A stretch of 64,000 bases of DNA, from NCBI RefSeq assembly GCF_001295845.1, contig NZ_LJIC01000022.1:1-64000 (forward strand), in the 5' to 3' direction. A program made the translations under genes and the position numbers. The DNA comes from Rhodopseudomonas sp. AAP120. Lineage in GTDB: Bacteria; Pseudomonadota; Alphaproteobacteria; Rhizobiales; Xanthobacteraceae. This document shows, piece by piece, positions 1 to 64,000 of this stretch (positions are counted from its first letter, which is position 1; each line of letters starts with the position of its first letter). The notes beneath the pieces are model-generated. The model worked only from the letters and a program-made list of their open reading frames with translations, did no database searches and was not told where the DNA came from.

Positions 1-2
1 CG

Positions 3-2219
3 CCGCTGGTGCCCGCCGCCCAGCAGGACGCGCCGGCTCCGGCGCCTGCCGCAGCCGCGCCCGCCGCCGAGGCCGCCAAGCCGGCGCCGAAGCCGGCCGC
101 CAAGGCAGCCAAGAAGACCAACGACCAGGAGGCCGCCCCGGCCGAAGGCGACCGCATCGCCAACCAGTCGATCCGCGTCAACGTCGACACGCTCGAACAC
201 CTGATGACGATGGTGTCCGAGCTGGTGCTGACCCGCAATCAGCTGCTCGAGATCAGCCGTCGCCACGAGGACACCGAGTTCAAGGTGCCGCTGCAACGGC
301 TGTCGACCGTCACGGCCGAGTTGCAGGACGGCGTGATGAAGACCCGGATGCAGCCGATCGGCAACGCCTGGCAGAAGCTGCCGCGGATCGTGCGCGATCT
401 CGCCTCCGAACTCGGCAAGCACATCGAACTCGAGATGCACGGCGCCGACACCGAGCTCGACCGCCAGGTGCTCGACCTGATCAAGGACCCGCTCACCCAC
501 ATGGTGCGCAATTCCGCCGATCACGGGCTGGAGCGTCCGGATGAGCGGGTGCGCAACGGCAAGCCCGAGCAGGGCACCATTCGTCTCTCCGCCTATCACG
601 AGGGCGGCCATATCGTGATCTGCATCGCCGACAACGGCCGCGGTCTCAACACCGAGAAGATCAAGGCCAAGGCGATCGCCAACGGCCTGGTCAGCGAAGC
701 CGACGTCGAGCGGATGACCGAGGCGCAGATCCACAAATTCATCTTCGCGCCGGGTTTCTCCACCGCGGCCGAAGTCACGAGCGTGTCCGGCCGCGGCGTC
801 GGCATGGATGTGGTGCGCACCAATATCGACCAGATCGGCGGCACCATCGAGATCAAGTCGGTGGCCGGCGAGGGCTCCAGCGTCACCATCAAGATCCCGC
901 TGACGCTGGCGATCGTCTCGGCGCTGATCGTCGAGGCCGGCGGCGACCGCTTCGCGATTCCGCAGCTCGCGGTGGTGGAGCTGGTCCGCGCGCGGGCCAA
1001 TTCCGAGCACCGCATCGAACGCATCAAGGATACCCCGGTGCTGCGGCTGCGCGACAAGCTGCTGCCGCTGATGCACCTCAAGAAGCTGCTGCACATCGAC
1101 GACGGCACCGGCTCGACCGAGCCGGAAAACGGCTTCATCGTGGTCACGCAGGTCGGCAGCCAGACCTTCGGTATCGTCGTCGACGCGGTGTTCCACACCG
1201 AGGAAATCGTCGTCAAACCGATGTCGACCAAGCTGCGTCACATCGGCATGTTCTCCGGCAACACCATCCTGGGTGACGGCGCGGTGATCATGATCGTCGA
1301 CCCCAACGGCATCGCGCAGGCGCTCGGCACCTCGGTGTCGGCTCAGCACGATCTGTCCGAGCAGAGCGCCGCGACGCGCGCGGCGTCCACCGAACAGCTG
1401 ACTTCGCTGTTGGTGTTCCGCTCGGGCTCGCCGCAGCCGAAGGCGGTGCCGCTGTCGCTGGTCACCCGCCTCGAAGAGATCGCCGCCGACAAGATCGAAA
1501 CGTCGAACGGCCGCTACATGGTGCAGTATCGCGATCAGCTGATGCCGCTGGTGCTGATGGAGGGCGTTGCCGTCGCCACCACCGGCGTGCAGCCGATCCT
1601 GGTGTTCGCCGACGAAGACCGCAGCATGGGGCTCGTCGTCGACGAGATCGTCGACATCGTCGAGGAGCATCTGCAGATCCAGGTCGGCTCCAGCCGCGAG
1701 GGCATCCTCGGCTCGGCCGTGATCAAGGGCCTTGCCACCGAAGTCATCGACGTCGCGCACTTCCTGCCGATGGCGTTCTCCGATTGGCTCGCCCGCAAGG
1801 AGATGAAGCAGTCGATCAGCACCCGCTCAGTGCTGCTGGTCGACGACTCCGCCTTCTTCCGCAACATGCTCGGGCCGGTGCTGAAGGCCGCCGGCTACAA
1901 GGTGCGGGTCGCGACTTCGGCGGTCGAAGGCCTGTCGGTGCTGCGTACCGGCGCTCAGTTCGACGTGATCCTGACCGACATCGAGATGCCGGAAATGAAC
2001 GGCTTCGAATTCGCCGAGGCGATCCGCGCCGACGCCAAGCTCGGCACGACGCCGGTGATCGCGCTGTCCTCGCTGGTGTCGCCGGCGGCGATCGAGCGCG
2101 GCCGTCAGGCCGGTCTCTCCGACTACGTGGCCAAGTTCGACCGCCCGGGCCTGATCGCAGCGCTCAAGGAGCAGACCATCGGCCATGACCGGGCCGAGCT
2201 GCAGCAGCAGGCGGCATGA
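3..2219 (+). CDS. cheA: Hybrid chemotaxis histidine kinase CheA with C-terminal receiver (5' end outside window)
   Basis: Cytoplasmic kinase of the chemoreceptor array that passes phosphate to CheY and CheB. The reading frame is open to the window edge, so the N-terminal phosphotransfer (Hpt/P1) domain lies upstream. Counting from the ATG at 9, an Ala/Pro-rich linker fills residues 1-50, the P3 dimerisation helices about 54-125, and the ATPase core about 150-295 (N box HMVRNSADHG near 163, G2 box SGRGVGMD near 259). A CheW-like P5 domain follows at about 297-430, then apparently a second CheW-like domain at about 455-590, and a receiver at about 605-725 with LLVDDS and phosphoacceptor Asp 657 (ILTDIEMPE). 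The stop overlaps a possible upstream ATG of cheW. The hybrid CheA-REC form is known in alphaproteobacteria; the second CheW-like domain is my reading of the sequence. Confidence 0.95.
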   Translation, partial: PLVPAAQQDAPAPAPAAAAPAAEAAKPAPKPAAKAAKKTNDQEAAPAEGDRIANQSIRVNVDTLEHLMTMVSELVLTRNQLLEISRRHEDTEFKVPLQRLSTVTAELQDGVMKTRMQPIGNAWQKLPRIVRDLASELGKHIELEMHGADTELDRQVLDLIKDPLTHMVRNSADHGLERPDERVRNGKPEQGTIRLSAYHEGGHIVICIADNGRGLNTEKIKAKAIANGLVSEADVERMTEAQIHKFIFAPGFSTAAEVTSVSGRGVGMDVVRTNIDQIGGTIEIKSVAGEGSSVTIKIPLTLAIVSALIVEAGGDRFAIPQLAVVELVRARANSEHRIERIKDTPVLRLRDKLLPLMHLKKLLHIDDGTGSTEPENGFIVVTQVGSQTFGIVVDAVFHTEEIVVKPMSTKLRHIGMFSGNTILGDGAVIMIVDPNGIAQALGTSVSAQHDLSEQSAATRAASTEQLTSLLVFRSGSPQPKAVPLSLVTRLEEIAADKIETSNGRYMVQYRDQLMPLVLMEGVAVATTGVQPILVFADEDRSMGLVVDEIVDIVEEHLQIQVGSSREGILGSAVIKGLATEVIDVAHFLPMAFSDWLARKEMKQSISTRSVLLVDDSAFFRNMLGPVLKAAGYKVRVATSAVEGLSVLRTGAQFDVILTDIEMPEMNGFEFAEAIRADAKLGTTPVIALSSLVSPAAIERGRQAGLSDYVAKFDRPGLIAALKEQTIGHDRAELQQQAA

Positions 2220-2245
2220 CGAAGGACCAGGAAGGACACCAGACG

Positions 2246-2716
2246 ATGAGCCGGCAAGTCGACGCCATCAGCGGCAACACCACCCAATACGCCACGGCGA
2301 TGATCGGCGGGCAGCTGTTCGGGCTGCCGATCTCGCGCGTGCAGGACGTGTTCATGCCGGAGCGACTGACGCGGGTGCCGCTGGCGCCCGACGACGTCGC
2401 CGGCGTGCTCAATCTGCGCGGCCGCATCGTCACCGCGATCGACATGCGGGCCCGGCTCGGCCTGCCGAAGAACGACAGCGGCAAGCCGCCGATGGCGATG
2501 GGCGTCGACCTGCGTGGTGAATCCTACGGCCTGCTGATCGACACGATCGGCGAGGTGCTGACGCTTCCGGACGAAGGTCGCGAGGTCAATCCGGTCAATC
2601 TCGATCCGCGGATGGCTTCCTTCGCCAACGGCGTGCACCGTCTCGACGGCCAACTGATGGTCGTGCTCGACGTCGACAAGGTTCTCGAAATCGCAAACGC
2701 GCGGATGGCCGCGTAA
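2246..2716 (+). CDS. cheW: Chemotaxis coupling protein CheW
   Basis: Adaptor that links CheA to chemoreceptors. It is about 156 residues, the usual CheW size. The CheW core is clear: QLFGLPISRVQDVF, then GVLNLRGRIVTAIDMR, then LIDTIGEVL. I chose the ATG at 2246 because AGGAAGG lies about 8 bases before it. An in-frame ATG at 2216 overlaps the cheA stop (ATGA) and would add ten polar residues. It is second in the cheA-cheW-cheY-cheB-cheR run, all on one strand with short gaps. Confidence 0.95.
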   Translation: MSRQVDAISGNTTQYATAMIGGQLFGLPISRVQDVFMPERLTRVPLAPDDVAGVLNLRGRIVTAIDMRARLGLPKNDSGKPPMAMGVDLRGESYGLLIDTIGEVLTLPDEGREVNPVNLDPRMASFANGVHRLDGQLMVVLDVDKVLEIANARMAA

Positions 2717-2778
2717 TCGGAACGTACCGGCGACAACAATCGTCCGTTCGTTCGGGCGCTGACTGACAGAGGCAGACA

Positions 2779-3144
2779 ATGAAGACATGTTTGGTGGTCG
2801 ACGACTCGAGCGTGATCCGAAAGGTCGCACGGCGCATCCTCGAAGGACTCGAATTCGAGATCGTCGAGGCCGAGGACGGTGAGAAGGCGCTCGAGGCTTG
2901 CAAGCACGGGCTGCCCGACGCGGTGCTGCTCGATTGGAACATGCCGGTGATGGACGGCTACGAATTCCTGCGCAATCTGCGCCGGATGCCGGGTGGGGAC
3001 GCGCCGAAGGTGGTGTTCTGCACCACCGAGAACGACGTCGCCCACATCGCGCGCGCGCTTCACGCCGGCGCCAACGAGTACATCATGAAGCCGTTCGACA
3101 AGGACATCGTGACGGCGAAGTTTCAGGAAGTCGGCCTGATCTGA
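2779..3144 (+). CDS. cheY: Single-domain response regulator CheY
   Basis: A 121-residue stand-alone receiver. It carries the acidic pair in VVDDSS near the N-terminus, the phosphoacceptor Asp in VLLDWNMPVMDG, Thr in FCTTEND and the conserved Lys in IMKPFDKD. When phosphorylated by CheA it would bind the flagellar motor switch. Its place between cheW and cheB supports the name. The ATG at 2779 has an AGAGGC-type ribosome binding site just upstream. A 62-base gap separates it from cheW and holds a weak stress-promoter-like match, listed in the findings. Confidence 0.94.
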   Translation: MKTCLVVDDSSVIRKVARRILEGLEFEIVEAEDGEKALEACKHGLPDAVLLDWNMPVMDGYEFLRNLRRMPGGDAPKVVFCTTENDVAHIARALHAGANEYIMKPFDKDIVTAKFQEVGLI

Positions 3145-3216
3145 GCTGATCCGCCGAAAGGCGATCGACGCCGCGTCGTCCGACGCGGTGGGGCATGTGC
3201 GTTGCGTCGGTGAGTG

Positions 3217-4416
3217 ATGAGTGTAGCATTGGCAGGCAGTCCCGCCGCAAGTTCGACGCAGTACGAACCTCTGCGCGTCATGATCGTCGACGATTCCGTC
3301 GTGATCCGCGGGCTGATCTCGCGCTGGATCGAAGCGGAGCCCGACATGACCGTCGCGGCCTCGCTGCGCACCGGGCTCGATGCCGTCAACCAGCTCGACC
3401 GCGTCCGTCCCGACGTCGCGGTGCTCGATATCGAGATGCCGGAACTCGACGGCATCTCGGCGTTGCCGAAACTGCTCGCCAAGAAGCGCGACCTGATCAT
3501 CATCATGGCGTCGACGCTGACCCGCCGCAACGCGGAGATCAGCTTCAAGGCCCTGTCGCTCGGCGCCGCCGATTACATCCCCAAGCCGGAGTCGACCCGC
3601 GAGCCGCAGGCGGCCGACATCTTTAAGCACGACCTGCTGCAGAAGATCCGCAATCTCGGCGGCAAGGTGCGCCGCAGGGCGACGGGACTGGCCCCGGCCA
3701 CCGCGCCGACGCCCGCAACGCTGGTGCCGGCGGCGGCCCCGGCGGCCCTCCGCGAACCGATTTCGCACGCCGCGCCGGCTCAGACCGTCGCCAGCCAGGC
3801 CGCGCTGGTGAAGCGCTCGTTCGGCCCGACCGCGCCGCGTGTGCTGCTGATCGGCTCCTCGACCGGCGGACCGCAGGCGCTGATGGCGCTGGTCGCCGAC
3901 ATCGGCCCGGTGATCGATCGCTATCCGGTGCTGATCACTCAGCACATGCCGCCGACCTTCACGACGATTCTCGCCGAGCATCTGATGCGCGCCTCGCGTC
4001 GCCCGGCGCATGAGGGCGTCGACGGCGAAGCGATCAAGCCCGGCCGCATCTATCTGGCGCCCGGCGGCCGCCACATGCGCGTCGTCAAGCAGGGCGGCAA
4101 CCCGGTGATCGCGCTCGACGACGGCCCGCCGGTGAACTTCTGCAAGCCCGCGGTCGACCCGCTGTTCACCTCGGCGATCGACGTCTGGCAGGGCGGGATT
4201 CTCGCGGTGGTGCTGACCGGCATGGGCTCCGACGGCATGCGCGGCGGCAAGGAGATCGTCGCCGCCGGCGGCAGCGTCATCGCCCAGGACGAGGCGAGCA
4301 GCGTCGTCTGGGGCATGCCCGGCGCCGCCGCCAATGCGGGCATCTGCGCCGCGGTGCTGCCGCTTAATCAAATCGGGCCGAAGCTGAATCGGCTGTTTTC
4401 GGGAGATCGTTCGTGA
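3217..4416 (+). CDS. cheB: Protein-glutamate methylesterase/deamidase CheB
   Basis: Removes methyl groups from receptor glutamates, and deamidates receptor glutamines, opposing CheR. The N-terminal receiver (about residues 20-140) has Asp 71 in [12 protein letters not shown] Pro/Ala-rich linker spans about 150-205. The catalytic domain (about 208-395) has the Ser motif [10 protein letters not shown] near 213, His in TQHMPPTF and Asp in MGSDGMRGG near 338, which together form the known triad. A GTG directly precedes the ATG and could also start translation. The stop overlaps the cheR GTG start by four bases, so the two are probably translationally coupled. Confidence 0.96.
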
Positions 4417-5291
4417 CGCCTGTCGATTTCGACTATCTGCGCAAGGCGCTCAAGGAACGCTCCGGCCTCGATCTATCGACCGACAAGCAATATCTGGTGG
4501 AGAGCCGGCTGCTGCCGCTGGCGCGCCGGCTCGGGCTCGACGGCATCGGCGATCTCGTCACCAAGATGAAGAACGGGGCCGACAAGGTCACCGCCGACGT
4601 CGTCGAGGCGATGACCACCAACGAGACCTTCTTCTTCCGCGACAAGCTGCCGTTCGATCATCTGCGCGAGGAGATTCTGCCGGCGCTGCTGGAGGCGCGG
4701 GCCGGCAAACGCAGCCTGCGGATCTGGTGCGCGGCGTCGTCGACCGGCCAGGAGCCGTATTCGATCGCGATGTGCCTCAAGGAGCTCGGCCCGGCGGTCG
4801 CCGGCTGGCGCTTCGAGATCGTCGCCACCGACCTGTCGCAAGCCGTGCTGGAGAAATCCAGGTCCGGCCTGTTCAGCCAGTTCGAAGTGCAGCGCGGGCT
4901 GCCGATCCAACTGCTGGTGAAGTACTTCAAGCAGATCGGCGATCTCTGGGAAATCAGCCCCGAATTGCGGTCGATGATCCAGCACCGCCAGTTCAACCTG
5001 CTGCAGGACTACTCGCAGCTCGGGATGTTCGACGTGATCTTCTGCCGCAACGTGCTGATCTATTTCGACCAGCCGACCAAGGTGTCGATCCTCGAGCGCC
5101 TGGCCAAGCGGCTCGAACCCGACGGCTACCTCGCCCTCGGCGCCGCCGAAACCGTGGTCGGCCTGACAGACACGTTCAAGCCGCATCCGACACGGCGCGG
5201 CATTTACTTGCCCAACGCGATGACCAAGTCGCCCTCGATCGTGCCGGCGGCGAAGCCGCTCGGGCAGTTCGCCGGGCTGCGGGCGGGTTGA
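4413..5291 (+). CDS. cheR: Chemotaxis protein methyltransferase CheR (copy 1)
   Basis: SAM-dependent methyltransferase that methylates chemoreceptor glutamates. It is 292 residues, a normal CheR length. The N-terminal helical domain ends with [11 protein letters not shown]. The SAM-binding core follows with [15 protein letters not shown] and EIVATDLS, then [14 protein letters not shown] and [12 protein letters not shown]. It starts with GTG inside the cheB stop. It is strikingly like the second CheR at 58340-59212, sharing long identical runs, so the two are paralogues. It is the last gene of the chemotaxis operon; a repeat-rich spacer follows. Confidence 0.96.
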
Positions 5292-5344
5292 TCCGGCCTC
5301 GTTAGCCGACGTCTTCGTGTTCGACGGAACGCCGGGTGTGCCCC

Positions 5345-5505
5345 CTCTTCTGGCTTCCGGGTTCGCGCGCAAGAGCGCGCGCCCCGGAATGACGCTGCGG
5401 GGAGGGCCGCGGGCGGTTTCCGCAGCATCGGTTCTGCCGGCCAACCCCAAGCACTGTCATTCCGGGGCGCGCGCCTTTCGCGCGCGAACCCGGAATCTCG
5501 CAGTT
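5345..5505. repeat. Pair of inverted GC-rich palindromic repeats
   Basis: Two related units face each other. The first (about 5355-5393) reads TTCCGGGTTCGCGCGC then GCGCGCGCCCCGGAATGAC. The second (about 5456-5500) is its reverse complement with small changes. Each unit can itself fold because its GCGCGC blocks pair. They sit in the spacer between the convergent cheR and ctrA genes. This is a dispersed intergenic palindrome, different from the CGTCATTGCGAGC family found elsewhere in the window. Confidence 0.75.
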
Positions 5506-5524
5506 TTGGAGACAGCGCGGTACA

Positions 5525-5552
5525 AACAAAAACCCCGCCATTTGCGGCGGGG
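5525..5552 (-). terminator. Rho-independent terminator of ctrA
   Basis: Read on the minus strand, CCCCGCC pairs with GGCGGGG across a six-base loop and is followed by TTTTTG. It lies about 55 bases past the ctrA stop. Confidence 0.85.
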
Positions 5553-5606
5553 CTGGAGGCTCTCGGGTGAGCGCCGGACGGGCGCTCTGGCAGAAAACGA
5601 ACCGGC

Positions 5607-6308
5607 TCAGGCCGGGATGCGGACGTCGTCCTCGGACGGTTCGCGCAGCACGTAGCCGCGGCCCCACACCGTTTCGATGAAGTTGCGGCCGTCGGACGCG
5701 TTGGCGAGCTTCTTGCGCAGCTTGCAGATGAAGACGTCGATGATCTTCAGTTCGGGCTCGTCCATGCCGCCGTAGAGGTGGTTCAGGAACATTTCCTTGG
5801 TCAGCGTCGTGCCCTTGCGCAAGCTGAGCAGCTCCAGCATCTGATATTCCTTGCCGGTCAGATGCACGCGCTGGCCGCCGACTTCGACGGTCTTGGTGTC
5901 GAGATTGACGACGAGGTCGCCGGTCTGGATCACCGACTGGGCATGGCCCTTGGACCGCCGCACGATCGCATGGATGCGGGCGACCAGCTCGTCCTTGTGG
6001 AACGGCTTGGTCATGTAGTCGTCGGCGCCGACGCCGAGACCCTTCACCTTGTCCTCGATGCCGGCGAGGCCGGACAGGATCAGGATCGGGGTTTTGATCT
6101 TGGAGACGCGCAGCTGCTTGAGAACGTCATAACCGGACATGTCCGGCAGGTTCAGATCGAGCAGGATGATGTCGTAGTCGTACAACTTGCCGAGGTCGAC
6201 GCCTTCTTCACCGAGATCCGTCGTATAGACATTGAAACTCTCGGATTTGAGCATCAATTCGATCGACTGCGCAGTCGCGCTGTCGTCTTCAATCAGCAAT
6301 ACGCGCAT
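5607..6308 (-). CDS. ctrA: Cell-cycle response regulator CtrA
   Basis: OmpR-type transcription factor that controls replication, division and polar or flagellar genes in alphaproteobacteria. It has 233 residues. The receiver (1-120) has IEDD, phosphoacceptor Asp 51 in [11 protein letters not shown] and Lys in DYMTKPF. The winged helix (about 125-225) contains [12 protein letters not shown] and [10 protein letters not shown], both typical of CtrA. The start has AAGGGG seven bases upstream. The upstream region holds six GANTC sites, which in Caulobacter and rhizobia would tie expression to DNA methylation by CcrM. Flagellar fliI lies divergently upstream. Confidence 0.97.
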
Positions 6309-6385
6309 GCCAGTCCCCTTATAGCGCCGCTCCGGGCGTCAGGCGTCCGCACTACCTGCGGCACTGGAAACGCCTCTGAACAACT

Positions 6386-6554
6386 GATTCGGATCCTGAC
6401 GAGGTATGGTTAACAAATCCTGATTCTGGTCCGCAAGCTCTGTTCGTGCAATTTTTGCAGAATCGACGTAAGATGTTGCGCAGAAGCAGCTTTTTGTTAC
6501 CCGGCCTCTTCAAGTTTCACATTAAGAGTCAGTTTCAACCGACTCCCGCGACTC
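6386..6554. promoter_or_regulatory. Cluster of six GANTC (CcrM methylation) sites upstream of ctrA and fliI
   Basis: GANTC occurs at 6386-6390, 6422-6426, 6460-6464, 6526-6530, 6541-6545 and 6550-6554. None lies in the rest of this spacer (6309-6385 or 6555-6677). By chance fewer than one would be expected in 170 bases. CcrM methylation of GANTC is known to control a ctrA promoter in Caulobacter. A TTAAC half-site (6410-6414) and a TTAACGATGC...GTAAAC stretch (6611-6627) resemble CtrA half-sites but not the full TTAA-N7-TTAA consensus. Confidence 0.7.
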
Positions 6555-6677
6555 GCACCTTCGTTCTGATGGGCAAGCGCGTTCAGCCACCAAAGACAGT
6601 GACGCAATGATTAACGATGCGGGTAAACACGAAGTTAAGGTGACAGCGCCGCCCCCGACAAACTTAAGGGTTTCGCA

Positions 6678-8003
6678 ATGAAGGCCCTGGCGGAACAGAT
6701 CGGCGATATCGACGGCGTCAACATTTATGGCCGGGTGGTGGGCGTTCGCGGCCTGATGGTCGAGATCGCGGGTCCGATTCACGCGATGTCCGTTGGGGCG
6801 CGGATCGTTGTGGAAACTGGGGGAAGTCGCACCATTCCGTGCGAGGTGATCGGTTTCACCGGGAACAACGCGATGGTGATGCCGTTCGCCGGACTCGAAG
6901 GCGTGCGCCGCGGTTGCCGCGCAGTGATCGCCAACGCGGCCGCGCAGGTGCGGCCTTGCCAAGCCTGGCTTGGCCGCGTCGTTAACGCTTTGGGCGAACC
7001 GATCGACGGCAAGGGGCCGCTGCCGCAGGGGCCGTCGCCGATGCCGTTCCGCAATTCGCCGCCGCCGGCGCATTCGCGCAAGCGGGTCGGCGCGCCGCTC
7101 GATCTCGGCGTTCGCGCGCTCAACACCTTTCTCACCTGCTGCCGCGGCCAGCGCATGGGCATCTTCGCCGGTTCCGGCGTCGGCAAATCGGTGCTGCTGT
7201 CGATGCTGGCGCGGAACGTCGACGCCGCCGTCTCGGTGATCGGGCTGATCGGCGAACGTGGCCGCGAGGTCCAGGAGTTCCTGCAGGACGATCTCGGCGA
7301 GGAGGGCCTTGCCCGCTCGGTGGTGGTGATCGCGACCTCGGACGAGCCGGCGCTGATGCGCCGCCAGGCGGCCTATCTGACGCTGTCGATCGCCGAGTAC
7401 TTTCGCGACGAAGGCAAGGACGTGCTGTGCCTGATGGATTCCGTCACGCGCTTCGCCATGGCGCAGCGCGAGATCGGGCTGTCCGCCGGCGAACCGCCGA
7501 CCGCCAAGGGCTATACGCCGACCGTATTTACCGAGCTGCCGAAGCTGCTGGAGCGTGCCGGCCCCGGCATGGGCGAGGGCACCATCAGCGGGATCTTCAC
7601 GGTGCTGGTCGACGGTGACGACCACAACGAACCGGTCGCCGACGCCGTCCGCGGCATTCTCGACGGCCATATCGTCATGCAGCGCTCCATCGCGGAACGC
7701 GGACGTTATCCCGCCATCAACGTGCTCAAATCGGTGTCCCGCACGATGCCGCGCTCGTGCGATCCGGCCTATCTGCCGGTGATCAAGCGGGCCCGGCAGG
7801 TGATGGCGACCTACGCCGACATGGAGGAACTGATCCGGCTCGGCGCCTATCGGCCCGGCTCCAGCGTCGAAGTCGACGAGGCGGTGCGGCTGCACGAGCC
7901 GCTGGAGGAGTTCCTGCGCCAGGGCAAGGACGAGGCGACCAGCCTTGCGACAGGTTATGCCCAGCTCGACCAGATCCTGAACTCCGTGGAAACGGAACGC
8001 TAA
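6678..8003 (+). CDS. fliI: Flagellum-specific export ATPase FliI
   Basis: Cytoplasmic F1-beta-like ATPase that powers type III export of flagellar subunits with FliH and FliJ. It has 441 residues, the normal size. A beta-barrel N-terminal domain is followed by Walker [12 protein letters not shown] near residue 163, the type III ATPase signature [10 protein letters not shown], Walker B-type [12 protein letters not shown], and a C-terminal domain with GAYRPGSS. The ATG at 6678 follows AAGGG-rich sequence. fliJ lies 108 bases downstream. Confidence 0.97.
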
Positions 8004-8111
8004 CTTTGTCACGTCATCATGCTTGGCACGTCAATCGTTTTGCCGGTTGGCCCCTCGCGGGAGGCCGGTGATGTCCCGCGTTGAATCGGGACTTCTGGGG
8101 AGTACGAGTCG

Positions 8112-8531
8112 ATGAAGTCACGTGACACGCTGATCCGCTTGAAGAAGTTTCAGGTCGACGAACGGCGCAGGCGAGTGGCCCAGATCGAGGGAATGATCGC
8201 GGATTTCCAGCGTATGTCGGTGGACCTCGAGCGCGAAATCCAGACCGAACAGGAACGCGCCGGCATCAGCGATCCCACGCACTTCGCCTATCCCACCTAC
8301 GCCAAGGCCGCGATCCAGCGCCGCGAGAATCTGACCCGCTCGGCCGACGAGTTGCGCGTGCAGCTCGAAGATGCCCGCGCGCAGCTGTCCGAGGCCTATG
8401 ACGAGTTGAAGAAGGTCGAGCTGCTCGACGAGCGCGATCAGGCGCGCGAGCGCGCCGAGGAGAGCGCGCGCGAGCAGGCCGATCTCGACAGCATTGGCCT
8501 GATGCGCTCCCGTCTCGGCGCGATCGCCTGA
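8112..8531 (+). CDS. fliJ: Flagellar export protein FliJ
   Basis: Small coiled-coil protein of 139 residues that works with FliI and the export gate FlhA. Almost all of it is predicted charged helix with heptads of Leu, Ile, Glu, Arg and Lys. It begins MKSRDTLIRLKKFQVDERRR, a typical FliJ opening. The identification rests on size, coiled coil and position after fliI. GGGGAG lies upstream of the start. A strong terminator follows. Confidence 0.9.
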   Translation: MKSRDTLIRLKKFQVDERRRRVAQIEGMIADFQRMSVDLEREIQTEQERAGISDPTHFAYPTYAKAAIQRRENLTRSADELRVQLEDARAQLSEAYDELKKVELLDERDQARERAEESAREQADLDSIGLMRSRLGAIA

Positions 8532-8554
8532 ACGGACGTCGCCGCGATATCGCA

Positions 8555-8584
8555 AAGCCCGGGTCACGCCCGGGCTTTTTGTTT
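8555..8584 (+). terminator. Rho-independent terminator after fliIJ
   Basis: AAGCCCGGG pairs with CCCGGGCTT across a five-base loop, followed by TTTTTGTTT. It begins 24 bases after the fliJ stop. Confidence 0.92.
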
Positions 8585-8707
8585 GGAGTATCCACAATCG
8601 CCGCGGTGGTGCCGTGGCGGAACGCGCGGGCGCGGGATATGCTGAAGCGTGGCCGAGCCGATCGGCCGAACGGACCGGAGCGGCGCGAGCGCCGGGGTGG
8701 GGACTGA

Positions 8708-9256
8708 ATGCTGACGTCGGCTGAGTTGGTCTGGCTGATCGCCGCTGTGGCCAAGGGGGACCAGGCGGCCTTCGAGCGGCTTTACAACGCCACGCGCGCG
8801 AAACTCTACGGCGTCGTTCTGCGTATCTTGCGCCGTCAGGATCTCGCGGAAGAGGTCGTCCAGGAAGCTTACGTCAAGATCTGGAACAGCGCAGGAACGT
8901 TCAATCCCGGCGTTGCTTCTCCGATCACCTGGATGGCGTCGATCGCGCGTAACCGGGCGATCGACGTCGCGCGCAAGCGTAGCGAAGTCTCGATCGAGGA
9001 CGAGCCGTCCGCGCAGGAGGCCGCCGCCGATTCGCCGGACCCGCTGGCCCGCCGTGAGATGACAGAGGAATTGAAGCGACTGCTCGAATGCGTCGGCCGG
9101 CTGGAGCCGGACCGCCAGAAACTCGTGCTGCTCGCTTACTACAACGGTTGGAGCCGCGAACAGCTCGCGGCGAAGTTCGACGCGCCGGTGAACACGGTCA
9201 AGACCTGGCTTCGCCGTAGCATGCTCGACATTCGGGAGTGTTTGGGACTCGTCTGA
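8708..9256 (+). CDS. ECF-family RNA polymerase sigma factor (SigK-like)
   Basis: Extracytoplasmic-function sigma factor of 182 residues that directs RNA polymerase to a stress regulon. Region 2 (about 20-85) has the conserved DLAEEVVQEAYVKIW and SPITWMASIARNRAID. Region 4 (about 125-178) has LEPDRQKLVLLAYYNGWS followed by the helix-turn-helix VNTVKTWLRR. There is no extra C-terminal domain. Its TGA overlaps the ATG of the downstream anti-sigma gene (TGATG), the usual arrangement for a sigma/anti-sigma pair. The inducing signal cannot be read from the sequence. Confidence 0.93.
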   Translation: MLTSAELVWLIAAVAKGDQAAFERLYNATRAKLYGVVLRILRRQDLAEEVVQEAYVKIWNSAGTFNPGVASPITWMASIARNRAIDVARKRSEVSIEDEPSAQEAAADSPDPLARREMTEELKRLLECVGRLEPDRQKLVLLAYYNGWSREQLAAKFDAPVNTVKTWLRRSMLDIRECLGLV

Positions 9257-10161
9257 TGGCCATGAGCGAAGACCATATCGCGCTCGCCGCGGAATATGCG
9301 CTCGGCACGCTGGATGCCGACGAGCGGGCGCAGGTCGAGGCCATGATGGCCGCCGACAAGGACTACGCGGCTGTCGTCGAATCCTGGCAGATCAGGCTCA
9401 GCGCGCTCAACCAGATGGTCGGCGGCGTCGAGCCGTCGCCGGAAGTGTGGGAGCGGATCAAGGCGGCGATCATCGCGTCGGGCGATCAGCAGGCTTTCGC
9501 CCTGCCGGCTTCGGCGGCTGTTCCGGTGCCGCCGTTCGACACGGTGATCGTCCCGCCGCGGCCCGCCAACGACACCGGCTCCGGCCTCAGTCCGGAATCG
9601 ATGCGCGTCGTCCGTTTCGCCAAGCAGACCTATGTGTGGAAGCGCGTGGCGGGTGCCACCGGTGCGATCGCGGCCGGGCTGCTGCTGGTGCTCGGCGCAC
9701 AGCTTTATCAGCCCGATCTGCTGCCGAATGCGCTGCGGCCGCCGGTCCGCACCCAGATCGTCAAGGTCGAGACGCCCGCGCCGGCGATGCCGGCGCAATA
9801 CGTCGCGGTGTTGCAGCAGGGCGGCGACTCGCCAGCCTTCATCCTCACCGTCGACCCCGCCAACAAGATGTTCATGGTCCGCCGCGTCGCGGCGACCCCG
9901 GAGCCCGGCAAGAGCTATGAACTCTGGCTGGTGTCCGACAAGCTGCAGAAGCCGCGTTCGCTCGGCGTCATCGGCACGCACGACTTCACGCTCAATCCGT
10001 CGATGGCGTCCTACGATCCGGACATGGTGAACAAGGCGACCTACGCGGTAACGGTCGAGCCCGAAGGCGGCTCACCCACCGGCGTCGCGACCGGCCCGAT
10101 CGTGTATTCCGGCAAGCTGGTCGAAACCATGCCGCCGATGCCCGTGCCGCCGAAGCAGTAA
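9256..10161 (+). CDS. RskA-family membrane anti-sigma factor
   Basis: Expected to hold the upstream ECF sigma factor inactive at the membrane. It has about 301 residues. The N-terminal sigma-binding region begins with HIALAAEYALGTLDADER, typical of anti-sigma-K (RskA) proteins. A single transmembrane helix lies at about 133-152 (AIAAGLLLVLGAQLYQ). The rest is a periplasmic RskA domain with a GKSYELWLV motif. The start overlaps the sigma gene stop, so expression is coupled; an ATG two codons later is an alternative. Release probably depends on a signal acting on the periplasmic domain, but that is inference. Confidence 0.9.
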   Translation: MAMSEDHIALAAEYALGTLDADERAQVEAMMAADKDYAAVVESWQIRLSALNQMVGGVEPSPEVWERIKAAIIASGDQQAFALPASAAVPVPPFDTVIVPPRPANDTGSGLSPESMRVVRFAKQTYVWKRVAGATGAIAAGLLLVLGAQLYQPDLLPNALRPPVRTQIVKVETPAPAMPAQYVAVLQQGGDSPAFILTVDPANKMFMVRRVAATPEPGKSYELWLVSDKLQKPRSLGVIGTHDFTLNPSMASYDPDMVNKATYAVTVEPEGGSPTGVATGPIVYSGKLVETMPPMPVPPKQ

Positions 10162-10290
10162 GCCGCGCTCGTCGTCCCGAGGAGCTAAGCGAAGAGGCGA
10201 TCCGCTTCGTGCGACGGGCTGAATTGTTTCGCTCCGCGAGGACCCTCGGAGACCTGCAGTTCATCATTAGCCAGCGCGTATCAACCGCGC

Positions 10291-10324
10291 AAAAAGAAAG
10301 CGCCCGTGGGGAGCGGGCGCTTTC
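10291..10324 (-). terminator. Hairpin terminator between convergent genes
   Basis: AGAAAGCGCCCG pairs with CGGGCGCTTTCT. On the minus strand it is followed by TTTTTG, so it best serves the small gene at 10429-10629. It may also act on the anti-sigma operon. Confidence 0.8.
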
Positions 10325-10428
10325 TGGGTGATCCACTTGGGGCGAGTGGATCACTGCATCACACGCGGACGACCTGGGGGCTTAACAAGCGCCACGTGAA
10401 TGCAATCTCTGTCGGCCTATCGACCTCG

Positions 10429-10629
10429 TCAGCGAATGGCGGTGTTGTTCGTCGTCGAAAGCATCACAGGCTTGTCGGCCTTGATCACCCGCGCCGTCTG
10501 CGTATAGCCGTCGCTCGCGCCGAGGCGCGCCGTGATACCAAGTCCGGCCACAGCGATCCCTGCGACCAGTGCGACAGCCACGACCTTGAGATGGGTCGAG
10601 CGATCGGCGCTATAGATCGAGTGGTTCAT
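10429..10629 (-). CDS. Small single-pass membrane protein, predicted EcfG stress regulon member
   Basis: A 66-residue protein of unknown function. It has a short charged N-terminus, one hydrophobic helix (VVAVALVAGIAVAGLGI, about residues 16-33) and a polar tail ending TTNNTAIR. I chose the ATG at 10629 because GGAGG sits seven bases upstream; the longer frame would run through the promoter. The upstream GGAAC-N17-CGTT matches the general stress sigma factor consensus of alphaproteobacteria. This suggests a role in the general stress response, though nothing shows what the protein does. Confidence 0.75.
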   Translation of the reverse strand: MNHSIYSADRSTHLKVVAVALVAGIAVAGLGITARLGASDGYTQTARVIKADKPVMLSTTNNTAIR

Positions 10630-10710
10630 GGTGAGCCTCCTGGTGTCTTTCTCCACCTTCGAGATTTGGTAGTCGCGATCTCGAAGCAGGTTCAAACAAC
10701 TCGCCGAACA

Positions 10711-10736
10711 AACGTAGTCCATCGCTTTCCCGTTCC
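10711..10736 (-). promoter_or_regulatory. EcfG (general stress response) promoter
   Basis: On the minus strand GGAAC (10736-10732) is followed after exactly 17 bases by CGTT (10714-10711). This matches the known EcfG consensus GGAAC-N16/17-CGTT. It lies 82 bases before the small membrane gene's start codon and points toward it. Confidence 0.8.
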
Positions 10737-10961
10737 CAATATCCGATCACAAGGCGGTGATAAGACTTGAAGCGCCGCGAGGGTGCGACTGCGAACAAAT
10801 CTAAATATTAAGCTATTTCATAGGCTTGCCTGGTTTCTCAGGCCGGGAGGCAAGCCGCGGCCATTTACCCTTGCTCAACGGAATTGCGCTCGTCCCGCTT
10901 GTCTGTGACGAAAATATCGCACCGGCGAGTTGGCCTAGCGGCGCTGGTCGCTCGGGCCGAA

Positions 10962-13091
10962 TCAAACGCTGCCGACGGTTTTCAGCCGTGCCCGCGGATG
11001 GATTTCGGCTTGCGACAGCACGGTTGTCTGCGCCCGGAAACGCTCGACCAGCGAGCGCACGAACGGCCGGATCGCCGCCGATGTCACCAGCACCGGCGCT
11101 TCGCCTTCGCGCGCCGCCTGCTCGAATTTGTCGCGCACGGCCGTCATGAACTCCGACAGCTTCGACGGCGCCATCGCCAGGCTGCGCTCGTCGCCCTGGC
11201 CGATGATCGATTCGGCGAAGGCCTGCTCCCACTTCGCCGACAGCGCGATCAACGGCAGGTAGCCGTTGTACGAGGTGTTCTGCGCGCAGATCTGCCGCGC
11301 CAGCCTGGCGCGCACGTGTTCGACTATGGTCGACGGATTGCGCGAGAAGGCGAGGGCGTCGGCGATGCCTTCGAGAATGGTCGATAGATCGCGAATCGAG
11401 ATGCGCTCGGCGAGCAGCAATTGCAGCACGCGCTGGATGCCCGACACGGTGATCTGGCCCGGCACGATGTCCTTGACGAGCTCCGACTGCTCCGCCGGCA
11501 GATCCTTGAGCAGTTTCTGGGTCTCGCCGTAGGATAGCAGGTCCGACATGTTGCCCTTCAACAGCTCGGTCAGATGCGTCGACAGCACGGTGGCGGCATC
11601 GACCACCGTGTAGCCCTTCAGCGACGCCTCTTCCTTGAACGCGGCATCGACCCAGGTCGCAGGGAGACCAAACGTCGGCTCGGTGGTGTGGATGCCCGGC
11701 ACGGTGACCTGCTCGCCGCCGGGGTCCATGACCATGAACTGGTTGGGCCAGATCCGGCCGGTGCCGGCGTCGACTTCCTTGATCTTGATGACGTAGGTGT
11801 TGGCCTCGAGCTGGACGTTGTCGAGGATACGCACCGCCGGCATCACGAAGCCCATCTCGATCGCGAGCGAACGGCGCAGCGCCTTGATCTGTTCGGTGAG
11901 GCGGTCGGTGCCGTCAGGGCCATTGACCAGCGGCAGCAGCGCGTAGCCGAGTTCGATCTTGAGGTCGTCGATCTTCAGCGCGGCGCTGATCGGCTCCTCG
12001 GCGGCTGCAGCAGCGGCCGCCGCCATCCCGGCCGGCGACTGCGCCGCCGCGACGTCGGCCGCCGCCTTGGTCTCCTTCTTGCGCCGGCTCGCCTTCACCG
12101 CCAGCCAGCCGGCGCCGCCACCGAGCGCCAGGAAGGGCAGCGTCGGAATTCCGGGCAGGGCCGCCAGCACCAGCATCACGCCGGCCGCCATGCCGAGCGC
12201 CTGCGGGTAGCCGGACAACTGGCCCATCAGCGCCTTGTCGGCAGAGCCGGAGATGCCGGCCTTCGACACCAGCAGGCCGGCGGCCGTCGAGACGATCAGC
12301 GCCGGCACCTGGGTGACGAGGCCGTCGCCGACGGTGAGCAGCGTGTAGGTGTGGCCGGCTTCGGCGAAGCTCAGCCCCTGCTGGGCGACGCCGATGATAA
12401 TGCCGCCGATGACGTTGATGAACACCACCAGCAGGCCGGCGATGGCGTCGCCGCGGACGAATTTCGAGGCACCGTCCATGGCGCCGAAGAAGCCGCTCTC
12501 GTCCTCGAGCTCCTTGCGCCGCGTCTTCGCCGTGGCCTCGTCGATCAGGCCGGCCGAGAGGTCGGCGTCGATCGCCATCTGCTTGCCGGGCATCGAGTCC
12601 AATTGGAAGCGCGCCGCGACTTCGGCGATACGGCCCGAACCCTTGGTGATGACCACGAAGTTGACGATGATCAGGATCGTGAACACGATGATCCCGATCA
12701 CGAAATTGCCGCCCATCACGAAATTGCCGAACGCCTCGATGACGTGGCCGGCAGCGGCGGTGCCCTCGTGGCCGTGCGACAGGATCAGCCGGGTCGAGGC
12801 CATGTTGAGCGACAGCCGCAGCATGGTCGAGATCAGCAGCACGGTCGGGAACGACGAGAATTCCAGCGGCGCCTGGATGAACAGCGCGGTCATCAGGATC
12901 AGGATCGACAGCGTGATCGAGATCGCCAGGAACAGATCGAGGACGATCGCCGGCAGCGGCAGGATCAGCACGACCAGGATGGTCAGCACGCCGAATGCGA
13001 GCGCGAGATCGCCGCGCTTCAGCATGGTCAAGATGTCTTTGAAACTGGGAAGACCGCCGCCGGTGCCCTGGCCGACCGTGGTGTCCGTCAT
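10962..13091 (-). CDS. flhA: Flagellar export gate protein FlhA
   Basis: Integral membrane core of the flagellar type III export gate. It has 709 residues, normal for FlhA. The first ~330 residues hold about eight transmembrane helices and the FHIPEP-family core, including SFPTVLLISTMLRLSLN and GDGLVTQVPALIVS. The cytoplasmic domain (about 370-709) binds export chaperones. I start at 13091 (MTDTTVGQG) with AGAGG upstream; a longer frame to 13217 has no such support. Unlike many flagellar clusters, flhB and fliR are not adjacent. A CtrA-like site lies upstream. Confidence 0.96.
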   Translation of the reverse strand: MTDTTVGQGTGGGLPSFKDILTMLKRGDLALAFGVLTILVVLILPLPAIVLDLFLAISITLSILILMTALFIQAPLEFSSFPTVLLISTMLRLSLNMASTRLILSHGHEGTAAAGHVIEAFGNFVMGGNFVIGIIVFTILIIVNFVVITKGSGRIAEVAARFQLDSMPGKQMAIDADLSAGLIDEATAKTRRKELEDESGFFGAMDGASKFVRGDAIAGLLVVFINVIGGIIIGVAQQGLSFAEAGHTYTLLTVGDGLVTQVPALIVSTAAGLLVSKAGISGSADKALMGQLSGYPQALGMAAGVMLVLAALPGIPTLPFLALGGGAGWLAVKASRRKKETKAAADVAAAQSPAGMAAAAAAAAEEPISAALKIDDLKIELGYALLPLVNGPDGTDRLTEQIKALRRSLAIEMGFVMPAVRILDNVQLEANTYVIKIKEVDAGTGRIWPNQFMVMDPGGEQVTVPGIHTTEPTFGLPATWVDAAFKEEASLKGYTVVDAATVLSTHLTELLKGNMSDLLSYGETQKLLKDLPAEQSELVKDIVPGQITVSGIQRVLQLLLAERISIRDLSTILEGIADALAFSRNPSTIVEHVRARLARQICAQNTSYNGYLPLIALSAKWEQAFAESIIGQGDERSLAMAPSKLSEFMTAVRDKFEQAAREGEAPVLVTSAAIRPFVRSLVERFRAQTTVLSQAEIHPRARLKTVGSV

Positions 13092-13246
13092 GTCCGCCGC
13101 CTCTTTCCGCCGTCTCGGTCGCGTCCGTTCCAGAGTCGGGACGCCGCTCGTCGAGGCACCGCACTGGCGCCCGCGGCCGTGACACGGTGCGCGGCCGACG
13201 ACACCATCACTGGGCAAATTTTGCCGGGTTTATGGTTAGGAAAGGG

Positions 13247-13261
13247 TTAACGAGGATTAAC
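13247..13261. promoter_or_regulatory. CtrA-like site upstream of flhA
   Basis: TTAA, six bases, then TTAAC, 156 bases before the flhA start. The CtrA consensus is TTAA-N7-TTAA, so the spacing is one base short. A TAACCAT sequence lies nearby on the minus strand. CtrA is known to control flhA-class genes in other alphaproteobacteria. Confidence 0.35.
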
Positions 13262-13309
13262 GGCCGCGCAGGGCAGGCCGCCGCCGGTGTCGCTTGACCC
13301 GCGGTGGCC

Positions 13310-14578
13310 ATGCGGCAAACTTGTGGCGTGGAAACGCCTCGCAAGACGACCGGCCCAAGGCCGGCATTCGTGCTCGACTCCCGCCAGGCCTGGATCAGGC
13401 TGGCGCTCGCGCTTGTCATTGGCTCGATCGGCAGCGTCGGGATGTGGTCGGTGGTGGTCGTGCTGCCGGTGGTGCAGGCTGAGTTCGGCGCCAGCCGCGG
13501 CACGGCGTCGCTGGCCTTCACCATGGCGATGCTCGGCTTCGGCCTCGGCGGCGTCGCCACCGGCAAGCTGACCGACCGGTTCGGCATCGTCGCGGCGATC
13601 GGCAGCGGCGTGCTGCTGATCGGGCTCGGCTATGCGGCCGCCGGGCTGTCGGCCGCGCAGTGGCAATTCAATCTGATGCACTTCGTCATCGGGGTCGGCG
13701 CCTCGGCGACGTTCGGGCCGCTGATGGCCGCGGTGTCGCACTGGTTCGAGCGCTATCGCGGCCTGGCGGTGACGATCTCCGCCTCGGGCAATTATCTCGG
13801 CGGCGCGCTGTGGCCGCCGCTGGTCAATTGGAGCACGCAGACCTACGGCTGGCGCGCCACGCATCTGGCGATCGGCGCGTTCTGCGTCGTCGCCATGACG
13901 CTGACGCTGATCGTGCTGCGCGCCCGGATGCGCGCCGCGGCGCCGCAAACGGCCGCGGCTGCTCCGGCGCCGCGCATCGACCTGCAGCTCGGCACCAACA
14001 CGCTGACGGTGATCCTGTGCGTGGCCTCGATCGCCTGCTGCGTCGCGATGGCGATGCCGCAGGTCCACATCGTCGCTTATTGCGGCGACCTCGGCTATGG
14101 CGTCGCGCGCGGCGCCGAGATGCTGTCGCTGATGCTGGCGTTCGGCATCGTCAGCCGGATCGGCTCCGGCTATCTGGCCGACCGCATCGGCGGCATCCCG
14201 ACGCTGCTGATCGGCGCGGTGGCACAGGGCGCTGCGCTGCTGTTCTATCTGTTCTTCGACAGCCTGCCGTCGCTCTACGTGATCTCGGCGATGTTCGGCC
14301 TGTTCCAGGGCGGCATCGTGCCGGCCTATGCGATCATCGTCCGCGAGGCGATGCCGGCGCGCGAAGCCGCCACCCGGGTCGGCCTGGTGATCCTGGCCTC
14401 GGTGGTCGGCATGTCGCTCGGCGGCTGGATCTCCGGGGTGATCTTCGACGCCACCGGCTCCTACGCCGCCGCCTTCCTCAACGGCATCGCCTGGAACGCC
14501 GTCAACGTCACCATCGTCACCGCCTTGTGGCTGCGCTCGCGGCGGCGTGGGGGCGGGGCGAGGGTGGCAGTGGCATAG
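13310..14578 (+). CDS. Major facilitator superfamily transporter
   Basis: Inner-membrane secondary transporter of about 422 residues with roughly 12 hydrophobic segments. The loop after helix 2 reads GKLTDRFG and its repeat in the second half reads GYLADRIGG, the MFS signature positions. The closest general type appears to be the monocarboxylate/oxalate-formate group of organic anion carriers, but the substrate is unknown. Start choice is uncertain: GTG at 13304, ATG at 13310 or GTG at 13328. A SnoaL-like gene follows 44 bases later and may be cotranscribed. Confidence 0.88.
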   Translation: MRQTCGVETPRKTTGPRPAFVLDSRQAWIRLALALVIGSIGSVGMWSVVVVLPVVQAEFGASRGTASLAFTMAMLGFGLGGVATGKLTDRFGIVAAIGSGVLLIGLGYAAAGLSAAQWQFNLMHFVIGVGASATFGPLMAAVSHWFERYRGLAVTISASGNYLGGALWPPLVNWSTQTYGWRATHLAIGAFCVVAMTLTLIVLRARMRAAAPQTAAAAPAPRIDLQLGTNTLTVILCVASIACCVAMAMPQVHIVAYCGDLGYGVARGAEMLSLMLAFGIVSRIGSGYLADRIGGIPTLLIGAVAQGAALLFYLFFDSLPSLYVISAMFGLFQGGIVPAYAIIVREAMPAREAATRVGLVILASVVGMSLGGWISGVIFDATGSYAAAFLNGIAWNAVNVTIVTALWLRSRRRGGGARVAVA

Positions 14579-14622
14579 GTGGCGGGCGCAAGCGCCCACA
14601 GCACCGTCCGCAGGGAGCATGC

Positions 14623-15036
14623 ATGCGCGATCAGGATCTCGCCGGCTTTTATCGCGACTACATCGCCTGCCTCAATCGCCGCGCCTGGCCGGCGCTCGGC
14701 GGCTTCGTGGCCGACGAGGTGAGCCACAACGGCAACGAGCTGGGGCTCGCCGGCTATCGCGCCATGCTGGAGCAGAACGTTCGCGACATCCCCGACCTGC
14801 GCTTCGCCATCGAGCTGCTGGTCTGCGACGCCGAACGCATCGCCAGCCGGCTGTGGTTCGATTGCACCCCGACCGGCCGCTTTCTCGGCCTGCCCATCGA
14901 CGGGCGGCGGGTCCGCTTCGCCGAGAACGTGTTTTACGAGATCCGCGATGGGAAGATCGCCGAGGTCTGGTCCGTCCTCGACAAGGCCGCGCTGGAAGCC
15001 CAGCTGGCGCCGAACGCCGGCCCCGCGCCGCGCTGA
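14623..15036 (+). CDS. SnoaL-like (NTF2-fold) protein, ester cyclase-like
   Basis: A 137-residue protein with the NTF2/SnoaL-like pattern: an N-terminal helix (LAGFYRDYIACLN), GLAGYRAMLEQNVRDIPDLRF, TGRFLGLPIDGRRVRFAENVFYEI in pieces, and DGKIAEVWSVLD near the end. Members of this fold include polyketide cyclases and many uncharacterised small-molecule enzymes. The start has CAGGGAG upstream. It sits just after the MFS gene. No substrate can be assigned. Confidence 0.8.
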   Translation: MRDQDLAGFYRDYIACLNRRAWPALGGFVADEVSHNGNELGLAGYRAMLEQNVRDIPDLRFAIELLVCDAERIASRLWFDCTPTGRFLGLPIDGRRVRFAENVFYEIRDGKIAEVWSVLDKAALEAQLAPNAGPAPR

Positions 15037-15149
15037 CCGCGCCATTGTGCTAGGGTGGCGAGAGATCAGCGCGCACCCAGCTATGGATTGCCCGTGACCG
15101 CGCGGCATTGTATGGCCATCTGCCCCCTGCCGCTCCGGCGGCCCCGGCG

Positions 15150-15225
15150 GGGCCTGTAGCTCAATGGTTAGAGCCGGCCGCTCATAACGGTCTGGTTGCA
15201 GGTTCGAGTCCTGCCGGGCCCACCA
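15150..15225 (+). tRNA. tRNA with CAT anticodon, probably tRNA-Ile2 (lysidine type)
   Basis: A 76-base cloverleaf: acceptor GGGCCTG pairs with CGGGCCC, with the TAGCTCAATGGTTAGAGC D arm, anticodon loop CTCATAA, the TTCGAGT T loop, and encoded CCA. The D arm and anticodon region resemble E. coli tRNA-Ile2, whose CAT anticodon is modified to lysidine by TilS, more than elongator tRNA-Met. Automated tools would report Met. The lower-GC segment that follows suggests use as an integration site. Confidence 0.9.
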
Positions 15226-15645
15226 ATGATTTCAATGAAGTTTTTGGCAAAGAGGTCGTCAGCGCGGGTGTTTCTTAAGAAAAGATCTTGCTCGTGGCAC
15301 GCGTCGGTTCTTTCAGCGACCCGCCAAGCGCATCCATTCCGATGTCGAGTTTGGTTCGCTCAAATATGATGCGGCCCCAACTCTCGCTGCGTTAGTAAGA
15401 TGACCCGGGCGTCTGCAGATGGGACGCATCTCGTCTGCGTCTCGCGCTAGGCACCAATACTGAAGACTTTTGGAGCTCACATCTTTGTTGACGATCAGGA
15501 GAAGCACGTACTGAGGGCGGCAAACGCTGTCGTAGCTGGGCACGTTCCAGAACCTCACTCGCTACTGAGTGTAAAATCTTCTGTCGCATTGATCTGAGTT
15601 GGGCATTTTGTATATCGAAGTTTTACGAGCAGAACGGGTGGGGGT
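15226..15645. other. Intergenic stretch after the tRNA, no supported gene
   Basis: This 420-base region is less GC-rich than its surroundings. Short minus-strand frames at 15313-15558 and 15392-15589 have no recognisable product and overlap one another. They could be decayed remains of inserted DNA. I see no copy of the tRNA 3' end that would mark an attachment site. Confidence 0.4.
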
Positions 15646-17451
15646 ATGCAGGTTGGTATAGTCACGATTGACAAGCTGTTCGGCAAGGAGGTGCACTATG
15701 CCGTGCCACTCTACCAGCGGCCCTACGTTTGGAACGAGCATGACCAGTGGCGTCCACTCTGGGATGACCTCCAGCCTCTGGCTGAAATGGTGGCGGACGG
15801 CAAACAGAGTCGCGCCCACTTTATGGGGGCGTCGGTTCAAGAACCGATCCCGGTGCCAGCAGGGGCGACGGAAACGCGTAGGGTGATTGACGGACAGCAG
15901 CGTTTGACGACGCTACAAATGCTCCTGAAGGCATTTCGTGATGTCGCCTCGGCGCGCGGCCATGCGCCTCATGCGCAGGCGATTGATGGACTGCTGCGGA
16001 ATAGCGATCCGTTGATCACCGATGCGCCCAAGCGGTTAAAACTGTGGCCGACCCGGACTGACCAGCAAGACTACCAACACGTGATGGATGTTGCCTCCCC
16101 CGACGAACTGAAGCAGGCGCTCGGAAGGCCGGGCGCATCCTATCCGCTTAAAAATCACAACATAGCTAATGCCTATCTGTTCTTTCACAAAGAGATCGAC
16201 GCTTGGTTTGTGGCGGATGAGGCTGACATCGCCTCCCGCGTAAAGGGCCTCTATGGTGCGATCCGCGATCAGCTTCGGCTCGTGGTAATCGATCTCGATG
16301 ATAAGGACGATGCCCAGGCCATCTTCGAGACGCTGAACGCGAGAGGCGCACCGCTGCTTTCCGCCGATCTCGTGAAGAACTCACTGCTGGGGCAACTGCC
16401 GCCGAATGACGCGGCTGAAGCGTACAGAAAATACTGGCAGAGTTTCGATAGTGACGGTGCGTTCTGGCGTGAGTTGATCGGTCGCGGTCACGCGCAGCGA
16501 GCCCGCATCGAGACTTTCCTCCAGCACGCCCTTACCCTGCTCATGGGCAAGATAGTCAGTGCCGGTCATCTCTACAACGCCTATCTAGAGTATTCCGAAA
16601 CGCCTGCTGCCGGAACAGCGCTCGACATGCTCAAGCGGTTCAAGAGACTGGGCGATATCTATCGACGGCTCCTTGAGCCGCAAAGAGATGATCGGCTCGA
16701 ACGTTTCTTCTACCGACTGCACACTCTAGACGTTGTGACTGCTTGGCCTTTCATTTTGGCGCTTTATGACCGACATGAAGAGCGTCCAGACGCTGTTCGT
16801 GAAGTCTTAATTGATCTCGAAACCTATCTCGTCCGACGCATGGTCTGCCGGCTCAGTACGAGGGGGTACGGCACGGTCTTTGCCGCATTGACCAACGTGG
16901 TCATCGCTGTGCAGGACGACGTTGTCGCCGCTGTGCGTACAGCACTTTTGAAGGGCGAAGCCGAAGTTGATCGGATGCCGAGCGACGTCGAGTTTGAGCA
17001 TGCTTGGACCGCCTATCAGCTTTATGAGAACCTAACTCGACCGCGCATGCGGCTTCTACTGGAGGCCATGGAAGAAGCGCTCCGAACCGAATTTGCTGAA
17101 GAGACGGGGGCTCCGCGCAATCTGACCATCGAGCACGTTATGCCTCAGGGGTGGCGCGAGCACTGGCCTCTATCGGTTGACGGATCAGCGGAGCAGCGCG
17201 ATCGCATTGTCCAAACCATTGGCAATCTCACGCTGCTCACGAAGAAGTTCAACCCATATCAATCCAACCGTCCTTGGATCGACGGGCAGAACCCCGAATG
17301 TGGCAAACGCGCAAATCTCGATGCACACACGGTGCTCGTGATGAACCGCGAACTTTGCCACTGCAACGAATGGATGGAAGCTGACATCAAGAACCGTGCG
17401 TCACGTTTATTCGAATTGGCCAAGGCGATCTGGCCGCAGCCCAACGCCTAG
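15646..17451 (+). CDS. DUF262/DUF1524 protein, GmrSD-like type IV restriction candidate
   Basis: A 601-residue protein. The N-terminal DUF262 (ParB-like nucleotidase) domain has PLYQRPYVW (21-29), RRVIDGQQRLTTL (78-90) and FETLNARGAPL (about 227-237). The C-terminal DUF1524 domain is an HNH-type nuclease module with IEHVMPQGW near 495 and IGNLTLL near 525. In characterised members (GmrSD, BrxU) this pairing cleaves phage DNA with modified bases. Here it stands alone, next to a tRNA, and uses more A/T-ending and AGA codons than neighbours, suggesting transfer. Restriction activity is inferred from family. The start is the ATG at 15646 after a GGGGGT stretch. Confidence 0.85.
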   Translation: MQVGIVTIDKLFGKEVHYAVPLYQRPYVWNEHDQWRPLWDDLQPLAEMVADGKQSRAHFMGASVQEPIPVPAGATETRRVIDGQQRLTTLQMLLKAFRDVASARGHAPHAQAIDGLLRNSDPLITDAPKRLKLWPTRTDQQDYQHVMDVASPDELKQALGRPGASYPLKNHNIANAYLFFHKEIDAWFVADEADIASRVKGLYGAIRDQLRLVVIDLDDKDDAQAIFETLNARGAPLLSADLVKNSLLGQLPPNDAAEAYRKYWQSFDSDGAFWRELIGRGHAQRARIETFLQHALTLLMGKIVSAGHLYNAYLEYSETPAAGTALDMLKRFKRLGDIYRRLLEPQRDDRLERFFYRLHTLDVVTAWPFILALYDRHEERPDAVREVLIDLETYLVRRMVCRLSTRGYGTVFAALTNVVIAVQDDVVAAVRTALLKGEAEVDRMPSDVEFEHAWTAYQLYENLTRPRMRLLLEAMEEALRTEFAEETGAPRNLTIEHVMPQGWREHWPLSVDGSAEQRDRIVQTIGNLTLLTKKFNPYQSNRPWIDGQNPECGKRANLDAHTVLVMNRELCHCNEWMEADIKNRASRLFELAKAIWPQPNA

Positions 17452-17643
17452 CAATGCTGATTGATGCCCACGTCTCTAAAGAGTGCCAGAAGACTGTATG
17501 GCCGAGGGGGCTCGTAGCGTCTTGGAGAAAGACAGGTACTTTGCGAGCTTCTTCGGCTAATGGTTTTTAATGGCGCAAACACGAGTTCTTACACATCATC
17601 CAACACGGCGATGGTTGATATATTTTAGATTTCAGGCTCGGCT

Positions 17644-17859
17644 TCACGTAGCGCGGTGATCCTGCAGGAGTACCTGCTCGGGCGCCACGCCTGGATGATT
17701 GTCCGGTAGCAGGTCTAGCGCCATGGCGGAAATCTTCGCCAGCAGTTCGTCCAGCGTCGGCGCATCAGCCGCGGCGGGGATCGCGTCGCAATGGCCGGTC
17801 CAGACCTGGGCCTCGGCGTCCCAGAGTGCGGAAATCGTAAAGATCACCGGTTTGCTCAT
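17644..17859 (-). CDS. DUF1902 family small protein (HicB-like)
   Basis: A 71-residue protein that starts MSKPVIFTISALWDAEAQVW and contains TLDELLAKISAMALDLL. It fits the DUF1902 family, which shares the HicB-antitoxin-like fold. Start at 17859 is supported by GGAG in GATGGAGTGCCC. No HicA-like toxin gene is visible beside it, so an antitoxin role is unproven. It points toward the defence-like gene across a 192-base gap (17452-17643) in which I see nothing. Confidence 0.7.
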   Translation of the reverse strand: MSKPVIFTISALWDAEAQVWTGHCDAIPAAADAPTLDELLAKISAMALDLLPDNHPGVAPEQVLLQDHRAT

Positions 17860-18004
17860 GGGCACTCCATCGGTCGGATCCGCCGGCACTCGGCTCGACG
17901 GCTACAGCACGTCTAGCATAGCTGGCGCCGCGACGGGAGAGTGCAGGCAAGAGGCCGAGACCTCAACGGCCCGGCGCGGTTTCACGCCGCGAGCGCCGAG
18001 TATT

Positions 18005-18023
18005 AAGTCTATTATAAAGACTT
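18005..18023. promoter_or_regulatory. Inverted repeat upstream of the GntR gene (possible operator)
   Basis: AAGTCT and AGACTT face each other across seven A/T-rich bases, 125 bases before the GntR start. GntR proteins often bind their own promoter at such GT...AC palindromes. Assignment is inference. Confidence 0.4.
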
Positions 18024-18147
18024 TGGGATGTTTCGAGGCGGCAAAGCCGCTATAGTTGCGGCGTCTGGCGTATCGCGTCGGGCGGTCGCTGTGGTCGGAT
18101 GCGCACGGCTAGGCGATCCGGTTCACCTGACGCGAGACACCACGCCC

Positions 18148-18915
18148 ATGCGAAGCCAAGACCGTGATCGTAACCGTGTGCCGCTCTATCTGCAGGTCGC
18201 CTCGGTGATGCGGCAGCGGATCGAGAGTGGGCATTGGAGCGAGGGCGACAAGATCTCGACGATCGAGGAGCTCGAAGCGGAGTTCAAGGTCGCGCGGATC
18301 ACGGTGCGGCAGGCGCTGGATCTGCTGCGCGACGATGGTCTGGTCGAATCCATCCGCGGCAAGGGGACGTTCATCTCCGGGCGTCCCAAGGAGAAGCATT
18401 GGTTCAATCTCGCCAACGATCTCGAGTCGGTCATCGAGTCGGTGCGGGACAACGTCATCAAGGTGGTAAGCATCGACGAGCAGGCGGCGCCGCCGCTGCT
18501 GCAGGCCGGCGAGGGCGTGCTGGCGCCGGACTATGTTCAGCTGCGCAGCGTGCAGTTCAGCCGGGGCGAGCCGTTCGCGGTCGCCAATCTGCGTTTGTCG
18601 CGCGAGATCTATGCGCGCGACCGCCGGACCTTCAACCGCAAGCCGGCGCTGCCGCGGATCATGGAGATGCCCGATGTCGACGTCGCGCATGCGCTGCAGA
18701 CGGTGACGATCGGCGTCGCGGATCCGGAAACGGCCAGCCTGCTACGGGTTGGCGTCGGCGAGCCGACGGCGGATTGTCGCCTGGTGCTGCTGGATAGCGC
18801 CAACGTCGCGATCTACGTCGCGGAGTTTCATTATCAACGCAATTGCTTCGCGCTGCGCCGCGATCTGGTGCCGAAGCCCGTCAAGGCGCCGCGCAAGCTG
18901 GCGAAAGCGAGCTGA
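18148..18915 (+). CDS. GntR-family transcriptional regulator (HutC subfamily)
   Basis: A 255-residue DNA-binding protein. The winged helix-turn-helix (about 10-75) has VPLYLQVASVMRQRI, then FKVARITVRQALDLLRDDGLV and IRGKGTFI. The C-terminal part (about 95-245) resembles a UTRA ligand-binding domain, placing it in the HutC group. I start at the ATG at 18148; the frame extends upstream to 18028 but that stretch looks non-coding. It probably controls the nearby Rieske oxygenase, SDR and binding-protein genes in response to their substrate. Confidence 0.88.
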   Translation: MRSQDRDRNRVPLYLQVASVMRQRIESGHWSEGDKISTIEELEAEFKVARITVRQALDLLRDDGLVESIRGKGTFISGRPKEKHWFNLANDLESVIESVRDNVIKVVSIDEQAAPPLLQAGEGVLAPDYVQLRSVQFSRGEPFAVANLRLSREIYARDRRTFNRKPALPRIMEMPDVDVAHALQTVTIGVADPETASLLRVGVGEPTADCRLVLLDSANVAIYVAEFHYQRNCFALRRDLVPKPVKAPRKLAKAS

Positions 18916-19124
18916 CCGACGCGGCCGGCTTTCGCCGCGTGCAGATAAGGCTGCGCCGCGAGCTGGACGCAGCTCAAGACATCGAGCAAGCTCGCCGGCG
19001 CGGTCATTGGGACCAGACCTGTCTCCCGGTCCGCCACGGCCGGCACCGCGTAGTAAACCGGAATGCCGGACGTCACCGACGCGACGACGTCGAGCACGAC
19101 GGTGGAGGGCTCGTTCGGGTTCAT
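18834..19124 (-). CDS. Possible small hypothetical protein
   Basis: A 96-residue frame starting MNPNEPSTVVLDVVASVTSG. AGAGG lies six bases before the ATG. It points the same way as the oxygenase gene, 145 bases past its stop. Against it, the last 82 bases overlap the end of the GntR gene on the other strand, and I recognise no family. It could be a short conserved protein ending earlier by error, or a chance frame. Confidence 0.4.
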   Translation of the reverse strand: MNPNEPSTVVLDVVASVTSGIPVYYAVPAVADRETGLVPMTAPASLLDVLSCVQLAAQPYLHAAKAGRVGQLAFASLRGALTGFGTRSRRSAKQLR

Positions 19125-19269
19125 GCCAACCTCTCGATGCTGAGCGCTCTGCGGAGAACGCGTCGGTGCTCACAGCGAAATCTTAGCGAGCCGGCTCCGC
19201 CCGGCGAGCGCAAATTATCCGCAGCGCGTGCATGGATTTCGATCAGGGAACGAGGTGTCGAGCCGCGCG

Positions 19270-20307
19270 TCATCTGTTGGCGCGCGGCGCTGCTTCCGCC
19301 GCGATCAACTTGTCGACCATCCGCCGCATCTTCATCGGCGCGGCGTCGATGCCGAGGATGATGCGCTTGAAGTCCGGGGCGCGCTCTTCCTCGAGCTGGA
19401 TGCGTTCGAGGATCACCTTGTCCTCGCGGAACGCAATGTCCAGGCTGGCGCTGAGATCGGCATCCATCTCGAATTCGTTGGTGTGGAAATTGCGGACATG
19501 GAACCAGTGCTGCAGCACGGTGCGCTGATCGACCGGCGTCAGCACGTGGCAGGTGTACATCTGGGTGCCTTCGGACCGACGCTCCATGTCCGGGATGCTG
19601 CCGGTCGGGCACGAGCCCATGTCGATCTTGAAGTAGCTCGGCGTGCTGTAATTATAGTAGTGCCAGCGATCGACCATGCCGGTCAGCCCGCCGAATTTGG
19701 CGAACACGCCGATCGGCGCCGCGTTGCGGATCCAGCGCCAGACGCAGATCTCGTTGCCGTGATACTCGTTGTTGACCGGCACGCTCGCGCCGGCCGGCGT
19801 GCCGAGCGTGGTGGCGTGGACGAAGGTCACATGCGCCGGGTCGAGCAGATTGTCGCACAGGCTGAGATAATTGCACTCGATCCGCAGCGTATCGCCCTGC
19901 ACCGCGTGCCAGGCGGGGTCGTCGTATTGTTCGATGTGGAAGATCTTGCTCGGATCGGCGTTGCGGGCGTCGCCCATATACAGCCAGACCAGCCCGTACT
20001 TCACCTGCACCGGATAGGCCCGCACCAGCGCGCGGCCGGGGATGATGTCCTGCCCCGGGATCAGCACGCATTTGCCGGCGCAGTCGAACGTCATGCCGTG
20101 ATAGCCGCATTCGATATCGTCGCCCTTCAGCCGGCCGAGCGACAGCGGGGCGAGCCGGTGCGGGCAGGCGTCCTGCAGCGCCGCGATGCCGCCGTCCTGC
20201 AGCCGATAGATCACGATCGGCTCTTCCAGCACGGTGTGGCGCGTCAGCTCGCGGCCGACGCGATCGGCCCAGACCACCGGGTACCATGCCTCGCGGATGT
20301 AGCTCAT
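19270..20307 (-). CDS. Rieske non-heme iron oxygenase, vanillate demethylase-like
   Basis: Oxygenase component of an aromatic ring-hydroxylating or O-demethylating system, 345 residues. The Rieske cluster ligands are Cys48 and His50 (CPHR) and Cys67 and His70 (CGYH). The catalytic iron site is DNLLDPAHVTFVH. Length and spacing match the VanA group of oxygenases. The start at 20307 has AGGAG seven bases upstream. No reductase gene is adjacent, so electrons must come from a partner elsewhere. It lies 28 bases after the SDR gene in the same direction, so they are probably an operon. Confidence 0.9.
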   Translation of the reverse strand: MSYIREAWYPVVWADRVGRELTRHTVLEEPIVIYRLQDGGIAALQDACPHRLAPLSLGRLKGDDIECGYHGMTFDCAGKCVLIPGQDIIPGRALVRAYPVQVKYGLVWLYMGDARNADPSKIFHIEQYDDPAWHAVQGDTLRIECNYLSLCDNLLDPAHVTFVHATTLGTPAGASVPVNNEYHGNEICVWRWIRNAAPIGVFAKFGGLTGMVDRWHYYNYSTPSYFKIDMGSCPTGSIPDMERRSEGTQMYTCHVLTPVDQRTVLQHWFHVRNFHTNEFEMDADLSASLDIAFREDKVILERIQLEEERAPDFKRIILGIDAAPMKMRRMVDKLIAAEAAPRANR

Positions 20308-20335
20308 GATGGGCTCCTGCGTGTTGGGTCTGCGG

Positions 20336-21091
20336 TCAGTGATAGTAAGCGCCACCGTCGACCACCAGCGTCTGGCCGGTGATGAAGGCGGCGTGCGGGC
20401 CGGCGAAGAAGCAGATCGCGCCGCCCAAATCGGTCGGCAGCATGTCGCGCTTCAGGGCGCGACCCCGCACCGAGAAGGCGGCGACCGCGCCGGCCAGTTC
20501 TGGATTGTTGTGCACGCCGTCGCTGAGCGTGAAGCCCGGCGCGACGCTGTTGACGGTGACGCCATGGTCGCCGAGCTCGGTGGCGAGCGTCCGCGTCATC
20601 GACACGATCGCGCCCTTGGTGGCGACGTAGTGCAGCATGCCGGGATTGCCCTTGAAGGCGACGCCAGAGGAGATGTTGATGATGCGGCCGGACTGCTGCG
20701 CCTTGAAGTGCGGCACCACCGCCTTGCAGCACAGGAACTGGCCGATCACGTTGACGTCGAGGATGCTGCGCCACTCGGCGACGGTGAGTTGCTCGAACGG
20801 CTTCGACGTCAGCGTCGAATAGATCGCCGCGTTGTTGAGCAGGATGTCGATGCGGCCGAAAGCGACGAGCGCGGCCTCCGCCATCGCGGCGGTGTCGGCT
20901 TCGCTGGACACGTCGGTGTCGGCGTGGGCGGCGCGATGCCCCTTGCTCCGCAGCTTTTCGGCCGCGGCGGACGCGTCCATCTTGTCGGCGACCAGAATCG
21001 CGGCGCCTTGCGCGGCGAGCGCCTCGCAGGCGGCAAAGCCGATCCCCATCGCGCCGCCCGTCACGATCGCCACGCTGCCGTCGAGATCCAT
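20336..21091 (-). CDS. Short-chain dehydrogenase/reductase
   Basis: NAD(P)-dependent oxidoreductase of 251 residues. Cofactor motif TGGAMGIG (11-18), NNAA near 87-89, catalytic Ser 141-142, Tyr155 and Lys159 (Y-V-A-T-K) are all present. It is first in the operon with the Rieske oxygenase. It may oxidise an alcohol or diol made in the same pathway. The ATG at 21091 is supported by GAGGAG eight bases upstream. Substrate unknown. Confidence 0.92.
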   Translation of the reverse strand: MDLDGSVAIVTGGAMGIGFAACEALAAQGAAILVADKMDASAAAEKLRSKGHRAAHADTDVSSEADTAAMAEAALVAFGRIDILLNNAAIYSTLTSKPFEQLTVAEWRSILDVNVIGQFLCCKAVVPHFKAQQSGRIINISSGVAFKGNPGMLHYVATKGAIVSMTRTLATELGDHGVTVNSVAPGFTLSDGVHNNPELAGAVAAFSVRGRALKRDMLPTDLGGAICFFAGPHAAFITGQTLVVDGGAYYH

Positions 21092-21148
21092 TCGTGCGTC
21101 TCCTCGGTGATCTGCGTGCGGCACGCCGCCGCGGTCGCTAATACGTCC

Positions 21149-21172
21149 TATAAATAGCACAATAGATTTATA
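21149..21172. promoter_or_regulatory. Inverted repeat between SDR and binding-protein genes
   Basis: TATAAAT and ATTTATA face each other across ten bases. The repeat lies in the 239-base divergent promoter region of the SDR operon and the solute-binding gene. It is AT-rich, like the repeat before the GntR gene, and may be a shared operator. Confidence 0.4.
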
Positions 21173-21330
21173 AGCGACAACGGCGTCACTGCGTCGATGT
21201 TGGGCAATGCCTGCCGGAATTATCGTCGCCCCGGCCGGTTGACTGCAAACATCCTAAAGTTAGGCTATTAGAGCAAAATGCGGCGTGGCTCCGCGTTGCG
21301 AGGCGTCAACCTGGTTCGGCCAAGGAGAAG

Positions 21331-22488
21331 ATGAAGATGAGCTCGTCGCGTTCGTGGATGGCGTGTGCCGCCGTCGCCGTTGCCGTCAGCGGCCCCGCTG
21401 CCGCGCAGGAGACCATCAAGATCGGCGTCAATCAGCCGTTGACCGGCGTCGTCGCCGCGGCGGGCAACATGGTGACGGCAGGAACTAAGATCGCGGCCGA
21501 GCAGATCAACGCCAAGGGCGGCATTCTCGGCAAGAAGCTCGAGCTGATCATCGAGGACAACAAGAGCAATCCGACCGAGGCCGCCGCGGTCGCCGAGAAG
21601 CTGATCACCCGCGACAAGGTGCCGGCGCTGGTCGGCGCCTGGAGCTCGACCTACACGCTCGCGGTGATGCCGAAGCTGCTCGAATATCAGGTGCCGATGG
21701 TGGTCGAGACCTCGAGCGCCGACAAGATCACCACGCTAGGCAATCCTTACGTGTTCCGCATCAGCCCGACCAACGGCACCGAAGCCAAGAGCTTCGCGCG
21801 GTTCGTCGAGCCGCTGGGCATCAAGAAGGCCGACTTTCTCACCGTCAACAACGATTGGGGCCTCGGCGCCGCCGCCGAATTCGGCAAGATGCTGAAGGAC
21901 AAGGGCCTCACCGTCAACAAGTCGCTGACGATGGACGCCGCGGCGCAGGATGTCTCGGCGCAGCTGTCCAGCCTGAAGGGCACCGACAGCGACACGCTGT
22001 TCATCACCACCGGCGTCGAGCAGATGACGCTGCTGATGAAACAGGCGCAGTCGCTCGGCCTGAAGCGGCGAATCGTCACCACCGGCGGCACGCTGCCGGA
22101 TCAGCTGATCGCGCAGGCGGGGACGGCGGCCAACGATTCGTATCATGACGCGATGTTCGCGCCGTGGTTCCCCGAAACGGCCGCGGATCCGGAAGCGGCG
22201 AAACTGTTCATCGCGGATTGGGGCAAGGCCGGCCTGCCTCCGGGCGGAATGCCCGAGGGCGCCCGCGGCTATGATGCGGTCTATGTCCTCGCCAAAGCGA
22301 TCGAGAAGGCGGGCGCAGCCGAGTCCGAAAAGATCCGCGCGGCGCTCTGGGAAGTCAGCTATTCGGGGCTGACCGGCAAGATCAAGTTCGAAAAGGTCGG
22401 CCCGGCCGGCAAGGAAAGCGGGCAGAGCCCGGCGGTGACGCACCTGGTCAAGATCGAGGACGGCAAGGTGGTTCTGGTCAGCAAGTAA
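21331..22488 (+). CDS. ABC transporter periplasmic solute-binding protein (branched-chain amino acid/aromatic type)
   Basis: Periplasmic receptor of the Peripla_BP_6 (LivK-like) family, 385 residues. A signal peptide ends at AAAQ (about residue 26). The mature start ETIKIGVNQPLTG and INAKGGILGKKLELI are typical of the family. In this organism group many such proteins bind aromatic acids as well as amino acids. The gene diverges from the Rieske/SDR operon, which suggests the same substrate. No permease or ATPase genes are nearby. A strong terminator follows. Confidence 0.9.
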   Translation: MKMSSSRSWMACAAVAVAVSGPAAAQETIKIGVNQPLTGVVAAAGNMVTAGTKIAAEQINAKGGILGKKLELIIEDNKSNPTEAAAVAEKLITRDKVPALVGAWSSTYTLAVMPKLLEYQVPMVVETSSADKITTLGNPYVFRISPTNGTEAKSFARFVEPLGIKKADFLTVNNDWGLGAAAEFGKMLKDKGLTVNKSLTMDAAAQDVSAQLSSLKGTDSDTLFITTGVEQMTLLMKQAQSLGLKRRIVTTGGTLPDQLIAQAGTAANDSYHDAMFAPWFPETAADPEAAKLFIADWGKAGLPPGGMPEGARGYDAVYVLAKAIEKAGAAESEKIRAALWEVSYSGLTGKIKFEKVGPAGKESGQSPAVTHLVKIEDGKVVLVSK

Positions 22489-22522
22489 TCAGCAAAGCAA
22501 ATCGTGGAGCAAGCGGAGGATG

Positions 22523-22553
22523 AGGGGCGGCCTTGCACGGGGCCGCCCCTTTT
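22523..22553 (+). terminator. Rho-independent terminator after the binding-protein gene
   Basis: AGGGGCGGCC pairs with GGCCGCCCCT across eight bases, then TTT. It begins 35 bases after the stop. Confidence 0.88.
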
Positions 22554-22728
22554 CCTTGCTTGAGGCACATTCGCGTCGTCTCATCTTCGTTGATGAGGCG
22601 GACGTACGGTTCCTATGCGGAGCGCGCAGGGCGGGAACCGCGGCCGCCTGCGGTGATTGATCCTGGATCGCCGCGTCGCGCAGCTTCGTGCGCGTCACAA
22701 CGCCGCGTGTTTCACTCCGAGGTTCCCG

Positions 22729-23553
22729 ATGTGTCGCTGGATTGCCTATCGCGGAGAGGCCACTCTCTTCGAGAACTATGTCACCGAGCCGGTGCATTCG
22801 CTGATCACCCAGAGCCTGCGTGCGCGCGAATCAGCGGGCCCGACCAATGGCGACGGGTTCGGGCTGGGCTGGTACGGCGTGCATCCGGAGCCGGGGCTGT
22901 ATCGCGAGACGCGGCCGGCGTGGTCGGATGAAAATCTGCGCTATCTGTGCCGGCATCTGCAATCGCACATGTTCTTCGCGCATGTCCGCGCCGCCACCGG
23001 CACGCCGGTGACGCGGCAGAATTGTCACCCGTTCGCCTGCGGCCGCTGGATGTTCATGCATAACGGTTTCGTCGGCAGCTGGAGCCGGCTGCGCCGCCGC
23101 ATCGAGGCGATGATCCCGGACCCGCTGTATCCGTCGCGCAGCGGCAATACGGACTCCGAGGCGATCTTCCTGGCCATCATGGGCGCAGGCATCGATGAAG
23201 ATCCGATCGAGGCGACGCGCACGGTGATGACGCGGCTCGGCGCGCTGCTCAACGAAAACGGCCTGCGCGAGCGGATGCGGTTCACCGCCGCGCTCGCCAA
23301 TGGTCACGATCTCTACGCCTTCCGCTTCGCCGAGAACGATACGGCGAACTCCTTGTACTATCGGCAGGCCGGCGATCGCCTGATCGTCGCGTCGGAACCG
23401 TACGATGGAGAACCGGGCTGGATCGAGGTTCCGGCCAATCACGTGTTGTTGTCGCGCTCTGCGCACCAAATCGAGTTGTTGCCGTTCATGCCGGATGAAC
23501 CCCGGCTGAAATCGGAACATCCAGGTGCCCAAAGGGTTGTCGCGCGCGCCTGA
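22729..23553 (+). CDS. Class II glutamine amidotransferase
   Basis: A 274-residue N-terminal-nucleophile amidohydrolase that would release ammonia from glutamine or act on a gamma-glutamyl compound. Cys2 (MCRW) is the expected nucleophile after Met removal. Other motifs are TNGDGFGLGWYG, FFAHVRAATGTP, and FMHNGFVGSW with the conserved Asn-Gly. It resembles the YafJ/EgtC-type stand-alone domains. I start at 22729 because the catalytic Cys must be residue 2; an upstream in-frame start adds non-conserved sequence. It is first in a run with an AsnO-like gene (32 bases away) and a YbdK-like ligase. Confidence 0.9.
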   Translation: MCRWIAYRGEATLFENYVTEPVHSLITQSLRARESAGPTNGDGFGLGWYGVHPEPGLYRETRPAWSDENLRYLCRHLQSHMFFAHVRAATGTPVTRQNCHPFACGRWMFMHNGFVGSWSRLRRRIEAMIPDPLYPSRSGNTDSEAIFLAIMGAGIDEDPIEATRTVMTRLGALLNENGLRERMRFTAALANGHDLYAFRFAENDTANSLYYRQAGDRLIVASEPYDGEPGWIEVPANHVLLSRSAHQIELLPFMPDEPRLKSEHPGAQRVVARA

Positions 23554-23585
23554 AAAAGCAGCAAAGCGAGCGAGGCCCAGGGACA

Positions 23586-25367
23586 ATGTGTGGAATTTGC
23601 GGAGAGATCCGCACCAAGAATGATGTTCGGCTTCCGGCATTCTGGACCATGACGCAGTCGATGCAGTCGCGCGGTCCGGATGCGGAAGGTGTGTTTTCGC
23701 AAGGCCTGGAGCAGGGCGCGATGGCGTTCGGTCATCGCCGGCTCGCGATTCTCGATCAGTCGTCGACGTCGCAGCAGCCGATGATCGACAGCGAGCTCGG
23801 CCTCGGCATCGTCTTCAACGGCTGCATCTACAATTTCCGCGAGCTGAAAGCCGAGCTGCAGAGCAAGGGCTATCGCTTCTTCTCCGAAGGCGACACCGAA
23901 GTCATCATCAAGGCGTATCACGCCTGGGGCACCGACTGCGTGCGCCGCTTCAAGGGCATGTTCGCGTTCGCGCTGTGGGAGCGCGACAGCGGACGTGTCG
24001 TGCTGGTCCGCGACCGTCTCGGCATCAAGCCGTTGTACTACACCGAAGGCGATGGCTTTTTCCGTTTCGCCTCGACGTTGCCGGCGCTGCTGGCCGCGGG
24101 CGGGGTCGAGCGCAGCATCGACCGGGTCGCGCTGCATCACTTCTTCAGCTTCCATGCCGCCGTGCCGGCGCCGCGCACCATTCTGAACGGCGTCAGGAAG
24201 CTCGAGCCCGCCACCATCCTGACGATCGCGCCGGACGGCAGCAAGACCACCGAGCGCTATTGGCAGTTCGCGGTCGGCGAGCGCGGCGGCGACCGCCGGC
24301 TCAGCGAGCAGGAGTGGAGCGAGGCCGTCAACGACGCGATGCTGGCGGCGGTCGATCGCCGCCGCGTCGCGGATGTGCCGGTCGGCGTGCTGCTGTCGGG
24401 CGGTCTGGATTCGTCGCTGATCGTCGCGCTGCTCGCGAAGCTCGGCCACGGCAATGTCCGCACCTTCTCGATCGGCTTCGACAGCGTCGGCGGCCAAAGC
24501 GGCGACGAGTTCTATTACTCGGATATCATCGCCAAGCATTTCGGCACCGAGCACGAGCAGATCCGGATCGACGGCGGCGAGGCCCTGGGCGTGCTGCCGG
24601 ATGCGATTCGGGCGATGTCCGAGCCGATGGTGAGCCACGATTCCGTCGCGTTCTATCTGCTGTCGCGCGAAGTCGCCAAGCGCGTGCGCGTGGTGCAGAG
24701 CGGGCAGGGTGCCGACGAGATCTTCGGCGGCTACAGCTGGTATCCGTCCTTCCTCACCACCAACGACGCCACCGAGCAATATCGCGACGCCTATTTCGAC
24801 TGGCAGCACGATGATCTGAGCAAGCTGCTGGCCGACGACATGCTGGGCGACGACGCCAGCACCGACTTCATCGAGACGTTCTTCGCGCAGACGGCCGCGA
24901 CCTCCGCGGTCGACAAGGCGCTGCAGATCGATGCCGAGACCATGCTGGTCGACGACCCGGTCAAGCGGGTCGACAACATGACGATGGCGCACGGCCTCGA
25001 AGCGCGCGTGCCGTTTCTCGACCACGAGGTGGTCGAGCTCGCCGCGCGGATGCCGTCACGGCTGAAGGTCGCGGACGGCGGCAAATACATCCTCAAGCAG
25101 GCGGCGCGATCGCTGCTGCCGGCCGAGGTGATCGACCGGCCGAAGGGCTATTTCCCGGTGCCGTCGCTGCGGCACCTCGAAGGCGATTTTCTCGCTTATG
25201 TGCGCGACGTGCTCGGCTCGCGCGCAGCGCGCGAGCGCGGGCTGTACCGGCCCGAATTCGTCGATCACATGCTTGCAAACCCCGAAGCGGAGATGAGCCC
25301 AAAGGGCCACTCGCGGCTATGGCAGGCGGCGCTCCTCGAAGCATGGCTGCAAGAACATGCAGTTTGA
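23586..25367 (+). CDS. Asparagine synthase-family amidotransferase (N-acetylglutaminylglutamine amidotransferase-like)
   Basis: A two-domain enzyme of 593 residues. The N-terminal glutaminase domain has Cys2 (MCGICG), SRGPDAEG, FGHRRLAI and FNGCIYNF. The C-terminal ATP-pyrophosphatase domain has the P-loop LLSGGLDSSL near 271 and SGQGADEIFGGY. The pattern fits asparagine synthases and especially the AsnO type, which amidates dipeptides to osmolytes such as N-acetylglutaminylglutamine amide. The usual ligase partner of AsnO (an ATP-grasp/acetyltransferase fusion) is absent here; a YbdK-like ligase takes its place. The stop overlaps the ligase start by 11 bases. Confidence 0.9.
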   Translation: MCGICGEIRTKNDVRLPAFWTMTQSMQSRGPDAEGVFSQGLEQGAMAFGHRRLAILDQSSTSQQPMIDSELGLGIVFNGCIYNFRELKAELQSKGYRFFSEGDTEVIIKAYHAWGTDCVRRFKGMFAFALWERDSGRVVLVRDRLGIKPLYYTEGDGFFRFASTLPALLAAGGVERSIDRVALHHFFSFHAAVPAPRTILNGVRKLEPATILTIAPDGSKTTERYWQFAVGERGGDRRLSEQEWSEAVNDAMLAAVDRRRVADVPVGVLLSGGLDSSLIVALLAKLGHGNVRTFSIGFDSVGGQSGDEFYYSDIIAKHFGTEHEQIRIDGGEALGVLPDAIRAMSEPMVSHDSVAFYLLSREVAKRVRVVQSGQGADEIFGGYSWYPSFLTTNDATEQYRDAYFDWQHDDLSKLLADDMLGDDASTDFIETFFAQTAATSAVDKALQIDAETMLVDDPVKRVDNMTMAHGLEARVPFLDHEVVELAARMPSRLKVADGGKYILKQAARSLLPAEVIDRPKGYFPVPSLRHLEGDFLAYVRDVLGSRAARERGLYRPEFVDHMLANPEAEMSPKGHSRLWQAALLEAWLQEHAV

Positions 25368-26589
25368 TCCGAAGATCATCGAGCGGCTCCGCCTCAATCT
25401 GTCCGGGGATCAGAGCCACATCGTCATCCGCTCCGCCGCAGGCGGCGACGCGGAGGCGGCCGGCTATTCGTTCGGCATCGAGGAGGAGTACTTCCTGGCC
25501 GATGCCGCAACCGGCGAAGCCGCGATCCTGACGCCGAACGAATTGTTCGAGGCGGCGAATTGGTCGACCGGCGGCCAGGTGATGCGCGAGATGCTGCAGG
25601 CGCAGATCGAGGTCGCGACCAACGTCCATGTCGATCCCAAGGACGCGCGGGAGGAACTGCGCTTCCTGCGCCGCGAGGTGTCGGCGGTCGCGGCGCAATA
25701 CGGCCTCGTCATCATGGCATGCAGCACGCATCCGACCGCGTCATGGCGTGCGTCGCAGCCGACGCCGAAGCCGCGCTATTTCGAGATGATCGAGAACCTT
25801 CAGGTGATCGGCTATCGCAACATGCTGTGCGGCATGCACGTCCATGTCCAGCTGCCGCAGCCGGACAAGCGCTTCCCGGTGATGTGCGCGCTGATCCCGC
25901 ATCTGCCGCTGTTTCTGGCGCTGTCGACGTCGTCGCCGTTCTGGAGCTCGGAGAACACCGGGCTGCGCGGCTATCGGCTCGCCGCCTATAGCGAGCTGCC
26001 GCGCACCGGCCTGCCGGAGCTGTTCGAAGATCAGCGCGGCTATGAGGACTATATCGGCGCGCTGGTGAAGTCGGGCGTGATCCCCGACGAGAGCCATGTG
26101 TGGTGGGCAATGCGTCCGTCGTTCCGGCATCCGACGCTGGAGCTGCGCGCGCCCGACGTGTGCACCCGGCTGGACGACGCCGTGGCGATCGCCTGTCTGT
26201 ATCGCGCTCTGGTCCGGCACCTCGGCGAGATGCCGGAGACGCCGAGGGTCGACGCGGTCGAGCGCGCGATCGCGGTGGAAAACAAATGGCGCGCCCAGCG
26301 CTACGGCACCGGCTGCAGCTTCGCCTCGCGCGATGGCGCGGTGCCGATCGCGCAGGCGCTCGACCGCGTGATCGAGCTGGTCCGCGACGATGCGGAGGCG
26401 CTCGGCTGCGCCGCCGAAGTCGAGGCCTGTCGCGACATCCTGCGCCGCGGCAGCTCCGCCGACGCGCAGCTTCGCGTGTACGAAGCCAGCGGCGGCGACC
26501 TCACGGCGGTGACGCGCTGGATCGCCGAGGAAACCATCGCCGAAGCCGGCCAGCCGCCCGCAGCAGCGACGCGCGATGCGGTGAATTAG
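25357..26589 (+). CDS. YbdK/GCS2-family carboxylate-amine ligase
   Basis: A 410-residue ATP-dependent ligase of the glutamate-cysteine ligase 2 family. FGIEEEYFL (39-47) is the ATP/metal-binding signature; MCGMHVHVQLP and HPTLELRAPDVC are the other family motifs. Characterised relatives join glutamate to cysteine or other amines through a gamma-glutamyl bond. The start overlaps the AsnO-like gene, so translation is coupled. In this operon it could build the peptide that the amidotransferase then amidates, with the class II amidotransferase processing or supplying nitrogen. The product is not known. Confidence 0.9.
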   Translation: MQFDPKIIERLRLNLSGDQSHIVIRSAAGGDAEAAGYSFGIEEEYFLADAATGEAAILTPNELFEAANWSTGGQVMREMLQAQIEVATNVHVDPKDAREELRFLRREVSAVAAQYGLVIMACSTHPTASWRASQPTPKPRYFEMIENLQVIGYRNMLCGMHVHVQLPQPDKRFPVMCALIPHLPLFLALSTSSPFWSSENTGLRGYRLAAYSELPRTGLPELFEDQRGYEDYIGALVKSGVIPDESHVWWAMRPSFRHPTLELRAPDVCTRLDDAVAIACLYRALVRHLGEMPETPRVDAVERAIAVENKWRAQRYGTGCSFASRDGAVPIAQALDRVIELVRDDAEALGCAAEVEACRDILRRGSSADAQLRVYEASGGDLTAVTRWIAEETIAEAGQPPAAATRDAVN

Positions 26590-26614
26590 ACGGCCGACTT
26601 CACAAGGAAAGGGT

Positions 26615-26708
26615 CTCTCCCCGTCATTGCGAGCGAAGCGAAGCAATCCAGCCTAGTGCACTGATCTGGATTGCTTCGTCGCTGCGCTCCTCGCAATGAC
26701 GGGGAGAG
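26615..26708. repeat. Dispersed palindromic repeat (CGTCATTGCGAGC family), copy 1
   Basis: CCCCGTCATTGCGAGC and AAGCAATCCAG are matched in reverse by CTGGATTGCTTCG and CTCGCAATGACGGGG, forming one long hairpin after the ligase gene. At least six copies lie between genes in this window. Confidence 0.88.
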
Positions 26709-26806
26709 GCTGGTTTGTGAGCAGACGAGGCCTGGGACGCGGTAGGCGGTGGTTAGCGCGGCGGAAGATCCGGAATCGACGGCTGGATGGTCCTCGACTG
26801 TTGCTT

Positions 26807-26933
26807 CCGTCATTGCGAGCCAACGGGTCCGGCCCGGCCGGCCCGATGACAGGCTCCGCGAAGCAATCCAGGAGCGCCGAGCACGGGGCTGGATTGCTTC
26901 GTCGGCTACGCCTCCTCGCAATGACGGGGAGAG
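26807..26933. repeat. Dispersed palindromic repeat, copy 2 (with insertion)
   Basis: Same outer arms as copy 1 (CCGTCATTGCGAGC and CTCGCAATGACGGGG). The left arm carries an extra GC-rich stretch, with GGCCCGGCCGGCCC at its core, so the hairpin is branched. It lies 98 bases from copy 1. Confidence 0.85.
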
Positions 26934-26947
26934 CTCGCTCCGCGCGA

Positions 26948-27178
26948 CTACACGCTGTGCAGTTTCGGCCGCGACGACAGGATGCGCTGGGCGAGGACGA
27001 CCGGGCAGTCGGGAGCGTGCTTGATTTCGTCGCCGGTCTGCAGCCACGGCACCGAGGCGTTGCACAGCTTGCACTGATTGTGCGCGCCGCCGTCTTCCTC
27101 GGAGACGATCTCGATCGCCGTCTTGAGCAGCGCGGTCGCGATCTTGCGGATGTCTTCGGGCGGGGCGAGGTCGGTCAT
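26948..27178 (-). CDS. Small conserved-type protein with Cys/His metal-binding pattern
   Basis: A 76-residue protein of unknown function. After a helical N-terminus it has CKLC, then a HAPDC segment about 20 residues later. This C-x2-C...H-x3-C spacing could bind zinc. I take MTDLAPPED at 27178 as the start, though no strong ribosome binding site is visible; the frame is open further upstream. It is followed downstream by the repeat pair. Confidence 0.6.
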   Translation of the reverse strand: MTDLAPPEDIRKIATALLKTAIEIVSEEDGGAHNQCKLCNASVPWLQTGDEIKHAPDCPVVLAQRILSSRPKLHSV

Positions 27179-27212
27179 GGCGTGGGTCCGGTGGGAGCGA
27201 TGGGCGCGACGA

Positions 27213-27461
27213 TCAATAGCACGGATGCCGGCGGCCATCCTGGCCGCGATAGGCGGCGGCGCCCTGCTTGCACAGCGCCGAGGTCGGGCCGTCGTAATAG
27301 GCGAAAGGCTGCTCCGGCCAGACCGGGGGGCCGTAATTGTGGAGGTACAGCGAGCCCTCGCCGGCATGGCGGTGATGCCGATGCTTGTGCTTGGCGGCCG
27401 CAGGGGCGCTGGCCGCGAGCGACACCACGGCAACGGCGCAGATCAGCTTGAAGACGGTCAT
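27213..27461 (-). CDS. Small secreted His-rich protein
   Basis: An 82-residue protein with a signal peptide (MTVFKLICAVAVVSLAASAPAAA in two parts: a Lys then a hydrophobic core ending APAAA). The mature part opens with the His/Lys cluster KHKHRHHRH and has a Tyr/Pro-rich tail with two Cys. AGGAG lies eight bases before the start at 27461. Function unknown; the His cluster could bind metal ions in the periplasm. Similar small exported proteins are common in Nitrobacteraceae. Confidence 0.7.
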   Translation of the reverse strand: MTVFKLICAVAVVSLAASAPAAAKHKHRHHRHAGEGSLYLHNYGPPVWPEQPFAYYDGPTSALCKQGAAAYRGQDGRRHPCY

Positions 27462-27531
27462 GGGGAATCTCCTGCCTGTCGGGTGGAACGCGGTCGAACC
27501 CGTTCGGGTTTCATCGCTGGACCCGCCGATG

Positions 27532-28554
27532 TCAAGCCGGTTGCTGGCTGCCGGCCTGGACCGGGCGTTCCACCGCGCGCAGCGTCGCGCCGCTGCCGGC
27601 GCAGCCGGCCAGCCGCTCGATCTCGGCGGCGATGAGGTCCGCATGCGCATGGTGCGCCATATGGCCGGCGCCGGGGATCCGGATCATGCGCGCGCGCGGC
27701 ATGGCGCGCGCCAGTGCCTCGGCATGGATCTGCGGCGGCACCACCGGGTCTGCGCTGCCGGCGATGATCACGGTGGGCACCTGCACCGCAGGATAGCGTG
27801 GCACGTGGTCGATCAGCTGGTCGCGCAATCCGGAATATTCCTGCAGGCTTCCGGAGAACCGCTTCGCCATCAGCGCCAGCCCGAGCCGGCTGCGATCGGC
27901 ATAGTCCGGCGGCGGCGGCTCCGGCCGGAAGATCCGCGTCGCGACCCGCCCCATCATCGCCATGAACATCGGCGGCAGCACCGTGTAGTTGATCGACGGC
28001 TTCATGAGCACGTCGAACACGCGCTGGATCCAGCGGATGCCGCGCGGCCGCGGATGGGTGGTCGGATTGATCACCACCAGGCCCTGCACGGTATCGGGAT
28101 TGTCGAGCGCGTAGCGCAGCGCGATCAGGCCGCCGAACGAATGCCCGACCACGATCAGCGGCCCGGCGACGCCGCGTTCGCGCAGCACCTCGCGCAGCAG
28201 CGTCACCTGATAGGCCGGCGAGGCCAGCGGTCCCATGCCGGGTGCGCTGTAGCCCTGGCCGGGCCGGTCCGGAATGATCACGCGCAGCTGCCGCGACAGC
28301 CGCGCGCCGAGCGCCAGCCGCATGTCCTCGCTGCACAGATTGGCGCCGTGCACCAGCAGCACCGTCGGCAGCGGCCGCTCCGACGGGTGCGCCGGCGGCA
28401 GATCGAGCACGTGCATCCGCACGCCGTTGGCGGTGACGAACACGCCTTGCGGTGGAAATTTCGCCTCCAGCCGGCGCGCGATCGTGCAGGACAGCCAGCC
28501 GGAGCCGAACAACAGCGCGGCAACGATCAGCACCAGCAGGGCAGCGGCAATCAT
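27532..28554 (-). CDS. Membrane-anchored alpha/beta hydrolase
   Basis: A 340-residue hydrolase fold protein. An N-terminal hydrophobic helix (about 1-20) would anchor it to the membrane. LLVHGANLC carries the oxyanion region, GHSFGG the nucleophilic Ser near 138, and GAGHMAHH the catalytic His near the C-terminus; the acid is likely Asp in AGSADPVV. I chose the ATG at 28554 because AGGA lies six bases upstream; starts at 28578, 28617 and 28635 are possible. It diverges from an exporter operon. Substrate unknown (ester, lactone or epoxide). Confidence 0.85.
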   Translation of the reverse strand: MIAAALLVLIVAALLFGSGWLSCTIARRLEAKFPPQGVFVTANGVRMHVLDLPPAHPSERPLPTVLLVHGANLCSEDMRLALGARLSRQLRVIIPDRPGQGYSAPGMGPLASPAYQVTLLREVLRERGVAGPLIVVGHSFGGLIALRYALDNPDTVQGLVVINPTTHPRPRGIRWIQRVFDVLMKPSINYTVLPPMFMAMMGRVATRIFRPEPPPPDYADRSRLGLALMAKRFSGSLQEYSGLRDQLIDHVPRYPAVQVPTVIIAGSADPVVPPQIHAEALARAMPRARMIRIPGAGHMAHHAHADLIAAEIERLAGCAGSGATLRAVERPVQAGSQQPA

Positions 28555-28703
28555 TCGGAATCCTGGCCCGTCGAACATCGCGGACAAGGTCCGCAGCAAG
28601 ACCGGTATTTTGAGCATGCAGGCCGCGGCCCGCAATTGATCTCCCGCAATGGTGCCGGTCGATCCCGACGCTACGGGTCGGCTGGGGCAGTCAGTGGATC
28701 ATC

Positions 28704-29978
28704 ATGCACGTCGATGCGGACCAGGCGGGCGGAGCAGCCGGTCGGGCACGGACCTTCGGCCCGGCCGCATGGGCGGGCGCGCTGTGGCGGCATAAATGGC
28801 CGGCGCTGGGGATCGGCCTGGTGCTGCTTGCCGCCGCACTCGGACTGACTCGGCTGCTGCTCGGCCCGGAGGTCGTGGTGGCCGAAGTGCAGCGCGGCGA
28901 TCTGGTGCAGAGCGTCGTCGCGTCGGGGCATATCGAGACGCCGTATCGCGTCGAGATCGGCAGCCAGATCACCGGCACCGTCAAGGACGTCCTCGTCGTC
29001 GAGGGCCAGCAGGTGCGGCAGGGCCAGGAGCTGATCGCGATCGAGGACAGCGAACTGCGCGCCGCATTGGTGCAGAGCGAGGGCGCGGTGGCGCAGGCCG
29101 AGGCGCGGATGCGCCAGCTCAAGGAGCTGACCGGCCCGGCCGCCGATCAGTCGCTGAAGCAGGCGCAGGCCAATCTGCTGAACGCCGAAGCCGCCTATGA
29201 GCGCGCCTCGAAGCTGGCCGATAAAGGCTTCGGCACCCGTGCTACGCTCGACGAGGCGACCAAGAATCTCGACGTCGCCCGCACCCAGGTTCGCACCGCC
29301 GAGCTGCAGCTCTACACCTCGAGCCCTGGCGGCAGCGACTACGTCATGGCCGAAACGCAGCTCAGCCAGGCGCGCGCCAATCTCGGCACAGCAAAGGCGC
29401 GGCTCGGCTACGCGCTGATCACCGCGCCGCGCGACGGCGTGCTGATCACCCGCGCGGTCGAACGCGGCAGCGTGGTGCAGCCCGGCAAGGCGCTGCTGGT
29501 GCTGGCGCCGACCGGCGAGACTCAGATCGTGGTGCAGATCGACGAGAAGAATCTCGGCCAGCTGGCGCTCGGCCAGCACGCCGTGGCTTCGGCCGACGCC
29601 TATCCGGACCAGCGCTTCAAAGCGACGCTGAGCTACATCAATCCGTCGGTCGACATCAACCGCGCCTCGGTCGAGGTCAAGCTCAAGGTCGATCCGGCGC
29701 CGGACTATCTGCGGCAGGACATGACGGTGTCGGTCGATATCGCCACCGCGCGGCGCGACGACGTCGTCATCGTGCCGGCGCGCGCGGTGCATGATGTCGC
29801 CACCGCGCCCTATGTGCTGGTGGCGGCGAGCGGCCGCGCCGTGGTGAGGAAGATCAGGCTCGGCCTGCGCGGCGTCGGCTTCTACGAGGTGCTGGACGGT
29901 CTCGCGCCGGGCGATCGCGTCGTCCCGCTGACCTCCGGTGTCAAAGCCGGGCAGCGCATCCGGGCGGTCGTGCCATGA
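28704..29978 (+). CDS. HlyD/MacA-type periplasmic adaptor protein
   Basis: Membrane fusion protein of 424 residues for an ABC exporter. One N-terminal transmembrane helix (about 31-51) is followed by a lipoyl-like half motif (GSQITGTVKDVLVVEGQ), a coiled-coil hairpin (about 110-215) and the second lipoyl half (ALITAPRDGVLITRAVERG), then a beta-barrel. It matches the MacA/RND-adaptor layout. The next gene, a permease, starts inside its stop codon (ATGA), and an ATPase follows, giving a complete MacA-permease-ATPase set. The exported compound is unknown. Confidence 0.92.
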   Translation: MHVDADQAGGAAGRARTFGPAAWAGALWRHKWPALGIGLVLLAAALGLTRLLLGPEVVVAEVQRGDLVQSVVASGHIETPYRVEIGSQITGTVKDVLVVEGQQVRQGQELIAIEDSELRAALVQSEGAVAQAEARMRQLKELTGPAADQSLKQAQANLLNAEAAYERASKLADKGFGTRATLDEATKNLDVARTQVRTAELQLYTSSPGGSDYVMAETQLSQARANLGTAKARLGYALITAPRDGVLITRAVERGSVVQPGKALLVLAPTGETQIVVQIDEKNLGQLALGQHAVASADAYPDQRFKATLSYINPSVDINRASVEVKLKVDPAPDYLRQDMTVSVDIATARRDDVVIVPARAVHDVATAPYVLVAASGRAVVRKIRLGLRGVGFYEVLDGLAPGDRVVPLTSGVKAGQRIRAVVP

Positions 29979-31201
29979 ACCGGCTGCTGCCGTTCGAGTG
30001 GATCGCCGCAGTGCGCTTCCTGCTCGACGGCGCGCTGCAGACGCTGGTGATCGTCGGCGGCATCGCCATCGGGGTCGGCGTCATCGTCTTCATGTCGGCG
30101 ATGCTGGCCGGGCTGCAGGCCAATTTCATCAAGCGCGTGCTGACCTCGCAGCCGCAGATTCAGCTGATCCCGCCCGACCAGGTGGCGCGGCCGCTGCGCG
30201 ATGCGCCGGGCACGTTCGAATCGGCCACCGTGCAGCGCCCCACCCAGCGGGTGATCTCGATCAACCAATGGCCGAAGATCCGCGCCGAGATGCAGGCGCG
30301 GCCCGAGGTCACCAACGCCGCCGCCACCGCGGCCGGCTCGGCGCTGGCGCTGCGCGGCGACACCAACCGCGCCATCACGCTGACCGGCATCGAGCCTGAG
30401 ATCTATTTCAACATCGTCAAGGTGCCGGACTACATCGTCGCCGGCACGCCGCAGATCACCACCGAGGGCATTCTGGTCGGCATCGAACTGGCGCGCGATC
30501 TCGGCGCCTCGCTCGGCGACAAGATCATCGTCTCGACGCCGCTCGCCGGCACCCGCGTGCTCACCATCAACGGCATCTTCGATTTCGGCAACAAGGCCGC
30601 CAACCAGCGCACCACTTTTGTCACGCTGCGCAACGCCCAGAGCATGCTCGGCCTGATCGGCGGCGTCACCTCGATCGATCTCACCGTCACCGATATCTAC
30701 GCGGCCGAGGACATCGCCGCGGAGATCCAGGCGATGCTGCCCGTCAAGGCCGACAGCTGGATCAAGACCAACGCGCAGTTCTTCACCGCGGTGCAGGCGC
30801 AGAAGAATTCCAACACGCTGATCCGGCTGTTTGTCGGCCTGTCCGTGGCGTTCGGCATCGCCGCGGTGCTGATCGTTTCGGTGATCCAGCGCTCCAAGGA
30901 CATCGGCATCCTGCGGGCGATGGGGACGCGGCGCGAGCAGATCCTGCGGGTGTTTCTGATCCAGGGCGGGCTGCTCGCCTTCGTCGGCTCGCTGATCGGC
31001 TCCGGGCTCGGCGCGCTGGCGCTGATCGTGTGGCACCGCACCGCCCGGCAGGTCGACGGCAGCGAATTGTTTCCGCTGATCATCGAGAGCGATCTGTTCG
31101 TCTGGGCCTCGGTGCTCGCCACGGCCACCGGCGTTGCGGCGGCGATCGCGCCGGCGCTGCGCGCGGCGCGGCTCGATCCGGTGGTGGCGATCCGTGGCTG
31201 A
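29975..31201 (+). CDS. ABC transporter permease, MacB/LolC (FtsX) family
   Basis: Inner-membrane permease of 408 residues. It has one transmembrane helix near the N-terminus (about 20-45), a large periplasmic domain (about 50-270) and three helices in the C-terminal FtsX domain, where [18 protein letters not shown] is the coupling-helix signature. The ATPase is a separate gene, as in LolCDE. The four-base overlaps at both ends show a tightly coupled operon. Confidence 0.92.
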
Positions 31202-31874
31202 AGTTCTGCGCCTCGACCAGATCCGCAAGTCCTACAATGTCGGCACGCCGGTCGAGACCGAGGTGCTGCACGGCATCGACCTCGCGATGAACGCCGGCGA
31301 TTTCCTGGCGCTGATGGGGCCGTCCGGCTCCGGCAAATCGACGCTGCTCAACATCATCGGCCTGCTCGACCGGCCGACCGGCGGGCGGCTGCTGATCAGC
31401 GGCCAGGACACCGGCAGGCTCGGCGATGCGGCGCTGACGCATCTACGCGGCCACGCCATCGGCTTCGTATTTCAGTATCACTATCTGATCGCGGCGTTTA
31501 CGGCCCGGGAGAACGTAATGATGCCGATGCTGGTCGATCGCGGGCGCCCCGATGCTGCGATCCAGCGCCGCGCCGACGAACTGCTCGACCGCGTCGGCCT
31601 CGCCAGATGGCGTAACAACAGCGCCACCAATATGTCCGGCGGTCAGCAGCAGCGCGTCGCCGTCGCCCGCGCGCTGGCGATGAACCCGGACCTGGTACTC
31701 GCGGACGAGCCGACCGGCAATCTCGACACCAAATCCGCAGAGGACGTGTTCGACCTGATGCGCGAGATCAACCGCGAGCGCGGCACCACGTTTCTGCTGG
31801 TGACGCACAACGACGATCTTGCGGCAAAGTGCGATCGTATCGTGCGGGTCGTGGATGGAAGGATTGCGGGGTAG
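31194..31874 (+). CDS. ABC transporter ATP-binding protein, LolD/MacB type
   Basis: ATPase of 226 residues that drives the upstream permease. Walker [10 protein letters not shown] near 42, signature SGGQQQR near 147, Walker [13 protein letters not shown] near 168, and the H-loop VTHND are intact. The start is a GTG at 31194 that overlaps the end of the permease gene by eight bases. Third gene of the exporter operon. Confidence 0.94.
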
Positions 31875-31928
31875 GGCGAAGGAGGCGCTGCCGCCGGGGA
31901 GGCACCGCGCCGACCTCGCGCTTCATCG

Positions 31929-32040
31929 TCATCGCCCGGCTCGGCCCGGCGATCCAGTATCGCAGAGCGCCTGTTTGGTCCGCAGGGCGTTCCCGGAGAC
32001 GCTCTGGAATACTGGATCCCCCGCATGCGCGGGGGATGAC
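31929..32040. repeat. Palindromic intergenic repeat (second family)
   Basis: Outer arms GTCATCGCCCGG and a GGGGGATGAC end, with inner arms ATCCAGTAT (31952-31960) and ATACTGGAT (32009-32017). A separate small hairpin CCCCCGCATGCGCGGGGG sits at the right end. It is unlike the CGTCATTGCGAGC family. It lies downstream of the exporter operon and the convergent binding-protein gene. Confidence 0.75.
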
Positions 32041-32059
32041 AGGTGATGGTGGGGCAGCC

Positions 32060-32089
32060 CCAATCTCTTATAAGCCAATCTCTTATAGA
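32060..32089. repeat. Tandem 15-base direct repeat
   Basis: CCAATCTCTTATAAG is followed directly by CCAATCTCTTATAGA. Two copies of a 13-base identical core lie just before the terminator of the minus-strand binding-protein gene. Confidence 0.7.
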
Positions 32090-32092
32090 ATG

Positions 32093-32116
32093 ATGCGCGG
32101 GACTAGGCCCGCGCAT
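32093..32116 (-). terminator. Hairpin downstream of the solute-binding gene
   Basis: ATGCGCGGG pairs with CCCGCGCAT across six bases, 25 bases past the stop of the minus-strand gene. The T-run after it is weak (CATTCTAT), so termination strength is uncertain. Confidence 0.55.
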
Positions 32117-32140
32117 TCGTCGTTACTTATGGCGTTGGTG

Positions 32141-33358
32141 TTAGTTCGTCAGCTTCGCTTCGATGACGTCGCCGAACATCTCCCAGCGGTCGCCTTTGAA
32201 GCGCATCAGTTGCATCTGCTCGATCGGGAAATGATCGGTCGGGGAGGTGTTCATGGTGATCCCCGGCAGCAATGCGGACGGCGCGTAGCCTTTCAGGCTG
32301 GTCGCGACCTTCATGATGTTCTCGCGCGTCAGGTTGTCGCCGGCCTGTGTCAGGATGTGCTCCAGCGTCTGCGCGGCACCGTAGCCGTACAGTAGCAGGC
32401 CGTTCGAGCGATCGGAGCCCGGCATGTATTTGTCCAGGAAGGCGTTCCATTCCTTCAGGCCCGGATCGTTCGTCCAGGTCGGGTCGGTCGGATCCTTGAC
32501 GTAGCTGGCGGTGATCGCGTCCTGGGCGAATTCCATACCGGCCGGCTTGATCACCGCGCCGACCGAGGCCGACACGTTGTTCAGCACGTGAATCGGTTTC
32601 CAGCCGAGCTCGCCCATCTTGCGGATCGCTAGCGCCGCGAACTTCGGAGTCGACAGGTTGAGGAACATGTCGGCGCCGGAGGCCTTCAGCTTGGCCATCT
32701 GCGAGTCGATGGTCGGGTCGGTGATGTCGTAGCTCGCTTCCGAAATGATCATCGACGTCTTGTCGCCGAGACCGTCCTTGACGCCCTTGTAGATGTCCTT
32801 GCCGTAATCGTCGTTGGCCACCAGGACGGCGATCTTGGCGTTCGGGTGGGTCGCCAGGATCCACTTCGCATAGATCCGGCCTTCGGCCTGGTACGGCGGA
32901 TTGAACGGCATCGTCCACGGATAGGTCTTGGGATCGTCGCCGAACCGCGTGCCGCCGCTCGACACCATCAGTTGCGGCACCTTCTTCTGGTTCAGGTACT
33001 TCATCACGGCGGTGTTCGACGGCGTGCCGAGCGTCTGGTACAGGAACAGCACCTCGTCGCCTTCGACCAGCTTGCGGGCCTGTTCCACCGCCTTTGCCGG
33101 TGAATACGCATCGTCATACGACAGGAAGTTGATCTTGCGGCCGTTGATGCCGCCCTTGTCGTTGAGCATCTTGGCGTAGGCGATCTCGACCTGGCCGACG
33201 ATGCCGTAGGCCGATGCCGGGCCGCTGTAGGGCACGAAATTCCCGATCTTGATCTCGGTGTCGCTGGCGCCCGGACCGTAGGATTTCTGCGCCAGCGCAA
33301 CGCCCGGCGCGAGCAGCGACGTCGCCGCCAGCACGGCGGCAAGTCCGAAAAGTCTCAT
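32141..33358 (-). CDS. ABC transporter solute-binding protein (LivK-like)
   Basis: Periplasmic Peripla_BP_6 protein of 405 residues. The signal peptide ends ALAQ (about residue 24). The mature protein begins KSYGPGASDTEIKIGNFVPYSGP, a form common in Bradyrhizobium and Rhodopseudomonas receptors for amino acids or aromatic acids. No transport genes are adjacent, so it must share a permease encoded elsewhere. It is one of three such orphans in the window. Confidence 0.9.
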   Translation of the reverse strand: MRLFGLAAVLAATSLLAPGVALAQKSYGPGASDTEIKIGNFVPYSGPASAYGIVGQVEIAYAKMLNDKGGINGRKINFLSYDDAYSPAKAVEQARKLVEGDEVLFLYQTLGTPSNTAVMKYLNQKKVPQLMVSSGGTRFGDDPKTYPWTMPFNPPYQAEGRIYAKWILATHPNAKIAVLVANDDYGKDIYKGVKDGLGDKTSMIISEASYDITDPTIDSQMAKLKASGADMFLNLSTPKFAALAIRKMGELGWKPIHVLNNVSASVGAVIKPAGMEFAQDAITASYVKDPTDPTWTNDPGLKEWNAFLDKYMPGSDRSNGLLLYGYGAAQTLEHILTQAGDNLTRENIMKVATSLKGYAPSALLPGITMNTSPTDHFPIEQMQLMRFKGDRWEMFGDVIEAKLTN

Positions 33359-33970
33359 CTGTTTCCATCCCGTTTTCTTGGCGCGATCTTTCGGATCGTC
33401 GCGGCGCGATACTAAGCGCGTGCGGGACCATGGCGCAATGCCGATGATGTGGACAGGTCAGCGCAGTCACTGCAGCGCGGCGCCAATTTCCGCCGCACGG
33501 GGCGCTGCACCGCAGCCGATCGCCGCGGTTCAACTGATGAATTGCTTCGTGTGGAATTTGCGTGGCGCGGCGCGTGCCGCCCAGATCGCAGGGCGATCTC
33601 GTGCATTGCGGTCCGGTCTGAATGTCCGGGATGCCTCGGCGGCACGAGTCTGATGCGAGCACATGCCGGCTCAGTTCCGATTTTGCGATGATCCGGTGTT
33701 TTGATGCGCGCGGTATCGACTCTGCCGAGAACGGTGTGCCGACTGGGGCGGTTCCGTTGGCGTGAGGGGGCTAATCATCTGATGATGAATTCGGGCCGTC
33801 CTGGTAGTTCGACGTGGTCGGTTCGTGATGATGAGAGGTTGGTGCTGTTAGTTATAATAATGTGATTAGTAAGCACCGCTGCGGCAAGATTTTCCGGCTC
33901 GGACCAAATGAGTGCCCGGCAGCAAAGGGCGTCGATCGGCGATGTCGTTGATTTAGTTAGGTTCCGGATC
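33359..33970. other. Intergenic region with no supported gene
   Basis: About 610 bases between the divergent binding-protein and flagellar genes. The part at 33780-33960 is AT-rich and holds a hairpin with GGTGCT (33841-33846) and AGCACC (33872-33877) around an AT-rich loop. Short overlapping frames on both strands (33378-33653 plus, 33412-33645 minus) look like chance. The AT-rich stretch just before a sigma-54 promoter is where an activator or IHF would bind. Confidence 0.45.
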
Positions 33971-33986
33971 TGGCGCGCGCCTTGCA
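33971..33986 (+). promoter_or_regulatory. Sigma-54 (RpoN) promoter
   Basis: TGGCGCGCGCCTTGCA matches the -24/-12 consensus TGGCAC-N5-TTGC, with GG and GC exactly 12 bases apart. It lies 55 bases before the start of the flagellar gene at 34041. Confidence 0.8.
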
Positions 33987-34040
33987 ATGTTCTTGGTGAT
34001 GCGCGGCAACGACGCGCGGACATCGATCGGAGGGCCCCTC

Positions 34041-34865
34041 ATGGGATCACTTGATGCACTGTGGACGGCGACGTCCGGTTTGCAGGCCCAGTCGGCCGCC
34101 TTGGAGAATATCTCGGGCAATGTCGCCAATGCTCAGACGCCTGCGTTCAAGCAGACAGACACCGCGTTCGCCGATCTTGTGACTCCGCCGCAGGTGTCGG
34201 AGACGGTCCAGTGGCGTTCGGTTTTGACCAACGGCCGGCAAGGATCGATCGGGCGCGATCCGGTCAATACCTATATGGCGATCGGCGGGGAGGGATATTT
34301 TACGGTGGCGGCGCCGACGGGTGTTAGTTCGGCGGGCCAGCCGACATTCGCCAGCAGCGTCAGCACCTTTACGCGGCGAGGTGATTTCCTGCTGAAGAAC
34401 GGCTATCTGGTCAACGGTTCCGGTGACTATCTGATGGGGGCGCAAATCGACCCCGTCACCCAGGCGACCAGCGGCACGTTGCAGCCGCTCCATTTCGACA
34501 CCAGCACCGAGGTGCCGAACCTCGGCGTCTTGCAGAGCCTGTCGGTCAGTTCGGCAGGCAGGCTGCAAGGTACCTATTCCAAGGGGCAAACGGTCGACGT
34601 CGCGTCGCTCCCGGTCGCCACTTTCCCGGGGCAGGGCTTCATGACGCAGCTGAGTGGCGGGACGTTCGCCGCGACGGCCAAGTCCGGTCCGCCGCAATAC
34701 AGCAACGCCAGCAAAGTCGTCGGAAACTCGCTGGAGGCGTCGAATGTCGACGTCGCGGACCAGATGACCACGATGATCCAGGCGCAGCAGGCCTATTCGG
34801 CCGGCACCAGAGTCGTGACGGCGGCGAACGAGATGATGCTGACGATCACCGGTCTCACGCTGTGA
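34041..34865 (+). CDS. Flagellar rod/hook protein of the FlgE/FlgF/FlgG family
   Basis: A 274-residue axial flagellar protein. The N-terminal rod domain motif is TSGLQAQSAALENISGN; the centre has YMAIGGEGYFTV; the C-terminus has SNVDVADQMTTMIQAQQAY. The length fits FlgF or FlgG better than hook FlgE. I start at 34041 where GGAGG lies eight bases upstream; an ATG at 33987 lies at the likely transcription start. It stands alone, away from other flagellar rod genes, behind its own sigma-54 promoter. It may be a paralogue of the main flgF. Confidence 0.85.
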   Translation: MGSLDALWTATSGLQAQSAALENISGNVANAQTPAFKQTDTAFADLVTPPQVSETVQWRSVLTNGRQGSIGRDPVNTYMAIGGEGYFTVAAPTGVSSAGQPTFASSVSTFTRRGDFLLKNGYLVNGSGDYLMGAQIDPVTQATSGTLQPLHFDTSTEVPNLGVLQSLSVSSAGRLQGTYSKGQTVDVASLPVATFPGQGFMTQLSGGTFAATAKSGPPQYSNASKVVGNSLEASNVDVADQMTTMIQAQQAYSAGTRVVTAANEMMLTITGLTL

Positions 34866-34949
34866 CGATGGCACAGCGCTGACCGCAGTTCCAAGCCTGG
34901 CGACGTCGGTGGTCCGGTCGGCCGTGGAGGCGCGGGACGGTCGTCACGC

Positions 34950-35347
34950 TCACCGCGTCTGCGGCGTCGTCCGGTCCTCGGCCTTGAAGTACTTGCGGGC
35001 GTGGGCGACGATCTGGCCGTCGGTCGGATGATCGGCGGTTTCGACCGCAGCGATCTTTGCCGCCAGGGCAGGATCGTGCTCGGCGATATATTTCGCCAGC
35101 ACGTGCTTGGTCTGGCCCGGGCCGACGACCAACACGACGCCGGCATCGGCGATCGCATCCATCGCTGGCGGAGGAAGTGCTGATCCTCCGGCTCGTGCCC
35201 CGAGCCGACCTCTCGGTGATGGTGGATATGGCGGTTCGGGTTGTCGGCGTGCAGCACCAGCTTGTCGGCCTCGTGCGGATTGAAGTGAAACACCCGCGCC
35301 TCGCGGTGGTCGATCCAGATGACGGCATGGAAATGCGGGCTGGTCAT
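34950..35347 (-). pseudogene. Frameshifted 'translational machinery' family gene
   Basis: Two reading frames together make one protein. The first part (from 35347) reads MTSPHFHAVIWIDHREAR and continues to EDQHFLRQ. The second part, in the next frame, reads MDAIADAGVVLVVGPGQTKH and runs to the stop at 34950. Joined, they give about 130 residues typical of the small 'translational machinery protein' (eRF1-related) family seen in Nitrobacteraceae. One missing base near 35160-35170 (CGCCAG then CGATGG) explains the break. It may be a real mutation or a sequence error. Confidence 0.8.
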
Positions 35348-35471
35348 GGGCAGGGCTCCGGCTGGCGGCGCGGCACGCAGGCATGGCGATCGCGCGGTTC
35401 GGTGAGCCTAGCTCCCACCGCGGGACCGCGGCTTGATCGGCCGCAATTTCCTCCGGCTGGGAGTCGCCGGC

Positions 35472-36485
35472 TCAGCCGCGATGCCGGATCGGCCGGCCCT
35501 CGATCGGATAGGCCGGGTCGTTGTAGCCGGGCGTCGAGGGATGGCCGGTGACGACGAGACTGTCGATCAGCGCCTCGTCCTCGGCCGTGAACGTCACGTT
35601 GAGCGCCCGGACATAATCGTCCCACTGCGCCTCTGTGCGCGGCCCGGCGATCACCGAGGTGACCAGCGCGTTGTTCAAGACCCAGGCCACCGCGAACTGT
35701 CCGGCGGTGATCCCCCTGGATTCGGCGTGCGCGCGGATTTGCTGCGCCAGTTGCAGCGATTCCGGTCGCCATTCGGTCTGCAGCATTCGCTTGTCGGCAC
35801 GGCCGGCGCGGCTGTCCTTGTCGGGCGCGGCGTCGGGCGGATATTTGCCGGTGAGCACGCCGCGCGCCAGCGGCGAGTAGGGGACGATTCCGAGGCCGTA
35901 GAACCCGCAGGCGGGAATGTGCTCGACCTCGGGCATGCGGTTCATGGCGTTGTAATAAGGCTGGCTGACGATCGGCCGGTCGATGCCGAGCCGGTCGCAG
36001 ATGTTGCAGATCTCGGCGACGCGCCAGGCGCGATAATTCGAGACGCCGAAGTAGCGGATCTTGCCGGCGCGCATCAGGTCGCCGATCGCCCGTACGGTCT
36101 CGTCCAGCGGCGTGGTGTGGTCTTCCTTGTGCAGATAATAGATGTCGATCCAGTCGGTGCCGAGCCGCTTCAGGCTGGCATCCGCGGCCTGCATCACCCA
36201 GCGCCGCGACAAGCCGCCGCTATTCGGGCCATCGCCGAACTGGTTGGCGAGCTTGGTCGCCAGCACCCAATGATCGCGCTGCGCGGCGATCGCGCGTCCG
36301 ACCACCTGCTCGGACACGCCTGTCGAATACATGTCGGCCGTATCGATGAAATTGATCCCGGCCTCGCGCGCCTTGTCGATGATGCGGGCCGAGGTCGGCT
36401 CGTCGGTGGCGCCCCCGAACATCATGGTACCGAGGCAAAGCGGCGACACCTTCAGGCCACTGCGGCCGAGCGGGCGGTATTCCAT
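35472..36485 (-). CDS. Aldo-keto reductase
   Basis: NADPH-dependent oxidoreductase of 337 residues in the TIM-barrel aldo-keto reductase superfamily. Catalytic Asp and Tyr lie in FIDTADMYSTG, Lys in LATKLANQFG and His in YYLHKEDH. The length and the LGRSGLKVSPLCLGTM opening match the YajO/AKR12-like bacterial group. The start at 36485 follows AAGGAC. No operon partner is evident and a palindromic repeat lies upstream. Substrate unknown. Confidence 0.92.
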   Translation of the reverse strand: MEYRPLGRSGLKVSPLCLGTMMFGGATDEPTSARIIDKAREAGINFIDTADMYSTGVSEQVVGRAIAAQRDHWVLATKLANQFGDGPNSGGLSRRWVMQAADASLKRLGTDWIDIYYLHKEDHTTPLDETVRAIGDLMRAGKIRYFGVSNYRAWRVAEICNICDRLGIDRPIVSQPYYNAMNRMPEVEHIPACGFYGLGIVPYSPLARGVLTGKYPPDAAPDKDSRAGRADKRMLQTEWRPESLQLAQQIRAHAESRGITAGQFAVAWVLNNALVTSVIAGPRTEAQWDDYVRALNVTFTAEDEALIDSLVVTGHPSTPGYNDPAYPIEGRPIRHRG

Positions 36486-36530
36486 GGAAGAAGTCCTTCG
36501 CGCGAAAGTGCAATGACCGAATACATACAC

Positions 36531-36618
36531 CCGTCATTGCAAGGAACGAAGCGACGAAGCAATCCAGCGTCGAGCACTTGGCTGGATTGCTTCACTTCGC
36601 TCGCAATGACGGGGAGAG
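36531..36618. repeat. Dispersed palindromic repeat, copy 3
   Basis: CCGTCATTGCAAGG...AAGCAATCCAG faces CTGGATTGCTTC...CTCGCAATGACGGGG. It lies between the aldo-keto reductase start and the next gene's stop. Confidence 0.85.
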
Positions 36619-36657
36619 GCATCGATCTTGATCGATGCTCTCGAAGTCGAGCCGCCG

Positions 36658-37866
36658 CTACTTCTTCACCAGCGGGCAGGCCGGATCCGGCGGGCCGAAG
36701 GCGTCGTCGCCGGAGATCTTGGTCAGGATCTTGTAGTAGTCCCAGGGATACTTCGACTCCTCCGGGCTCTTGACCTGCACCAGCATCAGGTCGTGCACCA
36801 TCAGCCCGTCCTCGCGCAGCTTGCCGTTGCGGGCGAAGAAGTCCTCGATCGGCTTCTCGCGCATCTTGGCGGCGACCTTGAGCGGGTCGTCGGTGCCGGC
36901 GTCCTTGATGCCCTGCAGATAATGCGTCACCGCCGAATACACGCCGGCCTGCCACATCGTCGGCATCCGGTTCATCTTGGCGAAATAGCGCTTCGACCAT
37001 TCGCGGGTCTTGTCGTCCATGTCCCAATAGAACGAGGTGGTCAGCAACAGGCCCTGCGCGGCGGGCAGGCCGAGCGAGTGGATGTCGGTGATCAGCGCCA
37101 GCAACGCCGCCATCTGCTGGCCGCCCTTGAACACGCCGAATTCGGCCCCGGTCTTGATCTCGTTGATGTTGTTCGGTGGGCCGCCGGCGATGCCGATGAT
37201 CTTAGCCTTGGAGGCCTGCGCCTGCAGCACGAAGGAGGACAAATCCGGCGTCGCGAACGGTGGACTCACCGAGCCAAGCACCTTGCCGCCGGTCTTGGTG
37301 ACGACCGAGGCCGCATCTTTCTCAAGCGACTTGCCGAACGCGTAGTCGTCGGTGATGAAGAACCAGCTGTCGCCGCCGCGCTTCACCACCTCCTGCGCGG
37401 TGCCGACCGCGAGTGCGCGCGTGTCGAACACCCACTGCATCGCGTAGGGCGAGCAGAATTTGCCGTGGAAGTCGGCCGCGCCGGTCGACTGGGTGATGAA
37501 CATCCGCTTCTTTTCGTTGGCGATGTTCTGCACGGCGAGGCCGACGGCGGAGACCGGCACGTCGACGATCAGGTCGACCTGCTCGACGTCGTACCAGCGC
37601 CGCGCCAGCGAAGCGCCGATGTCCGGTTTGAGCTGGTGGTCGCCGGCGACCACGCTGACCGGCTTGCCGAGCACGCTGCCGCCGAAATCCTCGACGGCCA
37701 TTTGCGCGGCGGTGACCGAGCCCTGGCCCGTCGGCGTCGAGGCCGGACCGTTCATGTCGGTCAGCACCCCGATCTTGACGATGTCGTCGGAAACTTGCGC
37801 CGCGGCGACGGATGGCGACAGCAGCGCAGCCGTCATCATCGCCGCCGCCAATGGTCTGGCGAACAT
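36658..37866 (-). CDS. ABC transporter solute-binding protein (LivK-like)
   Basis: Periplasmic binding protein of 402 residues. The signal peptide ends VAAAQ (about residue 24). IGVLTDMNGPAS and QMAVEDFGG are typical of the Peripla_BP_6 family, in the group with amide/aromatic ligands. AGGGAG lies six bases before the start at 37866. No permease genes nearby. Third orphan receptor of this family in the window. Confidence 0.9.
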   Translation of the reverse strand: MFARPLAAAMMTAALLSPSVAAAQVSDDIVKIGVLTDMNGPASTPTGQGSVTAAQMAVEDFGGSVLGKPVSVVAGDHQLKPDIGASLARRWYDVEQVDLIVDVPVSAVGLAVQNIANEKKRMFITQSTGAADFHGKFCSPYAMQWVFDTRALAVGTAQEVVKRGGDSWFFITDDYAFGKSLEKDAASVVTKTGGKVLGSVSPPFATPDLSSFVLQAQASKAKIIGIAGGPPNNINEIKTGAEFGVFKGGQQMAALLALITDIHSLGLPAAQGLLLTTSFYWDMDDKTREWSKRYFAKMNRMPTMWQAGVYSAVTHYLQGIKDAGTDDPLKVAAKMREKPIEDFFARNGKLREDGLMVHDLMLVQVKSPEESKYPWDYYKILTKISGDDAFGPPDPACPLVKK

Positions 37867-37971
37867 GTGGTTTCTCCCTTGTTCCGGCTCTGCGGCCGTG
37901 TTGTGATCGCGAACTTACACCATTCCGGTGCCGCGGCAATTTGCCGGCGCAACGCAGACGATCAGGGGCCG

Positions 37972-38670
37972 ATGTTCGCAATTCTGGGGTTGGGGTTTCT
38001 GCTCGGGATGCAGCATGCGCTCGAGGTCGATCATATCGCCGCGGTGTCGACGATCGCGGCGCGCCGCAGCGGCATCCGCGATATCGTCAAGCATGGACTG
38101 ACCTGGGGGCTGGGCCACACGCTGACGCTGTTCCTGTTCGCCGGCGCCGCGATCGTGCTCGGCCACGCCATTCCCGATCACATCGCCGAGCCGCTGGAGG
38201 GAGCGGTCGGGATCATGCTGGTCGGGCTCGGCGCGCATCTGCTGTGGCGGCTGTGGCGGGATCGCGTCCATGTCCATGTGCACCAGCACGGCGACGGGAC
38301 CCGCCACGTCCATCTGCACAGCCATGCCGGCCAGGTGGCGCGGCACGATGCACCGGCCGCCCATCGCCATGAGCACGGCTTCCGCTGGCGCACGCTGATC
38401 GTCGGCCTGATGCACGGCATGGCCGGCTCCGCGGCGCTGCTGGTGCTGGCCGTGTCGCAGGCCCCGACGCCGACGCAGGGGCTGCTCTACGTGGCGCTGT
38501 TCGGCCTCGGCTCGATGGTCGGCATGGGCGCGCTGTCGGCTGCCATCGCCGTGCCGCTGGTGATCTCGGCGCGCGGCCTCACCGTGGTGAATCGCGGGCT
38601 GCAGATCGCGGTTGGCGTGCTGACCATCGTGATCGGGCTGCACACCATCCAGGCGACGCTGCTGGGCTGA
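37972..38670 (+). CDS. NiCoT/NicO-family nickel-cobalt transporter
   Basis: Membrane protein of 232 residues with about six helices. HALEVDHIAA contains the H-x4-D-H signature of nickel/cobalt transporters. A His-rich loop in the middle (about 98-145, with HVHVHQHGDG and AHRHEHGF) would bind metal. The start at 37972 follows AGGGG. Direction of transport (uptake or efflux) cannot be decided from the sequence; RcnA-like efflux proteins share the His loop. Confidence 0.85.
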   Translation: MFAILGLGFLLGMQHALEVDHIAAVSTIAARRSGIRDIVKHGLTWGLGHTLTLFLFAGAAIVLGHAIPDHIAEPLEGAVGIMLVGLGAHLLWRLWRDRVHVHVHQHGDGTRHVHLHSHAGQVARHDAPAAHRHEHGFRWRTLIVGLMHGMAGSAALLVLAVSQAPTPTQGLLYVALFGLGSMVGMGALSAAIAVPLVISARGLTVVNRGLQIAVGVLTIVIGLHTIQATLLG

Positions 38671-38731
38671 GCCGCGGGGGCACCCCCGAAACTAGTTAGA
38701 AATTCGATCCGTCATCCGAGGCTTTGGACGT

Positions 38732-38811
38732 CGTCATTGCGAGGAGCGAAGCGACGAAGCAATCCAGCTCCGAGCGCTGGGCTGGATTGCTTCGCTCCGC
38801 TCGCAATGACG
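38732..38811. repeat. Dispersed palindromic repeat, copy 4
   Basis: CGTCATTGCGAGGAGCG...AAGCAATCCAG faces CTGGATTGCTTCG...CTCGCAATGACG. It lies between the convergent NiCoT and amidase genes. Confidence 0.85.
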
Positions 38812-38854
38812 CAAGAAGCTGCTGACTTCGCTAGCTCCGCTTCCGGCCATCCAC

Positions 38855-39499
38855 TCAGAACGACGGGGCGCGCGCCAGCTTGGCCAGCTCGCAGCCTTCG
38901 CAGTAGCGCGAATCCTTATAGTCGATCCAGTTGTGCGCGTAGATCCGCTCCGCCGGAATGTCGTAGCGGGCCTGCAGCACGCGCACCAACACACGCCATG
39001 CGTCGATCTGGGCTTGCGTCGGCGGCGCCGCGACATCCGGGTAGTTGCCGGCGAACTCGATGCCGATCGAATTGGCGCGGGTTACCTGGCGATAGGTCGG
39101 CTTGTTGTCGATGTACTTGTTGTCGTTGCGGTTGGCGCCATCGCCGTGCGTGGTGACGACGGTCTCGGGCACCGCCCAGTACACCGTGCCGTCGGTTTCG
39201 ACCCAGATGGTGACGCCGCGGCGCGTCGGGTTCTTCGCCTGCTCGCGTGCGCCGTTGCGGGCCGAGCCGGCCGGGCCTTCGGTCTGGTGCACCAGAATGT
39301 TGCGCCAGGGCGCCTTGCGATGATCGCCCCACGGCGCGAGCCAGACGATCCGCAGGCCTGGGATGTCGGGCGTGCCGGCGCTGCGGGCGAGCGCGATCGG
39401 TTCGGATGACAGCGGTTCGGCCTGGGCGGCGAGCGGCGAGGCCAGTGCGGCCAGCAACGTCCATGCGAACAGCCGGGCGAGCATCGGCGGCAGCCTCAC
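38855..39499 (-). CDS. Secreted N-acetylmuramoyl-L-alanine amidase-type protein
   Basis: A 214-residue protein with a signal peptide ending AAQAEP. The Amidase_2/PGRP-like domain has zinc-ligand candidates His in ILVHQTEG, His in TTHGDG, and His in YAHNWID near the C-terminus, followed by a CEGC pair. It would cut the amide between muramic acid and stem peptide in the periplasm. Starts at 39499 and 39484 are both possible. It is 13 bases from the stop of the diguanylate cyclase gene in the same direction. Confidence 0.82.
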   Translation of the reverse strand: MRLPPMLARLFAWTLLAALASPLAAQAEPLSSEPIALARSAGTPDIPGLRIVWLAPWGDHRKAPWRNILVHQTEGPAGSARNGAREQAKNPTRRGVTIWVETDGTVYWAVPETVVTTHGDGANRNDNKYIDNKPTYRQVTRANSIGIEFAGNYPDVAAPPTQAQIDAWRVLVRVLQARYDIPAERIYAHNWIDYKDSRYCEGCELAKLARAPSF

Positions 39500-39512
39500 G
39501 AAACTGTCGGAC

Positions 39513-40718
39513 TCAGGCGATCCTGCGCAGCGGCGGCACCAGCGACGGCGTCGTCTCCGGCGCCGGCTCGTGGAGCGCGTAGCGATCCTTGCCGAGTTTC
39601 TTGGCGTTGTACAGCGCGGCGTCGGCCGCCGCGATCAGCCGCTCGGGGTGCAGGCCGACCTGGAACGTCCACTGCGCCACGCCGATCGAGGCCGCGACGG
39701 TGATGCCGCTGTCGCAGTCCCGCTCGGACAGCGTGCGGCTTTCCTCGATAATGAAGCGGGCGAACATCGCGCCCTCGCGCAACGTGGTGGCTGGCATCAG
39801 CACGCAGAACTCGTCGCCGCCGGTGCGCGCCAGCAGGTCGCACCCGCGCAGCCGCGACTGCGCGGCGCGCGCGAACCGCCGCAAACACTCGTCGCCGGCC
39901 GCATGGCCGAAACTGTCGTTGATCGCCTTGAAGCCGTCGAGATCGATCGCCAGCACGCTGAACGGCTCGCCGCTGCGCATCGACGCTTCGCACTGTTCCT
40001 GCATCTGCTGCAGCAGCCGGCGCCGGTTGGCGATGCCGGTCAGGTCATCGACCAGCGCGAGGGTTTCGACCTCCGAGCGCAGCCGGTCGATCGCCATCAG
40101 CAGCAACCCGAAATTGAGCGCCATCGACAGGAACACCAGCATCAGCACCATGGCGGCCTGGAAGTCGTTGAAGTGCACCACCGACAATTCGCCGCCGACG
40201 CCCATCATCGCCGCGCAGGAGCGTACGGCATAAACCGCGATCATCAGGGCTGCGACGGTCGCGGCCATCCGCGCGCCCGGGTTGCGGCGGGCTTTGCGCT
40301 CCAGCAGCACCGGCAGCGCCATCAGGATCGGGATTCCTTGGGTGACGGAGTAGATGACGATCCGCGCCGCCATCGAGTCGACCACGACCAGGAAGAAGGC
40401 GAGGCCGGTCATGCACCAGAGCGTCAGGCCGACGGCCAGCCACCAGCTCAGGCGTCGGCCGTAGAACTGAAAGATGCCCATGCCGGTCAGGCTGGACGCC
40501 AGCACGATCGCGCCACCGCCGAAGACCAGCGGGGCGGTGTTGTCGATCACGCCGCGCAGCATCCCGATTGCGGCGCCTGCGGACAGCACGAAACAGCCGG
40601 CGGTCCAGTAGCGCGCCGGCGTGAAGCTCGGATAGCTCCGCATCACATGGGTCCAGACCAGACCCAGAGCGAAGAAATTGATGAGAAACACAACCCAGAG
40701 GGTCGGAACGCTCAACAT
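39513..40718 (-). CDS. Membrane-bound diguanylate cyclase (GGDEF)
   Basis: Makes cyclic di-GMP. About seven transmembrane helices fill residues 1-210. The GGDEF domain (about 225-385) has the active motif RTGGDEF and an upstream inhibitory RxxD site (RGCD) five residues before it, so product inhibition is likely. DDLTGIANRR opens the domain. Total about 401 residues from the ATG at 40718; that start lacks a good ribosome binding site and the frame continues upstream. It may provide the signal read by the PilZ-like and EAL proteins in the window. Confidence 0.9.
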   Translation of the reverse strand: MLSVPTLWVVFLINFFALGLVWTHVMRSYPSFTPARYWTAGCFVLSAGAAIGMLRGVIDNTAPLVFGGGAIVLASSLTGMGIFQFYGRRLSWWLAVGLTLWCMTGLAFFLVVVDSMAARIVIYSVTQGIPILMALPVLLERKARRNPGARMAATVAALMIAVYAVRSCAAMMGVGGELSVVHFNDFQAAMVLMLVFLSMALNFGLLLMAIDRLRSEVETLALVDDLTGIANRRRLLQQMQEQCEASMRSGEPFSVLAIDLDGFKAINDSFGHAAGDECLRRFARAAQSRLRGCDLLARTGGDEFCVLMPATTLREGAMFARFIIEESRTLSERDCDSGITVAASIGVAQWTFQVGLHPERLIAAADAALYNAKKLGKDRYALHEPAPETTPSLVPPLRRIA

Positions 40719-41061
40719 CGCCCGGTCAAGGCACAGCGCGCCAAGTCCCTGATCCTGAATCCTGGGCGATTCATTGCAACTCCCGAAGTTGCGGACAAGT
40801 TGCACGGGGAGCACTTAACGGAGTCTGAGGGCGATTCGAAAAACTACGGGGTGGTTGTGAATATATGAATCCCCGAGCGTCTCTTGGTGACGGCCTCCGG
40901 CGGGGTGGCTGGGTCCGGGCCAGGGTCGGACGAGGGGGGCCGACGGATGACCAGGGCGGCCGGGCCGGCAATTTATCCGGCCGCCGGCTTCAAATGCCGA
41001 CGGCGCTCGGATAGGGTCCGCCGCAACCGACCGGCGCCCGGCGCCCCAACCCCCGACATCG
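40719..41061. other. Intergenic region between divergent genes, nothing recognised
   Basis: 343 bases between the diguanylate cyclase and queD starts. I see no riboswitch-like fold, repeat or clear promoter here. In particular no preQ1 aptamer pattern is evident before queD. Confidence 0.4.
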
Positions 41062-41430
41062 ATGAAGATCACGCAAGCATTCAGGTTCGAAGCCGCCCAT
41101 CATTTGCCCCATGTCCCCGAGACGCATCGCTGCAAGCGGATGCACGGACATTCCTATCGGGTGGAATTGCAGCTCTCGGGACCGGTGAACCCGAAGACCG
41201 GCTTCGTGCTCGATTTTTTCGAGATCGAGGCGGCGTTCGGTCCGCTGCTGGCGCGGCTCGACCATTACTGCCTAAACGACGTCGAAGGGCTGGAGAATCC
41301 GACCGCCGAGAACATCGCGATCTGGATCTGGGACCGCACCAAGCCGACGCTGGCGGCGCTGTCGAACGTCCGGGTCTATGAGACGCAGGACTGTTGGGCC
41401 GACTATGGCGGCGAGGATCGCGGCGTCTGA
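41062..41430 (+). CDS. queD: 6-carboxytetrahydropterin synthase QueD / PTPS family
   Basis: A 122-residue enzyme of the queuosine (7-cyano-7-deazaguanine) pathway. Zinc ligands are His in FEAAHHL and the pair in MHGHSY; the catalytic Cys is in HRCKRMHGH. GFVLDFFEIE and NPTAENIA are also family motifs. Its other pathway genes (queC, queE) are not adjacent. The start is the ATG at 41062. Confidence 0.92.
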   Translation: MKITQAFRFEAAHHLPHVPETHRCKRMHGHSYRVELQLSGPVNPKTGFVLDFFEIEAAFGPLLARLDHYCLNDVEGLENPTAENIAIWIWDRTKPTLAALSNVRVYETQDCWADYGGEDRGV

Positions 41431-41497
41431 GCAACTGCTGATCGCGCGGAGGACCGCCGCCATCTCGGCGCGCGGTCCGCATTGCACGATGCCCTGA

Positions 41498-42094
41498 TCA
41501 GCGGGCGGCCGCGGTCGCTGCAGCGCGGCCGCGATCTTCCTCGGTCTCCTGCTCCCACCGCAGAATGGTCGCGTAGAGATTCTGGAATTTGCTGGCGGTC
41601 TCGCCGTCGAACATCGGATCCTTGCGGGCCTCGATGCGCGAGTCGATCTTCGCCCAGTCCTCGGCGGTCAGCGTTTCCAGCGCGGCGGGGAACAGCAGTT
41701 GCTCTTCCTTGGCCATGTGGCGGCGCTGATGCTCGAGGAAGTCCGTCGCGGCGGCGTGGAAGGTCTGGCGCGGCAGTTCCTGATCGGCCAGCACGTCGTT
41801 GACCACCTGGGCGAAGCGGCCGAGGCGCTCGCCTTCCAGCACGTGCTCGGCTTCGATATCGCCGACTGCGCCGGCGACCGCCGGATTGCGCTCCTTGAGG
41901 ATCTGATAGACCACATCCTCCTTCGGATGATGGCAGATCTCTGGATACTCCTTGAAGTACTGGATCACGGCCTGGAAGATCTCGTAGTCGGGCCGTTCGC
42001 GCCGGTCGAACACGTTGAGTTCGCGCTCGATCACGCCGAGCAGCTTCGCGATGTTGCGGTGCTCTTCGTGAAGAATTTCGATGATTTGTGACAT
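41498..42094 (-). CDS. Hemerythrin-like (HHE) protein
   Basis: A 198-residue four-helix protein that likely binds a di-iron centre. Iron-ligand motifs are HEEHRNI near residue 9, CHHPKEDVVY near 56, and FLEHQRRHMAKEEQLLFP near 120. In other bacteria such HHE proteins sense or protect against O2 or NO. A weak FNR/FixK-like box lies upstream (42181-42194). It is convergent with queD. Confidence 0.88.
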   Translation of the reverse strand: MSQIIEILHEEHRNIAKLLGVIERELNVFDRRERPDYEIFQAVIQYFKEYPEICHHPKEDVVYQILKERNPAVAGAVGDIEAEHVLEGERLGRFAQVVNDVLADQELPRQTFHAAATDFLEHQRRHMAKEEQLLFPAALETLTAEDWAKIDSRIEARKDPMFDGETASKFQNLYATILRWEQETEEDRGRAAATAAAR

Positions 42095-42180
42095 GGCCGA
42101 CCTCGACTGCTCGCTGACCGGAAAGACCGCGGCTGCGGCAAAATTCCACCGCGAAGATAGTGACCGGGGCGTCCCGATCC

Positions 42181-42194
42181 TTGCGGTAGATCAA
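42181..42194 (-). promoter_or_regulatory. Weak FNR/FixK-like box before the hemerythrin gene
   Basis: TTGCG-GTAG-ATCAA: the right half is perfect, the left half differs at two bases. It lies 87 bases before the start codon. A similar sequence between convergent genes at 45325 shows that such half matches also arise by chance. Confidence 0.3.
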
Positions 42195-42244
42195 TGGGGT
42201 GCCGGCGGCTATCAGTCGCAACAAACTTCTACTTCAGTAGGCCA

Positions 42245-44971
42245 TCACTTCAGATCGGCCGCCCGCAGCCGCAGCGCGTTGCCGATCACGCTCACCGACG
42301 ACAGCGACATCGCGGCAGCCGCGATGATCGGCGACAGCAGCAGCCCGAAGGTCGGATACAGCACGCCGGCGGCGATCGGGATGCCGGCCGAATTATACAC
42401 GAAGGCGAAGAACAGATTCTGTCTGATATTGCGCATCGTGGCACGCGACAATTTCCGCGCGCGGACGATGCCGCCGAGATCGCCCTTCAGCAGGGTGATG
42501 CCGGCGCTTTCCATCGCCACATCCGTGCCGGTGCCCATCGCGATGCCGACATCGGCGGCGGCGAGCGCCGGCGCGTCGTTGACGCCGTCGCCGGCCATCG
42601 CGACGACGCGGCCCTGCCGGCGCAGCTTCTCGACCACGGCGCTCTTCTGATCGGGCAGCACTTCGGCTTCGACATCGGCGATGCCGAGCTTGCGGGCGAC
42701 GGCTTGGGCCGTCGTGCGATTGTCGCCGGTCAGCATGATGACCTTGAGGCCGTCGGCGGCGAGGGCCTTCAGCGCGTCCGGCGTCGACGCCTTCACCGGA
42801 TCGGCGATCGCAATCAGGCCGGCAAGCTTGCCGTCGATGCCGACGCTGACCACGGTGGCGCCGTCGGACCGCATCTGTTCGGTCTTGTCACGTCGCGCAG
42901 ACGTGTCGATGCCGAGCGAGCCGAGATAGCTCGCCGTTCCGATGGCGACCATGCGGCCTTCGACTTTGCCGGCCGCGCCTTTGCCGGTCGGCGCATCGAA
43001 CTCGTCGACCTTGGCGAGCACGAGCTTGCGTTCGGTGGCGGCCGCGACGATGGCGTGGGCGAGGGGATGTTCGCTGGCGCGCTCGACGCTGGCGGCGAGG
43101 CGCAGCAGCTCGCCTTCGTCGAAGCCGCTGGCCGTGACGATGGCGGTGACCTTCGGCTTGCCCTCGGTCAGCGTGCCGGTCTTGTCGATCACCAGCGTGT
43201 CGATCTTCTCCATTCGCTCCAGCGCCTCGGCGTTGCGGATCAGCACGCCGGCCTGCGCGCCGCGGCCGACGCCGACCATGATCGACATCGGCGTGGCGAG
43301 GCCGAGCGCGCACGGGCAGGCGATGATCAGCACGCTGACGGCGGCGACCAGCGCGAAGGTCAGCCGCGGCTCGGGACCGAACGTCGCCCAGGCGGCGAAG
43401 GCGGCGATCGCGGCGAGCAGCACCGCCGGCACGAACCAGCCGGCGACCAGATCGGCGACGCCCTGAATCGGCGCGCGCGAGCGCTGCGCCTGCGCGACCA
43501 TCTGCACGATGCGCGACAGCATGGTGTCGCGGCCGACCTGGTCGGCGCGCATCACGAAGCCGCCGGACTGATTGATGGTGCCGGCCACCACCTTGCCGCC
43601 GGCCTCGCGCGTCACCGGCATCGACTCGCCGGTGACCATCGACTCGTCGAGCGAGGAGCGGCCTTCAAGGATGATGCCATCGACCGGCACCTTCTCGCCC
43701 GGGCGCACGCGCAGTCTGTCGCCGACCGCGAGGCTGTCGATCTCGACCTCGTGCTCGCTGCCATCGGCTTCGAGCTTGCGCGCGGTCTTGGGCGCGAGGC
43801 CGAGCAGCGCCTTGATGGCGCCGGAGGTCGCTTCGCGGGCGCGCAACTCGAGCACCTGGCCGAGCAGCACCAGCACGGTAATCACTGCGGCGGCCTCGAA
43901 ATACACCGGCACGGTGCCGCCATGGCCGCGGAACGCTGGCGGGAACAGCTGCGGCGCCAGCGTCGCCACGACGCTGTAGACGTAAGCGACGCCGGTGCCC
44001 ATCGCGACCAGCGTGAACATGTTGAGGTTACGCGTCACCACGGATTGCCAGCCGCGCACGAAGAATGGCCAGCCGGCCCACAGCACGACCGGTGTCGCGG
44101 TTGCGAGCTGAATCCAGTTCGACAGCACCTGATCGATCAGGCCGTGGCCGCCGACCAGATGGCTGCCCATTTCGAGCGAGAATGCCGGCAGCGCCAGCAC
44201 CAGCCCGATCCAGAACCGGCGCGTCATGTCGACCAGTTCGGGATTCGGCCCGTCGTCGAGCGACACCAATTCGGGCTCCAGCGCCATGCCGCAGATCGGG
44301 CAGGTGCCCGGGCCGATCTGGCGGATCTGCGGGTCCATCGGGCAGGTGTAGATCGTGCCCTCGGGAACGGCTGGAGCGGGCTTGGCCTTCGACTTGTCGA
44401 GATAATAGACCGGATCCGCGGCGAATTTCTCGCGGCAGCGCGCGGCGCAGAAGTAATAGGTCTGACCCTGATAATCGAAGCGGTGCTTCGCCGTCGCCGG
44501 ATCGACCGTCATGCCGCAGACCGGATCGATCACCTTGCCGGCGGCGGGCGCCGCATCGTGGTGGTGATGGGCATGGTCGTGACCGCCGTGATCATGGCCG
44601 CCGCAGCAGGGCGCAGGCGCGGCGAAATTCGTCAGTTGATGCAGCTTCGACGCAGGTTTGGGCGGCAGCACCAGCGGCTGGGCTGCGTTGGCGAGCACGC
44701 CGGCCGGATCGGCGGCGAATTTGCTGCGGCAGCCATCGCAGCAGAAATAATAGGTGGTGCCGTCGTGGTCGCAGCGATGCGCGGTGGTGGCCGGATCGAC
44801 GGTCATGCCACACACCGGATCGATCGCCTTGGTGGCGGCGGGCGTGGCCTGATGGGCGTGGCCGCCGCAGCAGGAGCTCGCGGCAGCCGGTGCGTCGTTG
44901 CTCGAGACCGAGCCGCAGCAGCTCGAGTTGGCGGCCGCATTGTCGTCTTGAGGCTGCTTCGTGCCGCGCAT
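42245..44971 (-). CDS. copA: Copper-transporting P1B-type ATPase with two N-terminal YHS domains
   Basis: Exports Cu(I) from the cytoplasm, 908 residues. Instead of usual CxxC heavy-metal domains, the N-terminus has Cys/His-rich linkers (SSCCGG), two YHS domains (about 48-90 and 145-188, each opening [13 protein letters not shown]) and a heavy-metal-binding module (YTCPMDP...CPICGM, about 207-232). Transport-core motifs are CPC near 551, phosphorylation site DKTGT near 594, TGES, and [12 protein letters not shown]. The two YHS copies look like a recent internal duplication. A CsoR-type repressor gene diverges 51 bases away with an operator between. Confidence 0.94.
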
Positions 44972-44995
44972 CGCATCACCTTACCGCTTGAAACC

Positions 44996-45014
44996 TATAC
45001 CCTGTAGGGGTATA
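44996..45014. promoter_or_regulatory. CsoR-type copper operator
   Basis: TATACCC and GGGTATA form perfect seven-base arms around five bases (TGTAG), in the 51-base spacer between copA and the csoR-like gene. CsoR proteins are known to bind TACCC...GGGTA palindromes. Confidence 0.82.
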
Positions 45015-45022
45015 TATCGGCC

Positions 45023-45298
45023 ATGAAGTCGGACATCAAGACGTCGTGTCAGAAACGCCTCGGCAGGATCGAGGGGCAGGTCCGCGGCATCTCCAAGATG
45101 CTGGAGGAGGGCCGCTACTGCATCGATATCGTCACGCAGATCTCCGCGGTCCGCGCGGCGCTGCGGCGGGTCGAGGAAGAGGTGCTGAAGGATCACGTCG
45201 CGCATTGCGTCGAGCATGCGATCGCGAGCGGCAACAAGACCGATCAGCGCCAGAAGATCGCCGAGCTGATGGATGTGATTCAGCGATCCAGTCGCTGA
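45023..45298 (+). CDS. csoR: CsoR/RcnR-family metal-sensing repressor
   Basis: A 91-residue all-helical repressor. RLGRIEGQVRGISKMLEEGRYC is the family core (given here in short: RLGRIEGQVRG then YCIDIVTQ). Likely Cu(I) ligands are Cys in RYCIDI and His-Cys in VAHCVEH. Binding of Cu(I) would release it from the operator shared with copA. It is divergent from copA with an ideal CsoR operator in between. FrmR (formaldehyde) and RcnR (nickel) are sister families, but the copper ATPase partner favours CsoR. Confidence 0.9.
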   Translation: MKSDIKTSCQKRLGRIEGQVRGISKMLEEGRYCIDIVTQISAVRAALRRVEEEVLKDHVAHCVEHAIASGNKTDQRQKIAELMDVIQRSSR

Positions 45299-45369
45299 TC
45301 TGAGGCCGATCGCCGGCGGCCGCGTTGCGGCTGATCAAGTCGGCGTATGGAACAGTTCCACGCTCCGGT

Positions 45370-46023
45370 TCAACGACCCGGCTTGGCCGCTGGTCCGAAC
45401 AGCGACGACCTCACCGCGCTGAAACCTTTCGACAAGCCGGTCAGCCCGCATGACACCGGATCGCCGTCGCATGCGTACTTGGCGGGCTGCACCAGGCGTT
45501 GCCGTGGCTTGGCGGCGGTCCGGAGCTTGGCCGGGCGCTGGCGCGGCTTGGCGGCCGCGGCGCGCGGGGCCTCGACCGACGGGCGTGGCTTGACGGCGGG
45601 GGCGGCTTCGGCCGGCTGCTGCGCCTGCAGCGCGGCGATCTGCTGTTGCCGCGCAGCGAAGGCCGCGGCGATGATCGTGCGACGGCGCTGGTCGAGAAAT
45701 TCGGTGTACTGCTCGTCCATCTTGCGCAGTTCTTCGGCGGTCGGGTTGGGCCCGGCGATGTCGAAGCTGCGATTCTGCATGAAGTCGAAATAAGTGTAGC
45801 CGCCGCCGGGTTTGCGCCGGCCGGCGAATTTGGCGTCGCATTGCGCCGCCAGCGCCGCCTTGGCGTCCTTGCTGTCGGCAGCCTTCTCGCCCTTCTCGAT
45901 GCAGTCCTCGTAGTCCACCGGGGTGCGGGTCGGCCACCACTCGGCGCGCGCATCGGACGGCAGCGCGGCGGCGCCGAGCGCGAGCATCAGGTGAAAACTG
46001 GTCAGCTTCCGAAAGCCGGTCAT
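45370..46023 (-). CDS. Exported hypothetical protein with Ala/Gln/Pro-rich tail
   Basis: A 217-residue protein of unknown function. A signal peptide-like N-terminus ends SDARAEWW near residue 28. The middle (about 30-110) has a Cys pair and GGGYTYFDFMQNRSFD. It is followed by a helical Gln/Ala stretch and a Lys/Pro/Arg-rich tail. The Met at 46023 is preferred. It probably acts in the periplasm or at the envelope. I cannot assign a family. Confidence 0.65.
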   Translation of the reverse strand: MTGFRKLTSFHLMLALGAAALPSDARAEWWPTRTPVDYEDCIEKGEKAADSKDAKAALAAQCDAKFAGRRKPGGGYTYFDFMQNRSFDIAGPNPTAEELRKMDEQYTEFLDQRRRTIIAAAFAARQQQIAALQAQQPAEAAPAVKPRPSVEAPRAAAAKPRQRPAKLRTAAKPRQRLVQPAKYACDGDPVSCGLTGLSKGFSAVRSSLFGPAAKPGR

Positions 46024-46200
46024 GCCCGTCCCGCAGCGGCAGATCACGCGAAGATCGCGGGATTCCGCCGTCGGGGTCTGGCTTTGTCAAGTACACAGGT
46101 TGCGAGCCGCTCGCGACGGCGGGCGATCGGTCGTATTTGCAGGGCTTTATCCCGGCGGCGCGGCGGCCCTCATTCCGGAGGGAGGCCCGCGCAAGCGCTG

Positions 46201-46503
46201 TCAGGCGGCGAAATGCTCGGCCGAGACTGAGTCGCTGTGCTCGATGTGATCCAGCTCGGACAGCTTGGTGATGCTCTTGCCGCGGCAGGACCACGAGATC
46301 AGCGCCTCGTCCCCGGTGATCGACAGGATGATGCCGGTGACGTTGCCATGGGCGGTGACTTCGTCGCCGACTGAAAACGTCTGGTTCTCGAGCGCGGCTT
46401 CCAGCGCGGCGCGCAGGCTGACGGCGTCGCTGCCGCCGGCAGCGCGGAAGGCGGCGGTGGCCTTGGCGACCATATCCTCAGTGACTTTGAGTTTGTGGGT
46501 CAT
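46201..46503 (-). CDS. Small hypothetical protein with SH3/tudor-like segment
   Basis: A 100-residue protein. The first half is helical; the second half, FSVGDEVTAHGNVTGIILS and DEALISWSCRGKS, looks like a small beta-barrel. Function unknown. GAGGG lies about eight bases upstream of the start at 46503. A good FNR/FixK box lies 183 bases upstream (46686-46699), so low-oxygen control is possible. Confidence 0.7.
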   Translation of the reverse strand: MTHKLKVTEDMVAKATAAFRAAGGSDAVSLRAALEAALENQTFSVGDEVTAHGNVTGIILSITGDEALISWSCRGKSITKLSELDHIEHSDSVSAEHFAA

Positions 46504-46644
46504 TGGTGATCCCTCGATCGGTCCGGTCGTCGGTAGCGATAGGCCCGGGAGCTTAACGGTCTGCGACCAAGGCCGGTGTGGCCGTGAGCATGAGCGATTT
46601 TCCGTTAAGGCGGCGAGCCGCCGGACCTCATCTCCCTGACATAT

Positions 46645-46658
46645 TACCGCTTGCGGTA
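46645..46658. promoter_or_regulatory. Inverted repeat, possible operator
   Basis: TACCGC and GCGGTA face each other across two bases, flanked by ATAT/CATATG sequences that extend the symmetry imperfectly. It lies in the 255-base spacer upstream of the gene at 46201-46503, next to the FNR/FixK box. Confidence 0.4.
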
Positions 46659-46685
46659 CATATGCACCCAATCCCGAAATGTGAT

Positions 46686-46699
46686 TTGACCTGCATCAA
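46686..46699 (-). promoter_or_regulatory. FNR/FixK box
   Basis: TTGAC-CTGC-ATCAA differs from the consensus TTGAT-N4-ATCAA at one base. It is placed to act on the minus-strand gene starting at 46503. Confidence 0.55.
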
Positions 46700-46705
46700 A
46701 AGCAA

Positions 46706-46727
46706 ACGCGCGCCCGAAGGCGCGCGT
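46706..46727 (-). terminator. Rho-independent terminator of the bchE-bchJ-hemN operon
   Basis: On the minus strand ACGCGCGCC pairs with GGCGCGCGT around a TTCG tetraloop, then TTTGCTTTTG. It lies 32 bases past the hemN stop. Confidence 0.85.
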
Positions 46728-46758
46728 CGCAGGCCGCAGACGAATTGCGATAGCAGGA

Positions 46759-48108
46759 TCAGACGGCGATCGAGTGCCGGACGTTCGAATTGCGCAGATA
46801 GGTATCGAACACCGAGGCGACCACGCGAGACAGCCGGACGCCGTCTGCGGTGAGCGTCAGCTTGCCATGATCGCAGATCACCGCGCCGTCGCGCTGCAAT
46901 TCGGCGAGCGCTTCTTCTTCGGGGGCGTACCAGTGGTCGGCATAGCCGAACGCGCGGCCGGCGGCGGCGAGGTCGATCTTGCCGTCGCACATGATGCGTT
47001 CGATCACATGGGCGCGCAGATTGTCGTCCTTGGTCAGGCCGTGGCCGCGCGCCACCGGCAACTTGCCGGCCGCGACCGCGCGCGCCCAGGCGCCGGTTTC
47101 GACGATGTTCTGGATGTAGCCGCTCGGCGTGCGGCCGATCGAGGTGGCGCCGATGCCGATCAGCGTCTGCGCGGCGTCAGCGGTGTAGCCTTGGAAGTTA
47201 CGGTGCAGCTCGCCGGTCTTGGCCGCCACGGCGAGCGAGTCGCCCGGCAGCGCGAAGTGATCGATACCGATGCGGACATAGCCGCCCTTGACCAGGGCTT
47301 CCGCCGCCGCGTCGGCCTGCTCGGCGCGCAGCTCCGGCTTCGGCAGCGAGTCGTCGGGGATCATCCGCTGGTTCTTGGCGACCCACGGCACGTGTGCGTA
47401 GCCGAACAGCGCGACGCGGTCGGGCTGCATCTCGACGCATTGCTCCACGGTGCGCCGCAGATCTTCGGCGGTCTGATAGGGCAGGCCGTAGATCAGGTCG
47501 AAGTTGATCTTCGACACGCCGGCCGCCTTGAAGCGATCCATCGCGCGCGCCACCATGTCGGGCGGCTGGATGCGGTTGATCGCGGCCTGCACCTTCGGGT
47601 CGAATTCCTGCACGCCGAAGCTGGCGCGGGTGAAGCCGAGTTCGCCGATGGTCGCGACCATCTCGTCGGTCAGCGTGCGCGGATCGCTCTCGATCGCCAG
47701 CTCGGCGTCCGGCACGAATTCGAAACGTTCGCGCAGCAGCGTCATGATCGCACCGAGATCCTCGGGCGATATCACCGTCGGGGTGCCGCCGCCGAAATGC
47801 AGATGCCGCACCGGCATGGTGCCGGGCATCGCGTCGGCGACGAGGTCGATCTCATCGATCAGGTTCTCGACATAGTCGGCGACCGGGCCGTATTTCGACG
47901 CCAGCTTCATGTTGCAGCCGCAGTACCAGCACTGCTGCTTGCAGAACGGCACGTGCAGATACAGCGAGATCGGCTCGTCGGTGTCGAGCTGGGCCAGCCA
48001 GCCGCGATACACCGATTCCGGAAACTCCTTGGCGAAATGCGGCGCCGTCGGATAGCTGGTGTAACGCGGCACCGAGCTCTTGGCGTATTTTTCGAGAGCA
48101 GACGACAT
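46759..48108 (-). CDS. hemN: Oxygen-independent coproporphyrinogen III dehydrogenase HemN
   Basis: Radical SAM enzyme of anaerobic heme and bacteriochlorophyll synthesis; decarboxylates coproporphyrinogen III to protoporphyrinogen IX. It has 449 residues from the ATG at 48108. The 4Fe-4S site is Cys56, Cys60 and Cys63 (FCKQQCWYC). HFGGGTPT and IYGLPYQT are family motifs, and the YPTAPHF opening is typical of true HemN. A GTG at 48123 could also start it. It follows bchJ by 27 bases and shares its direction, matching a photosynthesis role under anaerobiosis. Confidence 0.95.
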   Translation of the reverse strand: MSSALEKYAKSSVPRYTSYPTAPHFAKEFPESVYRGWLAQLDTDEPISLYLHVPFCKQQCWYCGCNMKLASKYGPVADYVENLIDEIDLVADAMPGTMPVRHLHFGGGTPTVISPEDLGAIMTLLRERFEFVPDAELAIESDPRTLTDEMVATIGELGFTRASFGVQEFDPKVQAAINRIQPPDMVARAMDRFKAAGVSKINFDLIYGLPYQTAEDLRRTVEQCVEMQPDRVALFGYAHVPWVAKNQRMIPDDSLPKPELRAEQADAAAEALVKGGYVRIGIDHFALPGDSLAVAAKTGELHRNFQGYTADAAQTLIGIGATSIGRTPSGYIQNIVETGAWARAVAAGKLPVARGHGLTKDDNLRAHVIERIMCDGKIDLAAAGRAFGYADHWYAPEEEALAELQRDGAVICDHGKLTLTADGVRLSRVVASVFDTYLRNSNVRHSIAV

Positions 48109-48135
48109 CGCAAGGTCTCTCACATCGTCCGCGGA

Positions 48136-48843
48136 TCAACGCGCGGAAATGGTTTCGGAAGGGCCGGCGATCGGCGCTGATCGGCGGCTGGCGTAAATAT
48201 TCGCGGCGTCCGGGATCGTGGTCCAGTCCGCCACGAAGCGGCAGCAATCGTCGCCGCGCGCTCCGCAAGTGGTCTCGGTCACCCGGGTATAGGGCGAGAC
48301 CAGCGCCTGAAACAGCCGTTGAAATACGGAGGCGTGCCAGACGCAGACCTGGTGGTCGGCGTGTTCGCCGGCGCACAGCGGATTGGCGGCGATCTCGAAG
48401 GTGACGGTCTTGCCGGCGGTGGCGGAGAACTTGCCCGAGCCGGCGAAGGTCCAGGCGTGCGCGGTGATCGCCTTGGTCAGCATTCTGGCGGCGATCGACG
48501 CCGGCATGATCTTGAGCACGGCCTGCGCCAGTTTCGGAATCCGGTTGGCCAGGATGTAGTCGCCGGTGCGCAGCCCGGCGTCGGCGAGGATCACGGCGGC
48601 TTGCGGCGGCGGCAGAACCCGGCGCACCGCCTGATGGATGGCGGCGACCGGGCGCTCGTCGACCATTACGGACGGCGGCTCGGCGAGCCAGTCGCTCGCC
48701 GCCGCCTCCGAGAAGATCTCCTTCGCGGCCGGCTGGAGACCGGCCGCGTCGAGCGCGTGGATCAGTTGGATGACGGCGTTGGGTCCGATCTCGGACACCT
48801 CCGGCATCCCGCTGTCAGTGGCGTGTGACGGAACCTGCGTCAT
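48136..48843 (-). CDS. bchJ: Bacteriochlorophyll biosynthesis protein BchJ (V4R domain)
   Basis: A 235-residue protein linked to reduction of the 8-vinyl group or to handling divinyl-protochlorophyllide in bacteriochlorophyll synthesis. The C-terminal V4R domain shows [12 protein letters not shown]. Size and the [18 protein letters not shown] region fit BchJ. The start overlaps the end of bchE by 29 bases. Its exact enzymatic role is debated in the literature; the gene context with bchE supports the name. Confidence 0.9.
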
Positions 48844-50515
48844 GGGTGTCCGCCATGCGGCTGGTTACGGTCTTGGCGAGCGCCGCCTTGGCATCGGCTT
48901 CACTCTCTTCCATCTGCTCGGTGCCGCCGCCGCAGGCCGAGACGATGGCCATCTGCGAGGCGGCCGCCTTGCGCGAACGGTCGGCATTGGCTTCCCAATC
49001 GGCCATCTGCGCGTGCGAGATCTTGCGGGTCTCGTCGAAGTGGAAGTCGACCTTCTTCTTCGATTGCGGACCCCAGTAACCGACGCGGCCGAGATCGTAG
49101 AACTTGCGCTCGAAGCCGGCCTTGAGGAACGCCTTCAGACAACCCAGCAGATAGCGTCGCCGTCGCCCCGTTCCCGACCATGGGTAGGAGAAGAACGCCT
49201 TGTACATGTAGAACCGGCGATAATTGTTCATCACCCGGTCGAGCAGTTCGCCGCGCTCCATCGCCGCCGGCTTCACGATCGGCGTGACGAAATTGTACTT
49301 GGCGAAGTCGAACACCTCGACCTTGTCGCTGAGTTCCTTGAACAGCGGCGTGAACGGCCACGGCGTGTACATCGACCAGTTGGCGAGGTCCGGCTTCCAG
49401 TCCATCGCCATGCGGTAGGTTTCTTCCAGCGTCTCCGGCGTCTCGCTGTCGAGGCCGACGATGAACTGAGCTTCGACCACGATGCCGGCTTCACGCAGAA
49501 GGCGGATCGCCTTCTTGTTGTCGGAGATCTTGGTTTCTTTGTTGAACAGGTCGAGCTTGAGCTGCGCCGCCGCTTCGGTGCCGAGCGAAACGTGCATCAG
49601 GCCGGCTTCGTTGTAGAATTTCAGCAGCTGCTCGTCGCGCAGGATGTCGGTGACGCGGGTGTTGATGCCCCACTGCACCTTCTTGTTCAGGCCCCGCGCG
49701 ATCAGCTCTTCGCAGAACTGGATGAACTTCTTGCGGTTGATGGTGGGCTCTTCGTCGGCCAGGATGAAGAAGCCGACCTGGTATTTCTCGACCAGCTCCT
49801 GGATTTCGTCGACCACCTTCTTCGGATCGCGGACGCGATAGTCGCGCCAGAATTTCCACTGCGAGCAGAACGAGCAGGTGAACGGGCAGCCGCGCGCCAT
49901 GTTGGGAATCGCCACGCGGGTGTTCATCGGGATGTATTTGTAGAGCGACCAGTCGAGGATGCTCCAGTCCGGGCTGATGGCGTCGAGATCCTTCACGGTC
50001 GGCGCCGCCTGGGTGGCGATGATCTTGCTCTCGCCGTTGATGCCGTCGGTGTAAGCGAGGCCCTTGATCGAGTCGCGATTGGCCGGCCATTGTCCGGAGT
50101 CGATCGACTTCGCCAGATCGACGACGATCTCTTCGCCTTCGCCGCGGACGATGACGTCGACCCACGGCGCTTCGCTCAGCACCTGCTGATACATGAAGGT
50201 GGCGTGGACGCCGCCCAGCACGGTGACGATCTTCGGATCGACCTGCTTGGCGACCTTCAGGGTCTCTTCGGCCTTGTAGATCGACGGCGTGATCGACGTG
50301 GTGCCGACCATATCCGGCTTGTAGTCGGCGATGATCTGCTTGAGCTGCTCGTCCGAGGTGTCCTCGGTCATCGCGTCGATGAATTTGAGGTCGGTGAAAC
50401 CGTTCGCCTTCAGCGCGCCCGCCAGATAAGGCGCCCAGGCCGGCGGCCAGTGGCCGGCAATTTCGGCGCCACCGGAATGATAATTCGGGTGAATGAGAAG
50501 GATGCGCACTGACAT
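48815..50515 (-). CDS. bchE: Anaerobic Mg-protoporphyrin IX monomethyl ester cyclase BchE
   Basis: Radical SAM/B12 enzyme that forms the fifth ring of bacteriochlorophyll using water-derived oxygen, so it works without O2. It has 566 residues. The N-terminal B12-binding-like domain has [13 protein letters not shown] and VLGGVHATF. The 4Fe-4S Cys are 210, 214 and 217 (CPFTCSFC). I start at MSVRILL (50515) with GGGAG upstream; MGEMSV at 50524 is possible. PpsR boxes and a FixK box lie directly upstream, so expression should rise in low oxygen. Confidence 0.96.
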
Positions 50516-50527
50516 TTCTCCCATGAT

Positions 50528-50545
50528 TGTCAAGAAACGATGACA
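50528..50545 (-). promoter_or_regulatory. PpsR/CrtJ repressor box 1 upstream of bchE
   Basis: TGTC-N10-GACA is a perfect match to the known PpsR palindrome TGT-N12-ACA. It lies 13-30 bases before the bchE start. Confidence 0.75.
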
Positions 50546-50552
50546 CATGGAG

Positions 50553-50570
50553 TGTCAAGGATTATTGACG
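50553..50570 (-). promoter_or_regulatory. PpsR/CrtJ repressor box 2 upstream of bchE
   Basis: TGTC-N10-GACG, one base from the consensus, placed eight bases from box 1. Paired boxes of this spacing are typical of PpsR targets. Confidence 0.6.
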
Positions 50571-50578
50571 CAGATCAA
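50565..50578 (-). promoter_or_regulatory. FNR/FixK box upstream of bchE
   Basis: TTGAC-GCAG-ATCAA differs from TTGAT-N4-ATCAA at one base. It overlaps PpsR box 2 by six bases, so an anaerobic activator and the PpsR repressor could compete. Confidence 0.65.
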
Positions 50579-50666
50579 CAAAGTGGTGCATTAGTAATGA
50601 GGAGCCCGACAGCAGCTCTCTCGGCGATCGCAGCGGGCACGCTGGGCCCCGCTTGAGCGTCGGCGG

Positions 50667-51143
50667 TCAGGACTCCGCGGTGAAGTTGGCGTCGTGTTGA
50701 AGAGCGTCGAGCGTGTCGACGTTCAGACAATAGTTCTGATAGGCGGGCACCAGAGTGCCGGCGGCGATATCGGCGTCGCACTCCTGCTTGTGCTCGCACA
50801 TCGCGCAGGTGCGCCGCAGATCGTTGAGCAGCATCGGCTCCTTCTCGGCGAGCGCGCGGATGCTGATGCGCAGAGCGTCGAGCAGGCAGGGGAGCTCCTT
50901 GGCACTGCTGCCCTTGGTGGCGAGCGCGCGCACTTCGGCTGGTGATAGCCCGAGGTCCTTCACCATGTTGGCCATCGCGCGTCCAAAGGCTTCGAGTTCG
51001 ACAGGGCTGGCGGTGATTTCTTCCCACTCGCGGACGACGGCAGCGACGGTGTCAGCGGCGACCGACTCGTTGATGGGGGCCTCGTTGATGGGGGCGTCGT
51101 TGATGGGTGCGTTGTTGGGGTCTGGATTGCCGGATGCAGTCAT
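50667..51143 (-). CDS. Cys-rich protein with N-terminal pentapeptide repeat (DUF6455-like)
   Basis: A 158-residue protein of unknown function. The start has GGAGG six bases upstream. Residues about 10-25 contain three repeats of the type APIN(D/E). The C-terminal half has CAMCEHKQEC and, further on, YQNYC. Such Cys patterns occur in small proteins often found near photosynthesis genes and could bind a metal or cofactor. It lies upstream of bchE, separated by 151 bases that hold the bchE boxes. Confidence 0.75.
   Translation of the reverse strand: MTASGNPDPNNAPINDAPINEAPINESVAADTVAAVVREWEEITASPVELEAFGRAMANMVKDLGLSPAEVRALATKGSSAKELPCLLDALRISIRALAEKEPMLLNDLRRTCAMCEHKQECDADIAAGTLVPAYQNYCLNVDTLDALQHDANFTAES
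51069..51113. repeat. 15-base tandem repeat inside the Cys-rich gene
   Basis: GTTGATGGGGGCCTC, GTTGATGGGGGCGTC and GTTGATGGGTGCGTT follow one another. In the protein this gives the APIN(D/E) pentapeptide three times. The copy number could vary between strains. Confidence 0.75.
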
Positions 51144-51384
51144 GGGCGCCTCCAACGCGATTGTTTTGCTGATATACTCACGCCCGTCAGGCGCCCCATT
51201 GCGCCAGATCAAGGAGTGCGACAGGCTTGCGATGGATCAAAGACAGGCCCGCGAGTCCGAATGGCGCCGGTCGAACTGATCGCATCGACTGCCACGCGGC
51301 GATCTTGGGCGCGCCGCCAACAACAAGCCGCCGCAGGCGAAGCGGATCGACCTGACAGCGGATTGAACGATAGGGGAGGTGGAC

Positions 51385-52125
51385 TTGCTGCTTGCGCTTT
51401 TCGCCGACATTCATGCCAACCGGCAGGCCTTCACCACCTGCCTGGCCAAAGCGCGCGAGCAGGGAGCGGAGAAGTTCGTTCTACTCGGTGACTATGTCGG
51501 TTACGGCGCCGATCCGGACTGGTCGGTGAGCACCGTGATGGAGCTGGTCGGCGGCGGCGCGGTCGCGGTGCTGGGCAATCACGACAGCGCGGTGGGCAAT
51601 CCCAAGGTGCAGATGAATGCCGAGGCCGAAGCCGCGATCGAATGGACGCGCGGCCAGCTCGGCGCTGCGCAGCGCCGGTTCCTGGCCGATCTGCCGATGA
51701 AGCAGGAGGACGGCAATTTGCTGTTCGTGCATTCCGAAGCGACGCGGCCGGATAGCTGGATCTACGTCACCGACACGTCGATCGCCTCGCGCAGCATGCA
51801 GTCGGTCGCCGCGCATGTGACGTTCTGCGGCCACGTCCACAAGCCGGCGCTGTACTCGCTCTCGGTGACCGGCAAGATGACCACCTTCGTGCCGACCTCG
51901 GACGTGCCGGTGCATCTGCTGCCGGGCCGGCAATGGCTCGCGGTGCTGGGCTCGGTCGGCCAGCCGCGTGACGGCAATCCGGCCGCCGCCTACGCGCTGT
52001 ACGACACCGTCAAGCACGAGCTGACCTATTGCCGCGTGCCCTACGACGTCGAGGGCGCCGCGCGGCGGATTCGCGACAACGGCCTGCCGGTCTGGCTGGC
52101 CGAGCGGCTGCTCGCGGGGCGGTGA
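51385..52125 (+). CDS. Calcineurin-type metallophosphoesterase
   Basis: A 246-residue phosphoesterase, probably a protein or small-molecule phosphatase. Metal-binding motifs are FADIHANR, LLGDYVGYG, VLGNHDSA and CGHVHKP. I prefer the TTG at 51385 because AGGGGAGG lies just upstream with normal spacing; the GTG at 51379 touches it. The next gene, a protein kinase, starts at or within the stop region. The pair may add and remove the same phosphate. Confidence 0.88.
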   Translation: MLLALFADIHANRQAFTTCLAKAREQGAEKFVLLGDYVGYGADPDWSVSTVMELVGGGAVAVLGNHDSAVGNPKVQMNAEAEAAIEWTRGQLGAAQRRFLADLPMKQEDGNLLFVHSEATRPDSWIYVTDTSIASRSMQSVAAHVTFCGHVHKPALYSLSVTGKMTTFVPTSDVPVHLLPGRQWLAVLGSVGQPRDGNPAAAYALYDTVKHELTYCRVPYDVEGAARRIRDNGLPVWLAERLLAGR

Positions 52126-52130
52126 CCGCG

Positions 52131-53579
52131 ATGGACAGCCCCTCGTTCGAGCCCGGCAGCAGCGTCGACGGCTACGTCATCGAGGGGGCGCTGCATCGCG
52201 GCGGCATGGCGTCGCTGTTCGCGGTCCGCCGCGACGGCGATCCGATGCCGATGGTGATGAAGCTTCCGCGCACCGGCGAGGGCGAGGACCCGGCCGCGAT
52301 CGTCAGCTTCGAGATGGAGCAGATGCTGATGCCGCGGCTGCGCGGGCCGCACGTCCCGCAATTCGTGGCGCTGTCGGATTTCTCCAAGCTCCCCTACATC
52401 GTGATGGAGCGGATCGCCGGCGAGCCGCTGCTGGCCCGACTGCCGGATCTGCCGCTGCTTTACGACGAGGCGGTCGCGATCGCCGCCAGGATCGCGGTGG
52501 CGGTGGCCGACCTGCACCGCCAGCACGTCATCCATCACGACATCAAGCCCAGCAACATCATGTTCCGTCCGAGCGGCGAGGCGGTGCTGCTCGACATGGG
52601 GCTCGCCTGCAGCGACCAACTCCCCGACCTGATGCAGGAGGAGTTCCGTCTGCCGTTCGGCACCGCGCCCTACATGGCGCCGGAGCGGCTGCTCGGCGTG
52701 CGCAACGATCCGCGCAGCGATCTGTTCGGGCTCGGCGTGCTGCTGTATTTCTTCACCACCGGCATCCGGCCATTCGGCGAGACCGAAACCATGTACGGCA
52801 TGCGCCGGCGACTGTGGCGCGATCCGGTGCCGCCGCGCAGACTACGGCCGGACTATCCGCCCTGGCTGCAGGAAGTGGTGCTGCGCTGTCTGGAGATCCA
52901 GCCGGAGTGGCGCTATCCGACCGCGGCGCAGCTGGTGTTCGATCTCACGCATCCGACAGAGGTGAAGCTCACTACGCGTTCGGAGAAGCTCAAACGCGAT
53001 CCGCTGCGCACCGTGCTGCGCCGGCGTTTCAACAAGGAGCTGACGCGGCCGCGCCGCGAAACGCTGGCGGCGCATCTGGCCTCGGCGCCGATCGTCGCGG
53101 TGGCGATCGACGTCGCCGAAGGCTCAGCGGCCCTGAACGACGAACTGCGCGTCACTGCCGGCCGCATCCTGACGACGCTGCCGTCGGCGCGGCTCGCCTG
53201 CCTCAACGTGCTGAAGCTCGGGCGGATGACGATCGACCGGACGCTCGACGAGCACGGCCACAACAAGCATGTCGATCGCCTGGTCGCGTTGCGGCACTGG
53301 GCCGAGCCGCTCAAGCTGGCCGACGACCGGCTGACCGCCCACGTGCTCGAGGCGGTCGATCCGGCCGCCGCCATCCTCGAATTCGCCGAGGCGAGCCGGG
53401 TCGATCACATCCTGATCGGCGCGCGGCGCAACTCGATGCTGCGCACCCTCGGGGGCAGCGTCTCAGCCAAGGTCGCGAGCGAAGCGACCTGCACGGTGAC
53501 CATCGTCCGCGATTCGGCGCAGCGGCCGACGCGGTCGGGGAAGCCGGCGAGCGCAGATCTCAGCCGGGAAGGCGTGTGA
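52131..53579 (+). CDS. Hanks-type Ser/Thr kinase fused to a universal stress (USP) domain
   Basis: A 482-residue protein. The kinase domain (about 8-290) has a Gly loop (GALHRGGMAS), Lys in VMKLP, HHDIKPSN with catalytic Asp near 137, DMG in place of DFG near 155, and APYMAPE. The C-terminal part (about 305-465) resembles a USP domain, ending HILIGARRNS then TCTVTIV. The ATG at 52131 is chosen; a GTG at 52122 overlaps the phosphatase stop. A USP fused to a kinase suggests ATP or stress sensing, and the kinase target is unknown. Confidence 0.85.
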   Translation: MDSPSFEPGSSVDGYVIEGALHRGGMASLFAVRRDGDPMPMVMKLPRTGEGEDPAAIVSFEMEQMLMPRLRGPHVPQFVALSDFSKLPYIVMERIAGEPLLARLPDLPLLYDEAVAIAARIAVAVADLHRQHVIHHDIKPSNIMFRPSGEAVLLDMGLACSDQLPDLMQEEFRLPFGTAPYMAPERLLGVRNDPRSDLFGLGVLLYFFTTGIRPFGETETMYGMRRRLWRDPVPPRRLRPDYPPWLQEVVLRCLEIQPEWRYPTAAQLVFDLTHPTEVKLTTRSEKLKRDPLRTVLRRRFNKELTRPRRETLAAHLASAPIVAVAIDVAEGSAALNDELRVTAGRILTTLPSARLACLNVLKLGRMTIDRTLDEHGHNKHVDRLVALRHWAEPLKLADDRLTAHVLEAVDPAAAILEFAEASRVDHILIGARRNSMLRTLGGSVSAKVASEATCTVTIVRDSAQRPTRSGKPASADLSREGV

Positions 53580-53593
53580 GCCAGGGCGCAAGC

Positions 53594-53685
53594 CTCTCCC
53601 CGTCATTGCGAGCGCAGCGAAGCAATCCATAGCGCCGTGCGCGGAGCTGGATTGCTTCGTCGCTTCGCTCCTCGCAATGACGGGG
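53594..53685. repeat. Dispersed palindromic repeat, copy 5
   Basis: CTCTCCCCGTCATTGCGAGC faces CTCGCAATGACGGGG. It lies directly after the kinase gene. Confidence 0.85.
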
Positions 53686-53762
53686 TGGCGTCGGAGATGA
53701 AATCGGACGCCGGGGATCAACACACTTCAACCGGTTGGTCTCTGATCTTCCGAAGTAAAAGC

Positions 53763-53894
53763 CTCTCCGCGTCATTGCGAGCGCAGCGAAGCAATCCATA
53801 GCGCCGAGCACTGCGCTGGATTGCTTCGCTGCGGAGCCTGTGCCCGGACGGCGCAAAGCGCCGATCCGGGTGCTCCTCGCAATGACGGGGAGAT
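53763..53894. repeat. Dispersed palindromic repeat, copy 6 (with insertion)
   Basis: Outer arms as in the other copies; the right arm is split by a GC-rich insert of about 45 bases with its own hairpin (CCGGACGGCGC...GCGCCGATCCGG). It lies 77 bases from copy 5 and next to the BON gene stop. Confidence 0.82.
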
Positions 53895-53919
53895 GTCAGG
53901 CGTAACAGAGTGCCGGCGA

Positions 53920-54570
53920 TCAGTTGATCATCAGGCGGTCGTCGACCGCTGCGACGCCGGGGGTCGACCAGGCGGCGGTCTGCACCGCGCGGCGCTGGTC
54001 CCAGCTGTCGACGCGGCCTTCGAGCACGACCATGTTGCCGTTCTTCACCGTCACGCGAATGCCGCTCGAGGCGAGTTCGGCGTGACGCTCCAGCGCCGAT
54101 TCGAGGCAGGCCCGAATGCCGGCGTGGTCGCCGAGCGGATTGCTGATGACGATGTTGTTGGTGACGCCGACGACGCCGGCGAGCTTGCGCACATCGTCTT
54201 CGGCGGCGGCGCGCTCGTAGTGCCAGTCGACGTTGCCGCTCAGCGTCAGCCAGCCGTCTTCGACCTGCACTTCGATCGAGTTCGCCGGCACCAGCACGTT
54301 CCAGTCGAGGATGTCGGATGCGCGCTGCGCGATCTGGTCGTCGGCGGTCTTGGTGAAGGGATAGCGAACCTCGATATGCTCGGAGATCGCGTGCACGCCT
54401 TTCACGCGGCGCGTCGCCGCAATCGCGGCCAGCTTCTCCGCATAGCTGATCACGTGACCGGTGAGGACCACGATGTCGCCTTCGACAGCGACATTGATAT
54501 GCCCACTGTTGAAGCTCGGATCGAATTCGAACTCGTCAAGGATGTTTTGACGGAGCTGGGACTCGGACAT
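53920..54570 (-). CDS. BON-domain protein (three BON domains)
   Basis: A 216-residue protein built of three BON domains (about 3-68, 75-142, 148-214), each with a hydrophobic core of the type VVLTGHV or LTLSGNV or VVLEGRV. There is no signal peptide. BON domains often bind membranes or lipids; OsmY-like proteins are osmotic-stress related. Two FNR/FixK boxes lie upstream, shared with phosphoketolase. Confidence 0.88.
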   Translation of the reverse strand: MSESQLRQNILDEFEFDPSFNSGHINVAVEGDIVVLTGHVISYAEKLAAIAATRRVKGVHAISEHIEVRYPFTKTADDQIAQRASDILDWNVLVPANSIEVQVEDGWLTLSGNVDWHYERAAAEDDVRKLAGVVGVTNNIVISNPLGDHAGIRACLESALERHAELASSGIRVTVKNGNMVVLEGRVDSWDQRRAVQTAAWSTPGVAAVDDRLMIN

Positions 54571-54633
54571 GATGGCCTCTGGAGTTCCGCTGCGCTAACG
54601 GCCGGCATCTTCCGTGGTTGAAGGTCAAACACA

Positions 54634-54647
54634 TTGATCCCAATCAA
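54634..54647. promoter_or_regulatory. FNR/FixK box 1 between BON and phosphoketolase genes
   Basis: TTGAT-CCCA-ATCAA is a perfect match to the consensus TTGAT-N4-ATCAA. It lies 64 bases before the BON gene start. Confidence 0.8.
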
Positions 54648-54665
54648 CCAGACGCTGCATCGCGG

Positions 54666-54679
54666 TTGATCTGCGTCAA
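54666..54679. promoter_or_regulatory. FNR/FixK box 2 between BON and phosphoketolase genes
   Basis: TTGAT-CTGC-GTCAA has one mismatch. It is 18 bases from box 1, in the 346-base divergent spacer, and could serve either gene. Confidence 0.6.
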
Positions 54680-54916
54680 ACGCTGTCATCAGGGTTTCAT
54701 CGCCGTAATCTCAACAATCCCTTCGACGACGATCTCCGGCAATGTCCGGGTCTTGCATTGCGTCGCGTTCGCGAGCGCTAATGTCAGGCCAGACTGACAC
54801 TGATCGCCATTCGGCTAAGGCGCGCGTGCGCCCGCATCCGACGGCGTGGTCAGCGCAGCGAGGACGTCGGCGCGAGCGCGCAGTACGCGATGTGAAATGC
54901 AGAGGCGGAGAAGGTG

Positions 54917-57271
54917 ATGTCAGACGTATTGTCCAACGAACTGATGCAGAAGATGGACGCCTATTGGCGGGCCGCGAACTACTTGTCGGTCGGGCAGATC
55001 TATCTGCAGGACAATCCGCTGCTCGACGAGCCGCTGCGGCTCGAGCATCTCAAGCCGCGCCTGCTCGGGCACTGGGGCACGACGCCGGGACTCAATCTGC
55101 TCTACGTGCATCTCAACCGGATGATCACCGCGCACGACCTGGATATGATCTACATCATCGGCCCCGGTCACGGCGGGCCCGGGCTGGTGGCGAACTCCTA
55201 TCTCGAGGGCTCCTACACCGAGCGCTACCCGGCGATCGAGCGCAATCGCAACGGCCTGCAGCGGCTGTTCCGGCAATTCTCCTGGCCGGGCGGCGTGCCG
55301 AGCCACGTGTCGCCGGAGACGCCCGGCTCGATTCACGAAGGCGGCGAGCTCGGCTACTCGCTGGCGCACGCCTACGGCGCCGCGTTCGACAATCCGAACC
55401 TGATCGTCGCCTGCATCGTCGGCGACGGCGAGGCCGAGACCGGCGCGCTGGCGACCAGCTGGCACTCCAACAAGTTCCTCAATCCCGCGCGCGACGGCGC
55501 GGTGCTGCCAATCCTGCATCTCAACGGCTTCAAGATCGCCAACCCGACCGTGCTGGCGCGGATCAGCCGCCAGGAGTTGACCGATCTGATGCGCGGCTAC
55601 GGCTACGAGCCGATCGTCGTCGAAGGCGACGATCCGGCGATCGTGCACTATTCGCTCGCCGCCGCGCTAGAGAAGGCACTGACCGACATCCGCGCGATCC
55701 AGGCCGCCGCGCGGCACGAGGGTGTGACGGCGCGGCCGCGCTGGCCGATGATCATCATGCGCACGCCCAAGGGCTGGACCGGGCCGAAGCAGGTCGACGG
55801 CAAGCCGGTCGAGGGCACCTGGCGGGCGCATCAGGTGCCGATCGCCGACTTCAAGACTCCCGAGCACATCAAGCTGCTGGAAGACTGGCTGCGCAGCTAC
55901 CGGCCGGACGAATTGTTCGATGCCAATGGCCGCTTCCGTGACGACCTCGCGGCGCTGGCGCCGACCGGCCATCGCCGGATGAGCGCCAACCCGCACGTCA
56001 ATGGCGGCGAGCTGCTGCAGCCGCTGTCGCTGCCGGATTTCCGCGACTACGCGGTGGCGCTGCCGGCGCCCGGTGCCGCCAAGGCCGAAGCCACGCGCGT
56101 GCTCGGCACGTTCCTGCGCGACGTGATGCGCGACAACCTCGAAACGCAGAACTTCCGGCTGTTCGGACCGGACGAGACCGCCTCGAACCGCCTCGACGGC
56201 GTGCTCGAGGTCACCGAAAAGGAATGGATGGCGGACATCGAAGAGGTCGACGTCGCGCTCGGTCCCGACGGCCGGGTGATGGAGGTGCTGAGCGAGCACC
56301 TGTGCCAGGGCTGGCTCGAAGGCTATCTGCTGACCGGTCGCCACGGCCTGTTCTCGTGCTACGAGGCCTTCATCCACATCATCGACTCGATGTTCAATCA
56401 GCACGCCAAATGGCTGAAGGCGTGCGCGACGATCCCGTGGCGGCGGCCGATCGCCTCGCTCAACTATCTGCTGACGTCGCATGTCTGGCGGCAGGACCAC
56501 AACGGCTTCTCGCACCAGGACCCCGGCTTCATCGATCACGTCCTCAACAAGAAGGCCAGCGTGGTCCGCGTCTATCTGCCGCCGGATGCCAACACGCTGC
56601 TGTCGGTGGCCGATCACTGCCTGCGCAGCCGCAACTACGTCAACGTCATCGTCGCCGGCAAGCAGCCGGAGTGGCAGTGGCTGGATATGGATGCCGCCGT
56701 CCGGCACTGCACCGCCGGAGCCGGGATCTGGCAGTGGGCCAGCAATGACGACGGCGATCCCGACGTGGTGATGGCCTGCGCCGGCGACGTGCCCACGGTC
56801 GAGACGCTGGCGGCGGTCACGCTGCTGCGCGAATACGTGCCGGACATCCGGATCCGCGTCGTCAACGTCGTCGACCTGATGGTGCTGCAGCCGAGTTCGG
56901 AGCATCCGCACGGCTTCGACGACCGCCGCTTCGACGAATTGTTCACCGCCGACAAGCCGGTGATCTTCGCGTTTCATGGCTATCCCTGGCTGATCCACCG
57001 GCTCACTTATCGCCGGCACAATCACTTCAACATTCACGTCCGCGGCTACAAGGAAGAGGGAAGTACCACGACACCGTTCGACATGGTGGTGTTGAACGAT
57101 CTCGACCGCTACCGGCTGGCGCTCGACGCGATCCGCCGGATCCCGCGGCTGGCCAGCGAAGTCGAAGCGGCCACGTCGCGCTACTGGGCGACGATGCAGC
57201 GGCACAAGCTCTACATCGCCGAGCATGGTGACGACATGCCCGAAGTGCGCGATTGGCGCTGGCCAAGCTGA
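54917..57271 (+). CDS. xfp: Xylulose-5-phosphate/fructose-6-phosphate phosphoketolase
   Basis: Thiamine-diphosphate enzyme that splits xylulose 5-phosphate (and often fructose 6-phosphate) to acetyl phosphate. It has 784 residues. GPGHGGPG near 82 and GDGEAETG near 169 are the cofactor and metal motifs. [11 protein letters not shown] and [15 protein letters not shown] are further family signatures. The start at 54917 is preferred; a GTG directly precedes it. FNR/FixK boxes upstream suggest use in low-oxygen carbon metabolism, linking the pentose phosphate and Calvin cycle pools to acetyl phosphate. Confidence 0.95.
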
Positions 57272-57425
57272 TCACGCTCGAATTGTCCAGAAGCCGCTAA
57301 GTCGCCGTCAACCACCGATCGAGCCGATCGGTCTGGCGGCGGCGCGCGGCCGATGAATTAACCAACGCTTGCAACCGGCCCGATATGCCTGCTGCCGTGA
57401 ACTCAACGGCGAAAGGAGCGGGCCG

Positions 57426-57923
57426 ATGGACACGCGCGACCATGATGCGGCGCATCCGGAGATCGGAGCCGATCGACTACTCGGCTTGCTGAACCTGCTG
57501 GTGATCGACGATGATGCCGTGCAGCGGATGCTGATCGCCGGTGCGGCCGAGAAGGCGGGCTACGCGGTGACCCATGCGACGTCGTGCGCCGAGGGCACCG
57601 CGCTGATCCAGCAGCGCCCGTTCGACTGCGTCACGCTCGATCTGATGCTCGACGACGGCGACGGCAGCGACGTGATGCGGGCGATGGCCGGTGCGCATTA
57701 TGCCGGCCCGCTGATCGTGATCAGCGGGATGGATTCCGAACGTCGCCGGGCCTCGCGCGCGCTCGCCCGCTCGCTCGGCATGGACCTGCTGCAGAGCTTC
57801 CCGAAGCCGATCGACCTCGCTGCGCTGCGGATTTCGCTGGCCAACATCCGCAGCAATGTCGCCGGGCTGCCGATCGTGCATTCCTGGGGCGAGGTCTGCG
57901 GTCCGCGCTTCGAGCACGGCTAG
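57426..57923 (+). CDS. Stand-alone receiver-domain response regulator
   Basis: A 165-residue receiver protein with no output domain. It has LLVIDDDAVQ, the phosphoacceptor Asp in TLDLMLDDGDG, Ser in VISGMD and Lys in FPKPIDL. It resembles the receiver of the REC-EAL protein at 59691 in the unusual sequence after the Asp and in PKPIDL, so the two are related. AAGGAG lies upstream of the start at 57426. It opens the right-hand signalling cluster. Confidence 0.85.
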   Translation: MDTRDHDAAHPEIGADRLLGLLNLLVIDDDAVQRMLIAGAAEKAGYAVTHATSCAEGTALIQQRPFDCVTLDLMLDDGDGSDVMRAMAGAHYAGPLIVISGMDSERRRASRALARSLGMDLLQSFPKPIDLAALRISLANIRSNVAGLPIVHSWGEVCGPRFEHG

Positions 57924-58339
57924 GGCCGTATCGCCTTCGTGCAGGCGGCCGTGCAAGGCTTCTTGGGAGATGCGCGGCCTCGCAAGTTTACTCGGCCGCA
58001 TCGCTTCGGGCGGGCTATTCGGCGGTGTGAGTCGGACTGATCAGTCGGTGTGCTGGTACGACTACGGGGGGCAAAAATTAACGAGAGTGAAGGCCAATCA
58101 CAGCTAGAGCAGTCAGGACGTGAGTTCCGGGTCGACAGGTCGTTGTCAAACCCGCCACCGGAAGGTCGAAAAAGGCGCTCTGGAATGGATGACTTCACTC
58201 TGCAACGCGGCGCCGGCCTGCCGGCCTGGACGAGGTCCGCCGCGACGCTTTGCGAGGCCGTCACCGTGGCGCCGTGCGTCGGCCTCTCAACCGCCCTTCA
58301 TCGCGATACGTCGTGCGCGAACGTGCCAGGAAGGATCCC
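57924..58339. other. Intergenic region, nothing recognised
   Basis: About 415 bases between the receiver gene and the second cheR. I see no repeat of the known families and no clear promoter. Overlapping short frames here look like chance. Confidence 0.4.
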
Positions 58340-59212
58340 ATGACCCCGCTCGACTACGACTATCTGCAGAAAATCCTGAAGGACAGGTCCGGGTTGATGC
58401 TGTCGGCGGACAAGAAATATCTGCTGGAGAGCAGGCTGCTGCCGCTCGCCCGCAAGGCCGGCGTCGCCGGCATCAGCGAGCTCGTGCAGAAGATGAAGGC
58501 CGGCTCCGAGACGTTGATCCACGACGTCGTCGAAGCGATGACCACCAACGAGACCTTCTTCTTCCGCGACAAGACGCCGTTCGATCACTTCAAGGACAGC
58601 GTGATCCCGGAACTGATCAAGGCGCGCGCCGGGCGGCGCAGCCTGCGGATCTGGTGCGCCGCGTCGTCGACCGGGCAGGAGCCGTACTCGCTGGCGATGC
58701 TGCTGAAGGAGAAGGCGGCCGAACTCGCCGGTTGGCGCATCGAGATCATCGCCACCGATCTGTCGCCCGAGGTGCTGGCGAAGTCGAAGAACGGCCTCTA
58801 CAGCCAGTTCGAGGTGCAGCGCGGCCTGCCGATCCAGCTGCTCGTCAAGTACTTCAAGCAGGACGGCATGATGTGGCAGCTCAACGCCGACGTTCGCGCG
58901 ATGGTGCAGTTCCGGCAGTTCAACCTGCTGCAGGACTTCGCGCCGCTCGGCAAGTTCGACGTCATCTTCTGCCGCAACGTGCTGATCTATTTCGACCAGG
59001 CGACGAAGTCGGACATCTTCAACCGCCTGATGAAGGCGAACGAGCCGGACGGCTACCTGTTCCTCGGCGCGGCCGAGACCGTGGTGGGGCTGACCGACAG
59101 CTACAAGGTCTGTCCGAAACGGCGCGGCGTGTACCTGCCCAACGTGGCTGCTGCCGCGGCGCCGGGGCTTGCCGCCGGCGGCTTCAAGCCGGCGGGCTTT
59201 GCCGGGCGCTAG
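58340..59212 (+). CDS. cheR: Chemotaxis-type protein methyltransferase CheR (copy 2)
   Basis: SAM-dependent methyltransferase of 290 residues. It shares with copy 1 [57 protein letters not shown] and [12 protein letters not shown]. The start at 58340 follows AGGAAGG. No cheB, receptor or cheA is next to it; its neighbours are receiver, PilZ-like and EAL genes. It could serve another receptor set or a regulatory role. Confidence 0.93.
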   Translation: MTPLDYDYLQKILKDRSGLMLSADKKYLLESRLLPLARKAGVAGISELVQKMKAGSETLIHDVVEAMTTNETFFFRDKTPFDHFKDSVIPELIKARAGRRSLRIWCAASSTGQEPYSLAMLLKEKAAELAGWRIEIIATDLSPEVLAKSKNGLYSQFEVQRGLPIQLLVKYFKQDGMMWQLNADVRAMVQFRQFNLLQDFAPLGKFDVIFCRNVLIYFDQATKSDIFNRLMKANEPDGYLFLGAAETVVGLTDSYKVCPKRRGVYLPNVAAAAAPGLAAGGFKPAGFAGR

Positions 59213-59225
59213 CGGAGGGTTCGGG

Positions 59226-59546
59226 TTGACCACGGAGAATATCGGCACCGAGCGTGTGGCATTCGGGCGTGGCTACGCGGTCTGGATCATGGGGATCGAC
59301 GGGACGTGGCGCCGGAGCTGCGTGCTCAAGGCCGTCTCCAGCTTCGAGGCGGAACTCGAGCTCGAGGGCTCGATCGAGGGGCTCAACCTCAAGGAATTCT
59401 TCCTGCTGCTGTCGTCGACCGGCCTCGCCTATCGCCGCTGCGAACTGATCCGCGTCAACGGCTCCGAAATCGACGTGCGCTTCCTCAAGACCAAGAACAG
59501 GTCCGGCAGGCCGCTGGGCACCCGCGACGATCGCATGGATTCGTGA
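59226..59546 (+). CDS. PilZ-like domain protein with TTG start
   Basis: A 106-residue protein that probably binds cyclic di-GMP or is a degenerate PilZ. It has a beta-rich pattern, with GTWRRSCVLKAVSSFEAEL and ELIRVNGSEIDVRFLK. Start TTG at 59226 is supported by GGAGGG seven bases upstream and by the 13-base gap from cheR; the frame upstream lies inside cheR. The match to PilZ is moderate: the usual RxxxR is not clear. Confidence 0.65.
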   Translation: MTTENIGTERVAFGRGYAVWIMGIDGTWRRSCVLKAVSSFEAELELEGSIEGLNLKEFFLLLSSTGLAYRRCELIRVNGSEIDVRFLKTKNRSGRPLGTRDDRMDS

Positions 59547-59690
59547 CCCGCCGCGAGGGGAAAGCTAACCATTCGGCCGTTCCGCCGCCCGGTTGTATAT
59601 TCGCAGAAGACTTCTTTTATGAGAAACGATTAGCGTTCCCGAGAGAGGTCTTGGCGAGACAAGATCGATGACTTTCTTGCGGACGCGCGG

Positions 59691-60932
59691 ATGATGGACG
59701 GCGATCGAGCACCCACGCTACGGATCCTCGTGGTCGACGACGACCCGGTGCAGGGCGCCGTGATCTGCGGTGTCTGTCACCGGCTCGGCCATCAGCCGGT
59801 GTTCGCGGCGTCCTATCAGGCCGCGGCGGATCTGATCTCCGGCGACACGTTCGATTGCTACACGCTGGATCTGTCGCTCGGCGACCGCGACGGCATCGAG
59901 CTGTTGCGCCTGATCGCGGCCGACAGCGGTGGCCGCCGGGTGATCGTGATCAGCGGCTGCGATCAGCGGATTCTCAGCGCCACGGTGCGGATGGCGCACG
60001 CCGCCGGCATCGTCGACGCGGTGTCGCTGCCCAAGCCGATCGATCTGCGCTCGCTGCGCGAGGCCCTGACCTTCGACGCCGCCGGCCGCTCGTCGGCGCG
60101 GCAGCGCTCGGAGACGAGCGCGCGCCCGATCAGCGCCGAGGATCTGTCGCGCGGCCTCGCCGGCGACGAACTGTATGCGGTGTTCCAGCCGAAAGTGCAT
60201 CTCGGCAGCGGGCAGGTGGTCGGCTGCGAAGCCTTGGCCAGATGGGACAGCCCGAGCTTCGGCGCGGTGAGGCCCGACGTGTTCATTCCGCTCGCCGAGC
60301 GGAGCGGCGCGATCAAACCGATCACGCTGCGGATGCTGCGGGAATCGATGCGGATGGCGCGGCGGTTTGTGCGACAGGATCCGTCCTTCGTGGTCGCCGC
60401 CAATCTCTCGGCGACGCTGCTGACCGACACCACGATCCTGCAGGAGATCGAGCAGATGCTCGACGAGACCGGCGTGCCGGCGCGGTCGCTGATGATCGAG
60501 GTGACGGAGTCCACCGCGATGTCGGACGTCGATCGTGCCATGGACGTGCTGCTGCGGCTGCGGATCAAGGGTGTCGGAATCTCGATGGACGATTTCGGCA
60601 CCGGCTATTCGTCGCTGTCGGCGCTGGCCCGGATGCCGTTCAGCGAGCTCAAGATCGACCGCTCCTTCGTCAAGGACTGCCTGGTCGATCCGGACATGTG
60701 GAAGGTGGTGGCCGCCTCGGTGGCGATCGCGCATCAGTACAAGATGAAAGCCGTGGCCGAAGGCATCGAGGATCCCGAGACCTGGCGGGCGCTGGCCGAA
60801 CTCGGCTGTGACATCGGGCAGGGCTACGGGATCTCCCGCCCGCTGAAGCGCGATGCGTTCGACGGCTGGTATCGCGCCTGGAACGCCGAGGCGTCGGTCC
60901 CGGCGCGCGGCCGGCGGGCGCAGGCGGAGTAG
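59691..60932 (+). CDS. Receiver-EAL protein (cyclic di-GMP phosphodiesterase candidate)
   Basis: A 413-residue response regulator. The receiver (about 10-125) has LVVDDDP, Asp in TLDLSLGDRDG and SLPKPIDL. The EAL domain (about 148-400) has CEALAR near 179 for the EAL metal site, ANLSATLL, DDFGTGYSS near 302 and KIDRSFV. The catalytic residues look complete. Its output would lower cyclic di-GMP when triggered by a kinase, perhaps the convergent hybrid kinase 28 bases away. The ATG at 59691 is the start; a second ATG follows at once. Confidence 0.9.
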   Translation: MMDGDRAPTLRILVVDDDPVQGAVICGVCHRLGHQPVFAASYQAAADLISGDTFDCYTLDLSLGDRDGIELLRLIAADSGGRRVIVISGCDQRILSATVRMAHAAGIVDAVSLPKPIDLRSLREALTFDAAGRSSARQRSETSARPISAEDLSRGLAGDELYAVFQPKVHLGSGQVVGCEALARWDSPSFGAVRPDVFIPLAERSGAIKPITLRMLRESMRMARRFVRQDPSFVVAANLSATLLTDTTILQEIEQMLDETGVPARSLMIEVTESTAMSDVDRAMDVLLRLRIKGVGISMDDFGTGYSSLSALARMPFSELKIDRSFVKDCLVDPDMWKVVAASVAIAHQYKMKAVAEGIEDPETWRALAELGCDIGQGYGISRPLKRDAFDGWYRAWNAEASVPARGRRAQAE

Positions 60933-60960
60933 CTAGCTCCCTCGCCGACGCGGCCCGGCG

Positions 60961-63582
60961 TCAGGCGGCGCACTCCACGAGGCGATCGTCGCCCGCCGGA
61001 GCCTGCCGGGCAGCCGCAAAGGTCGCCTTGATCTGCCCGACCAGCGCGAGGTAGTCGGTCTGCGACAGTTCTGGAGCACGGCGTTCGAGATCGCGGGCGA
61101 GACCGGCCAGGCGATCGAGGCCGAACGTACCCGCCGCGCTCTTCAGCGAATGCGCTTCCCGCTCGATCCGGCGGCGGTCGTCCGGAATTCCCAGCGTGTC
61201 GAACAAACGCAGCCGCGCCTCGGTGTCGCGAATGAACACCGCGAGCACATCGCGGCTGGCGTCTTCGCCGATCTCGGCGACCAGATGCGCGAAGGCGGTC
61301 TTGCCGACATAGAGGCGCTTCGGCGCCCCGGTCTCGGAGGCCGGGACGGTCGCGCGCGGAGCCTGGCTGGTCGTCTGGTCGCGGGGAGGCGGCGGCGCCA
61401 TCGTCGTCGCGGGGGCCGCCGGCGTGCTCGCGGCGGGCGCGGGCGGCAGCACGCGGAGGATCGCGTCGATCAGGACGTTCTTGCGGACCGGCTTGGCGAT
61501 GTAATCGGTCATGCCGGCCTCGCGGCACGCGGCTTCGTCCTCGGCGAAGGCGTTGGCGGTGAAGGCGATGATCGGCACGGTCGCGAGCGCGCCGCCTTTG
61601 GCGCGGATCGCCCGCGTCGCTTCGAGCCCGTCCATCTCGGGCATCCTCATGTCCATCAAGATCACGTCGTAGTTGAAGCGGGTCGCGGCGGTGACGGCCT
61701 CGGTGCCGTCGCAGGCCGTGTTGCTCTGGATCGCGAACTCGCCGAGCATCCCCGCTGCCACGGCGCGGTTGGTCGGGTTGTCATCGACGATCAGCAGGCG
61801 CAGCGGCCGTCCGCCGGCCGCGATGCGTGCGCTCAGCTCCTGATATTGCGCCTGATGATCCTCCTCGATCGCGGGGAGATCGGCCGTCAGCGGGAAGCTC
61901 AGCGCGAAGCGGAACGACGAGCCGCGGCCGGGCGTGGACGTCACGCTGATCTTGCCGCCCATCTGCTCGACCAGCCGGCGGCTGATCGCGAGGCCGAGCC
62001 CGGATCCGCCGAAACGCCGGCGGATCGAACTGTCGGCCTGGACGAAATCGCTGAACAGCGACTCGATCTTTTCCGGATCGATGCCGATGCCGGTGTCGCT
62101 GACGGTCCATTGGATCCGCGCCGAGGCGCCGTCGTTCGCCAGACATTCGGCCGCGACAACGATCGTGCCGGACGGCGTGAACTTCACCGCATTGGAGATC
62201 AGATTGAGCATCACCTGGCGGATGCGCCCCGGGTCGCCGACCAGCGCGTCCGGCAGATCGTCGCTCAATTCGGTGCGGATGGTCAGGCCCTTGGCGGCCG
62301 CCCGCGGTCCGATCACGTAGAGCGGATGCTCGACGATCTTGCGCGGCGAGAACGGGATCAGTTCGAACGACAGCCGTCCGGCTTCGAGCTTGGAGAAATC
62401 GAGGATGTCGTCGAGGATCTCCAGCAGGCTGTCGCCGGCGTCGTGGATGCTGATCACCGCCTGGCGCTGCTCGGCATCCAGCCTGGTGTCGAGCAGGTTG
62501 CTGGTCAGGCCGAGCACCGCGTTCATCGGGGTGCGGATCTCGTGGCTCATCATCGCCAGGAAGCTCGATTTCGCCGCGCTGGTCGCTTCGGCCGCTTCGG
62601 CATAGACCGCCTGTTCGTTCCACCACCGGGCGATCGCGATGCTTCCGGTCAGCACGATCAGCGAGGTCAGCACCGACATCACCAGCAGCAACGTCGCCAT
62701 CTCGTCCCAGCTCTGCAGCGCGCTCTCCTCGTTCTGCGTGACCGTGACCATCACCGGATAGTTCGGCAGCATCCGGGCGGATCGCAGCCGGGCCTTGCCG
62801 CCTGCGGTGGCGGCAGCCTCGCGCACATTGCCGCCGGCCTGCTGGGCCCGCCGGCCGCCCGCCTCGAGTTGCGGGCCGGCGCCGTCGCGATGCGGGTAGC
62901 TCGCCAGCACGACGTCGTCGTTGCGCACCAGCGAAGTCTCGGTGTCCGGGCCGAGCGTCGTCGCGGCGAAGAAATTCTCGAAATATTGCTGGGACATCGC
63001 GCCCAGCAGCAGGCCGATGAATTGACCGTCGGGGCCGTTGAGCCGCCGGGCGATGTAGATGTTCCAGGACCCCGTGCTCCGATTGCGCACCGGCATGCTG
63101 ATGAAAGTCTCGAGGTTGCGGTCGGTGCTGAGCGCCTTGAAGTAGTCCCGATCGGCGACGTTCACGTCAGGAATCGGCCAACTGCGGGAGAAATTGAGCA
63201 GCTTGCCGCGATCGTCGATCATCGTCACCGCGTCGACCTGAGGCAGCCCGCTGACTTTTTCCTTGAGCAGCATGTGGGTGGTGTAGTCCGACATCGCCTT
63301 CCGATACGACTCGCTGTCGGTCACGCCGCGGCGCGCCAGATAATCGCTGACGCTGGACAGCACGAGGTCCAGCGATTTGAACGAGCGGTCGGCCTCCTCG
63401 GCGAGCGTCAGGCTGTAACGCTGCAGGTTGGATTCCGCGGTCCGCACGATGCTTTCGCGCAGATTGCTGAGGAACACGACGTTGGTGCTCATGATCGAAA
63501 CGATCAGCGCGACGGCCACCAGCCGGAGCGCGATCTGGGAGCGCTTGAGTCGCGGCCGGATCGAGGTGGGAAGTTCGGTCAT
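60961..63582 (-). CDS. Hybrid sensor histidine kinase with dCache-like sensor, receiver and Hpt domains
   Basis: An 873-residue inner-membrane kinase. Two transmembrane helices (about 18-40 and 297-315) enclose a periplasmic sensor. The HisKA motif [11 protein letters not shown] has the phospho-His near 344. ATPase motifs DTGIGID and [11 protein letters not shown] follow. The receiver has VDDNPTN, Asp in [11 protein letters not shown] near 642 and AKPVRK. The C-terminal Hpt has [13 protein letters not shown] near 810. This is a full His-Asp-His relay that would phosphorylate a separate receiver, perhaps the nearby REC-EAL or REC. Its ATG overlaps the stop of the binding-protein gene. Confidence 0.93.
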
Positions 63583-64000
63583 GGGCCCGCCCGTTGGTCG
63601 TCGGGCGCCAGCGCGGATTTCAGATGCCGTTTCCAGCGTAGAACCTCCTCGTCGACGTGACGGCCGAGCGCGGCCGGGCTGCGCTTGCCGGGCGGCGGAA
63701 TCTCGCCGGCGAGAGCGGTCAGTTCCGCGCGGACCGAAGGATCGTCGAGCGCCTGGCCGAGGGCCGCGTTGAGGCGTTCGATCGGTTCGGGCGGGGTGTT
63801 CCGCGGCGCGAACAGCGCGTGCCACGCCGAAATATCGAAGTCCGGGAGGCCGGCCTCGGCGGCGGTGGGCACGTCGGGCAGGGCGGCACTGCGCCGACCG
63901 GCGGCGATCGCCAGCGCCCGGATTTCGCCGGCACGGATCCGATCGATCGAATTGACGATCTGATCACACATGTAGTCGACCCGCCCTTCGAGAAGCGCCT
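63579..64000 (-). CDS. TctC/Bug-family tricarboxylate-type solute-binding protein (5' end outside window)
   Basis: Only the last ~140 residues lie inside the window, and the frame runs open to the edge. [26 protein letters not shown], in parts YMCDQIV and RALAIA, and [16 protein letters not shown] are typical of Bug/TctC periplasmic binding proteins. The last codons overlap the start of the hybrid kinase gene (ATGA), so the protein may hand its ligand to that sensor. No TctA or TctB permease is visible. Confidence 0.85.

Follow-up and report, generated by a model that had tools for sequence, protein, structure and literature searches.

The NAGGN trio comprises the amidotransferase AsnO (TIGR03104), the ligase Ngg (TIGR03103), and an M42 peptidase (TIGR03106), and it is exemplified by asnO-ngg of Sinorhizobium meliloti and PA3459-PA3461 of Pseudomonas aeruginosa. 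For the peptidase, published work proposes a role in recycling when stress ends. Two more points of comparison are the EgtC/EgtA pair of ergothioneine synthesis and the YbdK/PRK13515 carboxylate-amine ligases. EgtC strips gamma-glutamate from a pathway intermediate, and BtrJ/BtrG of butirosin follow the same cap/uncap logic as EgtA/EgtC. Other relevant work includes a 2009 survey of amidoligases, Gourion et al. 2009, and Sagot et al. 2010.

Here we consider three genes of Rhodopseudomonas sp. AAP120, which we call A, B, and C. They lie in a stretch of 64,000 nucleotides that we refer to as the window, with the following features.

22634..22658, + strand: putative sigma-EcfG promoter (GGAAC at 22634-22638, a 16-base spacer, and a degenerate -10 element GATT at 22655-22658)
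22729..23553, + strand: A, an EgtC-like class II (Ntn) amidohydrolase of 274 aa, start MCRW, Cys2 nucleophile
23586..25367, + strand: B, an AsnO-like glutamine-dependent amidotransferase of the subfamily without a link to Ngg, 593 aa, start MCGI
25357..26589, + strand: C, a YbdK/PRK13515-type GCS2 carboxylate-amine ligase of 410 aa, with about 35 additional N-terminal residues

Judging from the protein families, the trio may make or trim a glutamate-linked compound. Among the open-licence papers listed by our searches, none describes this combination in its title or in the opening of its abstract; PMC7950203 has a table entry without the partner genes. The other sources cited are PMC8070244, PMC5563000, PMC3892343, PMC7078487, PMC8092242, and PMC5591287.

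The three genes as a unit

A, B, and C are all intact and sit on the + strand in an operon-like arrangement. The layout of the initial annotation, with 32 bases separating A from B and an 11-base overlap between B and C, is reproduced from the ORF coordinates. Compared with three relatives from the genus (L067, L069, L071), dN/dS is 0.07-0.33, which indicates that all three genes are under purifying selection. The initial annotation also described the catalytic residues as seemingly intact. The motifs are indeed found in all three proteins: going by the families, Cys2, present in A and in B, the motifs of B, and the invariant residues of C would be the catalytic residues.

That the genes belong together is supported by how they recur. 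Rhodopseudomonas, Bradyrhizobium, Nitrobacter, Xanthobacteraceae, and Methylobacteriaceae have the same families as neighbors, in the orders ABC, AC, BA, BC, BCA, and CA, so the genes are not the rare neighbors that would have spoken against the initial annotation. By the search thresholds used, on which these counts depend, 7 of the 16 genomes of the genus have all three genes and 9 have none. One could still propose that A, B, and C are loose neighbors with no common pathway, given that A and C-like genes are also found alone and that B stands beside neither A nor C in 9 of the 83 rows of its tree. The several gene orders, the joint presence and absence across the genus, the B/C overlap, and a common promoter motif make this reading highly improbable.

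Among the named loci with A (the best 80 of 570 relatives), we find AC in 29, BA in 14, ABC in 7, BCA in 3, CA in 1, A with a convergent B in 1, and a lone A in 25, some of these truncated at contig ends. Elsewhere in the class, A is alone in all 29 short-flank loci; in class-wide and plasmid searches, B and C adjoin none of the A genes found, and of five plasmid regions, the three that are annotated have no common neighbor of A. Since A is frequently alone, the A-C partnership may be secondary. Genes resembling ahcY and lepA, judged on their first residues only, occur near lone A within the best 80 of 570.

Of the 36 loci L086-L121 (Rhodopseudomonas, Bradyrhizobium, and Nitrobacter, among the best 80 of 570 relatives), 29 have A and C without B. 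Amidation is thus an optional step, and the amidated gamma-glutamyl peptide suggested in the initial annotation is a hypothetical product.

A conserved fourth partner was sought by clustering the neighbors in the best 80 of 570 loci. Of the 29 AC loci of Bradyrhizobium, 27 have a cupin protein gene on the same strand, 0.4-1 kb downstream of C, and in Methylobacteriaceae a sigma factor gene adjoins A at 10 of the 16 loci; the one sigma factor scanned (at L157) matches PhyR sigma-like Pfam models. The substrate-binding protein gene upstream of A in the window falls outside the block, because its orthologues in two genomes (G262 and G348) sit on contigs other than those with ABC.

The amidotransferase and the NAGGN branch

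With 927.4 bits against TIGR03104, B scores well above the cut-off of 570.1 for a NAGGN amidotransferase, and within its subfamily, a B from Methylorubrum reaches 1024.6 bits. B retains RGPD, GHRRL, FNGCIYN, GDTEV, and SGGLDSS. Having kept its own glutaminase motifs, it would not need A as an ammonia source.

These scores raise the question of whether the locus makes NAGGN itself, with C or some other enzyme in place of Ngg and B as a normal NAGG amidotransferase; the equivalog match and the retained motifs speak for it. The tree of B places the window protein elsewhere. In its 83 rows, a single branch (SH-aLRT 100) separates 39 Ngg-linked AsnO proteins, of which L003-L032 are labelled by coordinates given their short flanks, from 44 others that include the B of the window. 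Three positions are fixed without exception on the two sides: Y351, F403, and L573 in 39 of 39 Ngg-linked rows, versus H351, Y403, and K573 in 44 of 44 rows of the B subfamily. Such differences suggest a different acceptor, and the label "NAGGN amidotransferase" is therefore probably wrong for B here.

Gene content points in the same direction. In the order sample of 199 genomes, 49 of the 51 with an AsnO over cut-off also have an Ngg over cut-off, and one genome (G120) has a partial Ngg (512.7 bits) adjoining AsnO. The genome of the window has no Ngg over cut-off, the best match to TIGR03103 being a 50.7-bit fragment on contig C35 (6 of 16 first-look candidates scored), and the ATP-grasp partner, which the initial annotation saw replaced here, is missing indeed. 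It has no match to the TIGR03106 M42 peptidase either (12 of 12 candidates scored), whose gene comes right after Ngg in both Ngg-type loci examined (L180 and L184). Ngg adjoins A in none of the best 80 of 570 loci.

The co-occurrence check proposed with the initial annotation gives the following split in 248 family genomes. A is present in 27 of 29 genomes whose B locus has no Ngg, this absence being judged, outside the genome of the window, at the B locus and for several on short contigs. It is present in 0 of 15 genomes with an Ngg-type AsnO, 10 of which were seen at the locus and five (G343, G378, G395, G419, G438) assigned by identity and genus. The Fisher values for this co-occurrence ignore kinship, and we give them no weight. 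The unit moreover has no acetyltransferase, and C is a GCS2 protein rather than a GNAT/ATP-grasp one. Together with the branch and the three positions, this leaves synthesis of NAGGN itself improbable.

The ligase, the hydrolase, and what they may do

C scores above the cut-offs for both the carboxylate-amine ligase model NF010039 (493.5 bits, cut-off 371) and the YbdK model TIGR02050 (271.2 bits, cut-off 176.4). Across 12 aligned sequences that include the window, G40-I-E-E-E-Y-F46, H161, H163, W249, W250, R253, P254, S255, and P259-A265 are invariant. Its gamma-glutamyl chemistry would follow from family resemblance.

Could C be the plain glutamate-cysteine ligase of glutathione synthesis, in an operon that trims thiol peptides? 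It does belong to the GCS2 family, and it has a weak profile relation to the plant glutamate-cysteine ligase. Its closest solved kin, on the other hand, are YbdK-type, it stays under cut-off for the glutamate-cysteine ligase models, namely the four PRK13517 models, PRK13518, and TIGR02048, and it is found in only 7 of 16 genus genomes (E 1e-30). A second GCS2 gene in the genome of the window fits the family far better (344.6 bits versus 179.2 for C), and would for that reason be the likelier glutathione enzyme. We consider the glutathione reading very unlikely.

The tree of C was drawn from 79 proteins, with the named Bradyrhizobium AC loci thinned 1 in 4 (59 kept, 2 with stops removed). One branch (96/88) separates 32 rows beside A and/or B, the window included, from 27 rows beside neither, as seen in flanks of only about 1.5 kb. 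In Methylobacteriaceae, 14 of the 15 genomes searched carry just two C-like paralogues apiece, which are unlinked and 42-47% identical. A C match (1e-30) is seen in 61 of the 67 genomes with A, a count uncorrected for kinship and inclusive of paralogues, to which we give no weight.

A matches Pfam GATase_4 (59.8 bits), and its nearest solved structures are 3mdn (1.4e-67) and the EgtC entries 4zfj, 4zfk, and 4zfl. The structure models of A and C are poor (mean pLDDT of 62.2 and 62.6). The kinship of A with EgtC, along with an EgtD in the genome of the window, could place A and C in the EgtC and EgtA roles of ergothioneine synthesis, with B a bystander. Against TIGR03442 (EgtC), however, A scores 198.3 bits, under the cut-off of 218.65, and the profile search found no EgtA match for C. 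The EgtD lies on another contig (C184). Of the 248 family genomes, 205 have EgtD while 67 have A, and of the 16 in the genus, all have EgtD while 7 have A. A occurs in 8 of 20 listed EgtD-negative genomes (23 more are unlisted), five of which (G206, G211, G216, G256, G280) are 99-100% complete. The distribution of A is not tied to EgtD, and we reject the ergothioneine role as extremely unlikely.

A different use of the same chemistry is a protecting-group pathway, in which C would cap an amino acid with gamma-glutamate, B would amidate it, and A would uncap it to release a free amino-acid amide; A would then be a biosynthetic rather than a turnover enzyme. The resemblance of A to EgtC, the A-C pair kept in 29 of the best 80 of 570 loci, and Lys573 of the B subfamily, which could hold the glutamyl carboxylate, all fit. 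But in the many Bradyrhizobium with A and C and no B, capping and uncapping would be futile unless another enzyme intervenes, and the cupin protein downstream of C is no clear candidate for it. We regard this pathway as rather unlikely.

The promoter and the proposed pathway

The site upstream of A, GGAAC-N16-GATT, departs in its -10 element from the sigma-EcfG promoter GGAAC-N16-CGTT; the match of the site to a matrix from Bradyrhizobium sites has p = 0.03. The motif GGAAC-N16/17-YGTT is found in 39 of 117 upstreams versus 0.27 expected, and with exact CGTT in 20 of 117 versus 0.16 expected. It stands upstream of 30 of the 34 AC operons of Bradyrhizobium, and is found in 0 of 10 Ngg-type upstreams and 0 of 134 control genes. 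The strict form occurs in 1 of 7 genus upstreams (the window is without it), 2 of 16 from Methylobacteriaceae, and 4 of 20 other B-first upstreams. A looser GGAAC-N16/17-NRTT, picked after inspection of the genus upstreams, covers 7 of 7 in the genus (0.04 expected), 34 of 34 Bradyrhizobium AC, and 11 of 16 Methylobacteriaceae upstreams, with none in the 24 of the leftover, mostly lone-A group or in the 10 of Ngg type. At p < 0.05, the Bradyrhizobium-site matrix accepts only 2 of the 7 upstreams from the genus, 1 of the 6 others from Bradyrhizobium/Nitrobacter, and none of the 16 from Methylobacteriaceae. We looked for a sigma-70 promoter and a T-run terminator, and found neither. Since the promoter data suggest control by the general stress response, the "osmolyte" of the initial annotation is too narrow.

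We propose the following sequence of steps. Transcription would start from the sigma-EcfG type promoter, whose motif is observed. C, with ATP, would couple glutamate, through its gamma-carboxylate, to the amino group of an acid. B would amidate the free carboxylate of that product with ammonia from glutamine, a step absent where A and C alone remain. A would cleave the gamma-glutamyl linkage, which would serve to recycle the product after stress or else to take off a gamma-glutamyl cap that is only temporary.

The three genes look like a separate pathway, probably under stress control, of bacteria associated with soil and plants. That the operon is a stress-controlled analogue of the NAGGN trio, with A and C in place of the M42 peptidase and Ngg, seems to us an evenly balanced proposition. 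More tentatively, and with less than even confidence, it could be an undescribed sigma-EcfG-controlled system of Hyphomicrobiales that makes a gamma-glutamyl dipeptide, amidated if B is present, and has a gamma-glutamyl hydrolase devoted to it. It would then represent another type of AsnO-based stress solute system, one that arose when the ligase and hydrolase of the NAGGN trio were both replaced. If true, many Bradyrhizobium, Rhodopseudomonas, and Methylobacterium genomes would hold an unrecognized pathway for a stress metabolite, and automatic annotation as "N-acetylglutaminylglutamine amidotransferase" would mislead where Ngg is absent. The poorly understood YbdK-type ligases would gain a defined setting, along with a question about their substrate that can be tested, and for AsnO proteins there would be three named residues that may determine acceptor choice.

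How does this locus compare with the known systems? Like the NAGGN trio, it is a compact operon in which an AsnO-family amidotransferase is combined with one ligase and one hydrolase, and it has a probable link to stress. It differs in having a GCS2 ligase where the trio has GNAT/ATP-grasp, and a class II Ntn hydrolase where the trio has M42; B belongs to a separate subfamily and is optional, and the putative promoter resembles that of sigma-EcfG. With EgtC/EgtA it shares an EgtC-like A and a C of the GCS2 superfamily, and one enzyme would add a gamma-glutamyl group and the other remove it; it differs in the distribution of A, untied to EgtD, in a score of A below the EgtC cut-off, and in the AsnO-like partner. 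Finally, C is a member of the YbdK/PRK13515 carboxylate-amine ligases by curated cut-off, but those C proteins adjacent to A or B are split (96/88) from the 27 sampled paralogues without these neighbors, and C has extra N-terminal residues.

The operon and its linkage across genomes

The layout proposed in the initial annotation stands, with coordinates as described, all three genes on the + strand, a 32-base gap between the first two genes and an 11-base overlap between the last two.

Genes of the operon (window coordinates)
22729-23553, + strand: A, class II amidohydrolase
23586-25367, + strand: B, match to TIGR03104
25357-26589, + strand: C, YbdK/PRK13515-type GCS2 ligase

The solved structures closest to A are 3mdn and EgtC, and B scores 927 bits against the NAGGN amidotransferase model TIGR03104. 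Compared with three relatives, the genes have dN/dS of 0.07-0.33, and their conserved motifs are unbroken in sequence. Downstream of C lies a repeated, partly palindromic element, GAGCGAAGCGAAGCAATCCAG, found in five copies in the window (0-2 mismatches; mean expectation 0.00).

Copies of the repeat
26631-26651 and about 26639-26933: element starting ~40 bases 3′ of the C stop
near 36582, 38782, 53610 and 53779: further copies

Within Rhodopseudomonas, at the thresholds used, A, B and C are all present in 7 of 16 genomes and all absent in the other 9. The block occupies at least two chromosomal settings: in the window genome, G348 and G262 it sits a few kilobases from the same FtsX-type gene, and in G317 and G362, each a single contig, more than 1 million bases away from it. 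Among the best 80 of 570 relatives, the 80 named loci found with A have the orders AC (29), A alone (25), BA (14), ABC (7, B truncated in one), BCA (3), A with a convergent B (1) and CA (1), and Ngg, the NAGGN ligase, adjoins A in none of them. BC also occurs without an adjacent A, at L076 and on the 3.7-kb contig of L171. An AsnO-type protein without Ngg, as judged at the locus only, is found in 29 of 248 family genomes; A accompanies it in 27, and the two exceptions are 90% and 86% complete. A is found in 0 of the 15 Ngg-type genomes, five of which were assigned by similarity. Thus the three families do recur side by side, as the suggested neighbour check asked, and the genes belong together.

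Genome G359 of the Bradyrhizobium group has C twice, at separate loci: once paired with A (L072) and once with B (L076). In 27 of 29 Bradyrhizobium AC loci (e.g., L099 5914-7098), C is followed after 0.4-1 kb by a cupin protein gene on the same strand.

Missing NAGGN partners and distinct subfamilies

The published NAGGN operon, as described in PMC8070244 and PMC5563000, combines the amidotransferase with Ngg and a peptidase that may balance the NAGGN pool. In a 199-genome sample of the order, AsnO exceeds its cut-off in 51 genomes, and 49 of these have Ngg over its own cut-off. In contrast, the best Ngg match in the window genome, with 6 of 16 first-look candidates scored, is a 50.7-bit fragment; over the cut-off, the usual ATP-grasp partner is missing there. 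A search of the window genome for the M42 peptidase TIGR03106, which lies directly 3′ of Ngg in both Ngg-type loci inspected (L180, L184), gave no match. NAGGN synthesis by the operon, which the TIGR03104 match to B might suggest, is improbable because these partners are missing among the candidates scored (for Ngg, 6 of 16).

In genome G120, AsnO pieces adjoin an incomplete Ngg of 512.7 bits; the matches run on within ~2.3 kb (C13:31056-33357), AsnO as model 1-231 and 258-488 in a single 988-residue open frame and Ngg as model 235-546. The pair may have been shortened or fused, or the arrangement may stem from misassembly.

In a tree of 83 B proteins a single branch (SH-aLRT 100) parts 39 Ngg-linked rows from 44 others. 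Without exception, the Ngg-linked rows have Tyr351 (adjoining the conserved SEPM stretch), Phe403 and Leu573 where the others have His, Tyr and Lys. At position 577 of an 11-row alignment, 4/4 Ngg-type rows have Glu and 7/7 others Arg or Lys. By its sequence, B belongs to a subfamily of its own, separate from Ngg-linked AsnO, and the extra positive charge would fit an acceptor more acidic than N-acetylglutaminylglutamine. In the C tree, one branch (96/88) separates 32 rows adjoining A and/or B, the window included, from 27 sampled paralogues lacking such neighbours.

Upstream promoter motifs

The EcfG motif is given as GGAAC-N16-CGTT in PMC3892343. We scanned 117 upstreams, up to 115 bases before the first gene, for GGAAC-N16/17-YGTT, with expected counts based on how often the motif occurs across these loci. 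The motif occurs in 39 (0.27 expected), and its exact CGTT form in 20 (0.16 expected). A looser NRTT form was chosen after the Rhodopseudomonas sequences had been seen, so its counts are post hoc. Scoring with a matrix built from 30 Bradyrhizobium sites and their flanking bases supports the motif less outside the training group.

Upstreams with each motif form or with matrix p < 0.05
YGTT: Bradyrhizobium AC 30/34; other Bradyrhizobium/Nitrobacter 3/6; Rhodopseudomonas 1/7; Methylobacteriaceae 2/16; others 3/44; Ngg-type 0/10; control genes 0/134
NRTT (post hoc): Bradyrhizobium AC 34/34; other Bradyrhizobium/Nitrobacter 4/6; Rhodopseudomonas 7/7; Methylobacteriaceae 11/16; other B-first 6/20; leftover, mostly lone-A group 0/24; Ngg-type 0/10
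Matrix: Rhodopseudomonas 2/7 (window p = 0.03); other Bradyrhizobium/Nitrobacter 1/6; Methylobacteriaceae 0/16; others 11/44; Ngg-type 0/10; control genes 4/134

Putative site in the window
22634-22658: sigma-EcfG-like, GGAAC-N16-GATT, degenerate and weaker

In 10 of 16 Methylobacteriaceae loci, the opposite strand beside A encodes an ECF sigma factor that is extended at its N-terminus. The one copy scanned (L157 8891-9724) matches Pfam PhyR_sigma2 and PhyR_sigma-like and is presumably EcfG with a NepR-like N-terminus.

A putative pathway and its limits

A distinct, putative A/B/C pathway is well supported. C would act as the ligase that forms a gamma-glutamyl bond and A as the hydrolase that cleaves it, either recycling the product or uncapping an intermediate. 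B, drawing ammonia from its own glutaminase domain, would amidate a carboxylate. The alternative that A and C serve ergothioneine synthesis, which the structural likeness of A to EgtC might invite, fails because of the way A and EgtD are distributed.

Several observations argue against the proposed pathway. A is widespread in the class without such neighbours: 38 of 240 genomes carry it, and none of the 29 other class loci fetched shows B or C closer than 1.5 kb. In 14 of the 15 genomes of Methylobacteriaceae that were searched, the C paralogues are all unlinked. The promoter site in the window is itself degenerate.

At E 1e-150, B is absent from 7 of the 9 Bradyrhizobium-group genomes in the sample that have A. 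In Nitrobacter vulgaris (L082 10670-11527 / L092), B lies between A and C and lacks residues 1-310, a stretch that includes the SGGLDSS loop as well as the glutaminase domain; its sequence marks it as an AsnO in decay, while the rest of the operon is intact. Since B is missing or truncated in these genomes, the two enzymes that would make and break the bond, C and A, look like the core, and B like a step open to loss.

The A/B/C set would share with the NAGGN trio the logic of an amidotransferase, a ligase and a hydrolase, but here the ligase and the hydrolase come from unrelated families.
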